A stretch of 64,000 bases of DNA, taken from NCBI GenBank assembly GCA_028869255.1, contig CP110972.1, forward strand, positions 4,717,001 to 4,781,000, read 5' to 3'. Source of the DNA: Pseudomonas poae (GTDB taxonomy: Bacteria; Pseudomonadota; Gammaproteobacteria; Pseudomonadales; Pseudomonadaceae). A model generated the notes under the pieces. The model saw only the letters and a program-made list of their open reading frames with translations. It was not told the DNA's origin and searched no databases. Shown here in pieces: positions 1 through 64,000 of this stretch. Both the position numbers and the translations under genes were made by a program. Within the stretch, counting starts at the first letter, position 1; every line of letters starts with the position of its first letter.

Positions 1-2989
1 TATTGACCTCGTAATAGTGCGTCATCTTATCCAGCGCATTGCCATATTTACGTCGACCAAAAATAGTCTCGGAAATCTCTTTGGCAGGCTTATCCCCCGG
101 CGCCAGGTCCGTGAAGTAATGCCGTCCCTTGCCGCGAGGGAGTTTTTCACCACTCAAGGTGGAGCTCGAAGGGTCGAGGTTGCGGCTGGCAGCGATCCCC
201 GCATGATTGCGGGCACCGGTGTAGTGATAAAACACATTCTCGCCTTTGACCGGCGGGGCCAGATCGGCCTTTTCGCCAGGAAACGCTTCAGGCACCTTCG
301 CCCGCTTGAACGCAGGCTGTGCGCCTGATGCCCTGTGAGCAGTGGATGACTGCGTACCCGAACCGCCTTGATCATAGGGGCGTTTGTTCCCCCCACCCTG
401 CAATCCCAGCCGGCTCCACTGATCAGTGCCATTATTCTCCAGCAGGAATTCGGTCTGGCGATTGGTCTTGGGGTCGACAACCCGTGCTTGCACAGCCCCC
501 TGATTATTTGTGACTTCCCTGACCCGGAAAACACGCGCCTCACCAGCGTCATCGACGTTGCGCACATACAACTGGTTATCAGCCGCCCTGTATATACCCT
601 GGCTGTCTGCACTGAGACCCGCCAGGGTTTGACCGCTGACGGCGTATTTTTCGAGATTGCCTGCGGCCCGGCCATAGGCTGCCAGGTTCAGGCTCTGCGT
701 CGGCAGGAGTGCTTTCAGCTCCCGGTAAGTACGCTGAAGAACGTTTTTCGTGCCCTTTGCAAATGCCTGTGTCAGGTCGCCCAGCCCATCGACAGGGTTG
801 AGGCCGTTGAAGGCAGAACGCAGCAGTGCATCGCTGGCCTTGAAGGCGCGCGTACCGAGTTTTTCACCCACCTTGCCCAGCACCTTCGCCGCCTGGCCTG
901 CACCTTTGGCGAAGGGCAGCACAAAGCCGAAAATATCCAGCGTGAAATCCCTGATCGCCGCGCCGGTGTTGCCGTTAACTGCGTTTTCGATTGCATTCTT
1001 GAAGGGAATCAGCCCCGTCACAAAATCATGCCCAGCCTTGATACCCGCCTCTTCTTCCTCCACCCGGGTGCTGCCTCTGGCTCCTGCCTTCATCACATCG
1101 GGATCATGCAATAGATGGCCAGCCACGATGCCGGCAATCGTCTTGAATCGAGGGTTGGCATGAACAGCACTATTGGCTTCCTGGCCTGGCCGCAGCTCAG
1201 GCAAGTAAGGCGTGCTGAGCTGTTCGTTCAGAAGCCCGCCAGAGTATATTTCTTGCTGCGCCGGGGTGCCCTTTTCATAGGCCTCGTAATCGACCCACAG
1301 GCTTTTGCCTTGTGCCTGGCGTTCGACGTAGGTTTCAGGGTCGGCAACCCGGGGCGCCGGGTTGGGCAGATACCTGGGCAGGTCATCACGCCGGCGGATA
1401 ACCCCTTGCAGGGGGAAAACCTCGTAATACACATGGCGGATATTTTTAGGGTCGCGGTCGCTGCCATTTTTGTCGACCTTGGTTTCCACGCGCATCAACA
1501 GCCCATAACGCGCCTTGGCCGCCTGCTCTTCAGCCGCCGACTCCTCCCCCTGCGCTTGCGCCGCACTGGCTTTGCGCAAGGAAAAAAACTCGACCTTGCC
1601 CGAGGCGATCGTTTGCCGGTCTTCCAAGGGCAGCTTCGAGAGCTGATGTTCGACTGTGGTTGTCACCCCCTCCTTGAGGTTACGCAGGTAACTATCAAAC
1701 TCGCTGCTGAACTGTTGATTGATATCGGGTAGCGGCTTGACGCCGACAAAACGGTTGCCCAACTGAAAGTCGTATCGCTCGCCCTTTGGAATACGCTCCA
1801 TTTTGCCAGCCATATAAATCTCAAGTAACGAGTGGTACTCGCTCTCGCTGGCATCGATATTGGCAATGCTGATGTTGGGCACATCAAACGGATCAGTGTC
1901 GCCGTACGCTTTTTTCAGCTCATCCAGCGCCATGTCCCTGCGGTTCGGCATGGGTGCGCTGAGTTGGTCTTGCGCCTTTTTAAGCGCGCTCAGTTCTTCG
2001 TTAAAAGCTTCACGTAATACCGCCACCTCTGCCAACGAGTAGTTCTCATCGCTCTTTCGGGAAATTCTGCCCTGGGCCACACCCCAGTCAATCAGCGCAT
2101 TGGACTGAGCCTTGCCCTCGACGATCGCCTGGGCATCCGAAATCGGGCTTTGATTGGCCCGCCGCATGAACGCTTCGAAATCGGTACGACCCGCCATCCC
2201 CGGTTCCCAGAACTCGCCCACCTCGACCGCCGTCGACAGCCTTGCCCAAGCGGCTGACCCAACGACCAGGTTGTCGGGCATACCCGCAACGATAAAAGCC
2301 GGCGCAGCGCCCGCCAGCAAAGCGCGAGCAGCGGCCGGCGCCGTGTCGGCACTCGCTTTACCCTGCTCCTCCAGGTGCCGCGCCAGATGCGCCACCACCA
2401 CCGAAGGGCTGACCCCCCAATTGGCCGGTTGATTGAGGTCATAACCGGCCACTACACCACGCGGGCTGGGAAGCTGTTCAGCGGCCGGTTGGGCCGACAC
2501 AGCCCGGTCACTCCCCTGCACGGGTGGCTGAGGCAACGGGTTATCCAACACGTCGATAAGGTTGGAGAGTTGCTCTACGTCTTGCGGGACATACAAGGAA
2601 TGCTCCCGCAGAAACCAGGCAATCGGTAGCATCTCGTTGGGTTGGGTTTGGTTGGCCTTGCCAAAGGTGGACAAGGAATGAACACGAAATCGTGCGATTT
2701 CCAACAGTGCGGGAATGTCCGCCTCAGGGTCCTGCGCCCCCGTACGGAGAATTTCACCCAAGGCTATCTTCAACGCCGCAAGGTTATGCGAATTACCGGC
2801 GCGCTCTTGCGCCGTACCCAGTGGCTGCTCGCTGACTTGGGCTAATGGGCTTACATTGCGCGGCACCCGTGCAACGGAACGTGCCGCGGGTGCCTGTGTG
2901 TCGTTGGCTGTCGGCTCAATCAGCACCGGCGGCGGCGCAATAAGCGTAAGCGGTTGCTGATGGACAGGGCTCATTGGGTTCAGAATCAT
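1..2989 (-). CDS. Large polymorphic-toxin-like protein with HYD1-type ADP-ribosyltransferase region (partial, runs off left edge)
   Basis: An uninterrupted minus-strand frame starts at the ATG complementary to 2987-2989 and is still open at base 1, giving 996 visible residues without a stop. The N-terminal 600 residues are hydrophilic and Pro/Gln-rich at first, and resemble large Pseudomonas proteins annotated as dermonecrotic-toxin-domain (DUF6543) effectors; that assignment is from memory and is weak. Residues about 660-700 form a hydrophobic, glycine-rich stretch, as in pore or translocation segments. The clearest signal is at residues 920-965: a YHYTG motif (921-925), then DPSS (939-942), then GKGRHYFTDLAPG (953-965). 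This is the pattern of HYD1-signature ADP-ribosyltransferase toxins, which modify host or competitor proteins with NAD. The C-terminus and any downstream immunity gene lie outside the window. Residue 6 is an alternative in-frame Met. The presence of the gene is certain; the toxin call is an inference from the motif. Confidence 0.75.
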   Translation of the reverse strand, partial: MILNPMSPVHQQPLTLIAPPPVLIEPTANDTQAPAARSVARVPRNVSPLAQVSEQPLGTAQERAGNSHNLAALKIALGEILRTGAQDPEADIPALLEIARFRVHSLSTFGKANQTQPNEMLPIAWFLREHSLYVPQDVEQLSNLIDVLDNPLPQPPVQGSDRAVSAQPAAEQLPSPRGVVAGYDLNQPANWGVSPSVVVAHLARHLEEQGKASADTAPAAARALLAGAAPAFIVAGMPDNLVVGSAAWARLSTAVEVGEFWEPGMAGRTDFEAFMRRANQSPISDAQAIVEGKAQSNALIDWGVAQGRISRKSDENYSLAEVAVLREAFNEELSALKKAQDQLSAPMPNRRDMALDELKKAYGDTDPFDVPNISIANIDASESEYHSLLEIYMAGKMERIPKGERYDFQLGNRFVGVKPLPDINQQFSSEFDSYLRNLKEGVTTTVEHQLSKLPLEDRQTIASGKVEFFSLRKASAAQAQGEESAAEEQAAKARYGLLMRVETKVDKNGSDRDPKNIRHVYYEVFPLQGVIRRRDDLPRYLPNPAPRVADPETYVERQAQGKSLWVDYEAYEKGTPAQQEIYSGGLLNEQLSTPYLPELRPGQEANSAVHANPRFKTIAGIVAGHLLHDPDVMKAGARGSTRVEEEEAGIKAGHDFVTGLIPFKNAIENAVNGNTGAAIRDFTLDIFGFVLPFAKGAGQAAKVLGKVGEKLGTRAFKASDALLRSAFNGLNPVDGLGDLTQAFAKGTKNVLQRTYRELKALLPTQSLNLAAYGRAAGNLEKYAVSGQTLAGLSADSQGIYRAADNQLYVRNVDDAGEARVFRVREVTNNQGAVQARVVDPKTNRQTEFLLENNGTDQWSRLGLQGGGNKRPYDQGGSGTQSSTAHRASGAQPAFKRAKVPEAFPGEKADLAPPVKGENVFYHYTGARNHAGIAASRNLDPSSSTLSGEKLPRGKGRHYFTDLAPGDKPAKEISETIFGRRKYGNALDKMTHYYEVN

Positions 2990-3200
2990 GGGTTCAATCT
3001 CATACAGGGCGACAGGACAAAAGCAGGCATTCGGCCGGCTGAATTCCGGCACCAATGAGTGTCATCTCAAACAAAAAACGCGGAAGGGCTTTATGAGCAG
3101 ACGTGTCCACAACCACAGCCATCCGCCACCGGCCATACTCAGATAGTCAACCCAGCCCGCCCACAGGTAGGATGGTTCACCCCTTCGCGAGGTTGTAACG

Positions 3201-3665
3201 ATGTTCTTCGGCGTTCTACTGATCATCACCTGGCTGATCCTGTTACTGCGCTACCCGGCCAAGGCCTTGCCGGTATCACTCGCAGCCGCCGTCGGCCTGG
3301 GCCTGGTGGCCGTGTGGGTGGTGTGGTTGGATAACCGCGAAGCGGCGCAGTTGTCACGCCTGGAATTGCGCATCAGCTATGCGCCCCAGGAGTGCCCGGC
3401 CGACCGACCGCTGAAACTCACATTGAGCAACGGCAACGACGTGCCCCTCATGGAACTGCGCTGGCGCGTCGCCGCCTATGCGCCGGGCGACACGGTCAAC
3501 CTGGCCGACAACGTCTACGCCGCCCCGCGCTATCGTGGCCCCGGCGAATTGCAGGCCGGCGCCACCTGGGACGATTGCCTGCCGACCCCACCGCTGCGCC
3601 CCGGCTACCGCCCGCAGACCCTGGAATTTCGCGCCGAGCACCTGCAAGGCAGTTTCTCGGACTGA
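3201..3665 (+). CDS. Small membrane-anchored protein of unknown function
   Basis: This is a 154-residue protein. Two hydrophobic helices fill residues 1-45 and are separated by a short RYPAK loop. A soluble domain of about 105 residues follows and contains two cysteines (in QECPAD and DDCLP). The soluble part reads like a beta-rich immunoglobulin-like fold (alternating strands, LTLSNGNDVPL, ELRWRV), probably on the periplasmic side. The ATG at 3201 has a GAGG ribosome site 8 bases upstream. Close homologues in Pseudomonas are usually labelled 'multidrug transporter' by automated pipelines, but nothing in the sequence shows transport. It sits 14 bases before the SDR gene and is probably cotranscribed with it. 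Confidence 0.75.
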   Translation: MFFGVLLIITWLILLLRYPAKALPVSLAAAVGLGLVAVWVVWLDNREAAQLSRLELRISYAPQECPADRPLKLTLSNGNDVPLMELRWRVAAYAPGDTVNLADNVYAAPRYRGPGELQAGATWDDCLPTPPLRPGYRPQTLEFRAEHLQGSFSD

Positions 3666-3679
3666 CAAAGGAATGATCC

Positions 3680-4492
3680 ATGCCCAACGTACTGATCACC
3701 GGTTGCTCCAGCGGCATCGGCCGCGCCTTGGCCGATGCCTTCAAAGCGGCAGGCTATGAGGTGTGGGCCAGCGCCCGCAGTGAAGCCGACGTCACTGCCC
3801 TCACGGCGGCAGGCTTCAACGCCGTACAACTTGATGTAAATGACGGCGCCGCGTTGCAACACCTCGCCGAACAATGGGGCGAACTGGATGTGCTGATCAA
3901 CAACGCCGGCTACGGCGCCATTGGCCCATTGCTTGACGGTGGCACCGAGGCCATGCAGCGGCAATTCGAAACCAATGTATTTTCCATCGTCGGCGTCACT
4001 CAGGCGCTGTTCCCCGCGTTACGGCGCGGCAGAGGGCTGGTGGTGAATATCGGCAGTGTGTCCGGCGTATTGGTTACGCCGTTTGCCGGCGCGTACTGCG
4101 CGTCCAAAGCCGCCGTGCACGCCTTGAGCGATGCCTTGCGCATGGAGCTGGCGCCGTTTGGCGTGCGGGTGATGGAAGTGCAACCGGGGGCTATCGATAC
4201 GCGCTTTGCAAAAAACGCCGGAACCCAGGCCGAATTGCTGATCAACGAACAGTCGCCGTGGTGGCCGCTGCGCGAAAGCATTCGTGCGCGCGCTCAGGCC
4301 TCGCAGGACAACCCCACACCCGCCAGCCAATTTGCCGCCCGGGTGCTGCACGCCGTGCAGCACCCGACCCCGCCACGGTTATTGCGCGCAGGCAATGGCA
4401 GTCGAGCGTTGCCGTTAATGGCCGCCTGGTTGCCCAAGGGATTATTGGAAAAAGTGTTGAAGAAACGCTTTGGTTTGAACGGGAGTTTATAA
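3680..4492 (+). CDS. SDR family NAD(P)-dependent oxidoreductase
   Basis: A classical short-chain dehydrogenase of 270 residues, the usual length for the family. The Rossmann dinucleotide-binding motif TGCSSGIG is at residues 7-14, the structural NNAG motif is near residue 75, and the catalytic YCASK (YxxxK) is near residues 135-140. The C-terminal 60 residues are a family-specific extension ending in a basic helix. The substrate cannot be read from sequence. The start ATG has AAAGGA at a good distance. The stop codon abuts the ATG of the next gene, so the two are almost certainly one transcript; the upstream membrane protein may belong to it too. Confidence 0.9.
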   Translation: MPNVLITGCSSGIGRALADAFKAAGYEVWASARSEADVTALTAAGFNAVQLDVNDGAALQHLAEQWGELDVLINNAGYGAIGPLLDGGTEAMQRQFETNVFSIVGVTQALFPALRRGRGLVVNIGSVSGVLVTPFAGAYCASKAAVHALSDALRMELAPFGVRVMEVQPGAIDTRFAKNAGTQAELLINEQSPWWPLRESIRARAQASQDNPTPASQFAARVLHAVQHPTPPRLLRAGNGSRALPLMAAWLPKGLLEKVLKKRFGLNGSL

Positions 4493-4894
4493 ATGATCGA
4501 CTACAGCGACTTCTTCGAAGAAGTGATCCAGACCCATGTCGAGATTGAACAGTGGTTTGCCGGCGTTGCCCCTGAGGGCACACTGCAAAACCTGCTGGCG
4601 CGCTTCTCCCCCGACTTCAGCATGGTCGCCCCTGCCACCGGCACGCGGGTCAATGCGGCTGGGGTGAATGCGCTGTTTACGCGCCTGGGCGGCATGCGTC
4701 CGGGGTTGAAGATCACCTTGAGTGAAATGGCCGGGATTGACCGACATGCGCGGGGTGCCACCGTGACGTATCGCGAACATCAGGTTGATGACAGCGGCAC
4801 GCAGACCGATCGACGGGCCACTGTAGTATTCGAGAAGCAAGCCAGCGGCGCGTTGTTGTGGCGCCACCTGCATGAAACCTTTATCAAAGCCTGA
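4493..4894 (+). CDS. NTF2-like / DUF4440-type protein
   Basis: A 133-residue alpha+beta protein with the layout of the NTF2/SnoaL/DUF4440 fold. An N-terminal helix carries acidic residues (DFFEEVIQTHVEIEQWF), followed by a curved sheet ending in a LLWRHLHETFI strand. Such proteins are small-molecule binding or isomerase scaffolds, and many have no known role. It starts directly after the stop codon of the short-chain dehydrogenase, with GGGAG as ribosome site inside that gene. It may act on the same substrate. No catalytic residue can be assigned. Confidence 0.75.
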   Translation: MIDYSDFFEEVIQTHVEIEQWFAGVAPEGTLQNLLARFSPDFSMVAPATGTRVNAAGVNALFTRLGGMRPGLKITLSEMAGIDRHARGATVTYREHQVDDSGTQTDRRATVVFEKQASGALLWRHLHETFIKA

Positions 4895-4906
4895 CGCGAT
4901 CAAACC

Positions 4907-4995
4907 TGTGGGAGCTGGCTTGCCTGCGATGGCGGTGGGTCAGCTGAAAACAGGTCAGCTGACAGTCCGCCATCGCAGGCAAGCCAGCTCCCACA
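4907..4995. repeat. REP doublet (REPIN-like inverted pair)
   Basis: The 5' arm reads TGTGGGAGCTGGCTTGCCTG and the 3' arm is its exact reverse complement, closing a hairpin of about 89 bases. The loop has a second internal palindrome (GTCAGCTG...CAGCTGAC). It fills the gap between two convergent genes. The same core recurs at 11326-11412 and 25986-26087. This is the common Pseudomonas REP family; it may act as a transcription terminator or mRNA stabiliser here. Confidence 0.9.
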
Positions 4996-4996
4996 G

Positions 4997-5857
4997 TTAG
5001 TTTTGTGTTGGGTTCACGATCACGGTGCAAGTGATCCCCGCCGCTAACAAAACGCCCTCCGGCACTTCATCAATGTGAATCCGCACCGGCACGCGCTGGG
5101 CCAGGCGCACCCAGTTGAACGTCGGGTTCACATCGGCGATCAGCTCGCGGCTTTCGGGGTTATCGCGGTCGTAGATGCCACGGGAGATGCTTTCCACATG
5201 GCCTTTGAGCGTCTCGCCGCTCATCAACTGCATATCCGCCTTATCACCGACCTTGACGTGAGGCAGTTTGGTTTCTTCGAAGAAGCCATAGACCCAGAAC
5301 GAGTTCATATCGACTACGGCCATTTTGGCTTCGCCGATGCGTGCGTAGTCACCACGGTGCACGTTGAGGTTGGTGACATAACCGTCCACCGCCGCCACGA
5401 CCTGGGTGCGTTTGAGGTTGAGTTCGGCGGCTTCCAGCTGCGCCAGCGCATGTTGGTAGTCGGCCAGGGCCGAGTCGGCGATGTTGCTGGCGTCGTCGCG
5501 GTTTTCCCTGGAGATCACCAGCGCGTCGAGGTCGGCGCGGCGGTGGGCGTTGAGCTTGCGCATTTCCCAGGTGGCTTTGCGCGAGGCGACCAACGATTGC
5601 GCCTGCTTGACCGCGATGCGGTAGTGCTCGGGGTCGATCTGCATCAGCAAGTCGCCCTTCTTCACCAACTGGTTGTCACGCACCGGCACCTCGACCACTT
5701 CACCGGTGACGTCGGCCGCCACGTTGATGATGTCGGCACGCACGCGGCCGTCGCGGGTCCAGGGGGTTTGCATGTAATGCACCCACAGCGTGCGGCCTAT
5801 CCAGATCGCCAAAGCCAGTACCAGCAGGGTCGCGAGCAGGCTGAAAAACTTTTTCAT
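4997..5857 (-). CDS. HlyD-family periplasmic adaptor of aromatic-acid-type efflux pump
   Basis: A 286-residue membrane-fusion protein. One N-terminal helix (residues 5-28) anchors it. Next come a barrel-sandwich (lipoyl-like) half around VTGEVVEVPVRDNQLVKKGD, a short helical hairpin (about 85-150), the second lipoyl half with VDGYVTNLNVHRGDYA, and a beta-barrel domain. This length and order match AaeA/EmrA-type adaptors that pair with FUSC/AaeB pumps. It is the last gene of the operon OMF-FUSC-DUF1656-HlyD on the minus strand and ends beside a REP hairpin that may terminate transcription. The substrate is probably an organic or aromatic acid, by analogy with the p-hydroxybenzoate pump AaeAB; this is inferred. 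Confidence 0.88.
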   Translation of the reverse strand: MKKFFSLLATLLVLALAIWIGRTLWVHYMQTPWTRDGRVRADIINVAADVTGEVVEVPVRDNQLVKKGDLLMQIDPEHYRIAVKQAQSLVASRKATWEMRKLNAHRRADLDALVISRENRDDASNIADSALADYQHALAQLEAAELNLKRTQVVAAVDGYVTNLNVHRGDYARIGEAKMAVVDMNSFWVYGFFEETKLPHVKVGDKADMQLMSGETLKGHVESISRGIYDRDNPESRELIADVNPTFNWVRLAQRVPVRIHIDEVPEGVLLAAGITCTVIVNPTQN

Positions 5858-5867
5858 CGGTGCATTC

Positions 5868-6068
5868 TCAACGGTAGACGGTCAGCGCCAGAGCGCCGAA
5901 CAGGCAAACGAACAGGCTCAGGCGCAGCAACGCCGGGTGCCAGAAAAAACGGTACAGGTCGAACCCGGCCAAAAAGCGATCAAGCGCCCAGGCCAGCCCC
6001 GCCGCGATCAAAAACATCAGGGTCATGGTCGGCATGTAGAGGCCGTGGAACGCGATTTCACGAGGCAT
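5868..6068 (-). CDS. DUF1656 small inner-membrane protein (AaeX-like)
   Basis: A 66-residue protein with two hydrophobic helices (residues 15-30 and 45-63) and an N-terminal PREIAFHGLYMP motif typical of the DUF1656/AaeX family. It overlaps the end of the FUSC pump gene by 11 bases and lies 10 bases before the adaptor gene, so all are translated from one message. AaeX-like proteins are constant companions of AaeAB pumps; their exact role is unknown. Confidence 0.88.
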   Translation of the reverse strand: MPREIAFHGLYMPTMTLMFLIAAGLAWALDRFLAGFDLYRFFWHPALLRLSLFVCLFGALALTVYR

Positions 6069-8235
6069 GCGGGGCTCCTTTGAGGGCCGCCAGTGGCGAT
6101 TGCGGGTCCAGCAACGAGGTGCGGATAAAGTGCAGGTAGCTCTTCACCCGGCGCAGCGCCGAGGTGTCGAAGTGCGGGGCGAAGGGTTCATCGGTGGCCT
6201 GCACGCGACTGATCGCATGGTCGACCGCGATCAGGCCGCGCTCCAGGTTGCTCGCGCTGGGTTGCAGGAACAGCCGCACCAGCGAGCGCCCCATCACCCG
6301 GATCGCTTGGCGCCATGGCTGGGACTCGGCATACGCCGGGTGCACCGGCAAAATCGCCTGTTCCTTGCGCAGTTCAATAATCGCGTGGCCGACCTGCAGC
6401 ACCACAAACATCCAGCGCAGCAAATCACGCTGCACTTGCGGCTGGCCGACGGCGAGGCCGTAGGCCTGGTGCAGCAGGTCACGGGTGCGGCTTTCAAAAC
6501 TCGACGCCAGGCCCTTGAGCTTGCCGCTGATCGCGTACACCACTTGCTCGCGCAGGTCCTGCTCCAGGCGGCGCCACAGCCAGCGACTGTTGGGCGGCAG
6601 GATGATCGCCCCCGCCGCCGCGCACACCAGCATGCCGATGACCATGGCGATGTAGTCATTAATAAAGGCGTAGGGGTTGTAGACCGTGAGGTTGTCCGGC
6701 ACCGAGCCGGTGCTGAAGAAGATCAGCAGGCCCACCCCCACTCCGGCGTAGTGCGGGCGTGAGGCGAGGAAGGCGCCGAAGATGATCACCGGGGCGAGCA
6801 TCACGCACAGCAGCGGGAAGCCGTCGATCCAGGGGAACACGAAAAACATTTCGACAAATCCCACCAGCGCACCGATCAAGGTGCCGCAGGCCATCTGGAA
6901 CGCCATGCGCTTGGGGTTGGGCGTGGCGGCGGACAGGCCGACGGTTGCGGCTGCGATCAGGGTCATGGTCGCGCCGCTCGGCCAGGCGGTGGCCACCCAG
7001 TAACTGCCGAGCACAATCAGGATGAACGAAGCGCGAATCCCTGAGGCAGCACAGGCCAGCCAGTTGGTTTTGGGGGTGAAGGTTTCGTCCCACTGTTCGC
7101 GCGCGTGGCTGTGATCGGCCAGGGACGCGTGGGTCAACGCGTAGTTGTGCAGGTCGTCGACAAAACGGTAGAGCAACTCGTAGGCGGTGTGAAAATCCAG
7201 CTGCTCGGCCTCGCTCGGGCTGCCTTCCTGGAAGCTCGCACGCAGGCTGCGCACCTTGTCGGGCAGGCCGTCCTTGTAGGCGCTGAGCGAGTTGACCAGG
7301 CGTGCCGCGTCGGGGCTGGTAAGCGCGCGGCCGGAGAAACCGTCGAGCACTTCGGCCAGATCCTGCAGGCCGGGTTTGATCGCCGCGACCACGTGATCAG
7401 CCGCGTCGGTGCGCAGGCGTTCGAGCAACTGGTGCAGGGCATTGAAGCGCGTGGTGAGGCTCATGAACTCGCTGTTGAGGCGGCTGAGCCGACCATTGCG
7501 CCGACGCATGTGCGGGTCTTCAAACACCGTGATGCTGCGCAACCCTTCCAGGCCCACGGCTTCGGCGATAAAGCGCACGTTGCTGGCCTCGAAGCCTTCG
7601 CGCTGGCTGCGCCCCCGCAGGCCGTCGGTGACGAACAGCGCAAACACGCCGAACCGCTGATACAGCGCGTTGCGCATCGCGGCGCTGCTGGTTTGCGGCA
7701 GGATCGCGGCGCTGACCAGGGTCGAGCAAAGAATCCCCAGGGAGATTTCCAGCACACGCCACACGGCCGCCATAAACGCGCCATCCGGGTGGGCCAGCGC
7801 GGGCAGGCCGACCATCGCCGCCGTATAGCCGGCCAACACAAACCCATAGGCGCGAAAGTTACGATTACGCGTCGCGCCGGCGGTGCAGATGCCGACCCAG
7901 ATCGCCAGCGCGCCGAGGAACAATTCAGTGTTCTGGGCAAACAGGGCAATCAAGAAGACCATCACCGCCGACCCCGCCAGGGTGCCGAGGAAGCGATAGA
8001 AACTCTTGGCGAACACCTGGCCGCTCTGCGGTTGCATCACGATAAACACGGTGATCATCGCCGTGCGCGGCTGCGGCAGCTCCAGGCGCATGGCCAGCCA
8101 CAGCGTGAGGAACGCCGCAATCAGCACCTTGAAGATATACACCCAGGTCACGCCGTCGCTGCGTGCCCAGTCGAAAAAACCGCGGCGCCACTCAAGGGCG
8201 TGCAGCCAGCGCAGCGGTGCAGGCAAGGGCGTCAT
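6058..8235 (-). CDS. FUSC/AaeB-family efflux permease
   Basis: A 725-residue inner-membrane protein of the fusaric acid resistance / AaeB family. It has the expected two-fold arrangement: a first block of about five or six membrane helices (residues 35-185), a large cytoplasmic region (about 190-385), a second membrane block (about 395-540) and a C-terminal cytoplasmic tail. It pumps aromatic or weak acids out with the HlyD adaptor and an outer membrane channel. Its start lies 10 bases after the stop of the outer-membrane-factor gene, and its 3' end overlaps the DUF1656 gene. Because the outer membrane partner is frameshifted, the pump may need a channel encoded elsewhere. Confidence 0.9.
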   Translation of the reverse strand: MTPLPAPLRWLHALEWRRGFFDWARSDGVTWVYIFKVLIAAFLTLWLAMRLELPQPRTAMITVFIVMQPQSGQVFAKSFYRFLGTLAGSAVMVFLIALFAQNTELFLGALAIWVGICTAGATRNRNFRAYGFVLAGYTAAMVGLPALAHPDGAFMAAVWRVLEISLGILCSTLVSAAILPQTSSAAMRNALYQRFGVFALFVTDGLRGRSQREGFEASNVRFIAEAVGLEGLRSITVFEDPHMRRRNGRLSRLNSEFMSLTTRFNALHQLLERLRTDAADHVVAAIKPGLQDLAEVLDGFSGRALTSPDAARLVNSLSAYKDGLPDKVRSLRASFQEGSPSEAEQLDFHTAYELLYRFVDDLHNYALTHASLADHSHAREQWDETFTPKTNWLACAASGIRASFILIVLGSYWVATAWPSGATMTLIAAATVGLSAATPNPKRMAFQMACGTLIGALVGFVEMFFVFPWIDGFPLLCVMLAPVIIFGAFLASRPHYAGVGVGLLIFFSTGSVPDNLTVYNPYAFINDYIAMVIGMLVCAAAGAIILPPNSRWLWRRLEQDLREQVVYAISGKLKGLASSFESRTRDLLHQAYGLAVGQPQVQRDLLRWMFVVLQVGHAIIELRKEQAILPVHPAYAESQPWRQAIRVMGRSLVRLFLQPSASNLERGLIAVDHAISRVQATDEPFAPHFDTSALRRVKSYLHFIRTSLLDPQSPLAALKGAPHAS

Positions 8236-8245
8236 GAAATCCTAC

Positions 8246-9756
8246 TCAGTGATCAAACACGGCAAGCGCCGCCGGGGTTTTGCTCGGGAGGGTCCTGGCC
8301 GGTTGCGGCACATCGTTACCTGCGCCGAGCCCGCCGCCCAGGGCGGTGACCAGTTCAGCATGGGCACTCAGGCGCGCAGCCTGCACCTGTTGCTCGACCT
8401 GCTGCTGGCGAAACAACAAGGTCTGGGCGTTCAACACATTGAGGTAGTCCGTAAGGCCGCGCTGGTAGGCGATCATCGCGATGTCATAGGTTTTCTGCGC
8501 CGAGGCCACCGACTGCGCGGCGAAGGACGCCTGTTTTTCCATGGACTCGCGGCGGATTAACTGGTCGCTGATGCCCTTGAGCGCATTGACCAGGGTCTGG
8601 TTGTACCTGGCCACCGCAATGTCATAACCGGCGCTGGCTTCGCCCAATTGCCCGCGCAAACGGCCGCCGTCGAAAATCGGCAAGGTGATCGCCGGGCCAA
8701 CGGTGTAGTTGAATTTCTTGCCGGCGAGAAACTCCAGCATGCCGCCGCCGGTGGCCATGTAGCCGAGGCTGCCGACCAGGTCGACGTTGGGGTAGAAGCC
8801 GGCATGCGCAACGTCGATGCCACGGGCCTGGGCCGCCACCTGCCAGCGGCCGGCGACTACGTCCGGGCGCTGGCCAAGCAATTGCGCAGGCAAGGCGGAC
8901 GGCAGTTTCAGCGGCGCAGCGAGGGACAACGTGGGGCGCTGCAACTGCGCGCCCTCCCCGGCCCCTTACCGGCAAGCGCCGCCAACTGGTTACGGCTCAG
9001 GGCGATTGCTTCGTCCAGGGCATCCAGTTGGCGATGGGTTTCCGGCAGCGGGGTTTCGGCCTGACTCACATCGAAATGGGTGCCGATCCCCGCGTTCAGG
9101 CGTTTATTCGCCAGGTCGAGAATCTGTTGTTGCTGGGCCAATGTGGCCGCGACGATATCGCGGTTGGCGTAGTGCAACGACAGTTGGATATAGGCGCGCA
9201 CCACGTTGTTTTGCAGCTCAAGCTGGGCCTGTCGCGCTTCAGCAGCACTCATGTGCGCCAGGTCGACGGCACGCTCGCTGGCATTGCTTTCGCGGCCCCA
9301 CAGGTCGAGGGCGTAGCTCAACCCCAGGGACGAATTGTTGTCCCAGGTGGTGGCACCGCTCAGCTCGCCCGGCCCGTAGAACTGATCCTTCGGCCAGTTA
9401 TGGCGCTTGAGCGTGGTGTCACTGTTGACCTGCAGCGACTCGGCCGACTCGGCGATCCCGGCCATCGCTCGCGCTTCACGCACCCGCGCGGCAGCCATGG
9501 CCAGGCTCGGGCTGTTTTGGGTAGCGAGGTCGACCCAGCGGGTCAGTTGCGGGTCGCCATAGGCCTGCCACCACTGCGCGGCGGGCCAGTGGGCGTCCTG
9601 GGTGGCGCGCTGGATCGCTTCGTCGGTAGCCAGGTTATTGGCGTTGAGGGACTGGCCTTGTGGGGCGATTCCTCCGGTTCCGATGCAGCCGCTGATTGCT
9701 AGAGATAAGGCCCAAACACTGAGAGTCTTTAGCTCTCTGCTGATGCGACGCGGCAC
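8246..9756 (-). pseudogene. NodT/OprM-type outer membrane efflux lipoprotein, single-base frameshift
   Basis: Two overlapping minus-strand frames together make one RND/FUSC-type outer membrane factor of about 500 residues. The 5' part (from a GTG at 9756) has a lipoprotein signal with lipobox AISGC and the first TolC repeat. It runs out of frame after NQLAALAGKGPG. The 3' part resumes with QRPTLSLAAPLKLPSAL and LGQRPDVVAGRW, the conserved mid-protein signature, and ends at 8246. Restoring one G in the run at 8956-8959 (C on the plus strand) rejoins them exactly. It is the first gene of the efflux operon. Either the gene is inactivated or this is a homopolymer sequencing error; the rest of the coding sequence looks undamaged, which favours a recent event or an error. 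Confidence 0.85.
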
Positions 9757-9937
9757 GGCAAACGAATTCCTGAGGTGGTATTGCGCGAAGGTGGCGCAAT
9801 TCTAGGCGGCGGCATGGAGGACGATAAGCTGGCATTCCTGTGAATCTTTGTTACCGTTCAAGCGATAATCCGTTGGTAGGGATCACTGGACGGCGTAACT
9901 TTCTGTCACAATTTGTTATCTCCCCTGAGAACACTCC
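9757..9937. promoter_or_regulatory. Divergent promoter region between efflux operon and LysR regulator
   Basis: 181 bases separate the start of the outer membrane factor gene (minus) and the LysR gene (plus). A LysR-family protein normally binds such a shared region and activates the divergent operon in response to its effector. An AT-rich stretch around 9840-9920 could hold both promoters. No clean T-N11-A dyad was assigned. Confidence 0.5.
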
Positions 9938-10906
9938 ATGGACACTTTGCAAAACATGCGCGCCTTCAGTTGCGTGGCCGAAGCCGGCAGCTTCACCGCC
10001 GCCGCCGTGCAACTGGACACCACCACTGCCAACGTCTCGCGCGCGGTCTCCAACCTTGAGGCCCATCTGCAAACCCGCTTGCTCAACCGCACGACCCGCC
10101 GCATCGCGCTGACCGAGGCCGGCAAACGCTATTTGCTGCGCTGTGAGCAGATCCTCGCTTATGTCGAGGAAGCCGAGGCCGAAGCCAGCGACGCGCATGC
10201 CCGCCCTGCCGGGCAGTTGAAAGTGCACACCATGACCGGTATCGGCCAGCATTTCGTGATCGACGCCATCGCCCGTTACCGCCGCACCCACCCCGATGTG
10301 ACCTTCGACCTGACCCTGGCCAACCGCGTGCCGGACCTGTTGGACGAGGGCTACGACGTGTCCATTGTGCTGGCCAGTGAACTGCCGGATTCGGGGTTCG
10401 TCTCGCAGCGGCTGGGCATCACCTACAGCATTGCGTGTGCCTCACCGGATTACGTCAAGGCCAAGGGGTGCGCGCAGCGGCCTCAGGATTTGCTTAACCA
10501 TGCGTGCTTGCGGTTGGTGAGCCCGGTGATTCAGTTGGATAAATGGACGTTCAACGGCCCTGAGGGCCAGGAAAGTGTGGCGATCAATACGTCGCCGTTT
10601 CTGGTGAATTCGGCGGATGCGATGAAGACTGCGATTACCAGTGGGATGGGGGTGGGGCTGTTGCCGGTGTATGCGGCGATCGAGGGGTTGCGTAATGGAA
10701 CGCTGGTGCGGGTGATGCCCAACTATCGTTCGCAGGAGCTGAACCTGTATGCCATCTATCCGTCGCGGCAGTATCTGGATGCGAAGATCAAGACTTGGGT
10801 GGAGTACTTGAGGGGGTCGTTGCCGGAGATTCTGGCGGCGCATCAGGCGGAGCTGGTGGCTTATGAGTTGAGTGGTAGCCTGAGTGGGGCGCGGTTGGCT
10901 AATTGA
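9938..10906 (+). CDS. LysR-family regulator, probably of the divergent efflux operon
   Basis: A 322-residue LysR-type transcriptional regulator. The winged helix-turn-helix is at residues 1-60 (MRAFSCVAEAGSFTAAAVQL ... VSRAVSNLEAHL), with the usual LNRTTRRIALTEAG wing. The effector-binding domain, a type 2 periplasmic-binding fold, spans about 90-295. The N-terminus has the RAFSCVAEAGSFTAAA form of the AaeR/PA-type subgroup. Divergent placement next to the FUSC pump suggests control of that operon by an aromatic acid. The last 20 residues are a low-conservation tail. The call is sure for family, inferred for target. Confidence 0.92.
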   Translation: MDTLQNMRAFSCVAEAGSFTAAAVQLDTTTANVSRAVSNLEAHLQTRLLNRTTRRIALTEAGKRYLLRCEQILAYVEEAEAEASDAHARPAGQLKVHTMTGIGQHFVIDAIARYRRTHPDVTFDLTLANRVPDLLDEGYDVSIVLASELPDSGFVSQRLGITYSIACASPDYVKAKGCAQRPQDLLNHACLRLVSPVIQLDKWTFNGPEGQESVAINTSPFLVNSADAMKTAITSGMGVGLLPVYAAIEGLRNGTLVRVMPNYRSQELNLYAIYPSRQYLDAKIKTWVEYLRGSLPEILAAHQAELVAYELSGSLSGARLAN

Positions 10907-10929
10907 GCTGGGGGCTTTGGTTTTGGGTG

Positions 10930-11765
10930 TATATCCGTTGTTTGTGTGACGGCGGCTTATGGTTCCGCTCTTACAGCGGGTCACTTTTGGAAGAGCGCCA
11001 AAAGTAACCAAAAACGCTTTGCCCCATCACTCGGCACCTCGCCTCCGGCTCGGTGTGCCCTCACTCCGGCTTGAATCCGTGGGCCGCCGCGATGGGCCAT
11101 CCTTGGCCCAGCGCGGCTAACCCGGCGTCCTGCCGGGTTACCCACGGATTCAAGCCTGCGTTCGGCCATCGTGATTGACGGGGCGTCTCAGATCACAATC
11201 AAAAGCCCTAGATCAAAAGATCGCTGACTTCGTCAGCGGTAAGGATGTAAGGGCCACAGCAAAAACAAAGCAAAGCGAGGCGGCCTGACAGCCGACCTGA
11301 GCATTGAAGCTTTCCTAGGTTCAAATGTGGGAGCTGGCTTGCCTGCGATGGCATCGACTTGGTTTGCCTGATGCACCGAGGTGTCTGCATCGCAGGCAAG
11401 CCAGCTCCCACAGAAAAGCCAATCCACTGGGATCCCGCTCTTGATCTACACCACTCAGGTCGGCTACTAGGCCGCCGTGCTCTGCTTTTGATTTTGATTT
11501 TGATCTAGGCGCCCCATTAACCACGCTGGCCGCACGCAGGCTTGAATCCGTGGGTAACCCGGCAGGACGCCGGGTTAGCCGCGCTGGGCCAAGGATGGCC
11601 CATCGCGGCGGCCCACGGATTCAAGTCTGCGTGCGGGCACACCGAGCCGGAGGCGAGGTGCCGAGTGGTGGGGCAAGAGCCTTTTGGTTACTTTTGGGCT
11701 CTTTCCAAAAGTGACCCGCCGTAAGGGCGGAACCATAGGCGGCCGTTACCGCAGCAACGGATATT
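10930..11765. repeat. Long composite inverted repeat, copy 1 (no gene inside)
   Basis: This stretch fills the gap between the LysR gene and the 2-hydroxyacid dehydrogenase. Its two arms of about 240 bases are reverse complements. The left arm has CCGCTCTTACAGCGGGTCAC, a CTTGAATCCGTGGGCCGCC block and a CCCGGCGTCCTGCCGGG hairpin, and the right arm carries the same blocks in reverse order. The centre (about 11180-11510) is not symmetric as a whole but holds a REP doublet at 11326-11412. Short frames here are by-products of the repeat. A second copy, with its centre in the opposite orientation, lies at 24366-26466. Large dispersed repeat families have been described in P. fluorescens genomes; membership was not tested. 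Confidence 0.88.
11326..11412. repeat. REP doublet in the centre of composite repeat copy 1
   Basis: TGTGGGAGCTGGCTTGCCTG and its reverse complement face each other across a loop of about 45 bases. It has the same core as the element at 4907-4995, so one repeat class is nested in another. Confidence 0.88.
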
Positions 11766-11841
11766 CCCCCCAACCTGACAACCCCCCGTCAAGAATGTTA
11801 GCGTGCTTACCATTCTTCCGTAGTCGATGAGCCCGCCTGCA

Positions 11842-12816
11842 ATGAAAAAGACCGTCCTCGCCTTCAGCCGCGTCACCCCGGAAATGATCGAACGCCTGCA
11901 ACAGGATTTCGAAGTAATCGCGCCCACCCCCAAGCTGGGTGACATCAACGCGCAATTCAACGAAGCCCTCCCCCATGCCCATGGCCTGATCGGCGTAGGT
12001 CGCAAGCTGGGCCGCGCACAGCTCGAAGGCGCGACCCGGCTGGAGGTGGTGTCCAGCGTCTCGGTGGGTTACGACAACTATGACGTGCCGTACTTCAACG
12101 AGCGCGGAATCATGCTCACCAACACCCCCGACGTACTCACCGAAAGCACCGCCGACCTGGCCTTCGCCCTGCTGATGAGCAGTGCACGCCGCGTGGCCGA
12201 GCTGGACGCCTGGACCAAGGCCGGCCAGTGGAAAGCCAGCGTCGGCGCACCATTGTTCGGTTGCGATGTGCATGGCAAGACCCTGGGTATCGTCGGCATG
12301 GGCAACATCGGCGCGGCCGTGGCCCGGCGTGGGCGGCTGGGTTTCAATATGCCGATTCTGTACAGCGGCAACAGCCGCAAGACTCAGCTGGAGCAGGAAC
12401 TGGGCGCGCAGTTCCGCAGCCTGGACCAGTTGCTCGCCGAGGCGGACTTCGTGTGCCTGGTGGTGCCGTTAAGCGACAAGACCCGCCACCTGATCAGCAC
12501 CCGCGAACTGGGGCTGATGAAGCCCGGCGCGATCCTGATCAATATTTCCCGTGGCCCGGTGGTCGACGAACCCGCCCTGATCGAAGCCCTGCAAACCGGG
12601 AAAATTCGCGGCGCCGGGCTGGATGTGTATGAACAGGAGCCGCTGGCCGAGTCGCCGTTGTTCCAACTGAGCAACGCCGTGACCCTGCCGCATATCGGCT
12701 CGGCCACCCATGAAACCCGCGAAGCCATGGCCAACCGCGCCCTGGAGAACCTGCGCAGCGCCTTGCTGGGCCAGCGTCCGCAGGATCTGGTGAACCCGCA
12801 GGTGTGGAAGGGCTGA
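11842..12816 (+). CDS. D-2-hydroxyacid dehydrogenase (glyoxylate/hydroxypyruvate or 2-ketogluconate reductase type)
   Basis: A 324-residue NAD(P)-dependent D-isomer 2-hydroxyacid dehydrogenase. The Rossmann motif GIVGMGNIGAAVARR is near residues 150-165. The catalytic Arg lies in ISRGPVVDE (about 235), the Glu in LDVYEQEPL (about 262), and the His in LPHIGSATHETR (about 283). The MKKTVLAFSRV start at 11842 is preferred over an ATG five codons earlier, because homologues begin there; no strong ribosome site is seen for either. Family members with this signature reduce glyoxylate, hydroxypyruvate or 2-ketogluconate (GhrB-like). It is probably transcribed alone, from a promoter close to the edge of the composite repeat. 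Confidence 0.9.
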   Translation: MKKTVLAFSRVTPEMIERLQQDFEVIAPTPKLGDINAQFNEALPHAHGLIGVGRKLGRAQLEGATRLEVVSSVSVGYDNYDVPYFNERGIMLTNTPDVLTESTADLAFALLMSSARRVAELDAWTKAGQWKASVGAPLFGCDVHGKTLGIVGMGNIGAAVARRGRLGFNMPILYSGNSRKTQLEQELGAQFRSLDQLLAEADFVCLVVPLSDKTRHLISTRELGLMKPGAILINISRGPVVDEPALIEALQTGKIRGAGLDVYEQEPLAESPLFQLSNAVTLPHIGSATHETREAMANRALENLRSALLGQRPQDLVNPQVWKG

Positions 12817-12954
12817 CCCATACCCCTTGTGGAATGGGCTTGTGTGGGAGCTGGCTCGCCCACACGCATCCCGACACAAAATGCGGTTAAAGCCTGGCTG
12901 CTCCAAGTCGATAACCCTCTATAGATCGTCATCCCTGATTCACAGAAGGTTTTT

Positions 12955-13857
12955 ATGTCCACCACCAAAGCCCGCGCAGACTCACTCTCGCTTCTGCTCT
13001 TTACCTTGCGTAGCGGCAAGCTGATGGCCATCAACCTGCTGAAAGTCAGTGAAATCATCCCCTGCCCGCCACTGACCAAACTGCCGGAGTCGCACCCCCA
13101 CGTCAAAGGCATCGCCACCCTGCGCGGTAACTCGCTGGCGGTGATCGACCTGAGCCGTGCCCTGGGCGAAATGCCCCTGGCGGACCCGGACGGTGGCTGC
13201 CTGATCGTCACCGATGTCAGCCGTTCCAAGCAGGGCCTGCATGTGCAGGCGGTGAGCAAGATCGTGCACTGCCTGACCACCGACATCCGCCCGCCGCCTT
13301 ACGGCTCCGGCGGTAACCGTGCGTTTATCACCGGGGTCACCCAGGTGGAAGGCGGCCTGGTGCAGGTGCTGGACATCGAAAAAGTCATCCACGGCATCGC
13401 GCCGGCGCCGATTGAAGCGGCGCCTACCGACTTGACCATGGAAGAGGCCGAAGTGCTGGGCAACGCGCGTATCCTGGTGGTCGACGACAGCCAGGTGGCC
13501 CTGCAACAGTCGGTACACACCTTGCGCAACCTCGGCCTGACCTGCCACACCGCACGCAGTGCCAAGGAAGCCATCGATGTGCTGCTGGAGCTGCAAGGCA
13601 CGGTCGAGCAGATCAACGTGGTGGTGTCCGACATCGAAATGTCGGAAATGGACGGCTATGCCCTCACCCGCACCCTGCGCGAAACCCCGGACTTCCAGCA
13701 GCTATACGTGCTGCTGCACACCTCCCTGGACAGCGCGATGAACAGCGAAAAAGCCCGCCTGGCGGGTGCCGACGCGGTGCTGACCAAGTTCTCTTCGCCA
13801 GAACTGACCAAGTGCCTGGTGGTGGCCGCACAGACCGTGGCGCAAAAGGGCCTGTAA
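12955..13857 (+). CDS. cheV: Chemotaxis coupling protein CheV
   Basis: A 300-residue CheW-receiver fusion. The CheW domain covers residues 10-155, with the conserved KGIATLRGNSLAVIDL region at 51-66. The receiver domain covers 171-298, with the acidic pair D177/D178, the phosphoacceptor D226 in VVSDIEMSEMDG, T256 and K278. CheV couples chemoreceptors to CheA and is phosphorylated in adaptation. Length and order are normal for the family. It lies 3 bases before a GNAT gene and is probably cotranscribed. A half REP sequence sits upstream at 12844-12866. Confidence 0.95.
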   Translation: MSTTKARADSLSLLLFTLRSGKLMAINLLKVSEIIPCPPLTKLPESHPHVKGIATLRGNSLAVIDLSRALGEMPLADPDGGCLIVTDVSRSKQGLHVQAVSKIVHCLTTDIRPPPYGSGGNRAFITGVTQVEGGLVQVLDIEKVIHGIAPAPIEAAPTDLTMEEAEVLGNARILVVDDSQVALQQSVHTLRNLGLTCHTARSAKEAIDVLLELQGTVEQINVVVSDIEMSEMDGYALTRTLRETPDFQQLYVLLHTSLDSAMNSEKARLAGADAVLTKFSSPELTKCLVVAAQTVAQKGL

Positions 13858-13860
13858 TCG

Positions 13861-14343
13861 GTGACAGCGTATTACCAGCTGCTGCGCCGCGACCTCACCC
13901 GCAGCCTGCCCGCCCCGCAATGGCCGGCAGGCACTGTGCTGGATCACTACCGCGACGACTTGGCCCCGGCGATCCACGCCGTATTGCGCATGACCCAGGA
14001 GCAGGGTGGCGGCCGCGTACCCAATCTGGAAACCTGGCGACACCAGTTCATCACCGATGCCGAGTTCGACCCCGCACTGTGCCTGGTGGCGAGCAACCAC
14101 GAGGGCATTCTCGGCGTGGCTCAGTGCTGGACCAGCGCCTTTATCAAGAACCTCTGCGTACACCCCTGCGCCCAGGGCCAGGGGCTGGGCCGCGCCTTGT
14201 TGCTGCACGCGTTTGGGGTGTTCAAGCAACGCGGTGAACCCTATGTGGACCTCAAGGTGCTGGAAAGCAACCTGCGCGCTCGGCAATTGTATGAAAGCGC
14301 GGGCATGGTGTTTGTGCTGCGCGATGTGGTCGCCGAGGACTGA
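13861..14343 (+). CDS. GNAT-family N-acetyltransferase
   Basis: A 160-residue acetyl-CoA-dependent acyltransferase, translated from a GTG just after the cheV stop. Motif A, the acetyl-CoA pyrophosphate loop, reads [15 protein letters not shown] (about residues 100-114), followed by LKVLESNLRARQLYESAGM (about 133-151), the classic motif B. This covers the whole fold. The acceptor substrate is unknown; a link to chemotaxis is suggested only by position. Confidence 0.88.
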   Translation: MTAYYQLLRRDLTRSLPAPQWPAGTVLDHYRDDLAPAIHAVLRMTQEQGGGRVPNLETWRHQFITDAEFDPALCLVASNHEGILGVAQCWTSAFIKNLCVHPCAQGQGLGRALLLHAFGVFKQRGEPYVDLKVLESNLRARQLYESAGMVFVLRDVVAED

Positions 14344-14453
14344 CAGGCGCTGGCGCATAACTTGCTTCCAGAGTCTCTGAAGGGGTGGAAAGAGGTAAAA
14401 ACCCGTCACCCTTCCTGCGTGCCCTCTGACCTTGCCTGGTGACAGATCCGCCC

Positions 14454-15197
14454 ATGAACACCCATTTTTCCTGCGTTGGCTGCGGCAAATGCTGCACTGA
14501 CCATCACGTCCCCTTGACCCTCGCCGAAGCCCGTATGTGGGCGGCCGACGGCGGTAATGTCATCGTTCTGGTGGAGGGTTTCCTGGGCAACGGCCTGGGC
14601 CTGCCGCAACAACAACGCGAGCACGCCGAGCGGCGTTCGGTGGTGGTGCCCAGCGGCAATACCGAGGCGTTTGTGGCAATTACCTTTGCCGCCTACAACG
14701 CCGGGCGCTGCCGGAATCTTGACGAAGACAACCTGTGCCGCATTTATGAACGCCGCCCGTTGGTGTGCCGGATCTATCCGATGGAGATCAACCCGCATAT
14801 CCCGCTCAACCCCGTCGCCAAGGACTGCCCGCCGGAGTCCTGGGAACAGGGGCCGGCACTGATCGTCGGGGGTGATCTGGTGGATGCAGGGCTGGCCGAG
14901 CTGATCCGTCGCTCACGCCAGGCCGACCGTGACGATGTGCAGACCAAAGAAGCGGTGTGCGCCTTGCTCGGGATTCGCACCACAGCGCTCAAGGGCGATG
15001 GGTTTACCGCCTATTTGCCGGATATGGGCGCCTTTGCCCAGGCGATCGAGCTGGCGGCGGAACAGCCAGCCGTGGCCAATGAGTGGGTGTTCCATGTGTC
15101 CGGCATGGACATCGCCGAACAGCTGTTGGACGCCGGCGCGCAGATCGCCACCGAGGTGCCGGCCAACTACGCGTTCATTTCACTGCGCGCTGCCTAG
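14454..15197 (+). CDS. YkgJ-family cysteine-cluster protein
   Basis: A 247-residue protein with the CxxCxxCC motif (CVGCGKCC, residues 6-13) that defines the YkgJ/CxxCx(2)CC family. A second cysteine set follows at about 85-105 (GRCRNLDEDNLCRIYERRPLVCRIYP). Together they probably bind a zinc ion or an iron-sulphur cluster. The ATG at 14454 is preferred over a GTG five codons earlier, because the family starts close to the cluster. The function of the family is not established. The gene is convergent with the solute-binding protein-RidA fusion gene. Confidence 0.82.
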   Translation: MNTHFSCVGCGKCCTDHHVPLTLAEARMWAADGGNVIVLVEGFLGNGLGLPQQQREHAERRSVVVPSGNTEAFVAITFAAYNAGRCRNLDEDNLCRIYERRPLVCRIYPMEINPHIPLNPVAKDCPPESWEQGPALIVGGDLVDAGLAELIRRSRQADRDDVQTKEAVCALLGIRTTALKGDGFTAYLPDMGAFAQAIELAAEQPAVANEWVFHVSGMDIAEQLLDAGAQIATEVPANYAFISLRAA

Positions 15198-15216
15198 GCG
15201 TGCAGTGTGCGCAGGG

Positions 15217-16380
15217 TCAGAGGCTGGCCATGCACTCGATCTCGATCCGCGCACCCGCCGACAGCCCGGCCGCGACGGTGGTGCGGGTCGGCAGGCGGCC
15301 CGCCGGAAAACTGCTGGCATAGACTTGGTTCATCGCCGCAAAGTCTTTGATGTCGGCAAGAATCACCATGCATTTGGCAACCCGGTCCATCCCGATGCCG
15401 CGCGCCTTGAGAATCCCGCGCAAGGTCGTGAAGATCTGCGCGGTTTCTGCGCGAATGCCGCCGGGCACCAGATCGCCGTTGGCATCCAGCCCCAGCAACC
15501 CCGAGATATACAGGGTTTGCCCGACTTGCACGGTTTCCGAGAACGGCAAACCACCCTCCGACGGCGTGTAAATCATCTTGACCGGCTTAAGCGGTGCCGC
15601 GCCCAGGTAGGGCTCGGTAATGGCAACGTACTTGCCATTGTCTTTCAAGCGTTTCAGTGCCCGGTTCAGCGCTGCGGTCAAATCAGGGTTGGCCTTGCGC
15701 GTCGCAATGGCGACGCCGCCGCCCAACATTTCATCGACCACCGCCGGCCCGGCAAAGGCAAACAACGCGCCCTGAGGGGTGTTCAACAAGGCTTCGTTGA
15801 TTTCCAGGGTGTTCTGCAACGTGGCGTCGATTTCACCGGCCAGCAGGCTCTTGATCAGTTCGGCATTCGGGCCAAAACTGCGCACCACCACCCCTTGCGG
15901 CGCCCAGCGCGTCTTGGCAAAGGCTTCACGGCTGGTGCCCGCCAGTACGCCAATCCGTTTGCCCTTGAGCGATTGCGGGTTTGGCAGCAGGTTGGCGCCC
16001 CTGCGCACCACCAACCGGCTTTCAAGGGCATAGAGGTCGTGGGTGAAGTCGACGATTTCACGGCGCGCCGGGGTCGCGGTCATGGGCATGATGGCGTCAA
16101 AACGCCCGGCCTGAAGCGCTGCGATATTGGTCGCGTAAGGCTGGTCGACCCACACGCAACGCGCATTGAGTTCAGCACACAAGGCGTTGCCCAGCTCGAT
16201 ATCCAACCCCGCGAGTTCGCCTTGCGCATTGCGGTATTCAAACGGCGGTACATCCGCTTCGACCCCGAAGCGTATCTCGCGCCAAGGGTTCTCGGGACTG
16301 GGCGCAACAGCACATCCCGTCCCGGCCAATAAAATGAGTGAATACGTCGCCAAAGCCAACAATCGTTTTGCCGTAGTCAT
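15217..16380 (-). CDS. Periplasmic solute-binding lipoprotein fused to a RidA-like domain
   Basis: A 387-residue protein. Residues 1-20 are a lipoprotein signal with lipobox LAGTGC. Residues about 30-262 are a type 2 periplasmic binding fold of the amino-acid family (SBP_bac_3: FGVEADVPPFEYRNAQGEL, LDIELGNALCAEL, FDAIMPMTATPARR, GKRIGVLAGTSRE). Residues 269-387 are a complete RidA/YjgF domain: VGQTLYISGLLGLD, the LPTRTTV motif whose R366 matches the catalytic arginine of RidA, and IEIEC with E382. RidA proteins are cytoplasmic trimeric enamine/imine deaminases; here the domain would sit in the periplasm. Start 16380 is chosen because the signal peptide begins there. A paralogue of the binding domain alone lies upstream. 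No permease gene is adjacent. Confidence 0.85.
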   Translation of the reverse strand: MTTAKRLLALATYSLILLAGTGCAVAPSPENPWREIRFGVEADVPPFEYRNAQGELAGLDIELGNALCAELNARCVWVDQPYATNIAALQAGRFDAIMPMTATPARREIVDFTHDLYALESRLVVRRGANLLPNPQSLKGKRIGVLAGTSREAFAKTRWAPQGVVVRSFGPNAELIKSLLAGEIDATLQNTLEINEALLNTPQGALFAFAGPAVVDEMLGGGVAIATRKANPDLTAALNRALKRLKDNGKYVAITEPYLGAAPLKPVKMIYTPSEGGLPFSETVQVGQTLYISGLLGLDANGDLVPGGIRAETAQIFTTLRGILKARGIGMDRVAKCMVILADIKDFAAMNQVYASSFPAGRLPTRTTVAAGLSAGARIEIECMASL

Positions 16381-16668
16381 AAACCTGTCCTGTGCCTGAG
16401 TTGTGTGAAGCATGCGGGCTGGGTGACTCACAGCCCGAACGCAGCAGACGTTCTAACAAGCACTAACCGGTCTCTCACTACGACTCGCCTGTTTATTTCG
16501 TAGGATTACTCCCAAAGTCAGCTTAGCTGGCTTTGCGTCCTACTGCCGCCGCCCCCAGAGACCGTGTGCCAACTGGCGCAAATCTTCGCGCCAGCGCGGC
16601 CAGCAATTCGTCACAGCTGTAACCGCCGATGTCGATAAGGTCTTGGTTGGCGGGCAATTAATCAGCTA

Positions 16669-17439
16669 TCACCGGGCATCCAGACGATAGGGTGCCAGGA
16701 GCCGCTGGTGTTCGCCGTTCTGCATCAGCTCTTCAAGGGCCCGGTTGAGGTCATTGCGCAGCGCGGTATCGGGTTTGCGCACCGCGATCGCCACGCCGTC
16801 GCCCAGCAATTCGGCTGAAACGGCGGGGCCCAGGAAGTCGAAATTCAGACCCTGCTCGGTGTCGAGCAAGGCCATGCGGATTTCCACAGAGCCCTGCAAG
16901 GTTGCATCGATATCGCCGGCCACCAGGCTGCGGACCAGCTCATCATTGAGCCAGAAAGGCTTGATAATCACGCCCTCGGACGCCCACTGCGAGCGGGCAA
17001 AGGCTTCGCGGTTGCTGCCCAGCAAGACGCCAACCCGCTTGCCCTTGAGCGACCTTGCATTCGGCATCAGGCCTGAGGCCTTGCGGGCCACCAGACGCGT
17101 GGTGAAGGGGTAGAGGTTCTCAGTAAAACCCGCCCAGCGCTTCCGTTGAGGCGTGGGAGCCATGCCCATGATCGCATCGAATTGCCTGGCTTCCAGGGCA
17201 GGGAAATCTTCGACCAGCACCTGATCGACCCAGGTGCAGCGCACATTCAGTTGCTGGCACAGGGCATTGCCCAAATCGATGTTCAGGCCAACCAATTGCC
17301 CTTGCGGGTTGCGGCTCTGAAACGGCGGGAATTGCGCGGCAACCGCGAAGCGGATTTCGCGTCGGGGAGGCTCATCCGCCGCAACGGCATCCGCCGAGAA
17401 CAACAGGGCCAGCGCTGCACAAAAGTGTATCGGGGTCAC
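16669..17439 (-). CDS. Amino-acid-type periplasmic solute-binding protein
   Basis: A 256-residue SBP_bac_3 protein with a Sec signal peptide (residues 1-21, cleavage after AVAA). The mature part carries the same landmarks as its neighbour: FAVAAQFPPFQSRNPQGQL, LNIDLGNALCQQL, FDAIMGMAPTPQR, GKRVGVLLGSNRE, GDIDATLQGSVEI. It lacks the RidA extension, and is therefore the simple paralogue of the fused protein 288 bases downstream. It probably arose by tandem duplication. With no ABC permease or ATPase nearby, it may act as a sensor-type or orphan binding protein, or share a distant transporter. The 16381-16668 gap holds no recognisable gene. Confidence 0.9.
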   Translation of the reverse strand: MTPIHFCAALALLFSADAVAADEPPRREIRFAVAAQFPPFQSRNPQGQLVGLNIDLGNALCQQLNVRCTWVDQVLVEDFPALEARQFDAIMGMAPTPQRKRWAGFTENLYPFTTRLVARKASGLMPNARSLKGKRVGVLLGSNREAFARSQWASEGVIIKPFWLNDELVRSLVAGDIDATLQGSVEIRMALLDTEQGLNFDFLGPAVSAELLGDGVAIAVRKPDTALRNDLNRALEELMQNGEHQRLLAPYRLDAR

Positions 17440-17608
17440 GGGAAGCGTCCTTTTCCGAAAAGACCAGCCTCACCACACCCAACCCCGGGATAAACACGCG
17501 GGGCAGAGCAGAGGCTGTGCAAGCTTTCAAGAAACGGGCGCATGCCTACAAGCAGAAACATCCGCGAAAGTCGTAGGCAACTTCCGCTAAATTTTAAGTC
17601 ACTTAATC

Positions 17609-17842
17609 TTAACGTTTACCCATGGAACGACGAGTACCCGGTGGGGCCATGCCCGGAGATTTGGTGTGGCCGTTCTTGGCGCCGTTCTTGTACCAGGGCT
17701 GGGCGGCATTCTTGGCCCCGGCCAGCTCACCCGGTTTGAAGGGAAACTTGAACGCCGGGATCTCGGTTTTTTCAACGCCTTCGGCGCTGGCCGGATCGAC
17801 GAGGTCGGCCGCTTCAACAGGGGGTTGTGTCGGGGAAGTCAT
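17609..17842 (-). CDS. Small conserved-looking hypothetical protein
   Basis: A 77-residue, Pro/Lys/Ala-rich protein with no signal peptide or membrane segment. Its middle reads FKFPFKPGELAGAKNAAQPWYKNG and its tail is basic (PPGTRRSMGKR). The start at 17842 has GGAG 6 bases upstream; an in-frame start 25 codons further upstream lacks this. It looks disordered and could bind nucleic acid, but that is a guess from charge only. Function is not recognised. Confidence 0.6.
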   Translation of the reverse strand: MTSPTQPPVEAADLVDPASAEGVEKTEIPAFKFPFKPGELAGAKNAAQPWYKNGAKNGHTKSPGMAPPGTRRSMGKR

Positions 17843-17958
17843 GAAAGCTCCGGAACGTGCAAAAAATGACGCGGGGCCAGGTTGCGGACCACGCTGGCGC
17901 GCAGTATACCTGCCCATCTCGGATCTTTAACCACCGCCTGTACGAATGGTCGACGTTT

Positions 17959-17976
17959 ACTGACAGCGCTGTCAGT
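17959..17976. promoter_or_regulatory. Perfect 18-bp palindrome upstream of the RND efflux operon
   Basis: ACTGACAGCGCTGTCAGT is a perfect dyad, 80 bases before the adaptor ATG. Dyads of this size in front of RND pumps are typical operators for TetR-type repressors, though no such gene is adjacent. The operon's own response regulator is the other candidate, but OmpR-type regulators usually bind direct repeats. Confidence 0.5.
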
Positions 17977-18055
17977 TAGCAGTCACCTTGCTGACCGGAT
18001 TGGCGAGCTATAAAGGCCTTCACTCTTCCCATCCTTTGCCCTGGCGCCTCACCCC

Positions 18056-19222
18056 ATGCAAATTCGACGCAAAACCGCCCTGATCGTGGGTGTCCTTGTG
18101 GTGCTGGCCGTTGCAGCCTGGGCCTTGACCCGCCCGGCCAAGACCAAACTGGCGGCGCCCACAGCGATCCCGGTGCGGGTGGTGAGCGTGGCGCAGCAGG
18201 ATATTGCGCGTTTTGTCAGCGGGATTGGTACGGTGCTGTCGTTGCACAGCGTGGTGATTCGCCCGCAAGTCGACGGCATTCTCACCAAATTGCTGGTCAA
18301 GGAAGGGCAACTGGTCAAGGCCGGCGACTTGCTGGCGACCATCGATGACCGCTCTATCCGTGCCAGCCTCGACCAGGCCAGGGCCCAACTGGGCGAGAGC
18401 CAGGCGCAGTTGCAGGTGGCGCTGGTCAACCTCAAGCGCTACAAGGAGCTAAGCGTCGACGACGGCGTATCCAAGCAGACCTATGACCAGCAACAAGCCT
18501 TGGTCAACCAGCTCAAGGCCACCGCCCAGGGCAACCAGGCAGCGATTGACTCGGCCCAAGTGCAGCTTTCCTACACCCAGATTCGCTCTCCGGTAACAGG
18601 TCGCGTGGGCATTCGTACCGTGGATGAAGGCAACTTCCTGCGCATGAGCGACACCCAGGGCCTGTTTTCCGTGACGCAAATCGACCCGATTGCCGTCGAA
18701 TTTTCGCTGCCGCAACAGATGCTGCCGACCCTGCAAGGCTTGATCGCCGCGCCCACCAAAGCCAGCGTCGACGCCTACATGGGCGCCGACACCGACGGCC
18801 AGACCGGCGACTTGCTCGGTGAAGGCCATTTGAGCCTGATCGACAACCAGATCAGCTCCACCACCGGCACCCTGCGCGCCAAGGCAGAGTTCAGCAACGC
18901 CTCGCAGCGCCTGTGGCCGGGGCAACTGGTGACAATCAAGATCCAGACCGCCCTCGACAAAAATGCCCTGGTGGTGCCGCTGACCGTGGTGCAACGCGGC
19001 CTGGATTCGCATTTTGTGTACCGGGTCAACGGCAACAAGGTCGACGTGGTGCCGGTGCAGGTGACCTACCAGGACAGCGACGTGAACATCATCAAGGGCG
19101 TGCAGGCCGGCGACGTGCTGGTCAGCGATGGCCAGTCGCGGCTCAAGGCCGGGGCCCAGGTTGAGGTGCTCAAGGAGCCGCCGCAGGTGATCCAGACCGT
19201 CGACGCCAAGGTGCAGCCATGA
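18056..19222 (+). CDS. RND efflux periplasmic adaptor (MdtA/MexA-type)
   Basis: A 388-residue membrane-fusion protein. An N-terminal hydrophobic segment (residues 9-24) serves as signal or anchor. Then come a lipoyl half (VIRPQVDGILTKLLVKEGQLVKAGD), an alpha-hairpin (about 95-165), the second lipoyl half with SPVTGRVGIRTVDEGNF, and beta-barrel and membrane-proximal domains. It connects the RND pump to an outer membrane channel. It overlaps the pump gene by 4 bases (ATGA), so the two are coupled in translation. MdtA-like features come from family recognition; the substrate is unknown. Confidence 0.92.
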   Translation: MQIRRKTALIVGVLVVLAVAAWALTRPAKTKLAAPTAIPVRVVSVAQQDIARFVSGIGTVLSLHSVVIRPQVDGILTKLLVKEGQLVKAGDLLATIDDRSIRASLDQARAQLGESQAQLQVALVNLKRYKELSVDDGVSKQTYDQQQALVNQLKATAQGNQAAIDSAQVQLSYTQIRSPVTGRVGIRTVDEGNFLRMSDTQGLFSVTQIDPIAVEFSLPQQMLPTLQGLIAAPTKASVDAYMGADTDGQTGDLLGEGHLSLIDNQISSTTGTLRAKAEFSNASQRLWPGQLVTIKIQTALDKNALVVPLTVVQRGLDSHFVYRVNGNKVDVVPVQVTYQDSDVNIIKGVQAGDVLVSDGQSRLKAGAQVEVLKEPPQVIQTVDAKVQP

Positions 19223-22200
19223 GCCGTTCGCCGTCAGCCTGGTGCGTCGACCACCCGGTCGCCACCCTGCTGCTGACATTTGCTCTGGTACTGCTCGGGA
19301 TGATTGCCTTCCCACGCCTGGCCATCGCCCCACTGCCGGAAGCGGAGTTTCCTACGATCCAGGTCACGGCCACCCTGCCCGGCGCCAGCCCGGACACCAT
19401 GGCGTCATCGGTGGCTACTCCGCTGGAGGTGCAATTCAGCGCCATCCCCGGCATGACCCAGATGACCTCCAGCAGCGCCTTGGGCTCAAGCCTGCTGACC
19501 CTGCAGTTCACCCTGAACAAGAGCATCGACACCGCCGCGCAAGAAGTGCAGGCGGCGATCAACACCGCGTCCGGCAAGCTGCCCAGCGATATGCCGAGCC
19601 TGCCGACCTGGAAGAAGGTCAACCCGGCCGACAGCCCGGTACTGATCCTCAGCGTCAGCTCCGACAGCATGCCCAGCACCGAGCTGAGCGACTATGTGGA
19701 GACCCTGCTGGCCCGCCAGATCAGCCAGATCGACGGCGTCGGCCAGATCAACATTACCGGCCAGCAACGCCCGGCGATTCGCGTGCAGGCCTCCCCGGAC
19801 AAACTCGCGGCCATCGGCCTGACCCTGGCCGACATCCGCCTGGCCATCCAGCAATCAAGTTTGAACCTGGCCAAGGGCGCGATCTACGGCGAAAACAGCG
19901 TGTCGACCCTGTCGACCAACGACCAGCTGTTTCACCCGCAGGACTACGCGCAGCTGATCGTGTCCTACAAGAACGGTGCCCCGGTTCAACTGCGCGATGT
20001 CGCCAAAGTCATCAATGGCTCGGAAAACGCCTACGTGCAGGCCTGGTCCGGTGACACACCGGGGGTCAACCTGGTGATTTCGCGTCAGCCCGGCGCGAAT
20101 ATCGTCGAGACGGTGGACCGCATTCAGGCCGAGCTGCCGCGCCTGCAAGCCATGCTGCCGGCGTCGGTGCAGGTCAGCGTGTTGACCGACCGCACCAAGA
20201 CCATCCGCGCCTCCCTGCATGAAGTGGAAGTGACCCTGCTGATCGCGATCCTGCTGGTGGTGGCGGTGATGGCGCTGTTCCTGCGCCAGCTGTCGGCCAC
20301 GCTGATTGTGTCCAGCGTGCTCGGCGTGTCGCTGGTCGCCAGTTTTGCGCTGATGTACCTGATGGGCTTCAGCCTGAACAACTTGACCCTGGTGGCCATC
20401 GTGATCGCCGTGGGCTTTGTGGTGGACGATGCGATCGTGGTAGTGGAGAACATTCACCGTCACCTCGAAGCCGGGTTGGACAAACGCGAAGCGGCGATCA
20501 AGGGTGCCGGCGAGATCGGCTTTACCGTGGTGTCCATCAGCTTCTCGCTGGTGGCGGCGTTTATCCCGCTGCTGTTCATGGGCGGCGTAGTCGGGCGGCT
20601 GTTCAAGGAATTTGCCTTGACCGCCACCTCGACCATCCTGATTTCGGTGGTGGTGTCGCTGACCCTGGCGCCGACCCTGGCGGCACTGTTCATGCGCGCC
20701 CCCACCCATCACACCCACGACAAACCCGGCTTCAGCGAACGCCTGCTGGCCGCTTATGCACGCAACCTGCGGCGTGCCCTGGCGCACCAACGCAGCATGG
20801 CGGCGATCTTTATCGTGACGCTGGCGCTGGCCGTGGTCGGTTACGTGTTTATTCCCAAGGGCTTTTTCCCAGTGCAGGACACCGGTTTTGTGCTCGGCAC
20901 CAGCGAAGCGGCGGCGGATGTGTCGTACCCCGACATGGTGGCCAAGCACAAGGCGCTGGCCGAGATCGTCAAGGACGACCCGGCGGTGCAGGCGTTTTCC
21001 CATTCGGTGGGCGTTACCGGCAGCAACCAGACCATCGCCAACGGCCGCTTCTGGATCGCGTTGAAAGATCGCGGTGACCGCGACGTGTCGGCCAGCCAGT
21101 TCATCGACCGCATCCGCCCGAAACTGGCGAAGGTGCCGGGTATCGTGCTGTACCTGCGCGCCGGCCAGGACATCAACCTAAGCTCCGGCCCCAGTCGCGC
21201 CCAGTACCAATACGTGCTCAAGAGCAACGACGGCCCGACGCTCAACACCTGGACCCAGCGCCTCACCGAAAAACTGCGCGCCAACCCGGCTTTTCGTGAC
21301 CTGTCCAACGACCTGCAACTGGGCGGCAGCATCACCCACATCAGCATCGACCGCCAGGCCGCCGCGCGTTTCGGCCTGACGGCCACCGATGTCGACCAGG
21401 CACTGTATGACGCCTTCGGCCAGCGCCAGATCAACGAGTTCCAGACCGAGATCAACCAGTACCAGGTGGTGCTGGAACTGGACACCCAGCAACGCGGCAA
21501 GGCCGAGAGCCTGAACTACTTCTACCTGCGCTCGCCGTTGACCAACGAGATGGTGCCGCTGTCAGCGCTGGCCAAGGTCGACCCACCCACCGTCGGGCCC
21601 TTGTCCATCAGCCATGACGGCATGTTCCCGGCCGCCAACCTGTCGTTCAACCTGGCGCCCGGCGTGGCGTTGGGCGATGCGGTGATCATGCTCAACCAGG
21701 CGAAAAATGAAATCGGCATGCCGACCACCATCATCGGCAACTTCCAGGGGGCGGCGCAGGCGTTCCAGAGTTCGCTGGCCAGCCAGCCGTGGCTGATCCT
21801 CGCGGCGCTGGTGGCGGTCTACATCATTCTCGGCGTGCTGTACGAGAGCTTCGTGCACCCGCTGACGATCATTTCCACCTTGCCCTCGGCGGGGTTGGGC
21901 GCGCTGATCATGCTGTCGCTGATGGGCCAGGACTTCTCGATCATGGCGCTGATCGGGCTGGTGCTGCTGATCGGGATCGTGAAGAAAAACGGCATCCTGA
22001 TGATCGACTTTGCGCTGGACGCACAACGTGTTCGCGGATTGTCACCGGAGGATGCGATCTATGAAGCGTGCGTCACGCGGTTCCGGCCGATCATCATGAC
22101 CACCCTCGCCGCCCTGCTCGGCGCGGTGCCGCTGATGCTCGGCGCCGGCCCCGGCGCAGAAATGCGCCAGCCGTTGGGCATCGCGGTGGTCGGCGGGCTG

Positions 22201-22308
22201 TTGGTGAGCCAGGCGCTGACGCTGTTCACCACACCGGTCATATACTTGTACCTTGAGAAGTTTTTCCACCGGCCCAAACCAGCTGCCGAGCCGGCGACCA
22301 CGCACTGA
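19219..22308 (+). CDS. RND-family multidrug efflux permease (MdtB/MdtC/MuxB-like)
   Basis: A 1029-residue, 12-helix inner-membrane pump with the two-fold RND layout: helix 1 at about 12-32, a large periplasmic loop, helices 2-6, then the repeat. The proton-relay Asp pair is in VGFVVDDAIVVVENI (about residues 405-420). The repeat-two counterpart GIVKKNGILMIDF is near 920. The sequence is of the hydrophobe/amphiphile (HAE1) drug class rather than the metal (HME) class, since the relay has DD and no CusA-type Met set is seen. It is probably MdtBC/MuxBC-like. Only one permease is present, and no outer membrane factor gene is in the operon. It is followed 9 bases later by a two-component system. 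Confidence 0.93.
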   Translation: MSRSPSAWCVDHPVATLLLTFALVLLGMIAFPRLAIAPLPEAEFPTIQVTATLPGASPDTMASSVATPLEVQFSAIPGMTQMTSSSALGSSLLTLQFTLNKSIDTAAQEVQAAINTASGKLPSDMPSLPTWKKVNPADSPVLILSVSSDSMPSTELSDYVETLLARQISQIDGVGQINITGQQRPAIRVQASPDKLAAIGLTLADIRLAIQQSSLNLAKGAIYGENSVSTLSTNDQLFHPQDYAQLIVSYKNGAPVQLRDVAKVINGSENAYVQAWSGDTPGVNLVISRQPGANIVETVDRIQAELPRLQAMLPASVQVSVLTDRTKTIRASLHEVEVTLLIAILLVVAVMALFLRQLSATLIVSSVLGVSLVASFALMYLMGFSLNNLTLVAIVIAVGFVVDDAIVVVENIHRHLEAGLDKREAAIKGAGEIGFTVVSISFSLVAAFIPLLFMGGVVGRLFKEFALTATSTILISVVVSLTLAPTLAALFMRAPTHHTHDKPGFSERLLAAYARNLRRALAHQRSMAAIFIVTLALAVVGYVFIPKGFFPVQDTGFVLGTSEAAADVSYPDMVAKHKALAEIVKDDPAVQAFSHSVGVTGSNQTIANGRFWIALKDRGDRDVSASQFIDRIRPKLAKVPGIVLYLRAGQDINLSSGPSRAQYQYVLKSNDGPTLNTWTQRLTEKLRANPAFRDLSNDLQLGGSITHISIDRQAAARFGLTATDVDQALYDAFGQRQINEFQTEINQYQVVLELDTQQRGKAESLNYFYLRSPLTNEMVPLSALAKVDPPTVGPLSISHDGMFPAANLSFNLAPGVALGDAVIMLNQAKNEIGMPTTIIGNFQGAAQAFQSSLASQPWLILAALVAVYIILGVLYESFVHPLTIISTLPSAGLGALIMLSLMGQDFSIMALIGLVLLIGIVKKNGILMIDFALDAQRVRGLSPEDAIYEACVTRFRPIIMTTLAALLGAVPLMLGAGPGAEMRQPLGIAVVGGLLVSQALTLFTTPVIYLYLEKFFHRPKPAAEPATTH

Positions 22309-22317
22309 GGCGGTGTC

Positions 22318-22995
22318 ATGCGCGTCCTGATTATTGAAGATGAAGAGAAAACCGCGGACTACCTGCACCGCGGCCTGACCGAACAAGGCTATACCGTGGA
22401 TGTGGCCCGCGAAGGCGTCGAGGGGTTGCACCTGGCGCTGGAGAACGATTACGCGGTGATCGTGCTCGACGTGATGCTGCCCGGCCTCGACGGCTTTGGC
22501 GTGTTGCGCGCCTTGCGTGCACGCAAGCAGACACCGGTGATCATGCTTACCGCCCGCGAGCGCGTGGAGGACCGCATTCGCGGCCTGCGCGAAGGCGCCG
22601 ATGACTATCTGGGCAAGCCGTTTTCGTTCCTGGAGCTGGTGGCACGCCTGCAGGCATTGACCCGCCGCAGTGGCGGCCATGAGCCGGTGCAGGTGACCGT
22701 GGCCGACCTGTGGATCGACCTGATCAGCCGCAAGGCCAGCCGCAACGGCCTGCGCCTGGACCTGACCGCCAAGGAGTTCTCGCTGCTCAGCGTATTGGCG
22801 CGGCGCCAGGGTGAAATCCTGTCCAAGACCGCCATCGCGGAAATGGTCTGGGACATCAATTTCGACAGCGACGCCAATGTGGTGGAAGTCGCGATCAAAC
22901 GCCTGCGCGCCAAACTGGACGGGCCGTTCGAGCAAAAGCTGCTGCACACCATCCGCGGCATGGGTTATGTGCTGGAGAGCCGCAGTGTCGGCTAA
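22318..22995 (+). CDS. OmpR/CopR-family response regulator
   Basis: A 225-residue regulator. The receiver domain (1-115) has the acidic pair at E7/D8, phosphoacceptor D51 in VLDVMLPGLDG, and the LGKPF lysine near 100. The DNA-binding winged helix (about 125-222) has LTAKEFSLLSVLARRQGEILSKT and the IKRLRAKLDGPF recognition helix. The sequence is of the CusR/CopR type often labelled heavy-metal response regulator. It lies in the efflux operon and overlaps the kinase gene by 11 bases, so it probably controls the pump. Confidence 0.94.
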   Translation: MRVLIIEDEEKTADYLHRGLTEQGYTVDVAREGVEGLHLALENDYAVIVLDVMLPGLDGFGVLRALRARKQTPVIMLTARERVEDRIRGLREGADDYLGKPFSFLELVARLQALTRRSGGHEPVQVTVADLWIDLISRKASRNGLRLDLTAKEFSLLSVLARRQGEILSKTAIAEMVWDINFDSDANVVEVAIKRLRAKLDGPFEQKLLHTIRGMGYVLESRSVG

Positions 22996-24349
22996 CTCCA
23001 TTGCACTGCGCCTGAGCGGCATGTTCACGCTGGTGGCGCTGCTGATCTTTCTGTTGATCGGCGGCGCGTTGTACCAGCAGGTTGACCGGGGCCTGGGCTT
23101 GTTGCCGGGGGCCGAGCTGGATGCGCGTTACAGCGTGCTCGAATCCTCGGTGAATCGCTTCGGTACGCCGGACCATTGGGTGAAGATCCAGGCCAAGCTC
23201 AAGCTGTTGGGCGAGGAAGACAAGCGCATCCGCTTTTGGGTGGTGAGCAGCGACCCGACCTATGAGTACGGTAACCCGGACGCACAGATCCGTGAGTTTG
23301 CCGCCGGGCCCACGGGCAAGCGCGACCTGCGCCTGCCGGGGCGTGAATACCCGTTCAAGGTGCTGGTGAGCCAATTTGCGGCGAAAGACCAACGCCCGCC
23401 GCTGCGCTTCATGATCGCCATCGACACCGAGAACTTCCGGGCCACCCAGCACCAGCTGCTGATGGCCTTGATCGGGCTGGCCTTTGTGGGGGTCGTGATG
23501 GCCTCGTTGCTGGGCTTCTGGGTGTCGCGCCTGGGCCTCAAGCCGCTGATAAAGCTCTCGGACGAAGCGCAGAAACTCGCCCCGCCCAAACTCTCCGGGC
23601 GCCTGCAACTGTCGCCGCTGCCGCCGGAGTTGAGCCAGTTCGTCAACTCGTTCAACGCCACCCTCGACCGCGTTGAGCAGGCCTATTCACGCCTGGAATC
23701 GTTCAACGCCGATGTGGCCCATGAGCTGCGCTCGCCGCTGACCAACCTGATTGGCCAGACCCAGGTGGCCCTGACGCGGGGGCGTTCGGCGGAGCATTAC
23801 TTCGAGGTGCTGCAGTCCAATCTTGAGGAATTGGAGCGCCTGCGTTCGATCATCAATGACATGTTGTTCCTCGCCAGTGCCGACCAGGGCAGCAAGGCCA
23901 CCAAGCTGATCGAAAGCTCGCTGGCCGATGAAGTGGCCACCACGCTCGATTACCTGGATTTCATTCTGGAAGACGCCCAGGTCAACGTGCTGGTGCATGG
24001 GGATGCCTTGGTGCAGATCGAAAAAGCGCACTTGCGCCGTGCGCTGATCAACTTGCTGAGTAATGCGGTGCAACATACCGCGCCGGGGCAGGTGATCGAG
24101 GTGAACATTGAGGTGCATGGGCATCAGGTGGCCATCGGCGTGACCAATCCGGGGGATGAGATTGCCAGTGAGCATTTGCCGCGGTTGTTTGAGCGTTTTT
24201 ATCGGGTGGATGCGTCGCGCAGTAACAGTGGGGCGAATCATGGGTTGGGGTTGGCGATTGTCAAGGCGATTGCCTTGATGCATGGGGGGGATGTGTTTGT
24301 GCGCAGTGTGGGTGGGGGGAATACGTTTGGGATTACTTTGCCGGTGTAG
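22985..24349 (+). CDS. Sensor histidine kinase of the efflux operon (CusS/CopS-like)
   Basis: A 454-residue membrane kinase, translated from a GTG that overlaps the end of the regulator gene. Helix 1 is at about 12-28, a periplasmic sensor at 30-158 and helix 2 at 159-180. A HAMP segment follows, then the phosphorylated H246 in NADVAHELRSPLTNL. The ATPase domain has an N box (RRALINLLSNAVQHT), a G1 box (VTNPGDEI) and a G2 box (NHGLGLAIVKAIALMHGG). It ends 16 bases before the second composite repeat. The signal is unknown: the family suggests metal ions, the pump suggests drugs. Confidence 0.92.
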   Translation: MSANSIALRLSGMFTLVALLIFLLIGGALYQQVDRGLGLLPGAELDARYSVLESSVNRFGTPDHWVKIQAKLKLLGEEDKRIRFWVVSSDPTYEYGNPDAQIREFAAGPTGKRDLRLPGREYPFKVLVSQFAAKDQRPPLRFMIAIDTENFRATQHQLLMALIGLAFVGVVMASLLGFWVSRLGLKPLIKLSDEAQKLAPPKLSGRLQLSPLPPELSQFVNSFNATLDRVEQAYSRLESFNADVAHELRSPLTNLIGQTQVALTRGRSAEHYFEVLQSNLEELERLRSIINDMLFLASADQGSKATKLIESSLADEVATTLDYLDFILEDAQVNVLVHGDALVQIEKAHLRRALINLLSNAVQHTAPGQVIEVNIEVHGHQVAIGVTNPGDEIASEHLPRLFERFYRVDASRSNSGANHGLGLAIVKAIALMHGGDVFVRSVGGGNTFGITLPV

Positions 24350-24436
24350 GTGATCTTTGGCTGGGTACATATCCGGTTTTTGGGTAACGGCTGGTATTGG
24401 TTCCGCTCTTACAGCGGGTCACTTTTGGAAAGAGCC

Positions 24437-25695
24437 TGTATAGACCGGACACATGGTGGACACATGTGCGGGGACATGGTTGACACATTATGGACCATAG
24501 TCAGGTTTGCTCACGTCGATCGTTCGTAGGAAGTGATGGCAGAAAAACACGTCAAACAGTCCATCACCTTCAGTGTTGGGCCGTATTGCGATGTGATGCC
24601 CAGCCAAACCTTTGGCGATGCTGAAGTAGCGTTTCTGAAAACGAAAACGGCTGTGATAAGCCTTGGCTAATACGTCGTCCGGTCCGTACTCAAAGGTTGG
24701 TAACTGTTGCGGATAAGCCCATGGGCTGGCCCTATACCGGTCCATAGGCACCTTGTAGTCCAGCGCCTGATGGGGCCGTTGCAGGTTATAAACATCACGC
24801 CACCGATCAAATGCTGCTTGAGCTTCCTTGAGCGTGGAAAACTGACGCCCTTCAAGTACTTCGGCCTTGAGTGAGCGATGGAAACGCTCAATCTTTCCAT
24901 TGGTTTGTGGGTGGTAAGGACGGCTGAAACTGATCCGAATACCCAGACGAATCAACCAGATACTCAGCTCTGTGATTTCACCAGGGTTACGTGGAGAGCC
25001 CCAAGGCGGTCCGTTATCAACGTTGATGCGAGCCGGTAATCCGAAGCGCTGGAATACCTCGGTCAACCTTTCCTTCACCGTGGCTCCACGCTCATTATCA
25101 CAAGCGTGAATAGCCAAACTGAAACGTGAATGGTCGTCCAGCAAAGTCAGGGGATGGCATCTGCCTTCTTGCGTCGGGAAATGCCCTTTGAAATCCATCT
25201 GCCAAAGATTGTTGGGCGCGTCGTGTTCAAATCTCAGCTTTGCCTCTTGCTCCTTCGTAGCCGGCTGAATCAGCCCGTGCCGGTGCAGGACATTGGTAAC
25301 GGTGCTGGGAGCAATCTGCTTTTTCAAGAGGCTGCTGATCGTGCGCCCACCCCATGCTGGATGGTCTTGTCTGAGCGATATGACCTGCGCTTCCAGGGCC
25401 GGCGTGGTCAGCTTGGGGCTGGTAGCCGGTTTTCGGGATTTATCTTGCAGCCCCGAATGGCCGAGCGTCGCGTAGCGGTTAAGCCACTTGTAGGCCGTCT
25501 GCGGACTGATACCGAACCGTCGGCACAGTTCTCGTTTGTTGCTGCCGGGTTGCCCTGCTAAGGCAACAAACTCTTCTTTCAGGCTCATGGCATCTCTCGT
25601 GTCCCAGGGCATGATGGCTTTCCGGCGAAATTGGCTCGCCGAAAAGTGTCCACCATGTCCCCGCACACCCGTCAACCATGTGTCCGGTCTATACA
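24437..25695. mobile_element. IS481-family-like insertion sequence, 1259 bp
   Basis: The ends are perfect 21-base terminal inverted repeats, TGTATAGACCGGACACATGG plus T on the left and the reverse complement on the right. Matching continues imperfectly for about 50 bases. It contains one transposase gene. It splits the left arm of the composite repeat between GGAAAGAGCC and AAAGGACCC. No clear target-site duplication is seen; at best an 8-base imperfect repeat (AAAGAGCC / AAAGGACC). Confidence 0.9.
24488..25612 (-). CDS. IS481-family transposase (DDE)
   Basis: A 374-residue integrase-core transposase. The N-terminal helix-turn-helix reads SNKRELCRRFGISPQTAYKWLNRYA (about 18-42). The DDE catalytic core has WQMDFKGH, VDNGPPWG and NGKIERFHRSLKAEV, which supply the D, D and E residues. 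A C-terminal tail of about 100 residues follows. The start at 25612 has GGAAAG upstream and lies within the element; a longer frame reaching 25807 would begin in the flanking repeat and is rejected. The frame is intact, so the element may still be active. Confidence 0.92.
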   Translation of the reverse strand: MPWDTRDAMSLKEEFVALAGQPGSNKRELCRRFGISPQTAYKWLNRYATLGHSGLQDKSRKPATSPKLTTPALEAQVISLRQDHPAWGGRTISSLLKKQIAPSTVTNVLHRHGLIQPATKEQEAKLRFEHDAPNNLWQMDFKGHFPTQEGRCHPLTLLDDHSRFSLAIHACDNERGATVKERLTEVFQRFGLPARINVDNGPPWGSPRNPGEITELSIWLIRLGIRISFSRPYHPQTNGKIERFHRSLKAEVLEGRQFSTLKEAQAAFDRWRDVYNLQRPHQALDYKVPMDRYRASPWAYPQQLPTFEYGPDDVLAKAYHSRFRFQKRYFSIAKGLAGHHIAIRPNTEGDGLFDVFFCHHFLRTIDVSKPDYGP

Positions 25696-25985
25696 AAGGA
25701 CCCAAAAGTAACCAAAAGGTCCTCGCCCCATCACTCGGCACCTCGCTCTGGCTCGGTGTGCCCTCACTCCGGCTTGAATCCGTGGGCCGCCGCGATGGGC
25801 CATCCATGGCCCAGCGCGGCTAACCCGGCGTCCTGCCGGGTTGCCCACGGATTCAAGCCTGCGTTCGGCCAGCGTGGTTAACGGGGCGCCTAGATCAAGA
25901 TCAAGATCAAAAGCAGAGCACGGCGGCCTGGTAGCCGACCTGAGTGGTGTAGATCAAGAGCGGGCTTGCAGTGGATTGGCTTTTC

Positions 25986-26087
25986 TGTGGGAGCTGGCTT
26001 GTCGGGTCGCCGCATCGCTGCGATGCAGACACCTCGGTATATCAGGCAAATTCAGTTGATGCTATCGCAGGCAAGCCAGCTCCCACA
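25986..26087. repeat. REP doublet in the centre of composite repeat copy 2
   Basis: TGTGGGAGCTGGCTTG opens and CAAGCCAGCTCCCACA closes a hairpin of about 102 bases. The core is the same as at 4907-4995 and 11326-11412, but the loop is more divergent. Confidence 0.85.
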
Positions 26088-26479
26088 TTTGACCGAGGTC
26101 GGCTGCCAGGCCGCCGTGCTTTGCTTTGTTTTTGATCTGGCCCTTACATCCTTTGCGCTGACGAAGTCAGCGATCTTTTGATCTAGGGCTTTTGATTGTG
26201 ATCTGAGGCGCCCCGTCAATCACGCTGGCCGAACGCAGGCTTTGGAGCGTGGGCAACCCGGCAGGACGCCGGGTTAGCCGCGCTGGGCCATGGATGGCCC
26301 ATCGCGGCGGCCCACGCTCCAAAGCCGGAGTGAGGGCACACCGAGCCGGAGGCGAGGTGCCGAGTGATGGGGCAAGAGCCCTTTGGTTACTTTTGGGGCT
26401 CTTTTCCAAAAGTGACCCGCTGTAAGAGCGGAACCATAAGCAGCCGTTACCGCAGCAACGGATATACACCCCACCCCAT

Positions 26480-26673
26480 AACTATTGCAATTTGGGCAAC
26501 AGTCATTATCTTGTTACACTCTGTACCCCACCGCTCCCCTGCGTTAATTTGACGCATCGACGAGCGCAACGGCAAAGACAGCCTCCCCGCGCCCCCAAAT
26601 TTCCCTCGACTGATTTCCAGGGCTCTACACTGGGAATCTGTCTTAAAGCCGCTGACTTCAGCGGCTTTTTTTT
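26480..26673 (+). ncRNA. Candidate small RNA or long leader ending in a strong terminator
   Basis: Between the composite repeat and the oprD-type gene there is a promoter-like pair, TTGCAA then TATCTT with 16 bases between (about 26490-26516). C-rich unpaired runs follow (CCTCCCCGCGCCCCC), and then a hairpin with an uninterrupted T run at 26647-26673. This looks like a stand-alone transcript of about 150 bases. The alternative is an attenuator in the porin leader. No known RNA family was recognised. Confidence 0.35.
26647..26673 (+). terminator. Rho-independent terminator upstream of the OprD porin gene
   Basis: AGCCGCTGA and TCAGCGGCT pair around a 2-base loop and are followed by eight T residues. 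It lies 70 bases before the GTG start of the porin gene, so the porin is read either from its own promoter after it or by antitermination. Confidence 0.8.
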
Positions 26674-26742
26674 GCCGTAAAAAAAGGCCAGGCACACCCC
26701 CACGACATTGGCCGTTTTCGATTGACCAAAGGAGCCTTACCG

Positions 26743-28065
26743 GTGAAGAACTCGCTAACGCTTACCCCGTTATTCCTCGCGATTGCAGCAACGATCATCC
26801 CCCTTGCCCACGCAGCAGCCCCCCCACCCGCCGACGGTTTCGTCGAAGGCTCACACCTCACGATCAACACCCGCAACTACTACATGAACCGCGACCGCCG
26901 CGACATCCACACCGACGACAGCAAGGAATGGGGCCAGGGCTTTCTCGGCACGTTCGAATCCGGCTACACCCAGGGCCCCGTCGGCTTCGGCCTCGACGCC
27001 CACGCCATGCTCGGGCTCAAGCTCGACGGCGGTGGCGGCACCGACGGTTCCAGCATCCTTCCGTACGGCAGCGGCAACGGCAAAGCGCCCGGCTCGTTCT
27101 CCACCGCGGGTGGCACCCTGAAAATGCGCGCCTTCGACACCGAGCTGAAGGCCGGCGACCTGTTCCTCAACAACCCGGTGATCGCCGGCGGCATGACCCG
27201 CATGCTGCCGCAGACCTTCCGTGGCGTGAGCCTGACCAACCACAGCGTCGACGGCTGGATGCTCGAAGGCGGCCATGCCAGCTTCACCAAGCTCTACAAC
27301 CAGAGCGGCCATCGGCGCATCGGCACCAGCTACGGCGCCCTGCCGACCAACACCGACAGCCAGCACATGAACTGGGCCGGTGTGTCGTTCAGCGGTATTG
27401 ATGGCCTGACCAGCAACCTGTACGCCTCCGAACTCAAGGACGTGTGGCACCAGTACTACTACGACCTGGACTACACCTACGCGCTCAATGACCTGGTCAG
27501 CCTCAACCCGGGCCTGCACTACTACCACACCCAGGACACCGGCCAGTCGTTGCTCGGCACTATCGACAACAACACCTACAGCCTGCATTTCACCGTGGGC
27601 GTGGGCAACCACAGCGTCACTGCCGCGTACCAGCGGGTCAATGGCAACACACCGTTTGACTACATCGCCCAAGGCGACAGTGTGTACCTGGACAACTCCC
27701 AGCAATACTCGGACTTCAACGGCCCCAACGAGCGCTCGTGGAAGCTCAAGTACGCCTACGACTTCGCGGGCCTCGGCATGCCCGGTCTGACCTCGGCGGT
27801 GTCCTACATCAGCGGCAAGACCGACCTGACCAAGGTTGACCCGCAAAGCCGTGGCTACAGCGCCTGGTATAGCGCCGACGGCAAGGACGCCAAGCACTGG
27901 GAACGGGATATCGACCTCAAATACGTGGTGCAAGGCGGCAAGGCCAAGGACTTGGCCGTGCGCCTGCAGTGGGCGACCAACCGGGGCGGCAATGGCTACT
28001 CGGCGGTAGACCGCGATGTGGATGAATACCGGGTGATCGTCGACTACCCGATCAACGTGTTCTGA
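26743..28065 (+). CDS. OprD-family outer membrane porin
   Basis: A 440-residue protein. The signal peptide fills residues 1-25 (ending LAHAAA), and the mature protein opens with [22 protein letters not shown], the standard OprD start. The pattern of alternating strands and aromatic girdles runs to the C-terminal IVDYPINVF, ending in the terminal aromatic residue needed for outer membrane assembly. The GTG at 26743 is chosen because AAAGGA lies 9 bases upstream and the signal peptide begins there. OprD-family porins take up amino acids, aromatic acids or other small carboxylates; the specific substrate is not readable. Confidence 0.93.
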
Positions 28066-28151
28066 GACTCGAATCTTTCTTTTGAACCAGTGATTTAATT
28101 TTCATCGCGTAGAACTAAACTGCCAGTATCTTCCCGGTTGAAGTCTGCGCG

Positions 28152-29645
28152 ATGAGTCAACACCGTGTTCGTACCCCACCTGCACACCCGGAGCGTTTGC
28201 TGATTCTCGGCAGCGGCCTGACTGTCGCCCTGATTGTGATCATCGTCGCAGCACTGCTGATCCGCGAACACAGCAGCACTCTGCAGGCGGCCAAACGCTC
28301 AACCACCAATATTGCCCAACTGATCAACGCCGACGTACTGCGAAACGTCGAGCTATATGACTTGGCCCTCACAGGGCTGATTGCGGCCACGCAACGCGAA
28401 GACCTGTCCCCGGTTGCCGCGAATATCCAGCATCTGGTGCAGTTCGACTTGTCCACAGCCGCACCGTTCAAGGGCGAAGTGCTGTTGCTGGATGCCGGCG
28501 GCAATGTCATTGCAGACTCATCGACCCTGCAGCCTACGCCGCGCAATTTTGCCAACCGCGATTATTTTCAGGCACATGCAAAGGACGCCCAGGTCGGTTT
28601 GTTTATCAGCCGTCCGTTCAAGATCCATTGCAACTGCGACCAGGTATGGCGGATGGCATTCAGCCGTCGCGTGTCGGGCCCCCATGGTGAATTCGCCGGC
28701 GTGGCGGTGGCGACCATGCGCCTGGCGTATTTCGATCAGCTGTTCAGCACCCTGACCATCGGCAACGGCAGCAGCGTCAACCTGCTCAACAACAAAGGTA
28801 TTCTGCTGGCCCAGCAGCCACTGCTTGAACGCGACATGATCGACAAGGACCTGAGCGAGCGACCGAACTTCAAGCGCATGCTGCGTGAAGGCAATGGCAG
28901 CTTCCAGGCCATCTCGGCGGTCAGTGGCCAGGAGCGCCTGTACACCTTCACCAATGTCGGCAAACTGCCGCTGATTGTGGTGGTGGCGCTGTCCAGCCAG
29001 GATGTATTCGCCCCCTGGAAGCGCGCCGCGCTGTTGACCAGCGGCGCTACCGGCATTCTCTGCGTTGGCCTGCTGTGGCTGACCTGGATGCTGCGCCGGG
29101 AATTGCGCCGTCGTTATCGTGCTGAACGCGTGCTGTCAGAACTGGCAGCCACCGACGCCCTGACCGGCCTGGCCAATCGGCGCGTGCTGGATGAACGCCT
29201 GCGCCTGGAATGGGACCGCGCTCAGCGCTCCACCGAACCACTGACGGTGCTGATGATCGACGTGGACCACTTCAAGGCCTTCAACGACCGCCACGGCCAT
29301 CAAGGCGGTGATTTGGCGCTGCGTACGGTGGCGCAAGTGATCGGCAGCAACATCCGCCGCCCGGCCGACCTGGCGGCACGCTATGGCGGTGAGGAGTTTG
29401 CGGTGGTGTTACCAGTGACCGATGCCAAAGGCGCGATGGTCATTGCCGAGCATATCCGCAGCAGCGTCGAACACTTGCCTCGGGTGGCACAGAGCGAGCG
29501 GCCGATCACGGTGAGCATTGGTATGAGTACCTGGGATAAAAGCCGGCGCATGTCCCTGGAGGCGTTGCTGCTCAGTGCGGATCAAGCGTTGTATGAAGCC
29601 AAGCACACCGGGCGCAATCGAATTGTGGAGGCTGCGACACTCTAA
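28152..29645 (+). CDS. Diguanylate cyclase with periplasmic PDC/Cache sensor
   Basis: A 497-residue membrane signalling enzyme. Helix 1 is at about 18-38, a double-Cache (PDC) periplasmic sensor at about 45-285, and helix 2 at about 295-315. The GGDEF domain follows (about 325-495), with the active-site GGEEF near residue 413. The inhibitory I-site RPAD lies exactly five residues before it, so feedback control by cyclic di-GMP is expected. Both catalytic and inhibitory sites look intact. No phosphodiesterase (EAL) domain is present. It is probably monocistronic, 86 bases after the porin gene. Confidence 0.93.
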   Translation: MSQHRVRTPPAHPERLLILGSGLTVALIVIIVAALLIREHSSTLQAAKRSTTNIAQLINADVLRNVELYDLALTGLIAATQREDLSPVAANIQHLVQFDLSTAAPFKGEVLLLDAGGNVIADSSTLQPTPRNFANRDYFQAHAKDAQVGLFISRPFKIHCNCDQVWRMAFSRRVSGPHGEFAGVAVATMRLAYFDQLFSTLTIGNGSSVNLLNNKGILLAQQPLLERDMIDKDLSERPNFKRMLREGNGSFQAISAVSGQERLYTFTNVGKLPLIVVVALSSQDVFAPWKRAALLTSGATGILCVGLLWLTWMLRRELRRRYRAERVLSELAATDALTGLANRRVLDERLRLEWDRAQRSTEPLTVLMIDVDHFKAFNDRHGHQGGDLALRTVAQVIGSNIRRPADLAARYGGEEFAVVLPVTDAKGAMVIAEHIRSSVEHLPRVAQSERPITVSIGMSTWDKSRRMSLEALLLSADQALYEAKHTGRNRIVEAATL

Positions 29646-29725
29646 GTAGCGCAGCCCTCCCCCTGTGGCGAGCGGGCTTGCCACAACAAGCTCGCTTGCC
29701 ACACTAGGCCGGATCGCTACGCGCA

Positions 29726-29754
29726 TAAAAAAAGGCCACCCTAAGGTGGCCTTT
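29726..29754 (-). terminator. Terminator of the dcw cluster after lpxC
   Basis: AAAGGCCACC and GGTGGCCTTT pair around a 4-base loop. On the minus strand the stem is followed by a T run, 26 bases after the lpxC stop codon. It ends the division and cell wall transcript. Confidence 0.85.
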
Positions 29755-29780
29755 CAAAACTAAAGAAAGAGAGTTGTTAC

Positions 29781-30728
<948 letters not shown>

Positions 30729-30804
30729 TCAACAAAGGCTGGCGATAATAGCAGACCAGACCTTTGCTGAACACCAATCACCTTCATAGCCCTGATACAT
30801 TCCA

Positions 30805-32010
30805 TTAATCGGCCTGACGACGCAGGAATGCCGGGATGTCCAGGTAGTCCAGATCATCTTGCGGATTCGGGCTACGGGACGCCGCAGCACCGGCCTGAGC
30901 CTGGTTGCGCATCACGGTCGGACGGTCCAGGTCACGGTAGTTTACCGACGGCAGTTCCTGGCGCGAAGGCGCTGGAGCGGCAGCCGATTGGCTGGCGTGG
31001 CTGGCTTGGCTGTTATGCAGGGTGTTGTCGATAACCTTCACAGGCTTCTCGATTTTAGCGCCCAGGCCGGTCGCAACCACGGTCACGTGCAGCTCGTCGC
31101 GCATGTCCGGATCGATAACGGTACCGACTTTGACCATGGCGTGCTCGGAAGCGAAGGCTTCGATGATGCTACCCACGTCGGAGTACTCACCCAGGGACAG
31201 GTCAGGACCGGCGGTGATGTTCACCAGGATGCCGCGTGCGCCTTGCAGGTTCACGTCTTCCAGCAACGGGTTGCGGATGGCCGCTTCGGTGGCTTCACGT
31301 GCACGGTTAGGACCGCTGGCGCAGCCAGTGCCCATCATCGCCATGCCCATTTCGCTCATCACGGTACGTACGTCGGCAAAGTCGACGTTGATCATGCCTG
31401 GGCGCTTGATGATGTCGGAAATACCGCGAACGGCACCCGCCAGTACATCGTCAGCCTTGGCGAACGCGGACAGCAGGCTCGCGTCCTTGCCCAGGATGGT
31501 CAGCAGCTTCTCGTTGGGAATGGTGATCAACGAGTCGACGCTTTCAGACAGCAGACGGATACCTTCGTCGGCGATCTGCATACGCTTGCGGCCTTCGAAC
31601 GGGAACGGACGGGTCACGACGGCAACCGTCAGAATCCCCATTTCCTTGGCCACTTCGGCAATGATTGGTGCTGCACCGGTACCGGTACCGCCGCCCATGC
31701 CGGTGGTGATGAACACCATGTTGGTGCCTTGCAGCACTTCAGCGATACGCTCGCGGTCTTCCAGAGCGGCTTGACGGCCGACTTCCGGGTTGGCGCCGGC
31801 GCCGAGGCCCTTGGTCACGGCTGTGCCCAATTGCAGGATGGTCCGCGCGCCGATGCTTTTCAGCGCCTGGGCATCAGTGTTGGCGCAGATGAATTCAACG
31901 CCTTCAATGTTGCTCTTGACCATATGGTTGACAGCGTTGCCGCCGCCACCACCAACACCAATCACTTTGATGACCGGGCTGGCGGGGATGTTGTCTACGA
32001 GTTCGAACAT
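30805..32010 (-). CDS. ftsZ: Cell division GTPase FtsZ
   Basis: A 401-residue tubulin homologue that forms the division ring. The GTP-binding tubulin signature GGGTGTGAAP is near residues 105-114. The T7 loop reads NVDFADVRTVM, around 205-215. A variable linker (about 320-380) separates the core from the conserved C-terminal peptide LDYLDIPAFLRRQAD, which binds FtsA and ZipA. All parts are intact. It lies 66 bases after ftsA. Confidence 0.98.
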   Translation of the reverse strand: MFELVDNIPASPVIKVIGVGGGGGNAVNHMVKSNIEGVEFICANTDAQALKSIGARTILQLGTAVTKGLGAGANPEVGRQAALEDRERIAEVLQGTNMVFITTGMGGGTGTGAAPIIAEVAKEMGILTVAVVTRPFPFEGRKRMQIADEGIRLLSESVDSLITIPNEKLLTILGKDASLLSAFAKADDVLAGAVRGISDIIKRPGMINVDFADVRTVMSEMGMAMMGTGCASGPNRAREATEAAIRNPLLEDVNLQGARGILVNITAGPDLSLGEYSDVGSIIEAFASEHAMVKVGTVIDPDMRDELHVTVVATGLGAKIEKPVKVIDNTLHNSQASHASQSAAAPAPSRQELPSVNYRDLDRPTVMRNQAQAGAAASRSPNPQDDLDYLDIPAFLRRQAD

Positions 32011-32076
32011 GTTCCCTCTCCTTTCGTTTTCTCTAGTTTTTTCGCCTACTGCTTACTGCGGTGTTGCGGTAAATCT

Positions 32077-33339
32077 TTAGAAATTGCCCTTGACCCAAGC
32101 CTGCAGCCGCTCGAACAACGGGGCTTTCGCCTCGTCGTCGCTGCGGTAGCTGTCACGGTTGCTCGGGCCCGACAGGGAAATGCCGTCGGTCTGCTTTTGC
32201 AGCCCGTACAACAGCAAGCCCACACCGGTGGAATAAATCGGGTTGCGCACCACGTCGCCCAGGCCCTTGACGCCATGGGGCACGCCCAGGCGGACCGGCA
32301 TGTGGAAGATTTCCTCGGCCAGTTCGACCGCGCCTTCCATCTTCGAGGTGCCGCCGGTCAGCACGATGCCGGCCGGGATCAAATCTTCGTAGCCGCTGCG
32401 ACGCAGTTCAGCCTGGATCAGGGTGAACAGCTCGTCATAACGCGGCTCGACCACTTCGGCCAGGGCCTGGCGCGACAGCTCACGCGGTGGACGGTCGCCG
32501 ACGCTTGGCACTTTGATGGTTTCACCGGCACCGGCCAGTTTGGCCAGCGCACAGGCGTAGCGGATCTTGATTTCTTCGGCGTACTGGGTCGGTGTACGCA
32601 GCGCCATGGCGATGTCGTTGGTGACCTGGTCGCCGGCAATCGGGATCACGGCGGTGTGACGGATCGCACCTTCGGTGAAGATCGCGATGTCGGTGGTGCC
32701 GCCGCCGATGTCGACCAGGCACACGCCCAGCTCTTTCTCGTCGTCGGTCAGTACCGAGTAGGCCGAAGCCAACTGCTCAAGAATAATGTCGTCGATTTCC
32801 AGGCCGCAGCGGCGCACGCATTTTTCAATGTTCTGTGCGGCGTTGACGGCGCAGGTCACCACGTGAACCTTGGCTTCCAGACGTACGCCGGACATGCCCA
32901 AAGGCTCGCGAACGCCTTCCTGGTTATCGATCACGTAGTCCTGCGGCAGGGTATGCAGCACGCGCTGGTCAGCCGGGATCGCCACGGCTTGGGCAGCGTC
33001 GAGGACGCGCTCAAGGTCGGCCGAGCTGACTTCGCGGTCGCGGATCGCCACGATGCCGTGGGAGTTCAGGCTGCGGATATGGTTACCCGCAACGCCAACG
33101 AACGCCGAGTGAATCCGGCAACCGGCCATCAGCTGCGCTTCTTCGATAGCGCGCTGGATCGATTGCACGGTGGACTCGATGTTCACCACCACGCCCTTCT
33201 TCAGGCCCCGGGACGGATGCGTGCCAATACCGACGATTTCGATCGTGCCGTCTTCCCCGACCTCGCCCACCAGCGCCACCACCTTGGAGGTGCCGATATC
33301 GAGACCGACGATCATTTTGCCGCTTTGCACGTTTGCCAT
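32077..33339 (-). CDS. ftsA: Cell division actin-like protein FtsA
   Basis: A 420-residue actin-fold ATPase that tethers FtsZ to the membrane. The phosphate 1 motif is IVGLDIGTSKVVALV (about 9-23). The 1C (SHS2) subdomain lies around 85-165, phosphate 2 is LVDIGGGTTDIAIF (about 205-218), and the adenosine motif is VLTGGTSKMEGAVELAE (about 335). The C-terminal amphipathic membrane-targeting helix is FERLQAWVKGNF. The gene is complete and lies 15 bases after ftsQ. Confidence 0.98.
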   Translation of the reverse strand: MANVQSGKMIVGLDIGTSKVVALVGEVGEDGTIEIVGIGTHPSRGLKKGVVVNIESTVQSIQRAIEEAQLMAGCRIHSAFVGVAGNHIRSLNSHGIVAIRDREVSSADLERVLDAAQAVAIPADQRVLHTLPQDYVIDNQEGVREPLGMSGVRLEAKVHVVTCAVNAAQNIEKCVRRCGLEIDDIILEQLASAYSVLTDDEKELGVCLVDIGGGTTDIAIFTEGAIRHTAVIPIAGDQVTNDIAMALRTPTQYAEEIKIRYACALAKLAGAGETIKVPSVGDRPPRELSRQALAEVVEPRYDELFTLIQAELRRSGYEDLIPAGIVLTGGTSKMEGAVELAEEIFHMPVRLGVPHGVKGLGDVVRNPIYSTGVGLLLYGLQKQTDGISLSGPSNRDSYRSDDEAKAPLFERLQAWVKGNF

Positions 33340-33354
33340 GGGTCCTGCCTCTTC

Positions 33355-34224
33355 TTAATTCTTCGCGACAGCGGGTTGCGCTGCCGTGGGCGCAGCCGGT
33401 TCACGCCAGCCGACGGCCAGGCCGTTGGCGTAACGCAGGTCGACGCTCGCAATGTTCGTAATCTGTTCTTTCAAGGTCTTGTCGTAGATGGCAATAAAAC
33501 GGCGCATCTTTTCCACCAAGCGGTCGCGTCCCAGCAACAACTGGATGCCCGGGCCGGAACTGCCTGCCCCGGTCGTCAAAAACCAGCTGCCCCGTTCACG
33601 CAGTTCCAGGCGTGCAATGGAGAAGCCCAGTGGCCGCAGCATCTGGCTCAGGGCCTGGTACTGCTGCATCACTTGCTGTTGCGCCCGCTGCGGCCCGAAC
33701 AGCTGCGGCAGGTGCTCGTAGTTGGCCAGCTCACGCGGGGTGAACGCCTGGCCCTGGTTGTTCAACAGCGCTTCGTCACCCCAGCGGGCCACGGGCAGTT
33801 GCTCTTCCAGGCGGATCGTCACCTGGTCCGGCCATACACGGCGGACTTCGGCGTGGGCGATCCACGGCATCTGTTCCAGCTCCGAGCGCATACCGGCCAG
33901 GTCGATGGTAAAGAAGCTCGCCGCCAGGTACGGGCCAATGCGCTGCTGCACCGCTTGCTGGCTGATGTAGCTCAGGTCGCCTTGCACGCTGATCTTGGTG
34001 ATCGGCCGGTCGGCATACGGCAATAGACGCTGCGCGCCCTCGTAAGTGCCGAAGCCCAACACCACCAGCATTACCGGCCAGAAAAGCGCCTTGAGGAAAC
34101 CAAAGTTGGCTTTCGGCAGGCGCGCCGACATCGGCTCTTTAGCCACCATTCGGCTGGCACCCCGAGGCACCGGCTTGCGGCTCGGTGCTTGTGGGGGCTG
34201 ATGACGAAGCGATGCGCCTTTCAT
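33355..34224 (-). CDS. ftsQ: Cell division protein FtsQ
   Basis: A 289-residue bitopic protein of the FtsQLB divisome complex. It has a basic cytoplasmic tail (1-50), one membrane helix (about 53-72, [12 protein letters not shown]), a POTRA domain (about 80-150, [19 protein letters not shown]) and the beta domain. Start 34224 (MKGASLRH) is used because a longer upstream frame has no family match. The stop codon is 16 bases before ftsA. Confidence 0.95.
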
Positions 34225-34228
34225 GTCC

Positions 34229-36619
<2,391 letters not shown>

Positions 36620-36627
<8 letters not shown>

Positions 36628-37690
36628 GGGCCACCTCCAGGCAGATATCGACCACGGTGCGGGTTGCGTCAGGTTTGGCCAGGCGGCTTGCGGTGCTCGC
36701 CATGCTGTTGAGTCGTTCCGGTTGCATCAAAACCTCGGTCAGGCGTGCGGCCAAATCGGCGGCGCCAGTCGTTCTTTGCGGCAGCAGGAAGGCAGCGCCC
36801 TCCCCGGCCAAATATTCGGCGTTGCGGGTCTGGTGATCGTCGATGGCGTGGGGCAAAGGCACCAGCAAGGACGGCAGACCGGCGGCGGCCAGTTCACTGA
36901 CGGTCAGCGCACCAGCGCGACAGACCACCAGGTCGGCCCAGCCATAGGCATGGGCCATGTCTTTGATGAAGGGCTGTACATTCGCCTCGACACCAGCCTC
37001 GCGATAGCGGGTGGCGGTGATTTCATCGTGGTTCTTGCCGGCCTGGTGGAAGATCTCCGGGCGCAATTGCACAGGCAGTTGCGCCAGCGCTTCAGGCAGC
37101 AATTTATTCAGCGGTTCGGCGCCCAGGCTTCCGCCCAGGATCAGCAGATGTGCCTTGCGCCCGGCCAGGGCCTGACGTGCGATGCCCATAAACAGTTCGG
37201 TGCGCACCGGATTGCCGGTAGTGCGGCGTTTGCCCGAGGCACTGAAGGTGTTCGGGAACGCCTCGCACACTCGCGCCGCCAAGGGCACCAGCAGGCGGTT
37301 GGCGGTACCGGCGACGGCGTTCTGCTCGTGCACGATCACCGGCACACCGGCGAGCCTGGCGGCAACGCCGCCGGGGCCGGTCACATAACCGCCAAAACCG
37401 AGCACACACACCGGCTTCAATTCACGGATGACCTTGCGCGCCTGCCACACCGCTTTAAGCAACACGAACGGCGCCTTGAGCAGGGACAGCTTGCCCTTGC
37501 CACGCAGGCCGCTGACGTTGATCAAATGCAGCGGCAAGCCGGCATTCGGCACCAATTCATTTTCGATCCCACGCGGCGTGCCCAGCCAGTGCACGGTATA
37601 GCCACGGTTCTGGAATTCCCGCGCACAGGCCAGGGCCGGGAACACGTGGCCCCCGGTGCCGCCCGCCATGATCAGCACGTTAGCGCCCAT
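36620..37690 (-). CDS. murG: UDP-N-acetylglucosamine-undecaprenyl-PP-MurNAc-pentapeptide GlcNAc transferase MurG
   Basis: A 356-residue GT-B glycosyltransferase that makes lipid II on the inner membrane. The N-terminal G loop is [14 protein letters not shown] (about 8-21). The second loop is [11 protein letters not shown] (about 98-108), and the donor-site region is [27 protein letters not shown] (about 250-276). It overlaps the ftsW end by 11 bases. Confidence 0.97.
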
Positions 37691-38903
37691 GGGCTGGCTC
37701 CTCGGCGAAGTCGCTTTCGCTGAACTCCATCTCTTCGCTGCCCAGGTGGGTTCGGCTCTCCCACTCGATGCGCAGCAACAAGCCCAGGCATGCGCAGCAA
37801 ATCACCAACGAACTGCCGCCGTAACTGAGGAACGGCAAGGTCAGGCCCTTGGTCGGCAGCAGGCCGACGTTCACACCAATGTTGATCAGGAACTGGCCGA
37901 TCCACAGGAACGACAAGCCATACGCCACGTAGGCGGCGAAATACTGTTTGGCCTTCTCGGCCCACAAGCCGATGTACATGCCGCGCACGCACACAAACAC
38001 GAACAGCGCGACGGTGCACAACGAACCGACCACGCCCAGCTCTTCGGCAAGCACCGAGAACACGAAGTCGGTGTGCGCTTCCGGCAGGTAGAATTGCTTC
38101 TGCACGCTGTTGCCCAGGCCCACGCCCAGCCACTCGCCGCGACCAAAGGCGATCAACGCCTGGGTCAACTGGTAGCCGGAGCCGAACTGATCGGACCAGG
38201 GGTCGGTAAAGGTAATCAGACGTGCCATCCGGTAGGGTTGCGCCTGCACCAGGATGGTCACTGCGGCCACCGCCAGCACCACCATCAGGGTGAAGCGGAA
38301 CAGGCCGACGCCGCCGAGGAACAGCATCGCCGCCGCCGCGCCCATCATGACCACGGTGGCACCGAAGTCCGGTTCCATCAGCAGCAGGCCGGCCATCGGC
38401 AGCAATACGATGAATGGCTTGAAGAAGCCCATCCAGCTCTCGCGCACTTCTTTCTGGCGCCGCACCAGGTAGCCCGCGAGGTAGATCACCACGAACACCT
38501 TGGCGATTTCCGACGGCTGCACGTTGAACGCGCCGAAGCCGATCCAGCGCATCGAACCGTTCACCTCGCGGCCGATGCCGGGCAGGATCACCATGATCAG
38601 CAAGCCGAACGCCCCGATCAGCATCAGCCAGCCCAGGCGTTGCCAGGTGGCGATGGGGATCATCATGGTCACGATGCAGGCGCCCAGGCCGATCACCAGG
38701 TAGACCAAGTGGCGGATCATCATGTACAGCGTGTTGCCCGACTGCACGGCGGCCACTTCGGAAGACGCTGACGTGATCATCACCAGGCCCAGGCCCAGCA
38801 GTGCCAGGCAACCGGCGAGCATCGGAAAATCAAGGTCGATACCGCGCCCGGTGATAATCGGCGACGGATACGGCTTGATGATGTTTCTGAAATTGAGGTT
38901 CAT
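37680..38903 (-). CDS. ftsW: Lipid II polymerase FtsW
   Basis: A 407-residue SEDS-family septal peptidoglycan glycosyltransferase with about ten membrane helices between residues 20 and 385. The catalytic Asp is in LMEPDFGATVVM, and the signature GLLPTKGLTLPFLSYGGSS is near 320-338. Start 38903 (MNLNFRNII) is used, because the open frame further upstream lies inside murD. It overlaps murD by 4 bases. It works with FtsI, encoded in the same cluster. Confidence 0.96.
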   Translation of the reverse strand: MNLNFRNIIKPYPSPIITGRGIDLDFPMLAGCLALLGLGLVMITSASSEVAAVQSGNTLYMMIRHLVYLVIGLGACIVTMMIPIATWQRLGWLMLIGAFGLLIMVILPGIGREVNGSMRWIGFGAFNVQPSEIAKVFVVIYLAGYLVRRQKEVRESWMGFFKPFIVLLPMAGLLLMEPDFGATVVMMGAAAAMLFLGGVGLFRFTLMVVLAVAAVTILVQAQPYRMARLITFTDPWSDQFGSGYQLTQALIAFGRGEWLGVGLGNSVQKQFYLPEAHTDFVFSVLAEELGVVGSLCTVALFVFVCVRGMYIGLWAEKAKQYFAAYVAYGLSFLWIGQFLINIGVNVGLLPTKGLTLPFLSYGGSSLVICCACLGLLLRIEWESRTHLGSEEMEFSESDFAEEPAHGR

Positions 38904-40246
38904 GCCAAGCCCTCCACGGCGCGGGCGAACAGCTGGCCGCGCTCTTCGTAGTTCTTGAACATGTCGAAACTGGCGCACGCCGGCGACAGCAGCACCGCAT
39001 CGCCCGGCTGGGCCAGGGCTTTGCACTGGGCGATGGCGTTGTCCAGCGAGGTGGCGCGTACTTGCGGCACGGCGTCACCGAGGGCGGCGGCGATCACATC
39101 GGCGTCGCGGCCCATCAGCACCACGGCGCGGCAATGCGCAGCCACCGGGCCTTTGAGGTCCTTGAAGTCGGCGCCTTTGCCGTCGCCACCGGCGATCAGC
39201 ACCAGCTTGCCGTCGATATCGGCACCCAGGCCTTCGATGGCAGCCAACGCAGCACCGACGTTGGTGGCCTTGGAGTCGTTGTAATAGCTGACGCCATTCA
39301 GGTCGCGTACCCATTGGCAGCGATGCTCAAGGCCGCCGAAGGTGCGCAGGCTCGACAGCATGGCGTCGAACGGCAAGCCCACGGCATGCCCAAGCGCCAA
39401 CGCCGCCAGGGCATTGGACTGGTTATGCGCGCCACGGATTTTCAGTTCGCGCACCGGCATCAGGTTCTGGAATTCGAAGGCCAGGTATTTCTCGCCGTTC
39501 TCTTCACGAATACCGAAGGCCTTGAAATCAGGTTTGCCCAGGCCGAAGGTCCAGCAAGGCATGCCTTCGCCCATCAGTGGACGGCTCAGCGCATCCTGGC
39601 GGTTGACCACAAATTGCTTGGCACCACGGAAGATCCGATGCTTGGCCAGGTGGTAGGCCGGCAGGCCGCTGTAGCGGTCCATGTGGTCTTCGCTGACGTT
39701 CAGCACGGTGGCCACTTCGGCGCCCAGGTCGTGAGTGGTTTCCAGCTGGAAGCTCGACAGCTCCATCACGTACAGCTCGACGTCGTCGCTAAGCAGGTCC
39801 AGCGCCGGGGTGCCAAGGTTGCCGCCCACGGCCACGCGCTTGCCGGCCGCAGCCGCCATCTCGCCGACCAGGGTAGTCACGGTGCTTTTCGCGTTGGAAC
39901 CACTGATCGCAATGATCGGCGCCTTCGCGTTACGCGCGAACAGGTCGATATCGCCGGACAGCTTCACGCCACGCGCCGCTGCAGCTTGCAGGGCCGGTGT
40001 CGCCAGGGCCAGGCCCGGGCTCACGTAGAGCTCGTCGGCGCGGCACAGAAATTCGACATCCAGCTCGCCACAGCGCACTTCCACGTGCGGGTAGTCACGG
40101 CGCAGCGTGACCAGCTCCGGTGGATTTTCCCGCGTATCGGCCACGGCAAACGACGTGCCCCGGTTCGCCAGGAAGCGAACCAGGGACATGCCGCTCTTGC
40201 CGAGGCCGACAACGATGCGGAAGTGGTCTGAAGCGATCAGGGACAC
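38900..40246 (-). CDS. murD: UDP-N-acetylmuramoyl-L-alanine-D-glutamate ligase MurD
   Basis: A 448-residue Mur ligase. The N-terminal VVGLGKSGMSLVRFL binds the UDP substrate. The ATP P-loop is GSNAKSTVTTLVGEM (about 115-129), and the conserved HRCQWVRDLNGVSYYNDSKATN is near 305-326. It adds D-glutamate in the cytoplasm. The gene lies 6 bases after mraY and overlaps ftsW. Confidence 0.97.
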   Translation of the reverse strand: MSLIASDHFRIVVGLGKSGMSLVRFLANRGTSFAVADTRENPPELVTLRRDYPHVEVRCGELDVEFLCRADELYVSPGLALATPALQAAAARGVKLSGDIDLFARNAKAPIIAISGSNAKSTVTTLVGEMAAAAGKRVAVGGNLGTPALDLLSDDVELYVMELSSFQLETTHDLGAEVATVLNVSEDHMDRYSGLPAYHLAKHRIFRGAKQFVVNRQDALSRPLMGEGMPCWTFGLGKPDFKAFGIREENGEKYLAFEFQNLMPVRELKIRGAHNQSNALAALALGHAVGLPFDAMLSSLRTFGGLEHRCQWVRDLNGVSYYNDSKATNVGAALAAIEGLGADIDGKLVLIAGGDGKGADFKDLKGPVAAHCRAVVLMGRDADVIAAALGDAVPQVRATSLDNAIAQCKALAQPGDAVLLSPACASFDMFKNYEERGQLFARAVEGLA

Positions 40247-40252
40247 TCGTTT

Positions 40253-41335
40253 CTACCTCAGTTTCAGGGTGGCAAGGCCGACCAGTACCAGAATCACGGT
40301 GATGATCCAGAAACGGACGATCACGCGTGGCTCAGGCCAGCCCTTGAGTTCAAAGTGGTGGTGAATCGGCGCCATGCGAAACACGCGGCGCCCGGTCAAT
40401 TTGAAGGAAGCCACCTGGATGACCACCGACAGGGTTTCCATCACGAACACACCGCCCATGATGAACAACACGATTTCCTGACGAACGATCACCGCGATGG
40501 TGCCCAGGGCTGCGCCCAGCGCCAGTGCGCCGACGTCGCCCATGAAGACTTGTGCCGGGTAGGTGTTGAACCACAGGAAGCCCAGGCCGGCACCGATCAA
40601 CGCGCCGCAGAACACAATCAGCTCACCCGCGCCCGGTACATAAGGGATGAGCAGGTATTCGGCGAATTTCACGTTACCCGACAGGTAGCAGAAGATGCCG
40701 AGCGCGCCGCCCACCATCACCGTCGGCATGATCGCCAGGCCGTCGAGGCCGTCGGTGAGGTTCACCGCGTTGCTGGAGCCGACGATCACGAAGTAGGTCA
40801 ACACCACAAAACCGATGCCCAGCGGAATGCTCGCATCCTTGAGCATCGGGATGATCAAGGTGGTTTCCACCGCACTTGGCGCGGTCATGAACAGGAAAAT
40901 CGCTGCGCCCAAACCAAACACCGACTGCCAGAAATACTTCCAGCGGCTTGGCAGCCCCTTGGAGTTCTTCTCGATCACTTTGCGGTAGTCGTCGACCCAG
41001 CCGATGGCGCCAAACAACAGGGTCACCAGCAGCACAGTCCAGACGTAGCGGTTATGCAGGTCGGCCCAGAGCAAGGTGCTGATGCCGATGGACGACAGGA
41101 TCAGCGCGCCGCCCATGGTCGGAGTGCCGGACTTGGACAGGTGCGACTGCGGGCCGTCATTACGAACCGATTGACCAATTTGCAGGTTCTGCAGGGTGCG
41201 GATCATCCACGGCCCCAGGAACAGCGACAGAGACAGCGCGGTCAGCACACCCAGAATCCCGCGCAGGGTCAGGTACTGAAAGACCGCGAAGCCTTTGTGG
41301 AACTGTTGCAGATACTCAGCCAGCAGCAGCAGCAT
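40253..41335 (-). CDS. mraY: Phospho-N-acetylmuramoyl-pentapeptide transferase MraY
   Basis: A 360-residue polytopic enzyme with ten membrane helices that makes lipid I. Landmarks are [10 protein letters not shown] (near 67-76), DDYRKV (about 115), the catalytic [10 protein letters not shown] (near 190) and [11 protein letters not shown] (near 324). The start [12 protein letters not shown] at 41335 shares one base with the murF stop (TAATG), so translation is coupled. Confidence 0.97.
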
Positions 41336-42705
41336 TAATGTTTCTCCGTACTTGAGCCACACAAGGCCGCGACGACGTTTTCCATCACCGCGCTGCGCGA
41401 TCCCTTGATCAAAATGGTTGTGTGTTTGTCGTGTTCTGCCACGCCCAGCGCCTGGATCAGCTCGGCCTGGCTGGCGAAATGCCGTGCACCGGGGCCGAAC
41501 GCAGCGACCGCGTGGGCCATGTTCGGGCCGACGGCGTAGAGCGCGTCGACTTTGCCGGCGGCGTAGGCGCCAACCTCACGGTGGCCTTGCTCAGCCCAGT
41601 CGCCCAATTCGCCGATATCACCCAGCACCAGCACCTTGCGCCCGGCAAAAGTTTTCAGCAGGTCAACCGCCGCGTTAATCGAGGACGGGTTGGCGTTGTA
41701 AGTGTCATCAATCACGCGCATGCCGTGGGTGGCCAGTTGCGCGACCGTGCGGCCCTTGACCGGCTGCACCGCACCCAAACCGGTGGCGATACCGAACAGC
41801 GACACGCCCAGGGCGTATGCGGCAGCAGCGGCGGCCAAGGCATTGGCGACGTTGTGGTTGCCCAGCAGGTTCAGTTGCACGTGCTCACTGCCTTGCGGCG
41901 TATGCAAGGTGAAGGACGGGCAGCCACGGGCATCGACCGAAATGTTGGAGGCGTGGAAATCGGCCGCCGCGTTCAACACGGCAAACGTCAGCACCTTGCG
42001 ACCGGCAGCCCGTACACGCCAGGTCTCGAAGGCTTTGTCGTCCAGATTCAATACAGCTGTGCCCGAGGCATCGAGGCCCTCAAGGATTTCACCCTTGGCT
42101 TCGACGATTTTCTCCGGGCCGCCGAATTCACCGACATGGGCGGTACCGGCGTTGTTGATAATCGCAACGTGGGGCTTGGTCAGCGCCACGGTGTAGGCGA
42201 TTTCGCCGATGCGCGAAGCCCCCAGTTCAATCACCGCCGCCGTGTGCTCCGGGGCCAGTTCAAGCAGGGTCAGCGGAGCGCCGAAATCATTGTTCAGGTT
42301 GCCACGGGTGGCGAGTACCGGCCCGCGTGTGCGCAGGACCCCGGCGAGCAGCTCCTTGACCGTGGTTTTGCCGCTGGAACCGGTGATGGCCGCCACCGGC
42401 TGGGTGAAGGCGGCGCGGTTCAGCGCCCCCAGCTGGCCCAGCGCCAGGCGGGTATCGGCTACCAGCAACTGTGGCAAGGTGGAGTCTGCCACTTCACGTT
42501 GCACCAAGGCACCCACGGCGCCTTTGGCAGCGACGTCATTCAGGTAGTCGTGGCCGTCGAAACGCGGACCGGTCAGCGCAACAAAGAGTTGCCCCGGCTT
42601 GATGTTGCGACTGTCGATACTGACGCCGTCGAAGCTGCAATCACTCGACAGCACGCGGGCCGACAGGGCCTGGGCCAGTTCGCTGAACGTCATCGCCTTA
42701 AGCAT
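41335..42705 (-). CDS. murF: UDP-N-acetylmuramoyl-tripeptide-D-alanyl-D-alanine ligase MurF
   Basis: A 456-residue Mur ligase that completes the pentapeptide. The ATP P-loop is [10 protein letters not shown] (about 108-117). The middle domain has [11 protein letters not shown], and the C-terminal domain has [10 protein letters not shown] and [10 protein letters not shown]. It overlaps murE by 8 bases and mraY by one. The D-Ala-D-Ala it adds is made by the ddlB product of the same cluster. Confidence 0.97.
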
Positions 42706-44160
42706 GAGCGACCTCCCAGGCGGTCAAGGCGTGATCGGCCTCGACCAGATCGGAGAAGGCATGGCGTTCGCCTTTGATTTCCTGGTAATCCTCGTGACCT
42801 TTACCGGCCAGCACCACTACGTCGTCCGCACTCGCACCGGCGATCAATTGCGCGATGGCGGCACCGCGGCCGGCAACGAAGGTGGCCTTGGACGCGTCTT
42901 TAAAGCCTGCGCGGATATCGTCGAAAATCTGACTCGGGTCTTCGCTGCGTGGGTTGTCGTCGGTGACGAGCACGCCATCGGCCAGACGCTCGACAATCTC
43001 GGCCATCAGCGGGCGCTTGCCGCGATCGCGGTCACCGCCACAGCCGAACAGGCACAGCAACTTGCCCTTGGCGTGAGGGCGCAGGGCTTCGAGGACTTTT
43101 TCCAAGGCATCCGGGGTGTGGGCGTAATCGACCACCACCAGCGGCTGCGTGCCGCCACCCAGGCGTTGCATGCGACCGGCCGGGCCTTCCAATTTGGGCA
43201 GCACACGCAGGATTTCGTCGAGGGCGTAATCCAGGCCGAGCAGCGCGCCAATGGCGGCCAGCACGTTGCTCAGGTTGAAGCGACCGAGCAAGGTGCTGCG
43301 CAAATGGTGTTCGCCCTGCGGCGTGACCAGTGTGGCGCGCACGCCTTCGTCATTGAATTGGGCATCGCGGCAGTACAGGTACGCGCTGGAATCTTGCAGG
43401 CTGTAGCTGATCAGGCGCGCTTCGCTGTCTTCGCCTGCCAGTTGGCGGCCGAATGCATCGTCCAGGTTCACCACCCGGCACTTCAAGTCATTCCAGGCAA
43501 ACAGCTTGGCCTTGGCGGCAGCGTAGGCCTCCATGGTGCCGTGGTAATCGAGGTGATCGCGGGACAGGTTGGTCATCACCGCCACATCGAAGGCCAGGGC
43601 GGTGACGCGGCCCTGGTCGAGGCCGTGGGACGAGACTTCCATGGCAACCGCCTTGGCACCGGCCTTTTTCAGGTCGGCCAGGGTCGCTTGCACGGCGATG
43701 GGGTTCGGCGTGGTGTGCAGGCCGCTTTGCAGCGCGCCATAAAAACCGGTACCCAGGGTGCCGACGATGCCGCAGTGCTGGCCCAACAGGTCAAGCGCTT
43801 GCGCGACAAGCTGGGTCACGCTGGTCTTGCCGTTGGTGCCGGTCACGCCTACCAGGTTGAGGTGGCGGCTCGGGTCGCCATAAAAGCGCCCGGCAATGTC
43901 CGACAGTTGCTTGGCCAAGCCTTTGACCGGAATCAATGGCACATCGGTGATCGGCAGCACGGTGGCGCCTTCCACTTCATAGGCCACGGCCGCCGCACCG
44001 CGTTGCAGGGCATCGGCGATGTGCGCACGGCCATCGTACTTGCCGCCCGGTACCGCCAGGAACAGGTCACCGGCGCGTACATTACGGCTGTCCAGGGTCA
44101 ACTCGCGAATCAGCAGATCGCGGCCGGCGTGGGCAAAAATCTTGTTCAGGCTAAGGGACA

Positions 44161-44161
<1 letters not shown>
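42698..44161 (-). CDS. murE: UDP-N-acetylmuramoyl-tripeptide synthetase MurE, meso-diaminopimelate type
   Basis: A 487-residue Mur ligase. The P-loop is GVTGTNGKTSVTQL (about 104-117). The C-terminal DDNPRSEDP motif marks meso-diaminopimelate rather than lysine specificity, as expected for a Gram-negative cell. The start codon overlaps the ftsI stop by one base. The motif near the end, AGKGHEDYQ, is intact. Confidence 0.97.
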
Positions 44162-46192
<2,031 letters not shown>

Positions 46193-46196
<4 letters not shown>

Positions 46197-47140
46197 CGCA
46201 ACTTCTCCGCGACGCGCATGACGGCGCTGCGCGAACGTGGGTTGGCCTTGAGTTCGGCTTCGGAAGCGAACTGCGCTTTGCCATGGATTTTGATTTTCGG
46301 CACAAAGGCTTCGAAACGTACCGGCAGGTTGCGCGGCAGGTTGTCGGACTCGCCCTTGACCAGACGACGCATGAACAGTTTGACGATGCGGTCTTCCAGC
46401 GAGTGGAAGCTGATCACCACCAGGCGACCCCCCACTTCCAGCGCCTCGAGGGCGGCCTCCAGGCCAGCCTCCAGGTCGCCCAATTCGTTGTTGACGTGAA
46501 TGCGCAGGCCCTGGAACGCACGGGTAGCCGGGTTCTTGCCTTTTTCCCACGCGGGGTTGGCGACTTTCAGCACTTCGGCCAGGTCGGCGGTGCGTTCGAA
46601 CGGCTGGATTTCACGGCGCTCGACCACGGCACGCGCCATGCGGCCGGCGAAGCGTTCTTCACCGTATTCCTTGAACACGCGGGCGATTTCTTCCACCGGC
46701 GCGGTGGCGATGAACTGCGCGGCGCTCACGCCACGGGTCGGGTCCATGCGCATGTCGAGCGGGCCGTCGTTCATGAAGCTGAAGCCACGCTCCGGGTCGT
46801 CGAGCTGCGGCGAAGACACGCCCAGGTCAAGCAAAACCCCGGCCACCTTGCCCGCCATACCGCGCTCGGCCACTTCGGCACCCAGCTCGGCAAAGCTGCG
46901 CTGTACAACGACAAAGCGGCCGTCTTCGGCCGCTAGCGCTTGCCCGGTGGCAATCGCTTGAGGGTCTTTGTCGAACCCGAGGAGCTTACCGTCGGACCCG
47001 AGCTGGCTGAGTATCAACCGGCTATGCCCGCCCCTGCCGAACGTGCCATCCAAATAGCAGCCATCCGCGCGTACGGCGAGAGCCTCAACGGCTTCGTCAA
47101 GCAGTACGGTGATGTGGTTAAAGCCGCTATCAATAGTCAC
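46193..47140 (-). CDS. rsmH: 16S rRNA (cytosine(1402)-N(4))-methyltransferase RsmH
   Basis: A 315-residue MraW-family methyltransferase. The S-adenosylmethionine site is [15 protein letters not shown] (about 30-44). The family-specific [19 protein letters not shown] is near 105-123, and [14 protein letters not shown] near 249-262. It methylates C1402, the same nucleotide that RsmI (encoded nearby at 48397) methylates on the ribose. It overlaps mraZ by 4 bases. Confidence 0.97.
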
Positions 47141-47592
47141 AGGATCAAATCACGCAGTTCATCAGGCATGGCGCCCGGTTGTTGAATAGCAGCCAGGTCA
47201 GCTGCAGAAACAGCATCCCAGGCATCTTCGTCCCACAATTGGAACTTGTTCAGCTGGCCCACCAGCATTGCGCGCTTGTCCAGCTTGGCGTACTCGCGCA
47301 AACGCGGCGGCACCAGGAAACGACCACTGCCATCGAGCTCGAGGTCGACGGCATTACCAATCAGCAAACGCTGGAGGCGGCGGTTTTCTTCACGCAATGA
47401 AGGCAGAGCGCGCAACTTGGTTTCAATCAACTCCCACTCATCGAGGGGGTAAACACACAAACAAGGATCAACGGCATCAATGGTGATGATTAACTGCCCG
47501 GAACTTCGCGAAATCAGCTCGTCACGATACCGGCTCGGCATAGCGAGACGGCCTTTTGCATCGAGACTGATAGCGTTAGCTCCGCGAAACAC
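47137..47592 (-). CDS. mraZ: Transcriptional regulator MraZ
   Basis: A 151-residue protein with two SpoVT/AbrB-type domains, each with the family motif: [15 protein letters not shown] (about 10-24) and [17 protein letters not shown] (about 82-98). MraZ forms a ring and represses its own promoter by binding GTGG-type repeats, which are present just upstream. It is the first gene of the dcw cluster. Confidence 0.97.
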
Positions 47593-47634
47593 AGATGCGT
47601 TTCTCCAAATTTTAGCGTTTTACGTTCAAAAAAC

Positions 47635-47696
47635 CCACTTTGTGCCACTTTCCGCCACTTGCGCACACTATAGGAATGCGCCCACCACACCGTCAA
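47635..47696 (-). promoter_or_regulatory. Promoter of the dcw cluster with three MraZ boxes
   Basis: On the minus strand TTGACG (47691-47696) and TATAGT (47667-47672) are separated by 18 bases, a good sigma-70 promoter. Directly downstream, AGTGG occurs three times at exactly 10-base spacing (complement of 47635-47639, 47645-47649 and 47655-47659). This is the arrangement of MraZ operators, so autoregulation is expected. The first box lies 43 bases before the mraZ start. Confidence 0.8.
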
Positions 47697-47949
47697 GGCA
47701 CGGATTCAAGGAAAAGCCTTACAGAACGGAGATTTAGGAGCGTAAAAGGAGGAGAAACCAGAGTTCAGCGATGTTTTTGACCCAGTAAGCACAAATAGCT
47801 CAAAGAGCTATGGCTTAAAGTTAAAGTGATTTATTAAGAGTAAGATTTTTTTGGTATTACGAAGATGCATCTGCCAATGATTCGGCAGGGAGGGATTCTT
47901 GCGTTATTACCGGGTTTCTGCCCGAGATTCGGACAAAAGGAAAAAAGGT
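47697..47949. other. AT-rich gap between the mraZ promoter and rnpB; no gene seen
   Basis: This spacer is richer in A and T than its surroundings and contains poly-A/T runs (GATTTTTTTGG near 47845). No coding frame of note is present. The right end probably includes the rnpB transcription terminator or 3' processing region (TTTTTTCCTTTT on the minus strand). Additional mraZ promoters are possible but were not assigned. Confidence 0.5.
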
Positions 47950-48300
47950 GGAGAGTCGATCTGTAAGCCGGGTTCTGTCTTGAACAGTCATTCGTCTACG
48001 ATGGCCATCACTGGACATCTTTAGCAACCTACCCGGTCCCAGCGCGGGCCACGCCTTGGGACCCTATTTGGTCTTGCTCCAAGTGGGGTTTACCTAGCCA
48101 CGAACTGTTGCCAGACGTGCGGTGCGCTCTTACCGCACCTTTTCACCCTTACCGGCACCGAAGTGCTTAGGCGGTTATTTTCTGTGGCACTTTCCGTAGG
48201 CTCACGCCTCCCAGGCATTACCTGGCACTTCGCCCTATGGAGCCCGGACTTTCCTCCCCCCCTAATTTTCATAGAAGGCAGCGACTGTCCAATCGACTCT
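47950..48300 (-). ncRNA. rnpB: RNase P RNA (bacterial class A)
   Basis: The minus strand begins AGAGTCGATTGGACAGTCGC and ends with AACCCGGCTTACAGATCGAC and TCTCC, which pair as helix P1. Inside are the conserved core blocks, including the GAGGAAAGTCCGGGCTCC region near 48240-48260 and the P4 partner near 48050. About 350 bases, normal for the type A RNA. The ribozyme removes 5' leaders from tRNA precursors. End positions are good to a few bases. Confidence 0.95.
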
Positions 48301-48396
48301 CCGCCGCGCAGGTTAACGGCACGGCGGCCTCAGGACAAGTATTAAAAGTGCAGCAATGCCATCACGTTCGGACGAAATACAGATTTAACCCCGGAA

Positions 48397-49269
48397 CTAT
48401 TCGTCTTTCTGTTTATCCAGCGCCGCCTGATACAAAAGGTTCTTGCGCACGCCGGTAATTTCCGCTGCCAGGGCCGCGGCTCGCTTGAGGGGCATTTCCT
48501 TGAGCAGCAGGTCCAGAATGCGCATCGCCTCGCTGCCCACGGCGTCTTCACTCTCCGGTGCAGTCCAGCCTGCCACCAGCACCACGCACTCGCCACGCTG
48601 TTGATTGCTGTCGCCTTCGACGAACGCGCGCAGCTCTTCCAACGGCAGGCCCTTGAGGGTTTCGAAGGTCTTGGTCAGCTCGCGGGCCAGCAACGCCAGG
48701 CGCTCACCACCGAAGACCAGCTCCATATCCTGCAGGCATTCAAGAATGCGGTGCGGGGCCTCGTAGAAGATCAGCGTGCGCGGCTCCTCCTTTAACGCCT
48801 GGAGGCGCGCACGCCGCCCGACGGCCTTGGCCGGCAGAAAACCTTCAAAAATAAACCGGTCCGACGGCAGGCCTGCCGCCGACAAAGCAGCGATCAGCGC
48901 GCACGCTCCCGGAACAGGCACTACATTGATACCAGCGGCCCGCGCCTGGCGAACCAAGTGATAGCCAGGGTCGGAAATCAGCGGTGTGCCCGCATCGGAG
49001 ATCAGCGCCACATCGTCGCCTGCCAGCAAACGCACGATAAAACGGCTGCCTTCTTCGCGCTCGTTGTGCTCGTGACAGGCCGCCAGTGGCGTACTGATAC
49101 CAAAATGCTGCATCAATCGCTGGGAGTGCCGCGTATCTTCGGCCGCGATCAATTTAACCTCGCGCAACACTTTAAGCGCCCGGGCACTGATGTCGTCCAG
49201 GTTGCCAATGGGCGTCGCCACGACAAAAAGCGAGCCTGCAGTGGAATTCAAAGGACCTGGAGCAGTCAA
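48397..49269 (-). CDS. rsmI: 16S rRNA (cytidine(1402)-2'-O)-methyltransferase RsmI
   Basis: A 290-residue tetrapyrrole-methylase-fold enzyme. The N-terminus has LFVVATPIGNLDDIS, then AAEDTRHSQRLMQHF, the SDAGTPLISDPGYHLV motif (about 90-105) and VPVPGACALIAALSAAGLPSD. A TTG at 49269 is taken as start: GAGGTG lies 6 bases before it and the product then begins MTAPGPLNS like its homologues. A more upstream ATG at 49302 is possible. It lies divergent from lpoA, as in other gammaproteobacteria. Confidence 0.94.
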   Translation of the reverse strand: MTAPGPLNSTAGSLFVVATPIGNLDDISARALKVLREVKLIAAEDTRHSQRLMQHFGISTPLAACHEHNEREEGSRFIVRLLAGDDVALISDAGTPLISDPGYHLVRQARAAGINVVPVPGACALIAALSAAGLPSDRFIFEGFLPAKAVGRRARLQALKEEPRTLIFYEAPHRILECLQDMELVFGGERLALLARELTKTFETLKGLPLEELRAFVEGDSNQQRGECVVLVAGWTAPESEDAVGSEAMRILDLLLKEMPLKRAAALAAEITGVRKNLLYQAALDKQKDE

Positions 49270-49478
49270 AACGCACACCTCGATGGTTGGCAAAAGCCAC
49301 ATTGTAGCGCGTAGGCGCTTCGAAAATATGCCATCAAGGCCGATGCCGTTTCAGCCGTTGATAGCGGATAGCAACATTTGCACGACCTAAATCGACGGTT
49401 TCACACCAGTAACATCGCGCCTGGGCCAGTGCTTGGGTACAATTCCACGCTAATTTGATCGGTATCAGGAACACTTAC

Positions 49479-51289
49479 ATGATCGCTTGCCTGCGGCTGC
49501 TCTCCGCCCTCTGCCTCGCTGCCTTGCTGGCCGCGTGTGCCAGCTCGCCCTCGTCCAGCCTTGGCGACCTTCCACGGACCCCGGACGCCAGTATCGAGCA
49601 ACTGCTCGAACAGGCCACAACCGCCAATACGCCAGAAAAGGCCGCGCTACTGCGCCTGAGTGCGGCTGACCTGGCCTACAAACAGAACAACCCTGGTCGC
49701 TCCTCGCAGATCCTGGCGCAAGTGCCCCTGGACGTGCTCAAGCCGGCGGCGCAAGTGTTCGCCAGCACCCTGGCCGCCGAACTGGCCATGGCGCGCAACC
49801 AGCCCAAGGCCGCGCTGACCGTCTTGAACCATCCAAGCCTGCAAAGCCTGAAGGACCTGCCGCCTGAACAGCAGATCCGGACCGGCACCGTGCATGCCCG
49901 TGCTTACGAAGCCGATGGCCAGACCCTGGCCGCCGCCCGTGAGCGGGTCGCCATGGCCCCCCTGCTGACCGGCGACGCCGCCAACAGCAACCACGAAGCC
50001 ATCTGGGCATTGATTGCCGCCCTGCCGGCCGAACAGCTGCAAGCCAGCGGCAACCCGGTGCTGGACGGCTGGATCACCCTGGCCCAATCGGTCAAGGGCG
50101 CCGGCACGCTTGAGCAACAGCAAGCTGCCATCGACACCTGGCGTGCGCAGAACCCCGGCCACCCGGCGGCCGTGCAACTGCCGACGCCGCTGACCAAGCT
50201 CAAGGAACTGGCCAGCCAGCCCCTGAACAAGATCGCCCTGCTGCTGCCCCAGGACGGCCCGCTGGCTTCCGTCGGCAAGGCGCTGCGCGAAGGTTTCATG
50301 GCCGCCCACTACCAGGCTGAACAAGCCGGGCAGAAGCCGCCGGTCATCGAGTTCTATGACAGCTCGCGCCTTACCTCAATCGACGAGTTCTACGCCAAGG
50401 CCCAGGCTGCCGGCGTGCAACTGGTGGTCGGCCCGTTGGAAAAACCGCTGGTCAAACAGCTCAGCGCCCGCCCGCAATTGCCGATTACCACCCTTGCGCT
50501 CAACTACAGCGAGACTGATCGTAGCCCGGCGCAGTTGTTCCAATTCGGCCTGGCCGCTGAAGACGAAGCCCGCGAAGTGTCGCGCCGCGCCCGCGCCGAT
50601 GGCCTGCATCGTGCTGCAGCGATGGTGCCGCGTGGCGAATGGGGTGAGCGTGTCTACAAAGCGTTCCGCCAGGACTGGGAAGCCAATGGCGGCACGGTGG
50701 TAGGTGTGGAGTATGTCGACCAGCCGGTTGCCCTCGCCCAGCAGATTGCCGACCTGTTCCAGCTGCGTAAAAGCGAAGGCCGCGCCAAGAGCCTGCAAAG
50801 CACCGTCGGTACCGACGTCGCCGCGCAGCCTTCGCGTCGCCAGGACATCGAGTTCATCTTCCTGGCCGTGACCCCGCAATTGGCCCAGCAGATCAAGCCG
50901 ACCCTGAACTTCCAGTACGCCGGTGATGTGCCTGTGTACGCGACGTCCCACGTGTTCAGCGCCAGCGGTGACAAGAACCAGTACCTGGACATGACCAACG
51001 TGATGTTCTGTGAAACCCCTTGGCTGCTCAACACCACCGACCCGCTGCGCAACCAGGTTGCCGCACAATGGCCGCAAGCCAATGGCAGCCTCGGCCGCCT
51101 GTACGCGATGGGTGTCGACGCCTACCGCCTGGCACCCCGCCTGGGCCAACTCAAGGCGCTGCCGGATACACGGGTTGACGGCCTTTCGGGCAGCCTGGGG
51201 ATCAGCGCCAACCAGCGCGTTGATCGCCAGATGCCATGGGCCAAGTTTGTCGGCGGCGATATCCAGCGCCTGCCGGACACCCCGCGCTG

Positions 51290-51290
<1 letters not shown>
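49479..51290 (+). CDS. lpoA: Outer membrane lipoprotein LpoA, activator of PBP1a
   Basis: A 603-residue penicillin-binding protein activator. The lipoprotein signal is 1-19 with lipobox LLAAC. An N-terminal TPR-like helical domain (about 30-250) is followed by a type 1 periplasmic-binding-like domain (about 255-600, starting KIALLLPQDGPLASVGKALREGF). LpoA reaches through the periplasm to stimulate the bifunctional synthase PBP1a. The start at 49479 has ATCAGGA upstream. Its stop overlaps the yraN start (TGATG). Confidence 0.93.
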
Positions 51291-52925
<1,635 letters not shown>

Positions 52926-52939
52926 TGTAAAGCCCTACG

Positions 52940-52979
52940 AAAAAGCCCCCTGCGCCTCAGGCGCCAGGGGGCTTTTTTT
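52940..52979. terminator. Bidirectional terminator between dolP and the dehydrogenase operon
   Basis: AAAGCCCCCTGCGCC and GGCGCCAGGGGGCTTT pair with one mismatch, and are flanked by an A run on the left and a T run on the right. It serves both the plus-strand dolP transcript and the convergent dehydrogenase operon. Confidence 0.85.
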
Positions 52980-52996
52980 GTGCGTCGATTGACGCC

Positions 52997-54631
52997 TCAG
53001 ACTTCGCTCACCAACACATCGGCAATGCGAATACTCAAGGCTGCACCGGTGAGCGTCGGGTTCACGCAGGACGAGGACGGCATCACGCTCGTGCCCGCAA
53101 TAAACAGGTTGGCGTGGTCATGGCTGCGGCAATCGCGGTCCACCACCGAGTCCTTGGGATCATCGCCCATGATGGTCGTGCCCATGATGTGCTGACGGTT
53201 CTGGAATCCGACATCGGTGCTGAGGATGTCCGCATCCAGCAGCGTGGCGAACCGCTTGAAGTCCTCCAGCGCCTTCTCTTTACCGGCATGCCAGTAGTCA
53301 GGAACGCTGTAGTAGATCTCCGGCACCGGCAGGCCAATCGCGTCAAACTTGGTTTTGCTCGGCGTTACGCGGTTTTCCGGCAGCGGCAGGGTTTCGAAGT
53401 CCACCGCCCAGTTCAGCGAGCGCGCCGACTGCAAGCGGATCTGCTCATCCAGCTTGGAACCCAGCACCCCCTTGGCAATCAGGTTGGAGGTAATCTGCGA
53501 CGTCGGGACCGTGTTGCGCACCTTGATCTTGTAGCCCGGGTAGTCCTTGCGGAATGCGCCGTCGCGGCTGTTCAGGTACACCAGCAGTTGCGTGGGGCCT
53601 TCGCCCGGCCACATGTCTTCCTTGGTCATGACGTTCATGCTGATGCCGGTGTGGTCCATCAGGTTTCGACCGACCTGGTCCGACGAGTTGGCAATGCCGT
53701 TGGGGTATTTGTCGGACGTGGACATCAGCAGCAGCTTGGGCGACTCGATGCCGTAGGCGGCCAGCACAAAATAACGCGCCGTCAGCTTGTGGGTCGATTT
53801 GTCAGGGCGCATGTACCAGATTGCGGTGATCTTGCCGTCGTCCCCCGCCTCGATTTTGTACACCACCGAGTTTTCCAGGACCTTGGCGCCATGACGCTCC
53901 GCCTCGTCGATATGCATCGAGCCGTCGTACTTGGCGGCAATCGGGCACACCGGGTTGCAATTGTTATTGCCGGCGCACGGCGGTCGCTTGCCGTAAGGGC
54001 GGGTGGCGCGACCATTGGGCTCAAGGATCGGGTTATAGCCGCCCTTGCCGAGCATCTCCGAAAGCCGGGTGAACATATAGCTGGGCTTGAGCCCTTCCAT
54101 GGGGTACGGAATCGAACGCGGCGGGAAAGCATCACCGCCCTGCCCGCTTTCGTCCTGGCCATCGACGCCGGAGACGCCCAATTCGGTTTCGGCACGTGCA
54201 TAGAACGGCTCAAGCTCGTCGTAGCTGATCGGCCAGTCACGGCCGCGACCATACAACGACTTCAAGCGAAAATCGTTCGGCAGCATACGCCACAACGATG
54301 AACCGAAGTGCCACGTGGTACCGCCCACCACCCGCAGGTACGACGTGTTGTATTTGACCGGCCCGACCTGCTGCAAGTAATCGCCATAGGTCGACGGCGC
54401 ATGCGGCAGGCTCGGGTACGGCGAGCCCGCGCCCTGCAGTTTGGCGTTGGCCAGCGACAGCTTGACCGGTGCATTGCGGAAGGTTTCCACGACGTCCCGG
54501 CGATTGACCCGGGGGCCAGCCTCAAGAACGATCACCGATTTATTGGCCTTGGCCAGTCCGGTCGCAATCAGCCCGCCCATCACACCGGAACCGATGATGA
54601 CTACGTCGGCATCGAAATCAGCGTTGCTCAT
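52997..54631 (-). CDS. GMC-family FAD dehydrogenase, large subunit of a membrane sugar/polyol dehydrogenase
   Basis: A 544-residue flavoprotein. The FAD-binding VVIIGSGVMGGLIATGLAK is at about 10-28, and LRVVGGTTWHFGSSLWRMLP near 98-117. A cysteine group CAGNNNCNPVCPIAAKYDG (about 220-240) is typical of the three-subunit gluconate, sorbitol and fructose dehydrogenases and may bind an iron-sulphur cluster. The C-terminal catalytic region has NLFIAGTSVMPSSSCVNPTLT. It oxidises a sugar or polyol in the periplasm and passes electrons to the cytochrome subunit. The substrate cannot be chosen between these from sequence. It overlaps the small subunit gene by 4 bases. Confidence 0.92.
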   Translation of the reverse strand: MSNADFDADVVIIGSGVMGGLIATGLAKANKSVIVLEAGPRVNRRDVVETFRNAPVKLSLANAKLQGAGSPYPSLPHAPSTYGDYLQQVGPVKYNTSYLRVVGGTTWHFGSSLWRMLPNDFRLKSLYGRGRDWPISYDELEPFYARAETELGVSGVDGQDESGQGGDAFPPRSIPYPMEGLKPSYMFTRLSEMLGKGGYNPILEPNGRATRPYGKRPPCAGNNNCNPVCPIAAKYDGSMHIDEAERHGAKVLENSVVYKIEAGDDGKITAIWYMRPDKSTHKLTARYFVLAAYGIESPKLLLMSTSDKYPNGIANSSDQVGRNLMDHTGISMNVMTKEDMWPGEGPTQLLVYLNSRDGAFRKDYPGYKIKVRNTVPTSQITSNLIAKGVLGSKLDEQIRLQSARSLNWAVDFETLPLPENRVTPSKTKFDAIGLPVPEIYYSVPDYWHAGKEKALEDFKRFATLLDADILSTDVGFQNRQHIMGTTIMGDDPKDSVVDRDCRSHDHANLFIAGTSVMPSSSCVNPTLTGAALSIRIADVLVSEV

Positions 54632-55152
54632 AGTTTGAAATCCTGTGGCGCTTTAGGTTTGGGACCCCATGAATCCGGGCCGCCACCGTAAGTAGGGATG
54701 ATGAGGGTGCCGTGGGTCGGCCGGTACATCAGCGCTTCGCTGTAGCTGATCAGCTCGGCGTCGACCGGCTCGCCGACAATGCCCAAATACCAGGCCGAAA
54801 TGATGCTGGTGGCCGTCGCCTTCAACGAGGGGTCCGCGTCGGCCAGCGCCAGGTAGTCATCGACGTGCTTGAGGCCACGCTCGGCGACCAGTTGCTTGAG
54901 GGCGATCACATTGGTCGAGAAATTTGGCGCACGTTTGTCCAGCGCTGCGTAGTAGCGTGCGGCCAGAACCGAGCTGACCGGGCGGCTGACCAGAAACTGC
55001 GACAAGGCCGCGAAATCCGCGTCCGTTTGGGCGGCAGCCAGGGCCGATTGCCATGGCATCAAACCGCCGACCAGGGCGGTCAGCCCCAGGGTGACCGAAC
55101 CGCGCAGCAGGCTGCGACGAGAAAGCGCCAGTGCATTGATTGATGAGTCCAT
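54628..55152 (-). CDS. Small subunit of the FAD sugar/polyol dehydrogenase (Tat-exported)
   Basis: A 174-residue protein. The N-terminus is a twin-arginine signal, SRRSLLRGSVTLGLTALVGG (about 11-30). The mature part matches the FAD-SLDH small-subunit family, with SAWYLGIVG and a C-terminal TYGGGPDSWGPKPKAPQDF. The family carries the folded large subunit across the membrane. It lies between the cytochrome and flavoprotein genes with no spacing, so one operon is clear. Confidence 0.9.
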   Translation of the reverse strand: MDSSINALALSRRSLLRGSVTLGLTALVGGLMPWQSALAAAQTDADFAALSQFLVSRPVSSVLAARYYAALDKRAPNFSTNVIALKQLVAERGLKHVDDYLALADADPSLKATATSIISAWYLGIVGEPVDAELISYSEALMYRPTHGTLIIPTYGGGPDSWGPKPKAPQDFKL

Positions 55153-55155
55153 GAT

Positions 55156-56557
55156 TCAAACCTCCCGACGTCGCCGACGGACAATAACGATCGCCGCCAA
55201 GGCAATCAGGATGCAGGCGATGACGATGGCCGGGACCGTGAACGTGGCCATCACCGCCAACGGCGCCTTGGGCCCACCTTCGCGAACCTGGGCCACATCG
55301 GCTGCGGTGACCGTCAGCGCGTCATTGCCGTATCGGGAAAGCACATAGTTGCTCACATCGGCGATCTGCTGGTCGTTGAGGCGGTCGGTGAACAGCGCAT
55401 CCGGGCCGAAGGCCGGCATATCGATGGCGACACCGTCGACTTCGCGGTGTACGCCGTAGACGATCGCCGCGATCAGGTTGTCGCTGCGGCTGGTGGCCGT
55501 GTTGTGGAACAGCGACGGGTACTCCCGCGTGCCTTGGCCGTTTGCCTGATGGCAGTTGGCGCAGGTGCCGCTGAAGATATGCCAGCCCGGATTATCTTCC
55601 GGTTTGCCGCCACGCAGGGTCAGCTCATCACTGGAAGCCTGGCCGAACGCATGGCGTGCCTTGGACTCGCCGGTGTTGATCGGCTGGGTCTGCAGCAGGT
55701 AGGCAGCGATGGCCATAAGGTCGACATCGTCCAGGTGTTGCAGGCTGTGTTCGACCGCCTCGGCCATCGGCCCGGCGGCTTGCGCCTTGCCTTCAACATG
55801 GCCAGTACGCAGGTACGCCACCAGCTCATCGCTGGACCACGCGCCGATGCCACTGGTTTTGTCAGCGGTGATATTGGGTGCATACCAGCTGCCTAACGCG
55901 CCGCCGGCGAGGGGCTTGCTGTTATCGGCAGCCATCAGCACATTGCGCGGGGTGTGGCAGGTGTCGCAGTGGGCCAGGGCATTGACCAGAGTAGTCGCCC
56001 CGGTTCACCTGAGCGGATTTTGCGGGGTCCGGCGTGAAGCGTTTCTGGCTGTGAAACAAGGCGTTCCAGCCGAGCATGGAGGCGCGGATATTGAACGGGA
56101 AGTCGAGGTCGGTCTTGGGAGCCGTCGCGTCGACGGGCTGCACTTCGTGCATGAAGTACTGGTAGAGGTCCGCCACATCGGTGTCGGTCATCTTCGCGTA
56201 GGAGGTGTACGGCATGGCCGGGTAGAGATGGGTGCCGTCCGGCGTCACCCCATCTCTGACCGCACGGGCAAACTGCTCGGCGGTGTAGCCACCGATACCC
56301 GCTGTTTTGGAGGGCGTGATGTTGGTCGAATAAATCACCCCCATCGGCGAGCTGAGCGGGTAGCCACCGGCAAAGGGCTGCCCGCCTGGCGCGGTGTGGC
56401 ATGCCACGCAATCCGCTGCAACCGCCAGGCGCTTGCCGGCTGACGCCGTGGCCTCCAGTGCTTGACCAGACGCACTCCCGGCCCCCCATACGACAAGCGT
56501 CAAGACGCCCGCCAAGGCATGCCTGATGCCTTTTTGCCCAACCGTTTTACGCGGCAT
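55156..56557 (-). pseudogene. Triheme cytochrome c subunit of the dehydrogenase, single-base frameshift
   Basis: Two minus-strand frames form one cytochrome of about 465 residues. The first (from 56557) has a Sec signal, heme site CVACH and runs to PDPAKSAQVNRGDY. The second carries CDTCH, then CANCH, and ends in a membrane anchor helix and RRRRREV. The frames rejoin exactly if one base (A at about 55990 on the plus strand) is removed: GACTAC then CTGGTCAAT gives DYLVNALAHCDTCH. Without it the second and third hemes and the anchor are lost. This is either a recent mutation or an inserted base in the sequence; the downstream half shows no further decay. It is the first gene of the operon. Confidence 0.87.
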
Positions 56558-57173
56558 GTCTGTTTACCCTACGCAACTGCACTCATGGCTTTCACGGATT
56601 CGTAAGCTCTAGCGGCTTATCGAATAATTCATGTTGTTATCAGACGTCATATGACGAGAAGGCGCGAATATTTCATGCCAAGCAATATTTGGCAACAGAT
56701 TAAAAGGCCATTAGCCATCAATCTGTGCTTTTGAGAGAAGCGTCTAGATCAGCCTTCTCGGCGCGATATGAGTATTGGCCAGGGCAACACTAATGAGTTT
56801 TTTGCAGAAACAGGGCGGATTTTGGTAAATTTTCAGCATGCTTGGACGCATGTGCTGTCATCTCCAGTTTTCTGGAAAAACTGAAAAGGCTACAAATATC
56901 AATTATCTATTTGATAAATAAGGTTTTTTGTTATTAAAAATCCTCTCGAATCTTCATTGGCGGTTCATAGGGGCGCAGTGAATTCAATGCGTTAAAACCC
57001 CGTAAAACCCTCCAAAACCCCCGTTTTAGAGCGTTTAAACCACTCGAAATATCCAGTAACCCTTCAGTCCTGGACGCAGCTGTCGATAGAAGTACGACAA
57101 CTGCCGCCATCCACCCCGGTGTCGGCCCTCACTTCGTTGATGAATTCAATCAGCATCTTTCCAGGATGAACCG
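56558..57173. other. AT-rich 616-base intergenic region, no gene recognised
   Basis: This lies between the divergent cytochrome and chemoreceptor genes and so must hold both promoters. It is clearly richer in A and T than the genes around it (for example 56880-56960). A perfect 12-base dyad, CGTCATATGACG, is at 56645-56656. A small hairpin CAGTTTT/AAAACTG is near 56866-56885. No coding frame with a ribosome site or family match was found. Confidence 0.5.
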
Positions 57174-58815
57174 ATGAGCTGGCTTAACGACGCAAAACTC
57201 TCGACCAAACTGATCACCTCCTTCTCACTCTGTGCCCTGATCACCTTGGGCGTCGGCGTGCTGGGAAGCCGGGGGGTGTCTGCGCTGTCGGAAAGCCTGA
57301 GGCTGGTGTTCACCAATAACCTGGTCGCCGTCTCGAACACCGCCCAGACCAAGACCAAAGCCGTAGGCCAGAGCCGCGACCTCTACCGGCTCTACGCTGC
57401 GTATGCCAGCGACGCGCCGCAGAACGTCAAAGACGAATTCATCGCCTCCATGAATGCCAACCGGCTGGCCAGTGAGCAGGCATTTGCCCTTTATCGCCAG
57501 AGACCGCTTGCCGATGACGAGCGTGTGGCCGGCGATAAAATGGAGCGCGACTGGCCTGCGTATCAGGCAATGCTCCAGCAATACGTTGCCCTGTTGCAGG
57601 CCCACGACCTGGAAAAAGCCCGCGCACTGTTGTTCGGCGACCTGCAAAAAAGCTACCGCACGGTGATGGATGAGCTGACGATCATGGTCGACTCCAATGA
57701 CCGCCAGGTTGCAGAAAGCGCCAAGGACGCCACCGCCCAGGAGGCTTCGGCCAAGAACACGCTGTACTCGGGCATCGTCCTGGCGTTTGTTGCAGCGATT
57801 CTGTTGGGCCTGTTTATCAGCCGCCTGATCAGTCGCCCGATCGCTACCGCCATGACCAGCGCACGGCGCATTGCCGATGGCGATCTGACCCAAGCCATCG
57901 TGAGCAGCGGCCGCGACGAAACCGGCCAACTGCTGAGCGCCTTGGGCGATATGCAGTCGAGCTTGAAACAAACCATCCAGCAAATTGCCAGCGCATCAGA
58001 CCAACTCGCCTCCGCGGCGGAAGAGCTGACGGCGGTCACCGAGAACGGCAGCCGTAGCCTGGTTCGCCAGAACGATGAGATTCAACAGGCCGCAACGGCG
58101 GTCACCGAGATGACATCAGCGGTGGAGGAAGTGGCGCGCAATGCGGTGTCCACCTCCGAGGCTTCGCACGCCACCAGCCAGCAAGCCACCAATGGCCGCG
58201 ACCAGGCGCGCAAGGCGGTCACGGCGATCAACCATGCCACCAGCGAAATCGACTCATCGACCACCATGGTCAAGGACCTTGCCGGCCAGGTACGCGATAT
58301 CGGCAAAGTGCTCGACGTGATCCGCGGCATTGCCGAGCAGACCAACCTGCTGGCACTCAACGCCGCCATCGAGGCCGCGAGGGCCGGTGAGCAGGGCCGC
58401 GGTTTTGCCGTGGTTGCCGACGAAGTGCGCGCCCTCGCCGCCCGCACCCAGGCGTCGACCGGGGAGATCGAAGGCATGATCAACGGCGTGCAAACCAGCG
58501 CCGACCAGGCCGTGGGCGCCATGGGCAAGAGCCAGGCACTGGTCAATGACACTCAGACCCTCGCCCAGGCCACCGGCGAAGGCGCTGGAACAGATCGCCG
58601 ACGGCATTTCCCAGATCAACGAGCGCAATCTGGTGATCGCCACCGCTTCGGAAGAACAGGCCCATGTGGCACGCGAGGTCGACCGCAACCTGGTGAATAT
58701 CCAGGACCTGTCGACACAAACAGCCGCCGGCGCACATCAAACCAATGCATCGACCCAGGAGCTGTCGAAGCTGGCGATCTCGTTCAACACCCTTGTCAGT
58801 CGTTTCCGCCTGTAA
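57174..58815 (+). pseudogene. Methyl-accepting chemotaxis protein, frameshifted near the 3' end
   Basis: The first frame encodes a chemoreceptor: helix 1 (about 11-33), a four-helix-bundle periplasmic sensor, helix 2 (about 198-218), a HAMP domain and the signalling hairpin with [35 protein letters not shown]. After QTLAQATGE the frame changes. The next frame reads [26 protein letters not shown] and ends properly in [10 protein letters not shown] at 58815. Removing one A at 58579-58580 gives [10 protein letters not shown]. As written, the first frame runs on to 58850 with an unrelated tail and loses the last 75 residues, including methylation helix 2. The start at 57174 has AGGA 7 bases before it. 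It could be real or an inserted base. Confidence 0.88.
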
Positions 58816-58828
58816 AACACCGAGCCGC

Positions 58829-58870
58829 AAAAAAGGGCGCCGTGCATTGACTGCACGGCGCCCTTTTATT
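58829..58870. terminator. Bidirectional terminator between chemoreceptor and OmpA-like gene
   Basis: GGGCGCCGTGCA and TGCACGGCGCCC form a perfect 12-base stem, with a run of A on the left and T on the right. It serves both convergent genes. Confidence 0.9.
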
Positions 58871-58879
58871 TACCAGCGA

Positions 58880-59653
58880 TTACTGGTATTGCGAGTACGG
58901 GTTGCCCTGGAACTGGTTGTTCTGCTGTGGCGCCTGTTGCTGGGCGCCTGGCTGGCCGTACTGCTGGCCAGGGATCGGGCCGAGGTTCACTTCTACGCGA
59001 CGGTTCTGGGCGCGGCCGTTGACGTCGGCGTTGCTGGCGATCGGGTTATCCGGGCCGGCACCACGAGCACTCAGGTTGGCAGCGCTGACGCCCTGGGAGG
59101 TCAGGTAATTGGCCACGCTCTGTGCACGACGCTGGGACAGGTCCATGTTCAGCTGGCGGCTGCCGGTGCTGTCGGTGTAACCCACGATCTGGATGGTGTT
59201 CTGGTTGAATTGCTTGAGCGAGTTGGCCAGGTTGTTCAGCGGCGTGTAGAAGCTGCTGGAGATCGCGTCCGAGTTGGTCGCGAAGGTGATGTTGCCGGGC
59301 ATGATCAGCTTGATCTGGTCGCCCTGGCGCTGAACTTCAACCCCGGTATTGGCCATGCTTTCGCGCAGTTTCTTTTCCTGCTGGTCGGCGTAGTAGCCGT
59401 AACCTGCTGCGCCTGCACCGGCAACCACAGCACCGATCAGCGCGCCTTTGCCACGGTTGTTATGGTCGATGGCCGCACCTGCCAATGCACCGGCCAGGGC
59501 ACCCAGGCCACCGTACTTGGCGGTCTTGCTCATCCCGCCGGATTCATTACTCGCCTGCCCCTGGCTGCTGCCGTCATAAGGATTAGGTGAAGCGCAGCCG
59601 GATAACAGGGCCACGACTGTAGCGACAACAAGCAGACGACGCGAAGTGAACAT
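58880..59653 (-). CDS. OmpA-family peptidoglycan-binding lipoprotein (YiaD-like)
   Basis: A 257-residue lipoprotein. The signal ends at lipobox LLSGC (about residue 20). A glycine-zipper segment (about 46-88, GGLGALAGALAGAAI ... GALIGAVVAGAGAAGYGYY) suggests membrane insertion. The OmpA domain (about 112-228) has the IVGYTDSTGSRQLNMDLSQRRAQSVANYL peptidoglycan-binding signature. The tail is Gln/Pro/Asn-rich and low in complexity. Start 59653 is chosen because the signal peptide begins there. The role is probably envelope stability. Confidence 0.92.
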   Translation of the reverse strand: MFTSRRLLVVATVVALLSGCASPNPYDGSSQGQASNESGGMSKTAKYGGLGALAGALAGAAIDHNNRGKGALIGAVVAGAGAAGYGYYADQQEKKLRESMANTGVEVQRQGDQIKLIMPGNITFATNSDAISSSFYTPLNNLANSLKQFNQNTIQIVGYTDSTGSRQLNMDLSQRRAQSVANYLTSQGVSAANLSARGAGPDNPIASNADVNGRAQNRRVEVNLGPIPGQQYGQPGAQQQAPQQNNQFQGNPYSQYQ

Positions 59654-59879
59654 TAGGGTAGCTCCTACATTTGCATTCTGTGGTGCAAAGGACATTGGCA
59701 ATGGACCTGTGCCGAGCTTGGAACGCGACAAACGGCAAAAATTCCATGGCGGCGTTGTGAGCTGTAACAAAACATTGGCCAGCTTCGCCGCTACACAAAC
59801 CGTAGCAGACAGATCCTGAATGCGACCTGTGTTTTTTGCTACAACACGTCTCCTTCAAGACCCGTTGCCGGGCGCCCCA

Positions 59880-60524
59880 TCATGCGCGGACAAACGGGTT
59901 CTCGCGCATCTCATCCCCCAGCCGCGTATCCGGCCCGTGCCCTGCCACCACGGTCGCGCCTTCGTCCAGCGTGTACAGCCGCTGCCTGATCGAACGCACG
60001 ATGGTCGCCTGATCCCCACCCCACAAATCCGTACGGCCCACGCCACGGCGAAACAGCGTATCCCCGGCGATCAGCAGCTTGGCATCGGCAAACCAGAAGC
60101 TCATCGAGCCCGGCGTATGGCCCGGCGTGTGCAACGCCACCCCGCAACCGCAGGCCAACTCCTCGTCATGTTCCAGCCAGCGATCCGGCGACGGCACCGG
60201 CGTATAAGGCACGCGAAACATCTGGCACTGCATTTCCAGATTGTCCCAGAGGAACTGATCTTCCTTGTGCAGGTGCAGGGTGGCGCCGGTTTTTTCTTTC
60301 AACTGGCCAGACGCCAGGAAATGATCAAGATGGGCGTGGGTGTGGATGATGCTCACCACCTTCAGGCCCAGCGCATCGAGGCGGGCCAGGATCAGCTCAT
60401 GGTTGCCGCCCGGGTCGACCACGATGGCTTTTTTGGTGATGGGGTCGCCGATGATGGTGCAGTTGCACTGCAACGGGCCGACGGGGAAGGTTTCGCGGAT
60501 CAGTAAGAGCTTTGCAGCATCCAT
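59880..60524 (-). CDS. MBL-fold metallo-hydrolase (glyoxalase II-like)
   Basis: A 214-residue metallo-beta-lactamase-fold hydrolase. The metal-binding THAHLDH motif is at 62-68. The other ligands are in LHTPGHTPGSMSFW (about 131-144) and FADAKLLIAGDTLF (about 145-158), with a final His in VVAGHGPDT (about 195). Both metal sites appear complete. It is short compared with true glyoxalase II (about 255), and belongs to the YcbL-like group. It is the last gene of ordinary composition before the lower-GC right end. Confidence 0.9.
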   Translation of the reverse strand: MDAAKLLLIRETFPVGPLQCNCTIIGDPITKKAIVVDPGGNHELILARLDALGLKVVSIIHTHAHLDHFLASGQLKEKTGATLHLHKEDQFLWDNLEMQCQMFRVPYTPVPSPDRWLEHDEELACGCGVALHTPGHTPGSMSFWFADAKLLIAGDTLFRRGVGRTDLWGGDQATIVRSIRQRLYTLDEGATVVAGHGPDTRLGDEMRENPFVRA

Positions 60525-60685
60525 AAACGTTCCTGTAAAGTTCGTTGTTCACGGCGGCACACTAATTGACACAGAGACTGTAGTCACGCAGTTGGTAATT
60601 CGCGGCTATAGCCGACTCGAATCGTCTGGCAAGAACTGAGCTGCGGCCTGAGAGAGCAATTGAAAAAGCGGATACCCATACCGCA

Positions 60686-62602
60686 ATGGATCAGATTGAG
60701 ACAAGGCAACCGGAAGCCATGACCACAACCGCAGAGCACGTACTCATCGATCACAGCCTCCTGCTTCGGGATCCAGACATTGTCCGTCGTATCCATCGGA
60801 AAAAGGGACTGCCGTTTGTGACTTACGCCGCCCTTGAAGAGCTAATCACTCGTGCCAAGGGAAACAATCAACCCGACTCAGGTGCCAGCCTTCTTAACTA
60901 CTTTTCCAATAAAAACTCACGTTTTCATGAAAAGCTTCCGAAAGGCCTCGTATTAAAGCCTGGCGATCTGTTAGCAGAATTCGCTTTTGAGGGGCAGTCG
61001 ATATTCGCAATCAAACGCAGTGCACCATTGAGCACGCCTCAAAGAGCGCCACTGTGCGTAGAGCTCAGCAGCCACTATGACTTGCTATTGCTTACAGACA
61101 ATAAAAATCTGTTCCCATACTGTAAAGCCCTGAACGTCAGGGCTCAACTTTGGACCGGTCCTGCAAGCCCAAAAAAAATTATGCCTTTTGAGCTTCCAGC
61201 CACCCCCACAACTAGACCCGACTCGCCCATTCAAATCACCAATGTCCCACGGGAAGGCCATGCGCTAATAAGTTCATCAGGGAGGCATATAAGGCTTGGC
61301 AAAGCTATAAGCTCGGGTGGAGAGGGATCGATTTACGCCTTACCGGGAGGTCGGGAGGTGTGCAAAATCTATCATGCCGAAAAACTGACCATCCGACGGC
61401 AACAAAAAATCGAACTGATGGTGACGCGTCAGATAGTAGAGCAAGGTATATGCTGGCCTACAGAGTCGGTCCGTAATATTGAAGGCCAATTTGTCGGTTA
61501 TGTGATGCCTATGGCTAATGGCCGAACCTTACAATCTTCGGCGTTCGGCAAACCCATGCTGGCAAAAGCATTTCCTTCATGGACACGAAAAGACTTAGTC
61601 AATATTGGCATAGCGTTTCTCAAGCAGGTGCACTACCTGCATTCGCTCAATATTATTATTGGCGACATCAATCCGATGAACTTACTCGTGACACAAGAAA
61701 GTACACGCATCTGGATGGTGGACACAGACAGCTTTCAAATTGAGGGGTTTCCGTGCGAGGTAGGAACGCCCAATTACACGGCACCGGAGCTCCAAGGACA
61801 GAATTACGCGGTTTTTTTACGCACCAAGGATCATGAGTTATTTGCCGTCGCAACAATGTTGTTCATGATTTTACTGCCCGGAAAGCCGCCCTACGCTCAA
61901 CAAGGCGGTGGCTCACAAGAGGAAAATATCAAGAACAGAAACTTTCCTTACCGATACAAAAAGAACAGCGGTAAAGGAAAGACATCCGTGACACCAAAAG
62001 GGGCCTGGCAGAATATCTGGAGCCATTTGCCTTATACGCTGAAGCAAGCTTTCGGGAACACCTTTGAAGACAACCAACGTACCCAGATTGATAAGTGGCT
62101 GGAGCAACTGAACCTATACGCGACTGCACTGGATCAAAATAAAAGCTCCAATGCCCTTTTTCCTGATGCCTTTCATATATCGGACCCGGTCGAAACCATC
62201 TGTGGGAGCTGTAAAAAGACCTACATTGAATCCAAAAAGTGGGTACTCACAAGAAAATCCACCCGCTGCTCCCAGTGCCAACGCCGAGCAAATGTGGAAG
62301 AGATGGCTCGTGAAAGCCAGAAGGAAATCGAGCGAGCCCAGCAGCGTCCGCCTCCCCCAACGATAACAATCGCCGCGCCGCAGCACACAAAACCGACGCA
62401 ACCTCGTGCTATCCAAACTATTGCACCGCCAATACCACGTAACCCGCCCTCTGTGTCGCCGGCAAAGGTTGTAATAAGACAGCCACAAAGACACGTTACT
62501 TCACCTCGGCCAGAACCCAAAAAAACGATAGCTAAAAAACCAGACTCCGCGAAGAGTGTTCTTTTCCGGTTGCTCAACCTTCTCCTGAAACGCTTTTTAT
62601 AA
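60686..62602 (+). CDS. PIN-like domain / protein kinase / zinc-ribbon fusion, kinase of a TerY-P-type triad
   Basis: A 638-residue protein with three parts. Residues 18-160 look like a PIN-type nuclease fold: acidic D22 in VLIDHS, E51/E52 in AALEELI, and D138 in LLLLTDNKN. Residues 200-480 are a eukaryotic-like protein kinase: glycine loop SSGGEGSIY (209-217), K227 in VCKIY, catalytic loop GDINPMN (D327, N332) instead of the usual HRD form, DTDSF (346-350) in place of DFG, and TAPEL (365-369). Residues 506-531 hold CGSC and CSQC, a probable zinc ribbon. A Pro/Lys-rich tail ends in a hydrophobic helix. The start at 60686 lacks a strong ribosome site; a second Met at 60719 is possible. Base composition is lower in GC than to the left. 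It heads a kinase-vWA-phosphatase operon. Confidence 0.85.
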   Translation: MDQIETRQPEAMTTTAEHVLIDHSLLLRDPDIVRRIHRKKGLPFVTYAALEELITRAKGNNQPDSGASLLNYFSNKNSRFHEKLPKGLVLKPGDLLAEFAFEGQSIFAIKRSAPLSTPQRAPLCVELSSHYDLLLLTDNKNLFPYCKALNVRAQLWTGPASPKKIMPFELPATPTTRPDSPIQITNVPREGHALISSSGRHIRLGKAISSGGEGSIYALPGGREVCKIYHAEKLTIRRQQKIELMVTRQIVEQGICWPTESVRNIEGQFVGYVMPMANGRTLQSSAFGKPMLAKAFPSWTRKDLVNIGIAFLKQVHYLHSLNIIIGDINPMNLLVTQESTRIWMVDTDSFQIEGFPCEVGTPNYTAPELQGQNYAVFLRTKDHELFAVATMLFMILLPGKPPYAQQGGGSQEENIKNRNFPYRYKKNSGKGKTSVTPKGAWQNIWSHLPYTLKQAFGNTFEDNQRTQIDKWLEQLNLYATALDQNKSSNALFPDAFHISDPVETICGSCKKTYIESKKWVLTRKSTRCSQCQRRANVEEMARESQKEIERAQQRPPPPTITIAAPQHTKPTQPRAIQTIAPPIPRNPPSVSPAKVVIRQPQRHVTSPRPEPKKTIAKKPDSAKSVLFRLLNLLLKRFL

Positions 62603-62624
62603 ACACTCTCACAAGGATGATTAC

Positions 62625-63299
62625 ATGCAGGAAGACTACGTACTTCGTCAGGAAGACCTCCTCGAAAACCCAACAGCGCGGGTTCCGATCTGCCTGGTGC
62701 TGGATACCAGCGGCTCTATGGACGGTTCGCCAATTGCAGAACTTCAATCGGGTGTGCAGATGTTTTTCGACGCTATCCGTGCAGATGAAGTAGCTCAATA
62801 TGCCGCTGAGATTTGTATCGTCACATTCGGTGGCACCGCCCAAAAATCGTTGGACTTCAACTCGATTGAACGCCAGGACGTTCCACCCTTGGTAGCTAGC
62901 GGAATGACACCCATGGGACATGGCGTCAGCATCGCACTGGATCTGCTCGAAGCGCGAAAAGAAGACTACAAACGCGCCGGCGTTGATTACTACCAACCTT
63001 GGATGGTCATCATGACGGATGGGGAACCTACAGATGACATATCTTCAGCAGCCGCTCGAGTAGTCAGCCTGACTGAAAAACGAACACTCACTGTTTTCCC
63101 GATTGCTATTGGTCCGGCAGCCAACCTTGAGTATCTCAAACAGTTTTCACCGAAACGCCCACCACTTCGCTTGAAGGGCCTGAACTTCAACGAATTCTTC
63201 CTTTGGCTCAGCCGCAGTGTTTCACGCGTTTCACAATCGACACCGGGAGATGAAGTAACACTGGATACAGCCGGTATCGCCGCCTGGGGGCACATCTAA
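62625..63299 (+). CDS. TerY-like von Willebrand factor A domain protein
   Basis: A 224-residue single-domain vWA protein. The metal-ion-dependent adhesion site is complete: DTSGS (27-31), the Thr in SGMTPMGHG, and the Asp in IMTDGEPTDD. The central sheet strands PICLVLD, AEICIVTF and WMVIMTD are clear. It has no signal peptide, so it acts in the cytoplasm. TerY-type vWA proteins of tellurium-resistance-like stress systems have this length and form. AAGGA lies 7 bases before the start. It follows the kinase gene after 22 bases and precedes the phosphatase gene by 5, so the three are one operon. Confidence 0.9.
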   Translation: MQEDYVLRQEDLLENPTARVPICLVLDTSGSMDGSPIAELQSGVQMFFDAIRADEVAQYAAEICIVTFGGTAQKSLDFNSIERQDVPPLVASGMTPMGHGVSIALDLLEARKEDYKRAGVDYYQPWMVIMTDGEPTDDISSAAARVVSLTEKRTLTVFPIAIGPAANLEYLKQFSPKRPPLRLKGLNFNEFFLWLSRSVSRVSQSTPGDEVTLDTAGIAAWGHI

Positions 63300-63304
63300 A
63301 AACC

Positions 63305-64000
63305 ATGACCAGCACCGTTCTAGATTACCGTGCTCTTACTGCCTGCGCGTTCATCGCAGGCAGTTCGCACGCGAAAACGCAAACCCCTTGCCAAGACTTT
63401 GTAGCCGCCCGGCGCGTGAAGGGGATCACATGTATTGCGCTTGCTGATGGTGCAGGATCCCGATCCAGATCCGAGGAGGGAGCGAAGGTCGTAGTGAATA
63501 CGATGCTGGCTTATATTTGCAGGCACTTCGAAACACTGTGGAAAATGGCTGAAAACAACCCCGTGACGGCTGCCGAAGAAGTTATCTCCCGATGCATGAA
63601 AGCTCTACAACTGAAGGCTGTGGAGCTGGAATGCAATGCTGATGACCTGGCAAGCACACTGTTGTTTGTCGCGCACAGCCATGGACGTTATTTGGCTGCT
63701 CACTTGGGAGACGGGCTTATAGCGATGGTTGATTCAGAAGGACAGGCCCACGTACTTTCACTCCCGGATAACGGCGAGTTCACAAATACCACAGTATTTG
63801 TCACGGACCCACGCGCCGTACCTAGACTACGAATTTATTGTGGCCTAACTCAGGATCATGCGGGATTCATGATCATGAGTGACGGGGCAGCAGAAAGCCT
63901 TTACCAAAAAGTCACTACAACACCTGCACCCGCTATCAAGAAATTATTGGAATGGAATATCCGCTTACCAAGGAAAAAAATGAAAGCGGTTCTAGAGGGT
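63305..64000 (+). CDS. PP2C-family protein phosphatase of the triad (partial at right edge)
   Basis: 232 codons are visible and the frame is open at the window end. PP2C metal-binding residues are recognisable: D48 in ALADGAGSR, GD at 136-137 in HLGDGL, and D193 in MSDGAAES. The N-terminal CQDF motif takes the place of the usual QD of the family. These residues predict a Mn/Mg-dependent Ser/Thr phosphatase that would reverse the neighbouring kinase. It starts 5 bases after the vWA gene. The C-terminus and whatever follows are outside the window. Confidence 0.88.
   Translation, partial: MTSTVLDYRALTACAFIAGSSHAKTQTPCQDFVAARRVKGITCIALADGAGSRSRSEEGAKVVVNTMLAYICRHFETLWKMAENNPVTAAEEVISRCMKALQLKAVELECNADDLASTLLFVAHSHGRYLAAHLGDGLIAMVDSEGQAHVLSLPDNGEFTNTTVFVTDPRAVPRLRIYCGLTQDHAGFMIMSDGAAESLYQKVTTTPAPAIKKLLEWNIRLPRKKMKAVLEG

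Follow-up and report, generated by a model that had tools for sequence, protein, structure and literature searches.

The locus considered here raises the question of what a protein kinase, a vWA protein and a PP2C phosphatase, encoded side by side, do for Pseudomonas poae. The genes lie at the right edge of the 64,000-nucleotide stretch that was analyzed (“the window”; G000:C1:4717001-4781000 of a 6.8-Mb single-contig genome). The original prediction was a TerY-P-type module, horizontally acquired, linked to tellurium resistance and a candidate for phage defense. Here, the triad is read as an accessory phosphorylation switch, probably antiphage in role, whose first protein starts with a PIN domain that had been overlooked.

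Locus layout and domain composition

As predicted, the three ORFs adjoin on the plus strand with spacers of 22 and 5 bases (ORF listing), and the window ends inside the third gene. The features, with the evidence for each, are as follows.

60686..62602, plus strand: PIN-kinase-zinc ribbon protein, 638 aa (ORF, Pfam, fold evidence)
60731..61165, plus strand: PIN domain, residues ~16-160 (PIN fold, alignment)
61262..62134, plus strand: Ser/Thr kinase domain and C-terminal helices, residues ~193-483 (Pfam, alignment, model)
62186..62290, plus strand: zinc ribbon, residues ~501-535, cysteines 506/509/528/531 (alignment, model)
62552..62596, plus strand: C-terminal helix, residues 623-637; the preceding stretch, 564-621, is of low confidence (predicted model)
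62625..63299, plus strand: cytoplasmic vWA protein, 224 aa (ORF, Pfam)
63305..64081, plus strand: PP2C phosphatase, 258 aa; the window stops at 64000 (Pfam, genome ORFs)
60504..~64124, no strand: segment missing from empty sites, left edge 60500-60503; the window stops at 64000 (junction alignment)

The three predicted folds were recovered by Pfam (Pkinase, 4e-8; VWA, 1.8e-11; PP2C_2, 3.2e-46). In the kinase, the PIN nuclease fold is followed by the kinase domain and then by the four-cysteine ribbon. Residues K227, D327, N332, D346 and D348 are conserved in the alignment of relatives, and the usual kinase motif names presumably apply to them. The ribbon had no Pfam zinc-ribbon match; its four cysteines, compared over 38 aligned relatives, are at least 90% conserved, in agreement with the prediction. 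The C-terminal ending of the protein is common to the copies in two other Pseudomonas genomes, G273 and G258. Reading by eye gave DTSGS..T..D in the vWA protein, which we take to be an intact MIDAS as had been claimed, and DG, GD, DG and DD in the phosphatase, which we take to be its metal-site motifs. A TerY-like vWA protein with a MIDAS, a PP2C gene and a kinase with a C-terminal zinc ribbon, the last as in TerY-P triads of the CoCoNuT and Anantharaman type, are all present. The TerY-P assignment accordingly held for the three enzymes and failed for the gene order, in which the kinase comes first.

The three genes stand as an insert, flanked on one side by the gene of an MBL-fold hydrolase and on the other by a LuxR gene. 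To the right of the PP2C gene lie a minus-strand LuxR/MalT-like gene and then DUF1329, DUF1302 and acyl-CoA ligase genes (names assigned by reading the ORFs by eye, not by family search). Among these ORFs, none was recognized as a ter, nuclease or integrase gene, nor as one of the effector genes that, it had been suggested, might follow; the likely effector or sensor is instead the PIN domain fused ahead of the kinase. The alignment of the adjoining LuxR gene with G273 changes frame near codon 57 (~65960, beyond the right end of the window), and a chemotaxis ORF (57174-58850) apparently carries on in a second frame at 58540-58560 (ORF 58546-58815). These seem to be frameshifts or assembly indels; the ORFs of the triad themselves are open.

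The lower GC content that had been noted was found (0.49, 0.52 and 0.51 for the kinase, vWA and PP2C ORFs, against 0.54-0.66, mostly at least 0.57, for the ORFs listed to the right). Because the window has other dips, at ~47 kb (0.51) and ~56 kb (0.54), it is on its own weak evidence of foreign origin.

Presence and absence at the site

Relatives over most of the kinase length were present in 3 of the 397 other genus genomes sampled. A search of 398 genus genomes (own included) at a 1e-10 cut-off gave seven matches: the window genome itself, G273 (58%), G258 (56%), G314 (44%; the matched part contains one stop) and three kinases of the classical type. In G273, G258, L027 and L028, a triad lies between the same MBL and LuxR genes as in the window. 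Identity to the window in these four is 57-60% for the kinase stretch, 76-81% for vWA and 56-57% for PP2C, compared to 90-94% for the MBL protein and 77-79% for the main LuxR stretch.

The site was also surveyed in congeners, using the best 29 of the 43 MBL-matching genomes other than our own (sample of 59). None of these 29 has the kinase at the site. LuxR stands directly beside MBL, with the triad missing, in 12; the MBL-LuxR spacer is 119 bases in G017 vs. 3.6 kb in the window genome. Another 16 have no LuxR gene within 1.5 kb and so are not scorable as empty sites. In the last (G067; L117, ~485-1237 and flanks), the PP2C gene is open, and the kinase and vWA genes have been cut to stubs by two deletions.

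Since empty, occupied and remnant sites all occur in congeners, the triad is accessory, and it has been gained, lost or exchanged at the MBL-LuxR site. The predicted horizontal acquisition stands insofar as the module is accessory; a recent arrival is not borne out, because the diverged triads of the four other genomes and the one remnant indicate that occupation of the site goes back some time.

Architecture and spread of related loci

A set of 82 loci was compared (the best 80 of 84 confirmed in genome contigs, and two from viral contigs). The order kinase>vWA>PP2C was found in 68 of them, and in 55 of these 68 the kinase starts with a PIN domain. Pattern matching had given 57 carriers; L077 and L090 were rejected upon reading their sequences. 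Among the 13 remaining loci are contig ends or misplaced starts (L051, L067, L088), Campylobacter loci in which the gene is split (L035, L036, L091, L098), three from Treponema whose N-termini are short, L099, and the two rejected loci. The 55 PIN triads are spread over Pseudomonadota, Bacillota, Actinomycetota, Planctomycetota and Spirochaetota, with one unplaced (L054). Two relatives (L023, L024) are plasmids, and on the viral, prophage-like contig L107 a triad with an intact PIN domain directly follows phage tail and tail-lysozyme genes. The classical order, vWA>PP2C>kinase, is seen in triads of three other genus genomes (G250, G278, G126) and in L026.

The same PIN-kinase/vWA/PP2C make-up was seen outside the 82 loci in the Fusobacterium record L025 (NZ_CP084075.1). 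This 2.1-Mb record is labeled a plasmid; it is probably a chromosome, as it bears ordinary chromosomal genes, one of which reads as ribosomal protein S20.

Several further features were observed in this set. In Bacillus (L037, L041, L055; ~13.2-15.9 kb), a second PIN-kinase and vWA pair, followed by a DnaJ-like gene, lies downstream of the triad. One helix-turn-helix family occurs in 12 related loci, several times directly upstream of the kinase (L025, L050, L053, L058, L080 and others); a different HTH family is found upstream in eight actinobacterial loci. Treponema loci L084, L092 and L093, which are triads without PIN, share a recurring upstream gene of unassigned family. An extra N-terminal stretch precedes the PIN domain in L045, L049 and L024 (Pfam IF2_N matches 3 of 66 relatives). 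The Campylobacter kinase gene is in two frames (L098, 6791-8343; L091, 1994-3198), reflecting decay, phase variation or sequencing error.

Erosion of the PIN active site

No PIN family was matched by the window kinase in Pfam at E up to 1; its relatives do match. By alignment, the window domain has two of the four acidic metal ligands: D22 and E52 are kept, no acid occupies either expected third position (A121/P122), and the fourth is N139. The D-E-D-D tetrad was scored on 62 PIN domains. It is complete in 49 of the 52 that lie outside the Pseudomonas-containing clade (E in 50/52, third D in 50/52, fourth D in 51/52). Two rows of that 10-row clade have the full tetrad (Roseateles L030 and viral contig L107), and three (L017, L018, L027) are ambiguous at the third site; the window, L028, L029, L031 and L032 have all lost one ligand or more, and the ligands lost differ. 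A single origin of all eroded copies was rejected by tree test (AU p 1e-18); a single origin of erosion within Pseudomonas was not (p 0.48). Purifying selection still acts on the PIN domain of four Pseudomonas copies, with dN/dS of 0.12-0.26; the comparisons with the window are saturated. The window PIN domain is probably retained but inactive. Such natural copies with damaged active sites reveal which part is still under selection.

Defense and tellurite context

When 100 neighbor proteins of the relatives were searched against PADLOC at 1e-10, 112 models were matched. Among the matches listed (25 of 112), AbiU was found in three proteins, CARF-HEPN in two, and LmuA, LmuB, RT_VI, CARF-PDDEXK, AbiEii, Cas10, PDC-M72A, mad3 and ZorA once each; the ZorA match may be a MotA-like false match. 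The 63 proteins of the window and right flank gave one match, MotB-like and unconvincing; this comparison spans different genomes, and the two protein sets are unmatched. The window copy is outside any defense island. The predicted tellurium link is unsupported: PF02342 (TerD), the sole ter family searched, had no match in the window genome, and control genomes were positive.

Interpretation

We give an even chance to the locus being a compact, stand-alone variant of TerY-P in which the PIN domain serves as an RNase effector in most lineages, is inactive here, and leaves the output to the kinase. The kinase and PP2C would between them determine how the system is phosphorylated, and the vWA protein, with its divalent-metal MIDAS, would act as adaptor; the parts turned toward nucleic acid would be the zinc ribbon and the PIN domain. 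The PIN fusion would in most lineages probably be an RNase effector, gated by phosphorylation and released on phage infection. Because two of four acidic ligands are absent from the window PIN domain, the kinase is taken as the output in this strain: the PIN domain would most likely persist as a module that binds nucleic acid or senses, while host or phage proteins would be phosphorylated by the kinase under the restraint of PP2C.

Antiphage signaling is favored on the settings of the relatives described above and on two published grounds; the first of the latter upholds the predicted candidate role. TerY-P triads are described in passages of PMC7699616 and PMC10889362 as protecting against T7-like phages and Autographiviridae, and PIN catalytic residues are reported, in part of PMC13092281, to be essential in two other defense systems, DS-3 and DS-5. 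Against this, of 298 further genomes in the phylum, 3 have so much as a kinase-level match, and such rarity suits many accessory functions. The cited passages on these triads do not explain how TerY-P affects phage or cell; the PIN fusion in 55 of 68 loci supplies a concrete effector candidate. In the open-licence literature, a scope outside which Anantharaman et al. 2012 falls, no description of this PIN-kinase fusion was found. If antiphage, the triad is an additional system uncalled by the PADLOC models used.

A bolder reading, less likely than not, makes the triad a widespread, self-contained immune switch, with PIN RNase and kinase in one chain, reset by the vWA adaptor and PP2C; in its logic it would be a bacterial counterpart of IRE1/RNase L. 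The PIN domain would then be the effector that has been missing from stand-alone TerY-P triads, and a pseudo-nuclease sensor with kinase output would have arisen at least twice (in Pseudomonas and in one Rhodobacteraceae lineage).

It is rather unlikely that the locus is a toxin-antidote device, in which a growth-arresting kinase is held by PP2C and freed by phage attack on PP2C or vWA. The open PP2C gene of G067, with kinase and vWA nearly gone, is the safe order of loss, and DS-6 is a HipA-like kinase defense (PMC13092281, in part); however, there is a single such remnant, the toxicity is putative, and in L108 no PP2C gene adjoins the kinase-vWA pair. That the window PIN is still an active RNase and the effector, as in relatives, we consider unlikely. 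D138, which adjoins N139, might partly stand in for the lost ligand, or another acid might do so; D22 and E52 persist, sister copies are under purifying selection, and G273 and L027 keep the fourth D, with DD near the helix start. Yet the site of N139 is a D in 51 of the 52 outside domains, acid is missing from both third positions, and in other Pseudomonas copies the losses fall on different ligands (in L028, L029 and L031, E has given way to K, A or T). A stress or metal-signaling module of the tellurite Ter type with no antiphage role is quite improbable, for despite the tellurite-linked TerY-P triads of literature quoted by PMC11090510 (in the part consulted), TerD is unmatched in the window genome, the flanks read by eye as ordinary, and relatives lie on plasmids, on a prophage-like contig and near defense genes.

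Comparison with known systems

IRE1 and RNase L hold a kinase fold and an RNase, of the KEN fold, in one chain. The window kinase resembles them in the one-chain arrangement and differs in RNase fold and organism, so the likeness is one of analogy. DS-3 and DS-5, as described in part of PMC13092281, also use a PIN RNase in phage defense but lack kinase, vWA and PP2C. CoCoNuT, in the passages available, shares a kinase with C-terminal zinc ribbon, vWA and PP2C, and its triad has a proposed tie to RNA-targeting restriction; its CnuB/C/H/E genes were not recognized among the ORFs flanking the window triad (read by eye), whose kinase instead carries the PIN fusion. Actinobacterial kinase-zinc ribbon/PP2C/vWA genes near GAP1-N2 GTPases (PMC7159879) comprise the same three enzymes with the ribbon on the kinase; that passage does not mention PIN, which the actinobacterial loci of the present set have.

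The TerY-P triads of Gao et al. 2020 (PMC7699616, PMC11090510, in part) are likewise stand-alone, with a TerY-like vWA protein, PP2C and a Ser/Thr kinase. Their order is the classical vWA-PP2C-kinase, and their kinase is described with a C-terminal OB fold; in the window, the kinase comes first, and the model has a short ribbon, the low-confidence stretch and a helix in that place, plus the N-terminal PIN domain. The proposed PADLOC check made no TerY-P call: STK_OB reached only 15.8 bits against the window kinase, over 131-206 of 562, and the TerY model had no match, as with two of three other vWA proteins tried. The window triad thus has the three TerY-P enzymes in another order, with a zinc ribbon for the OB fold and a PIN domain at the start of the kinase.
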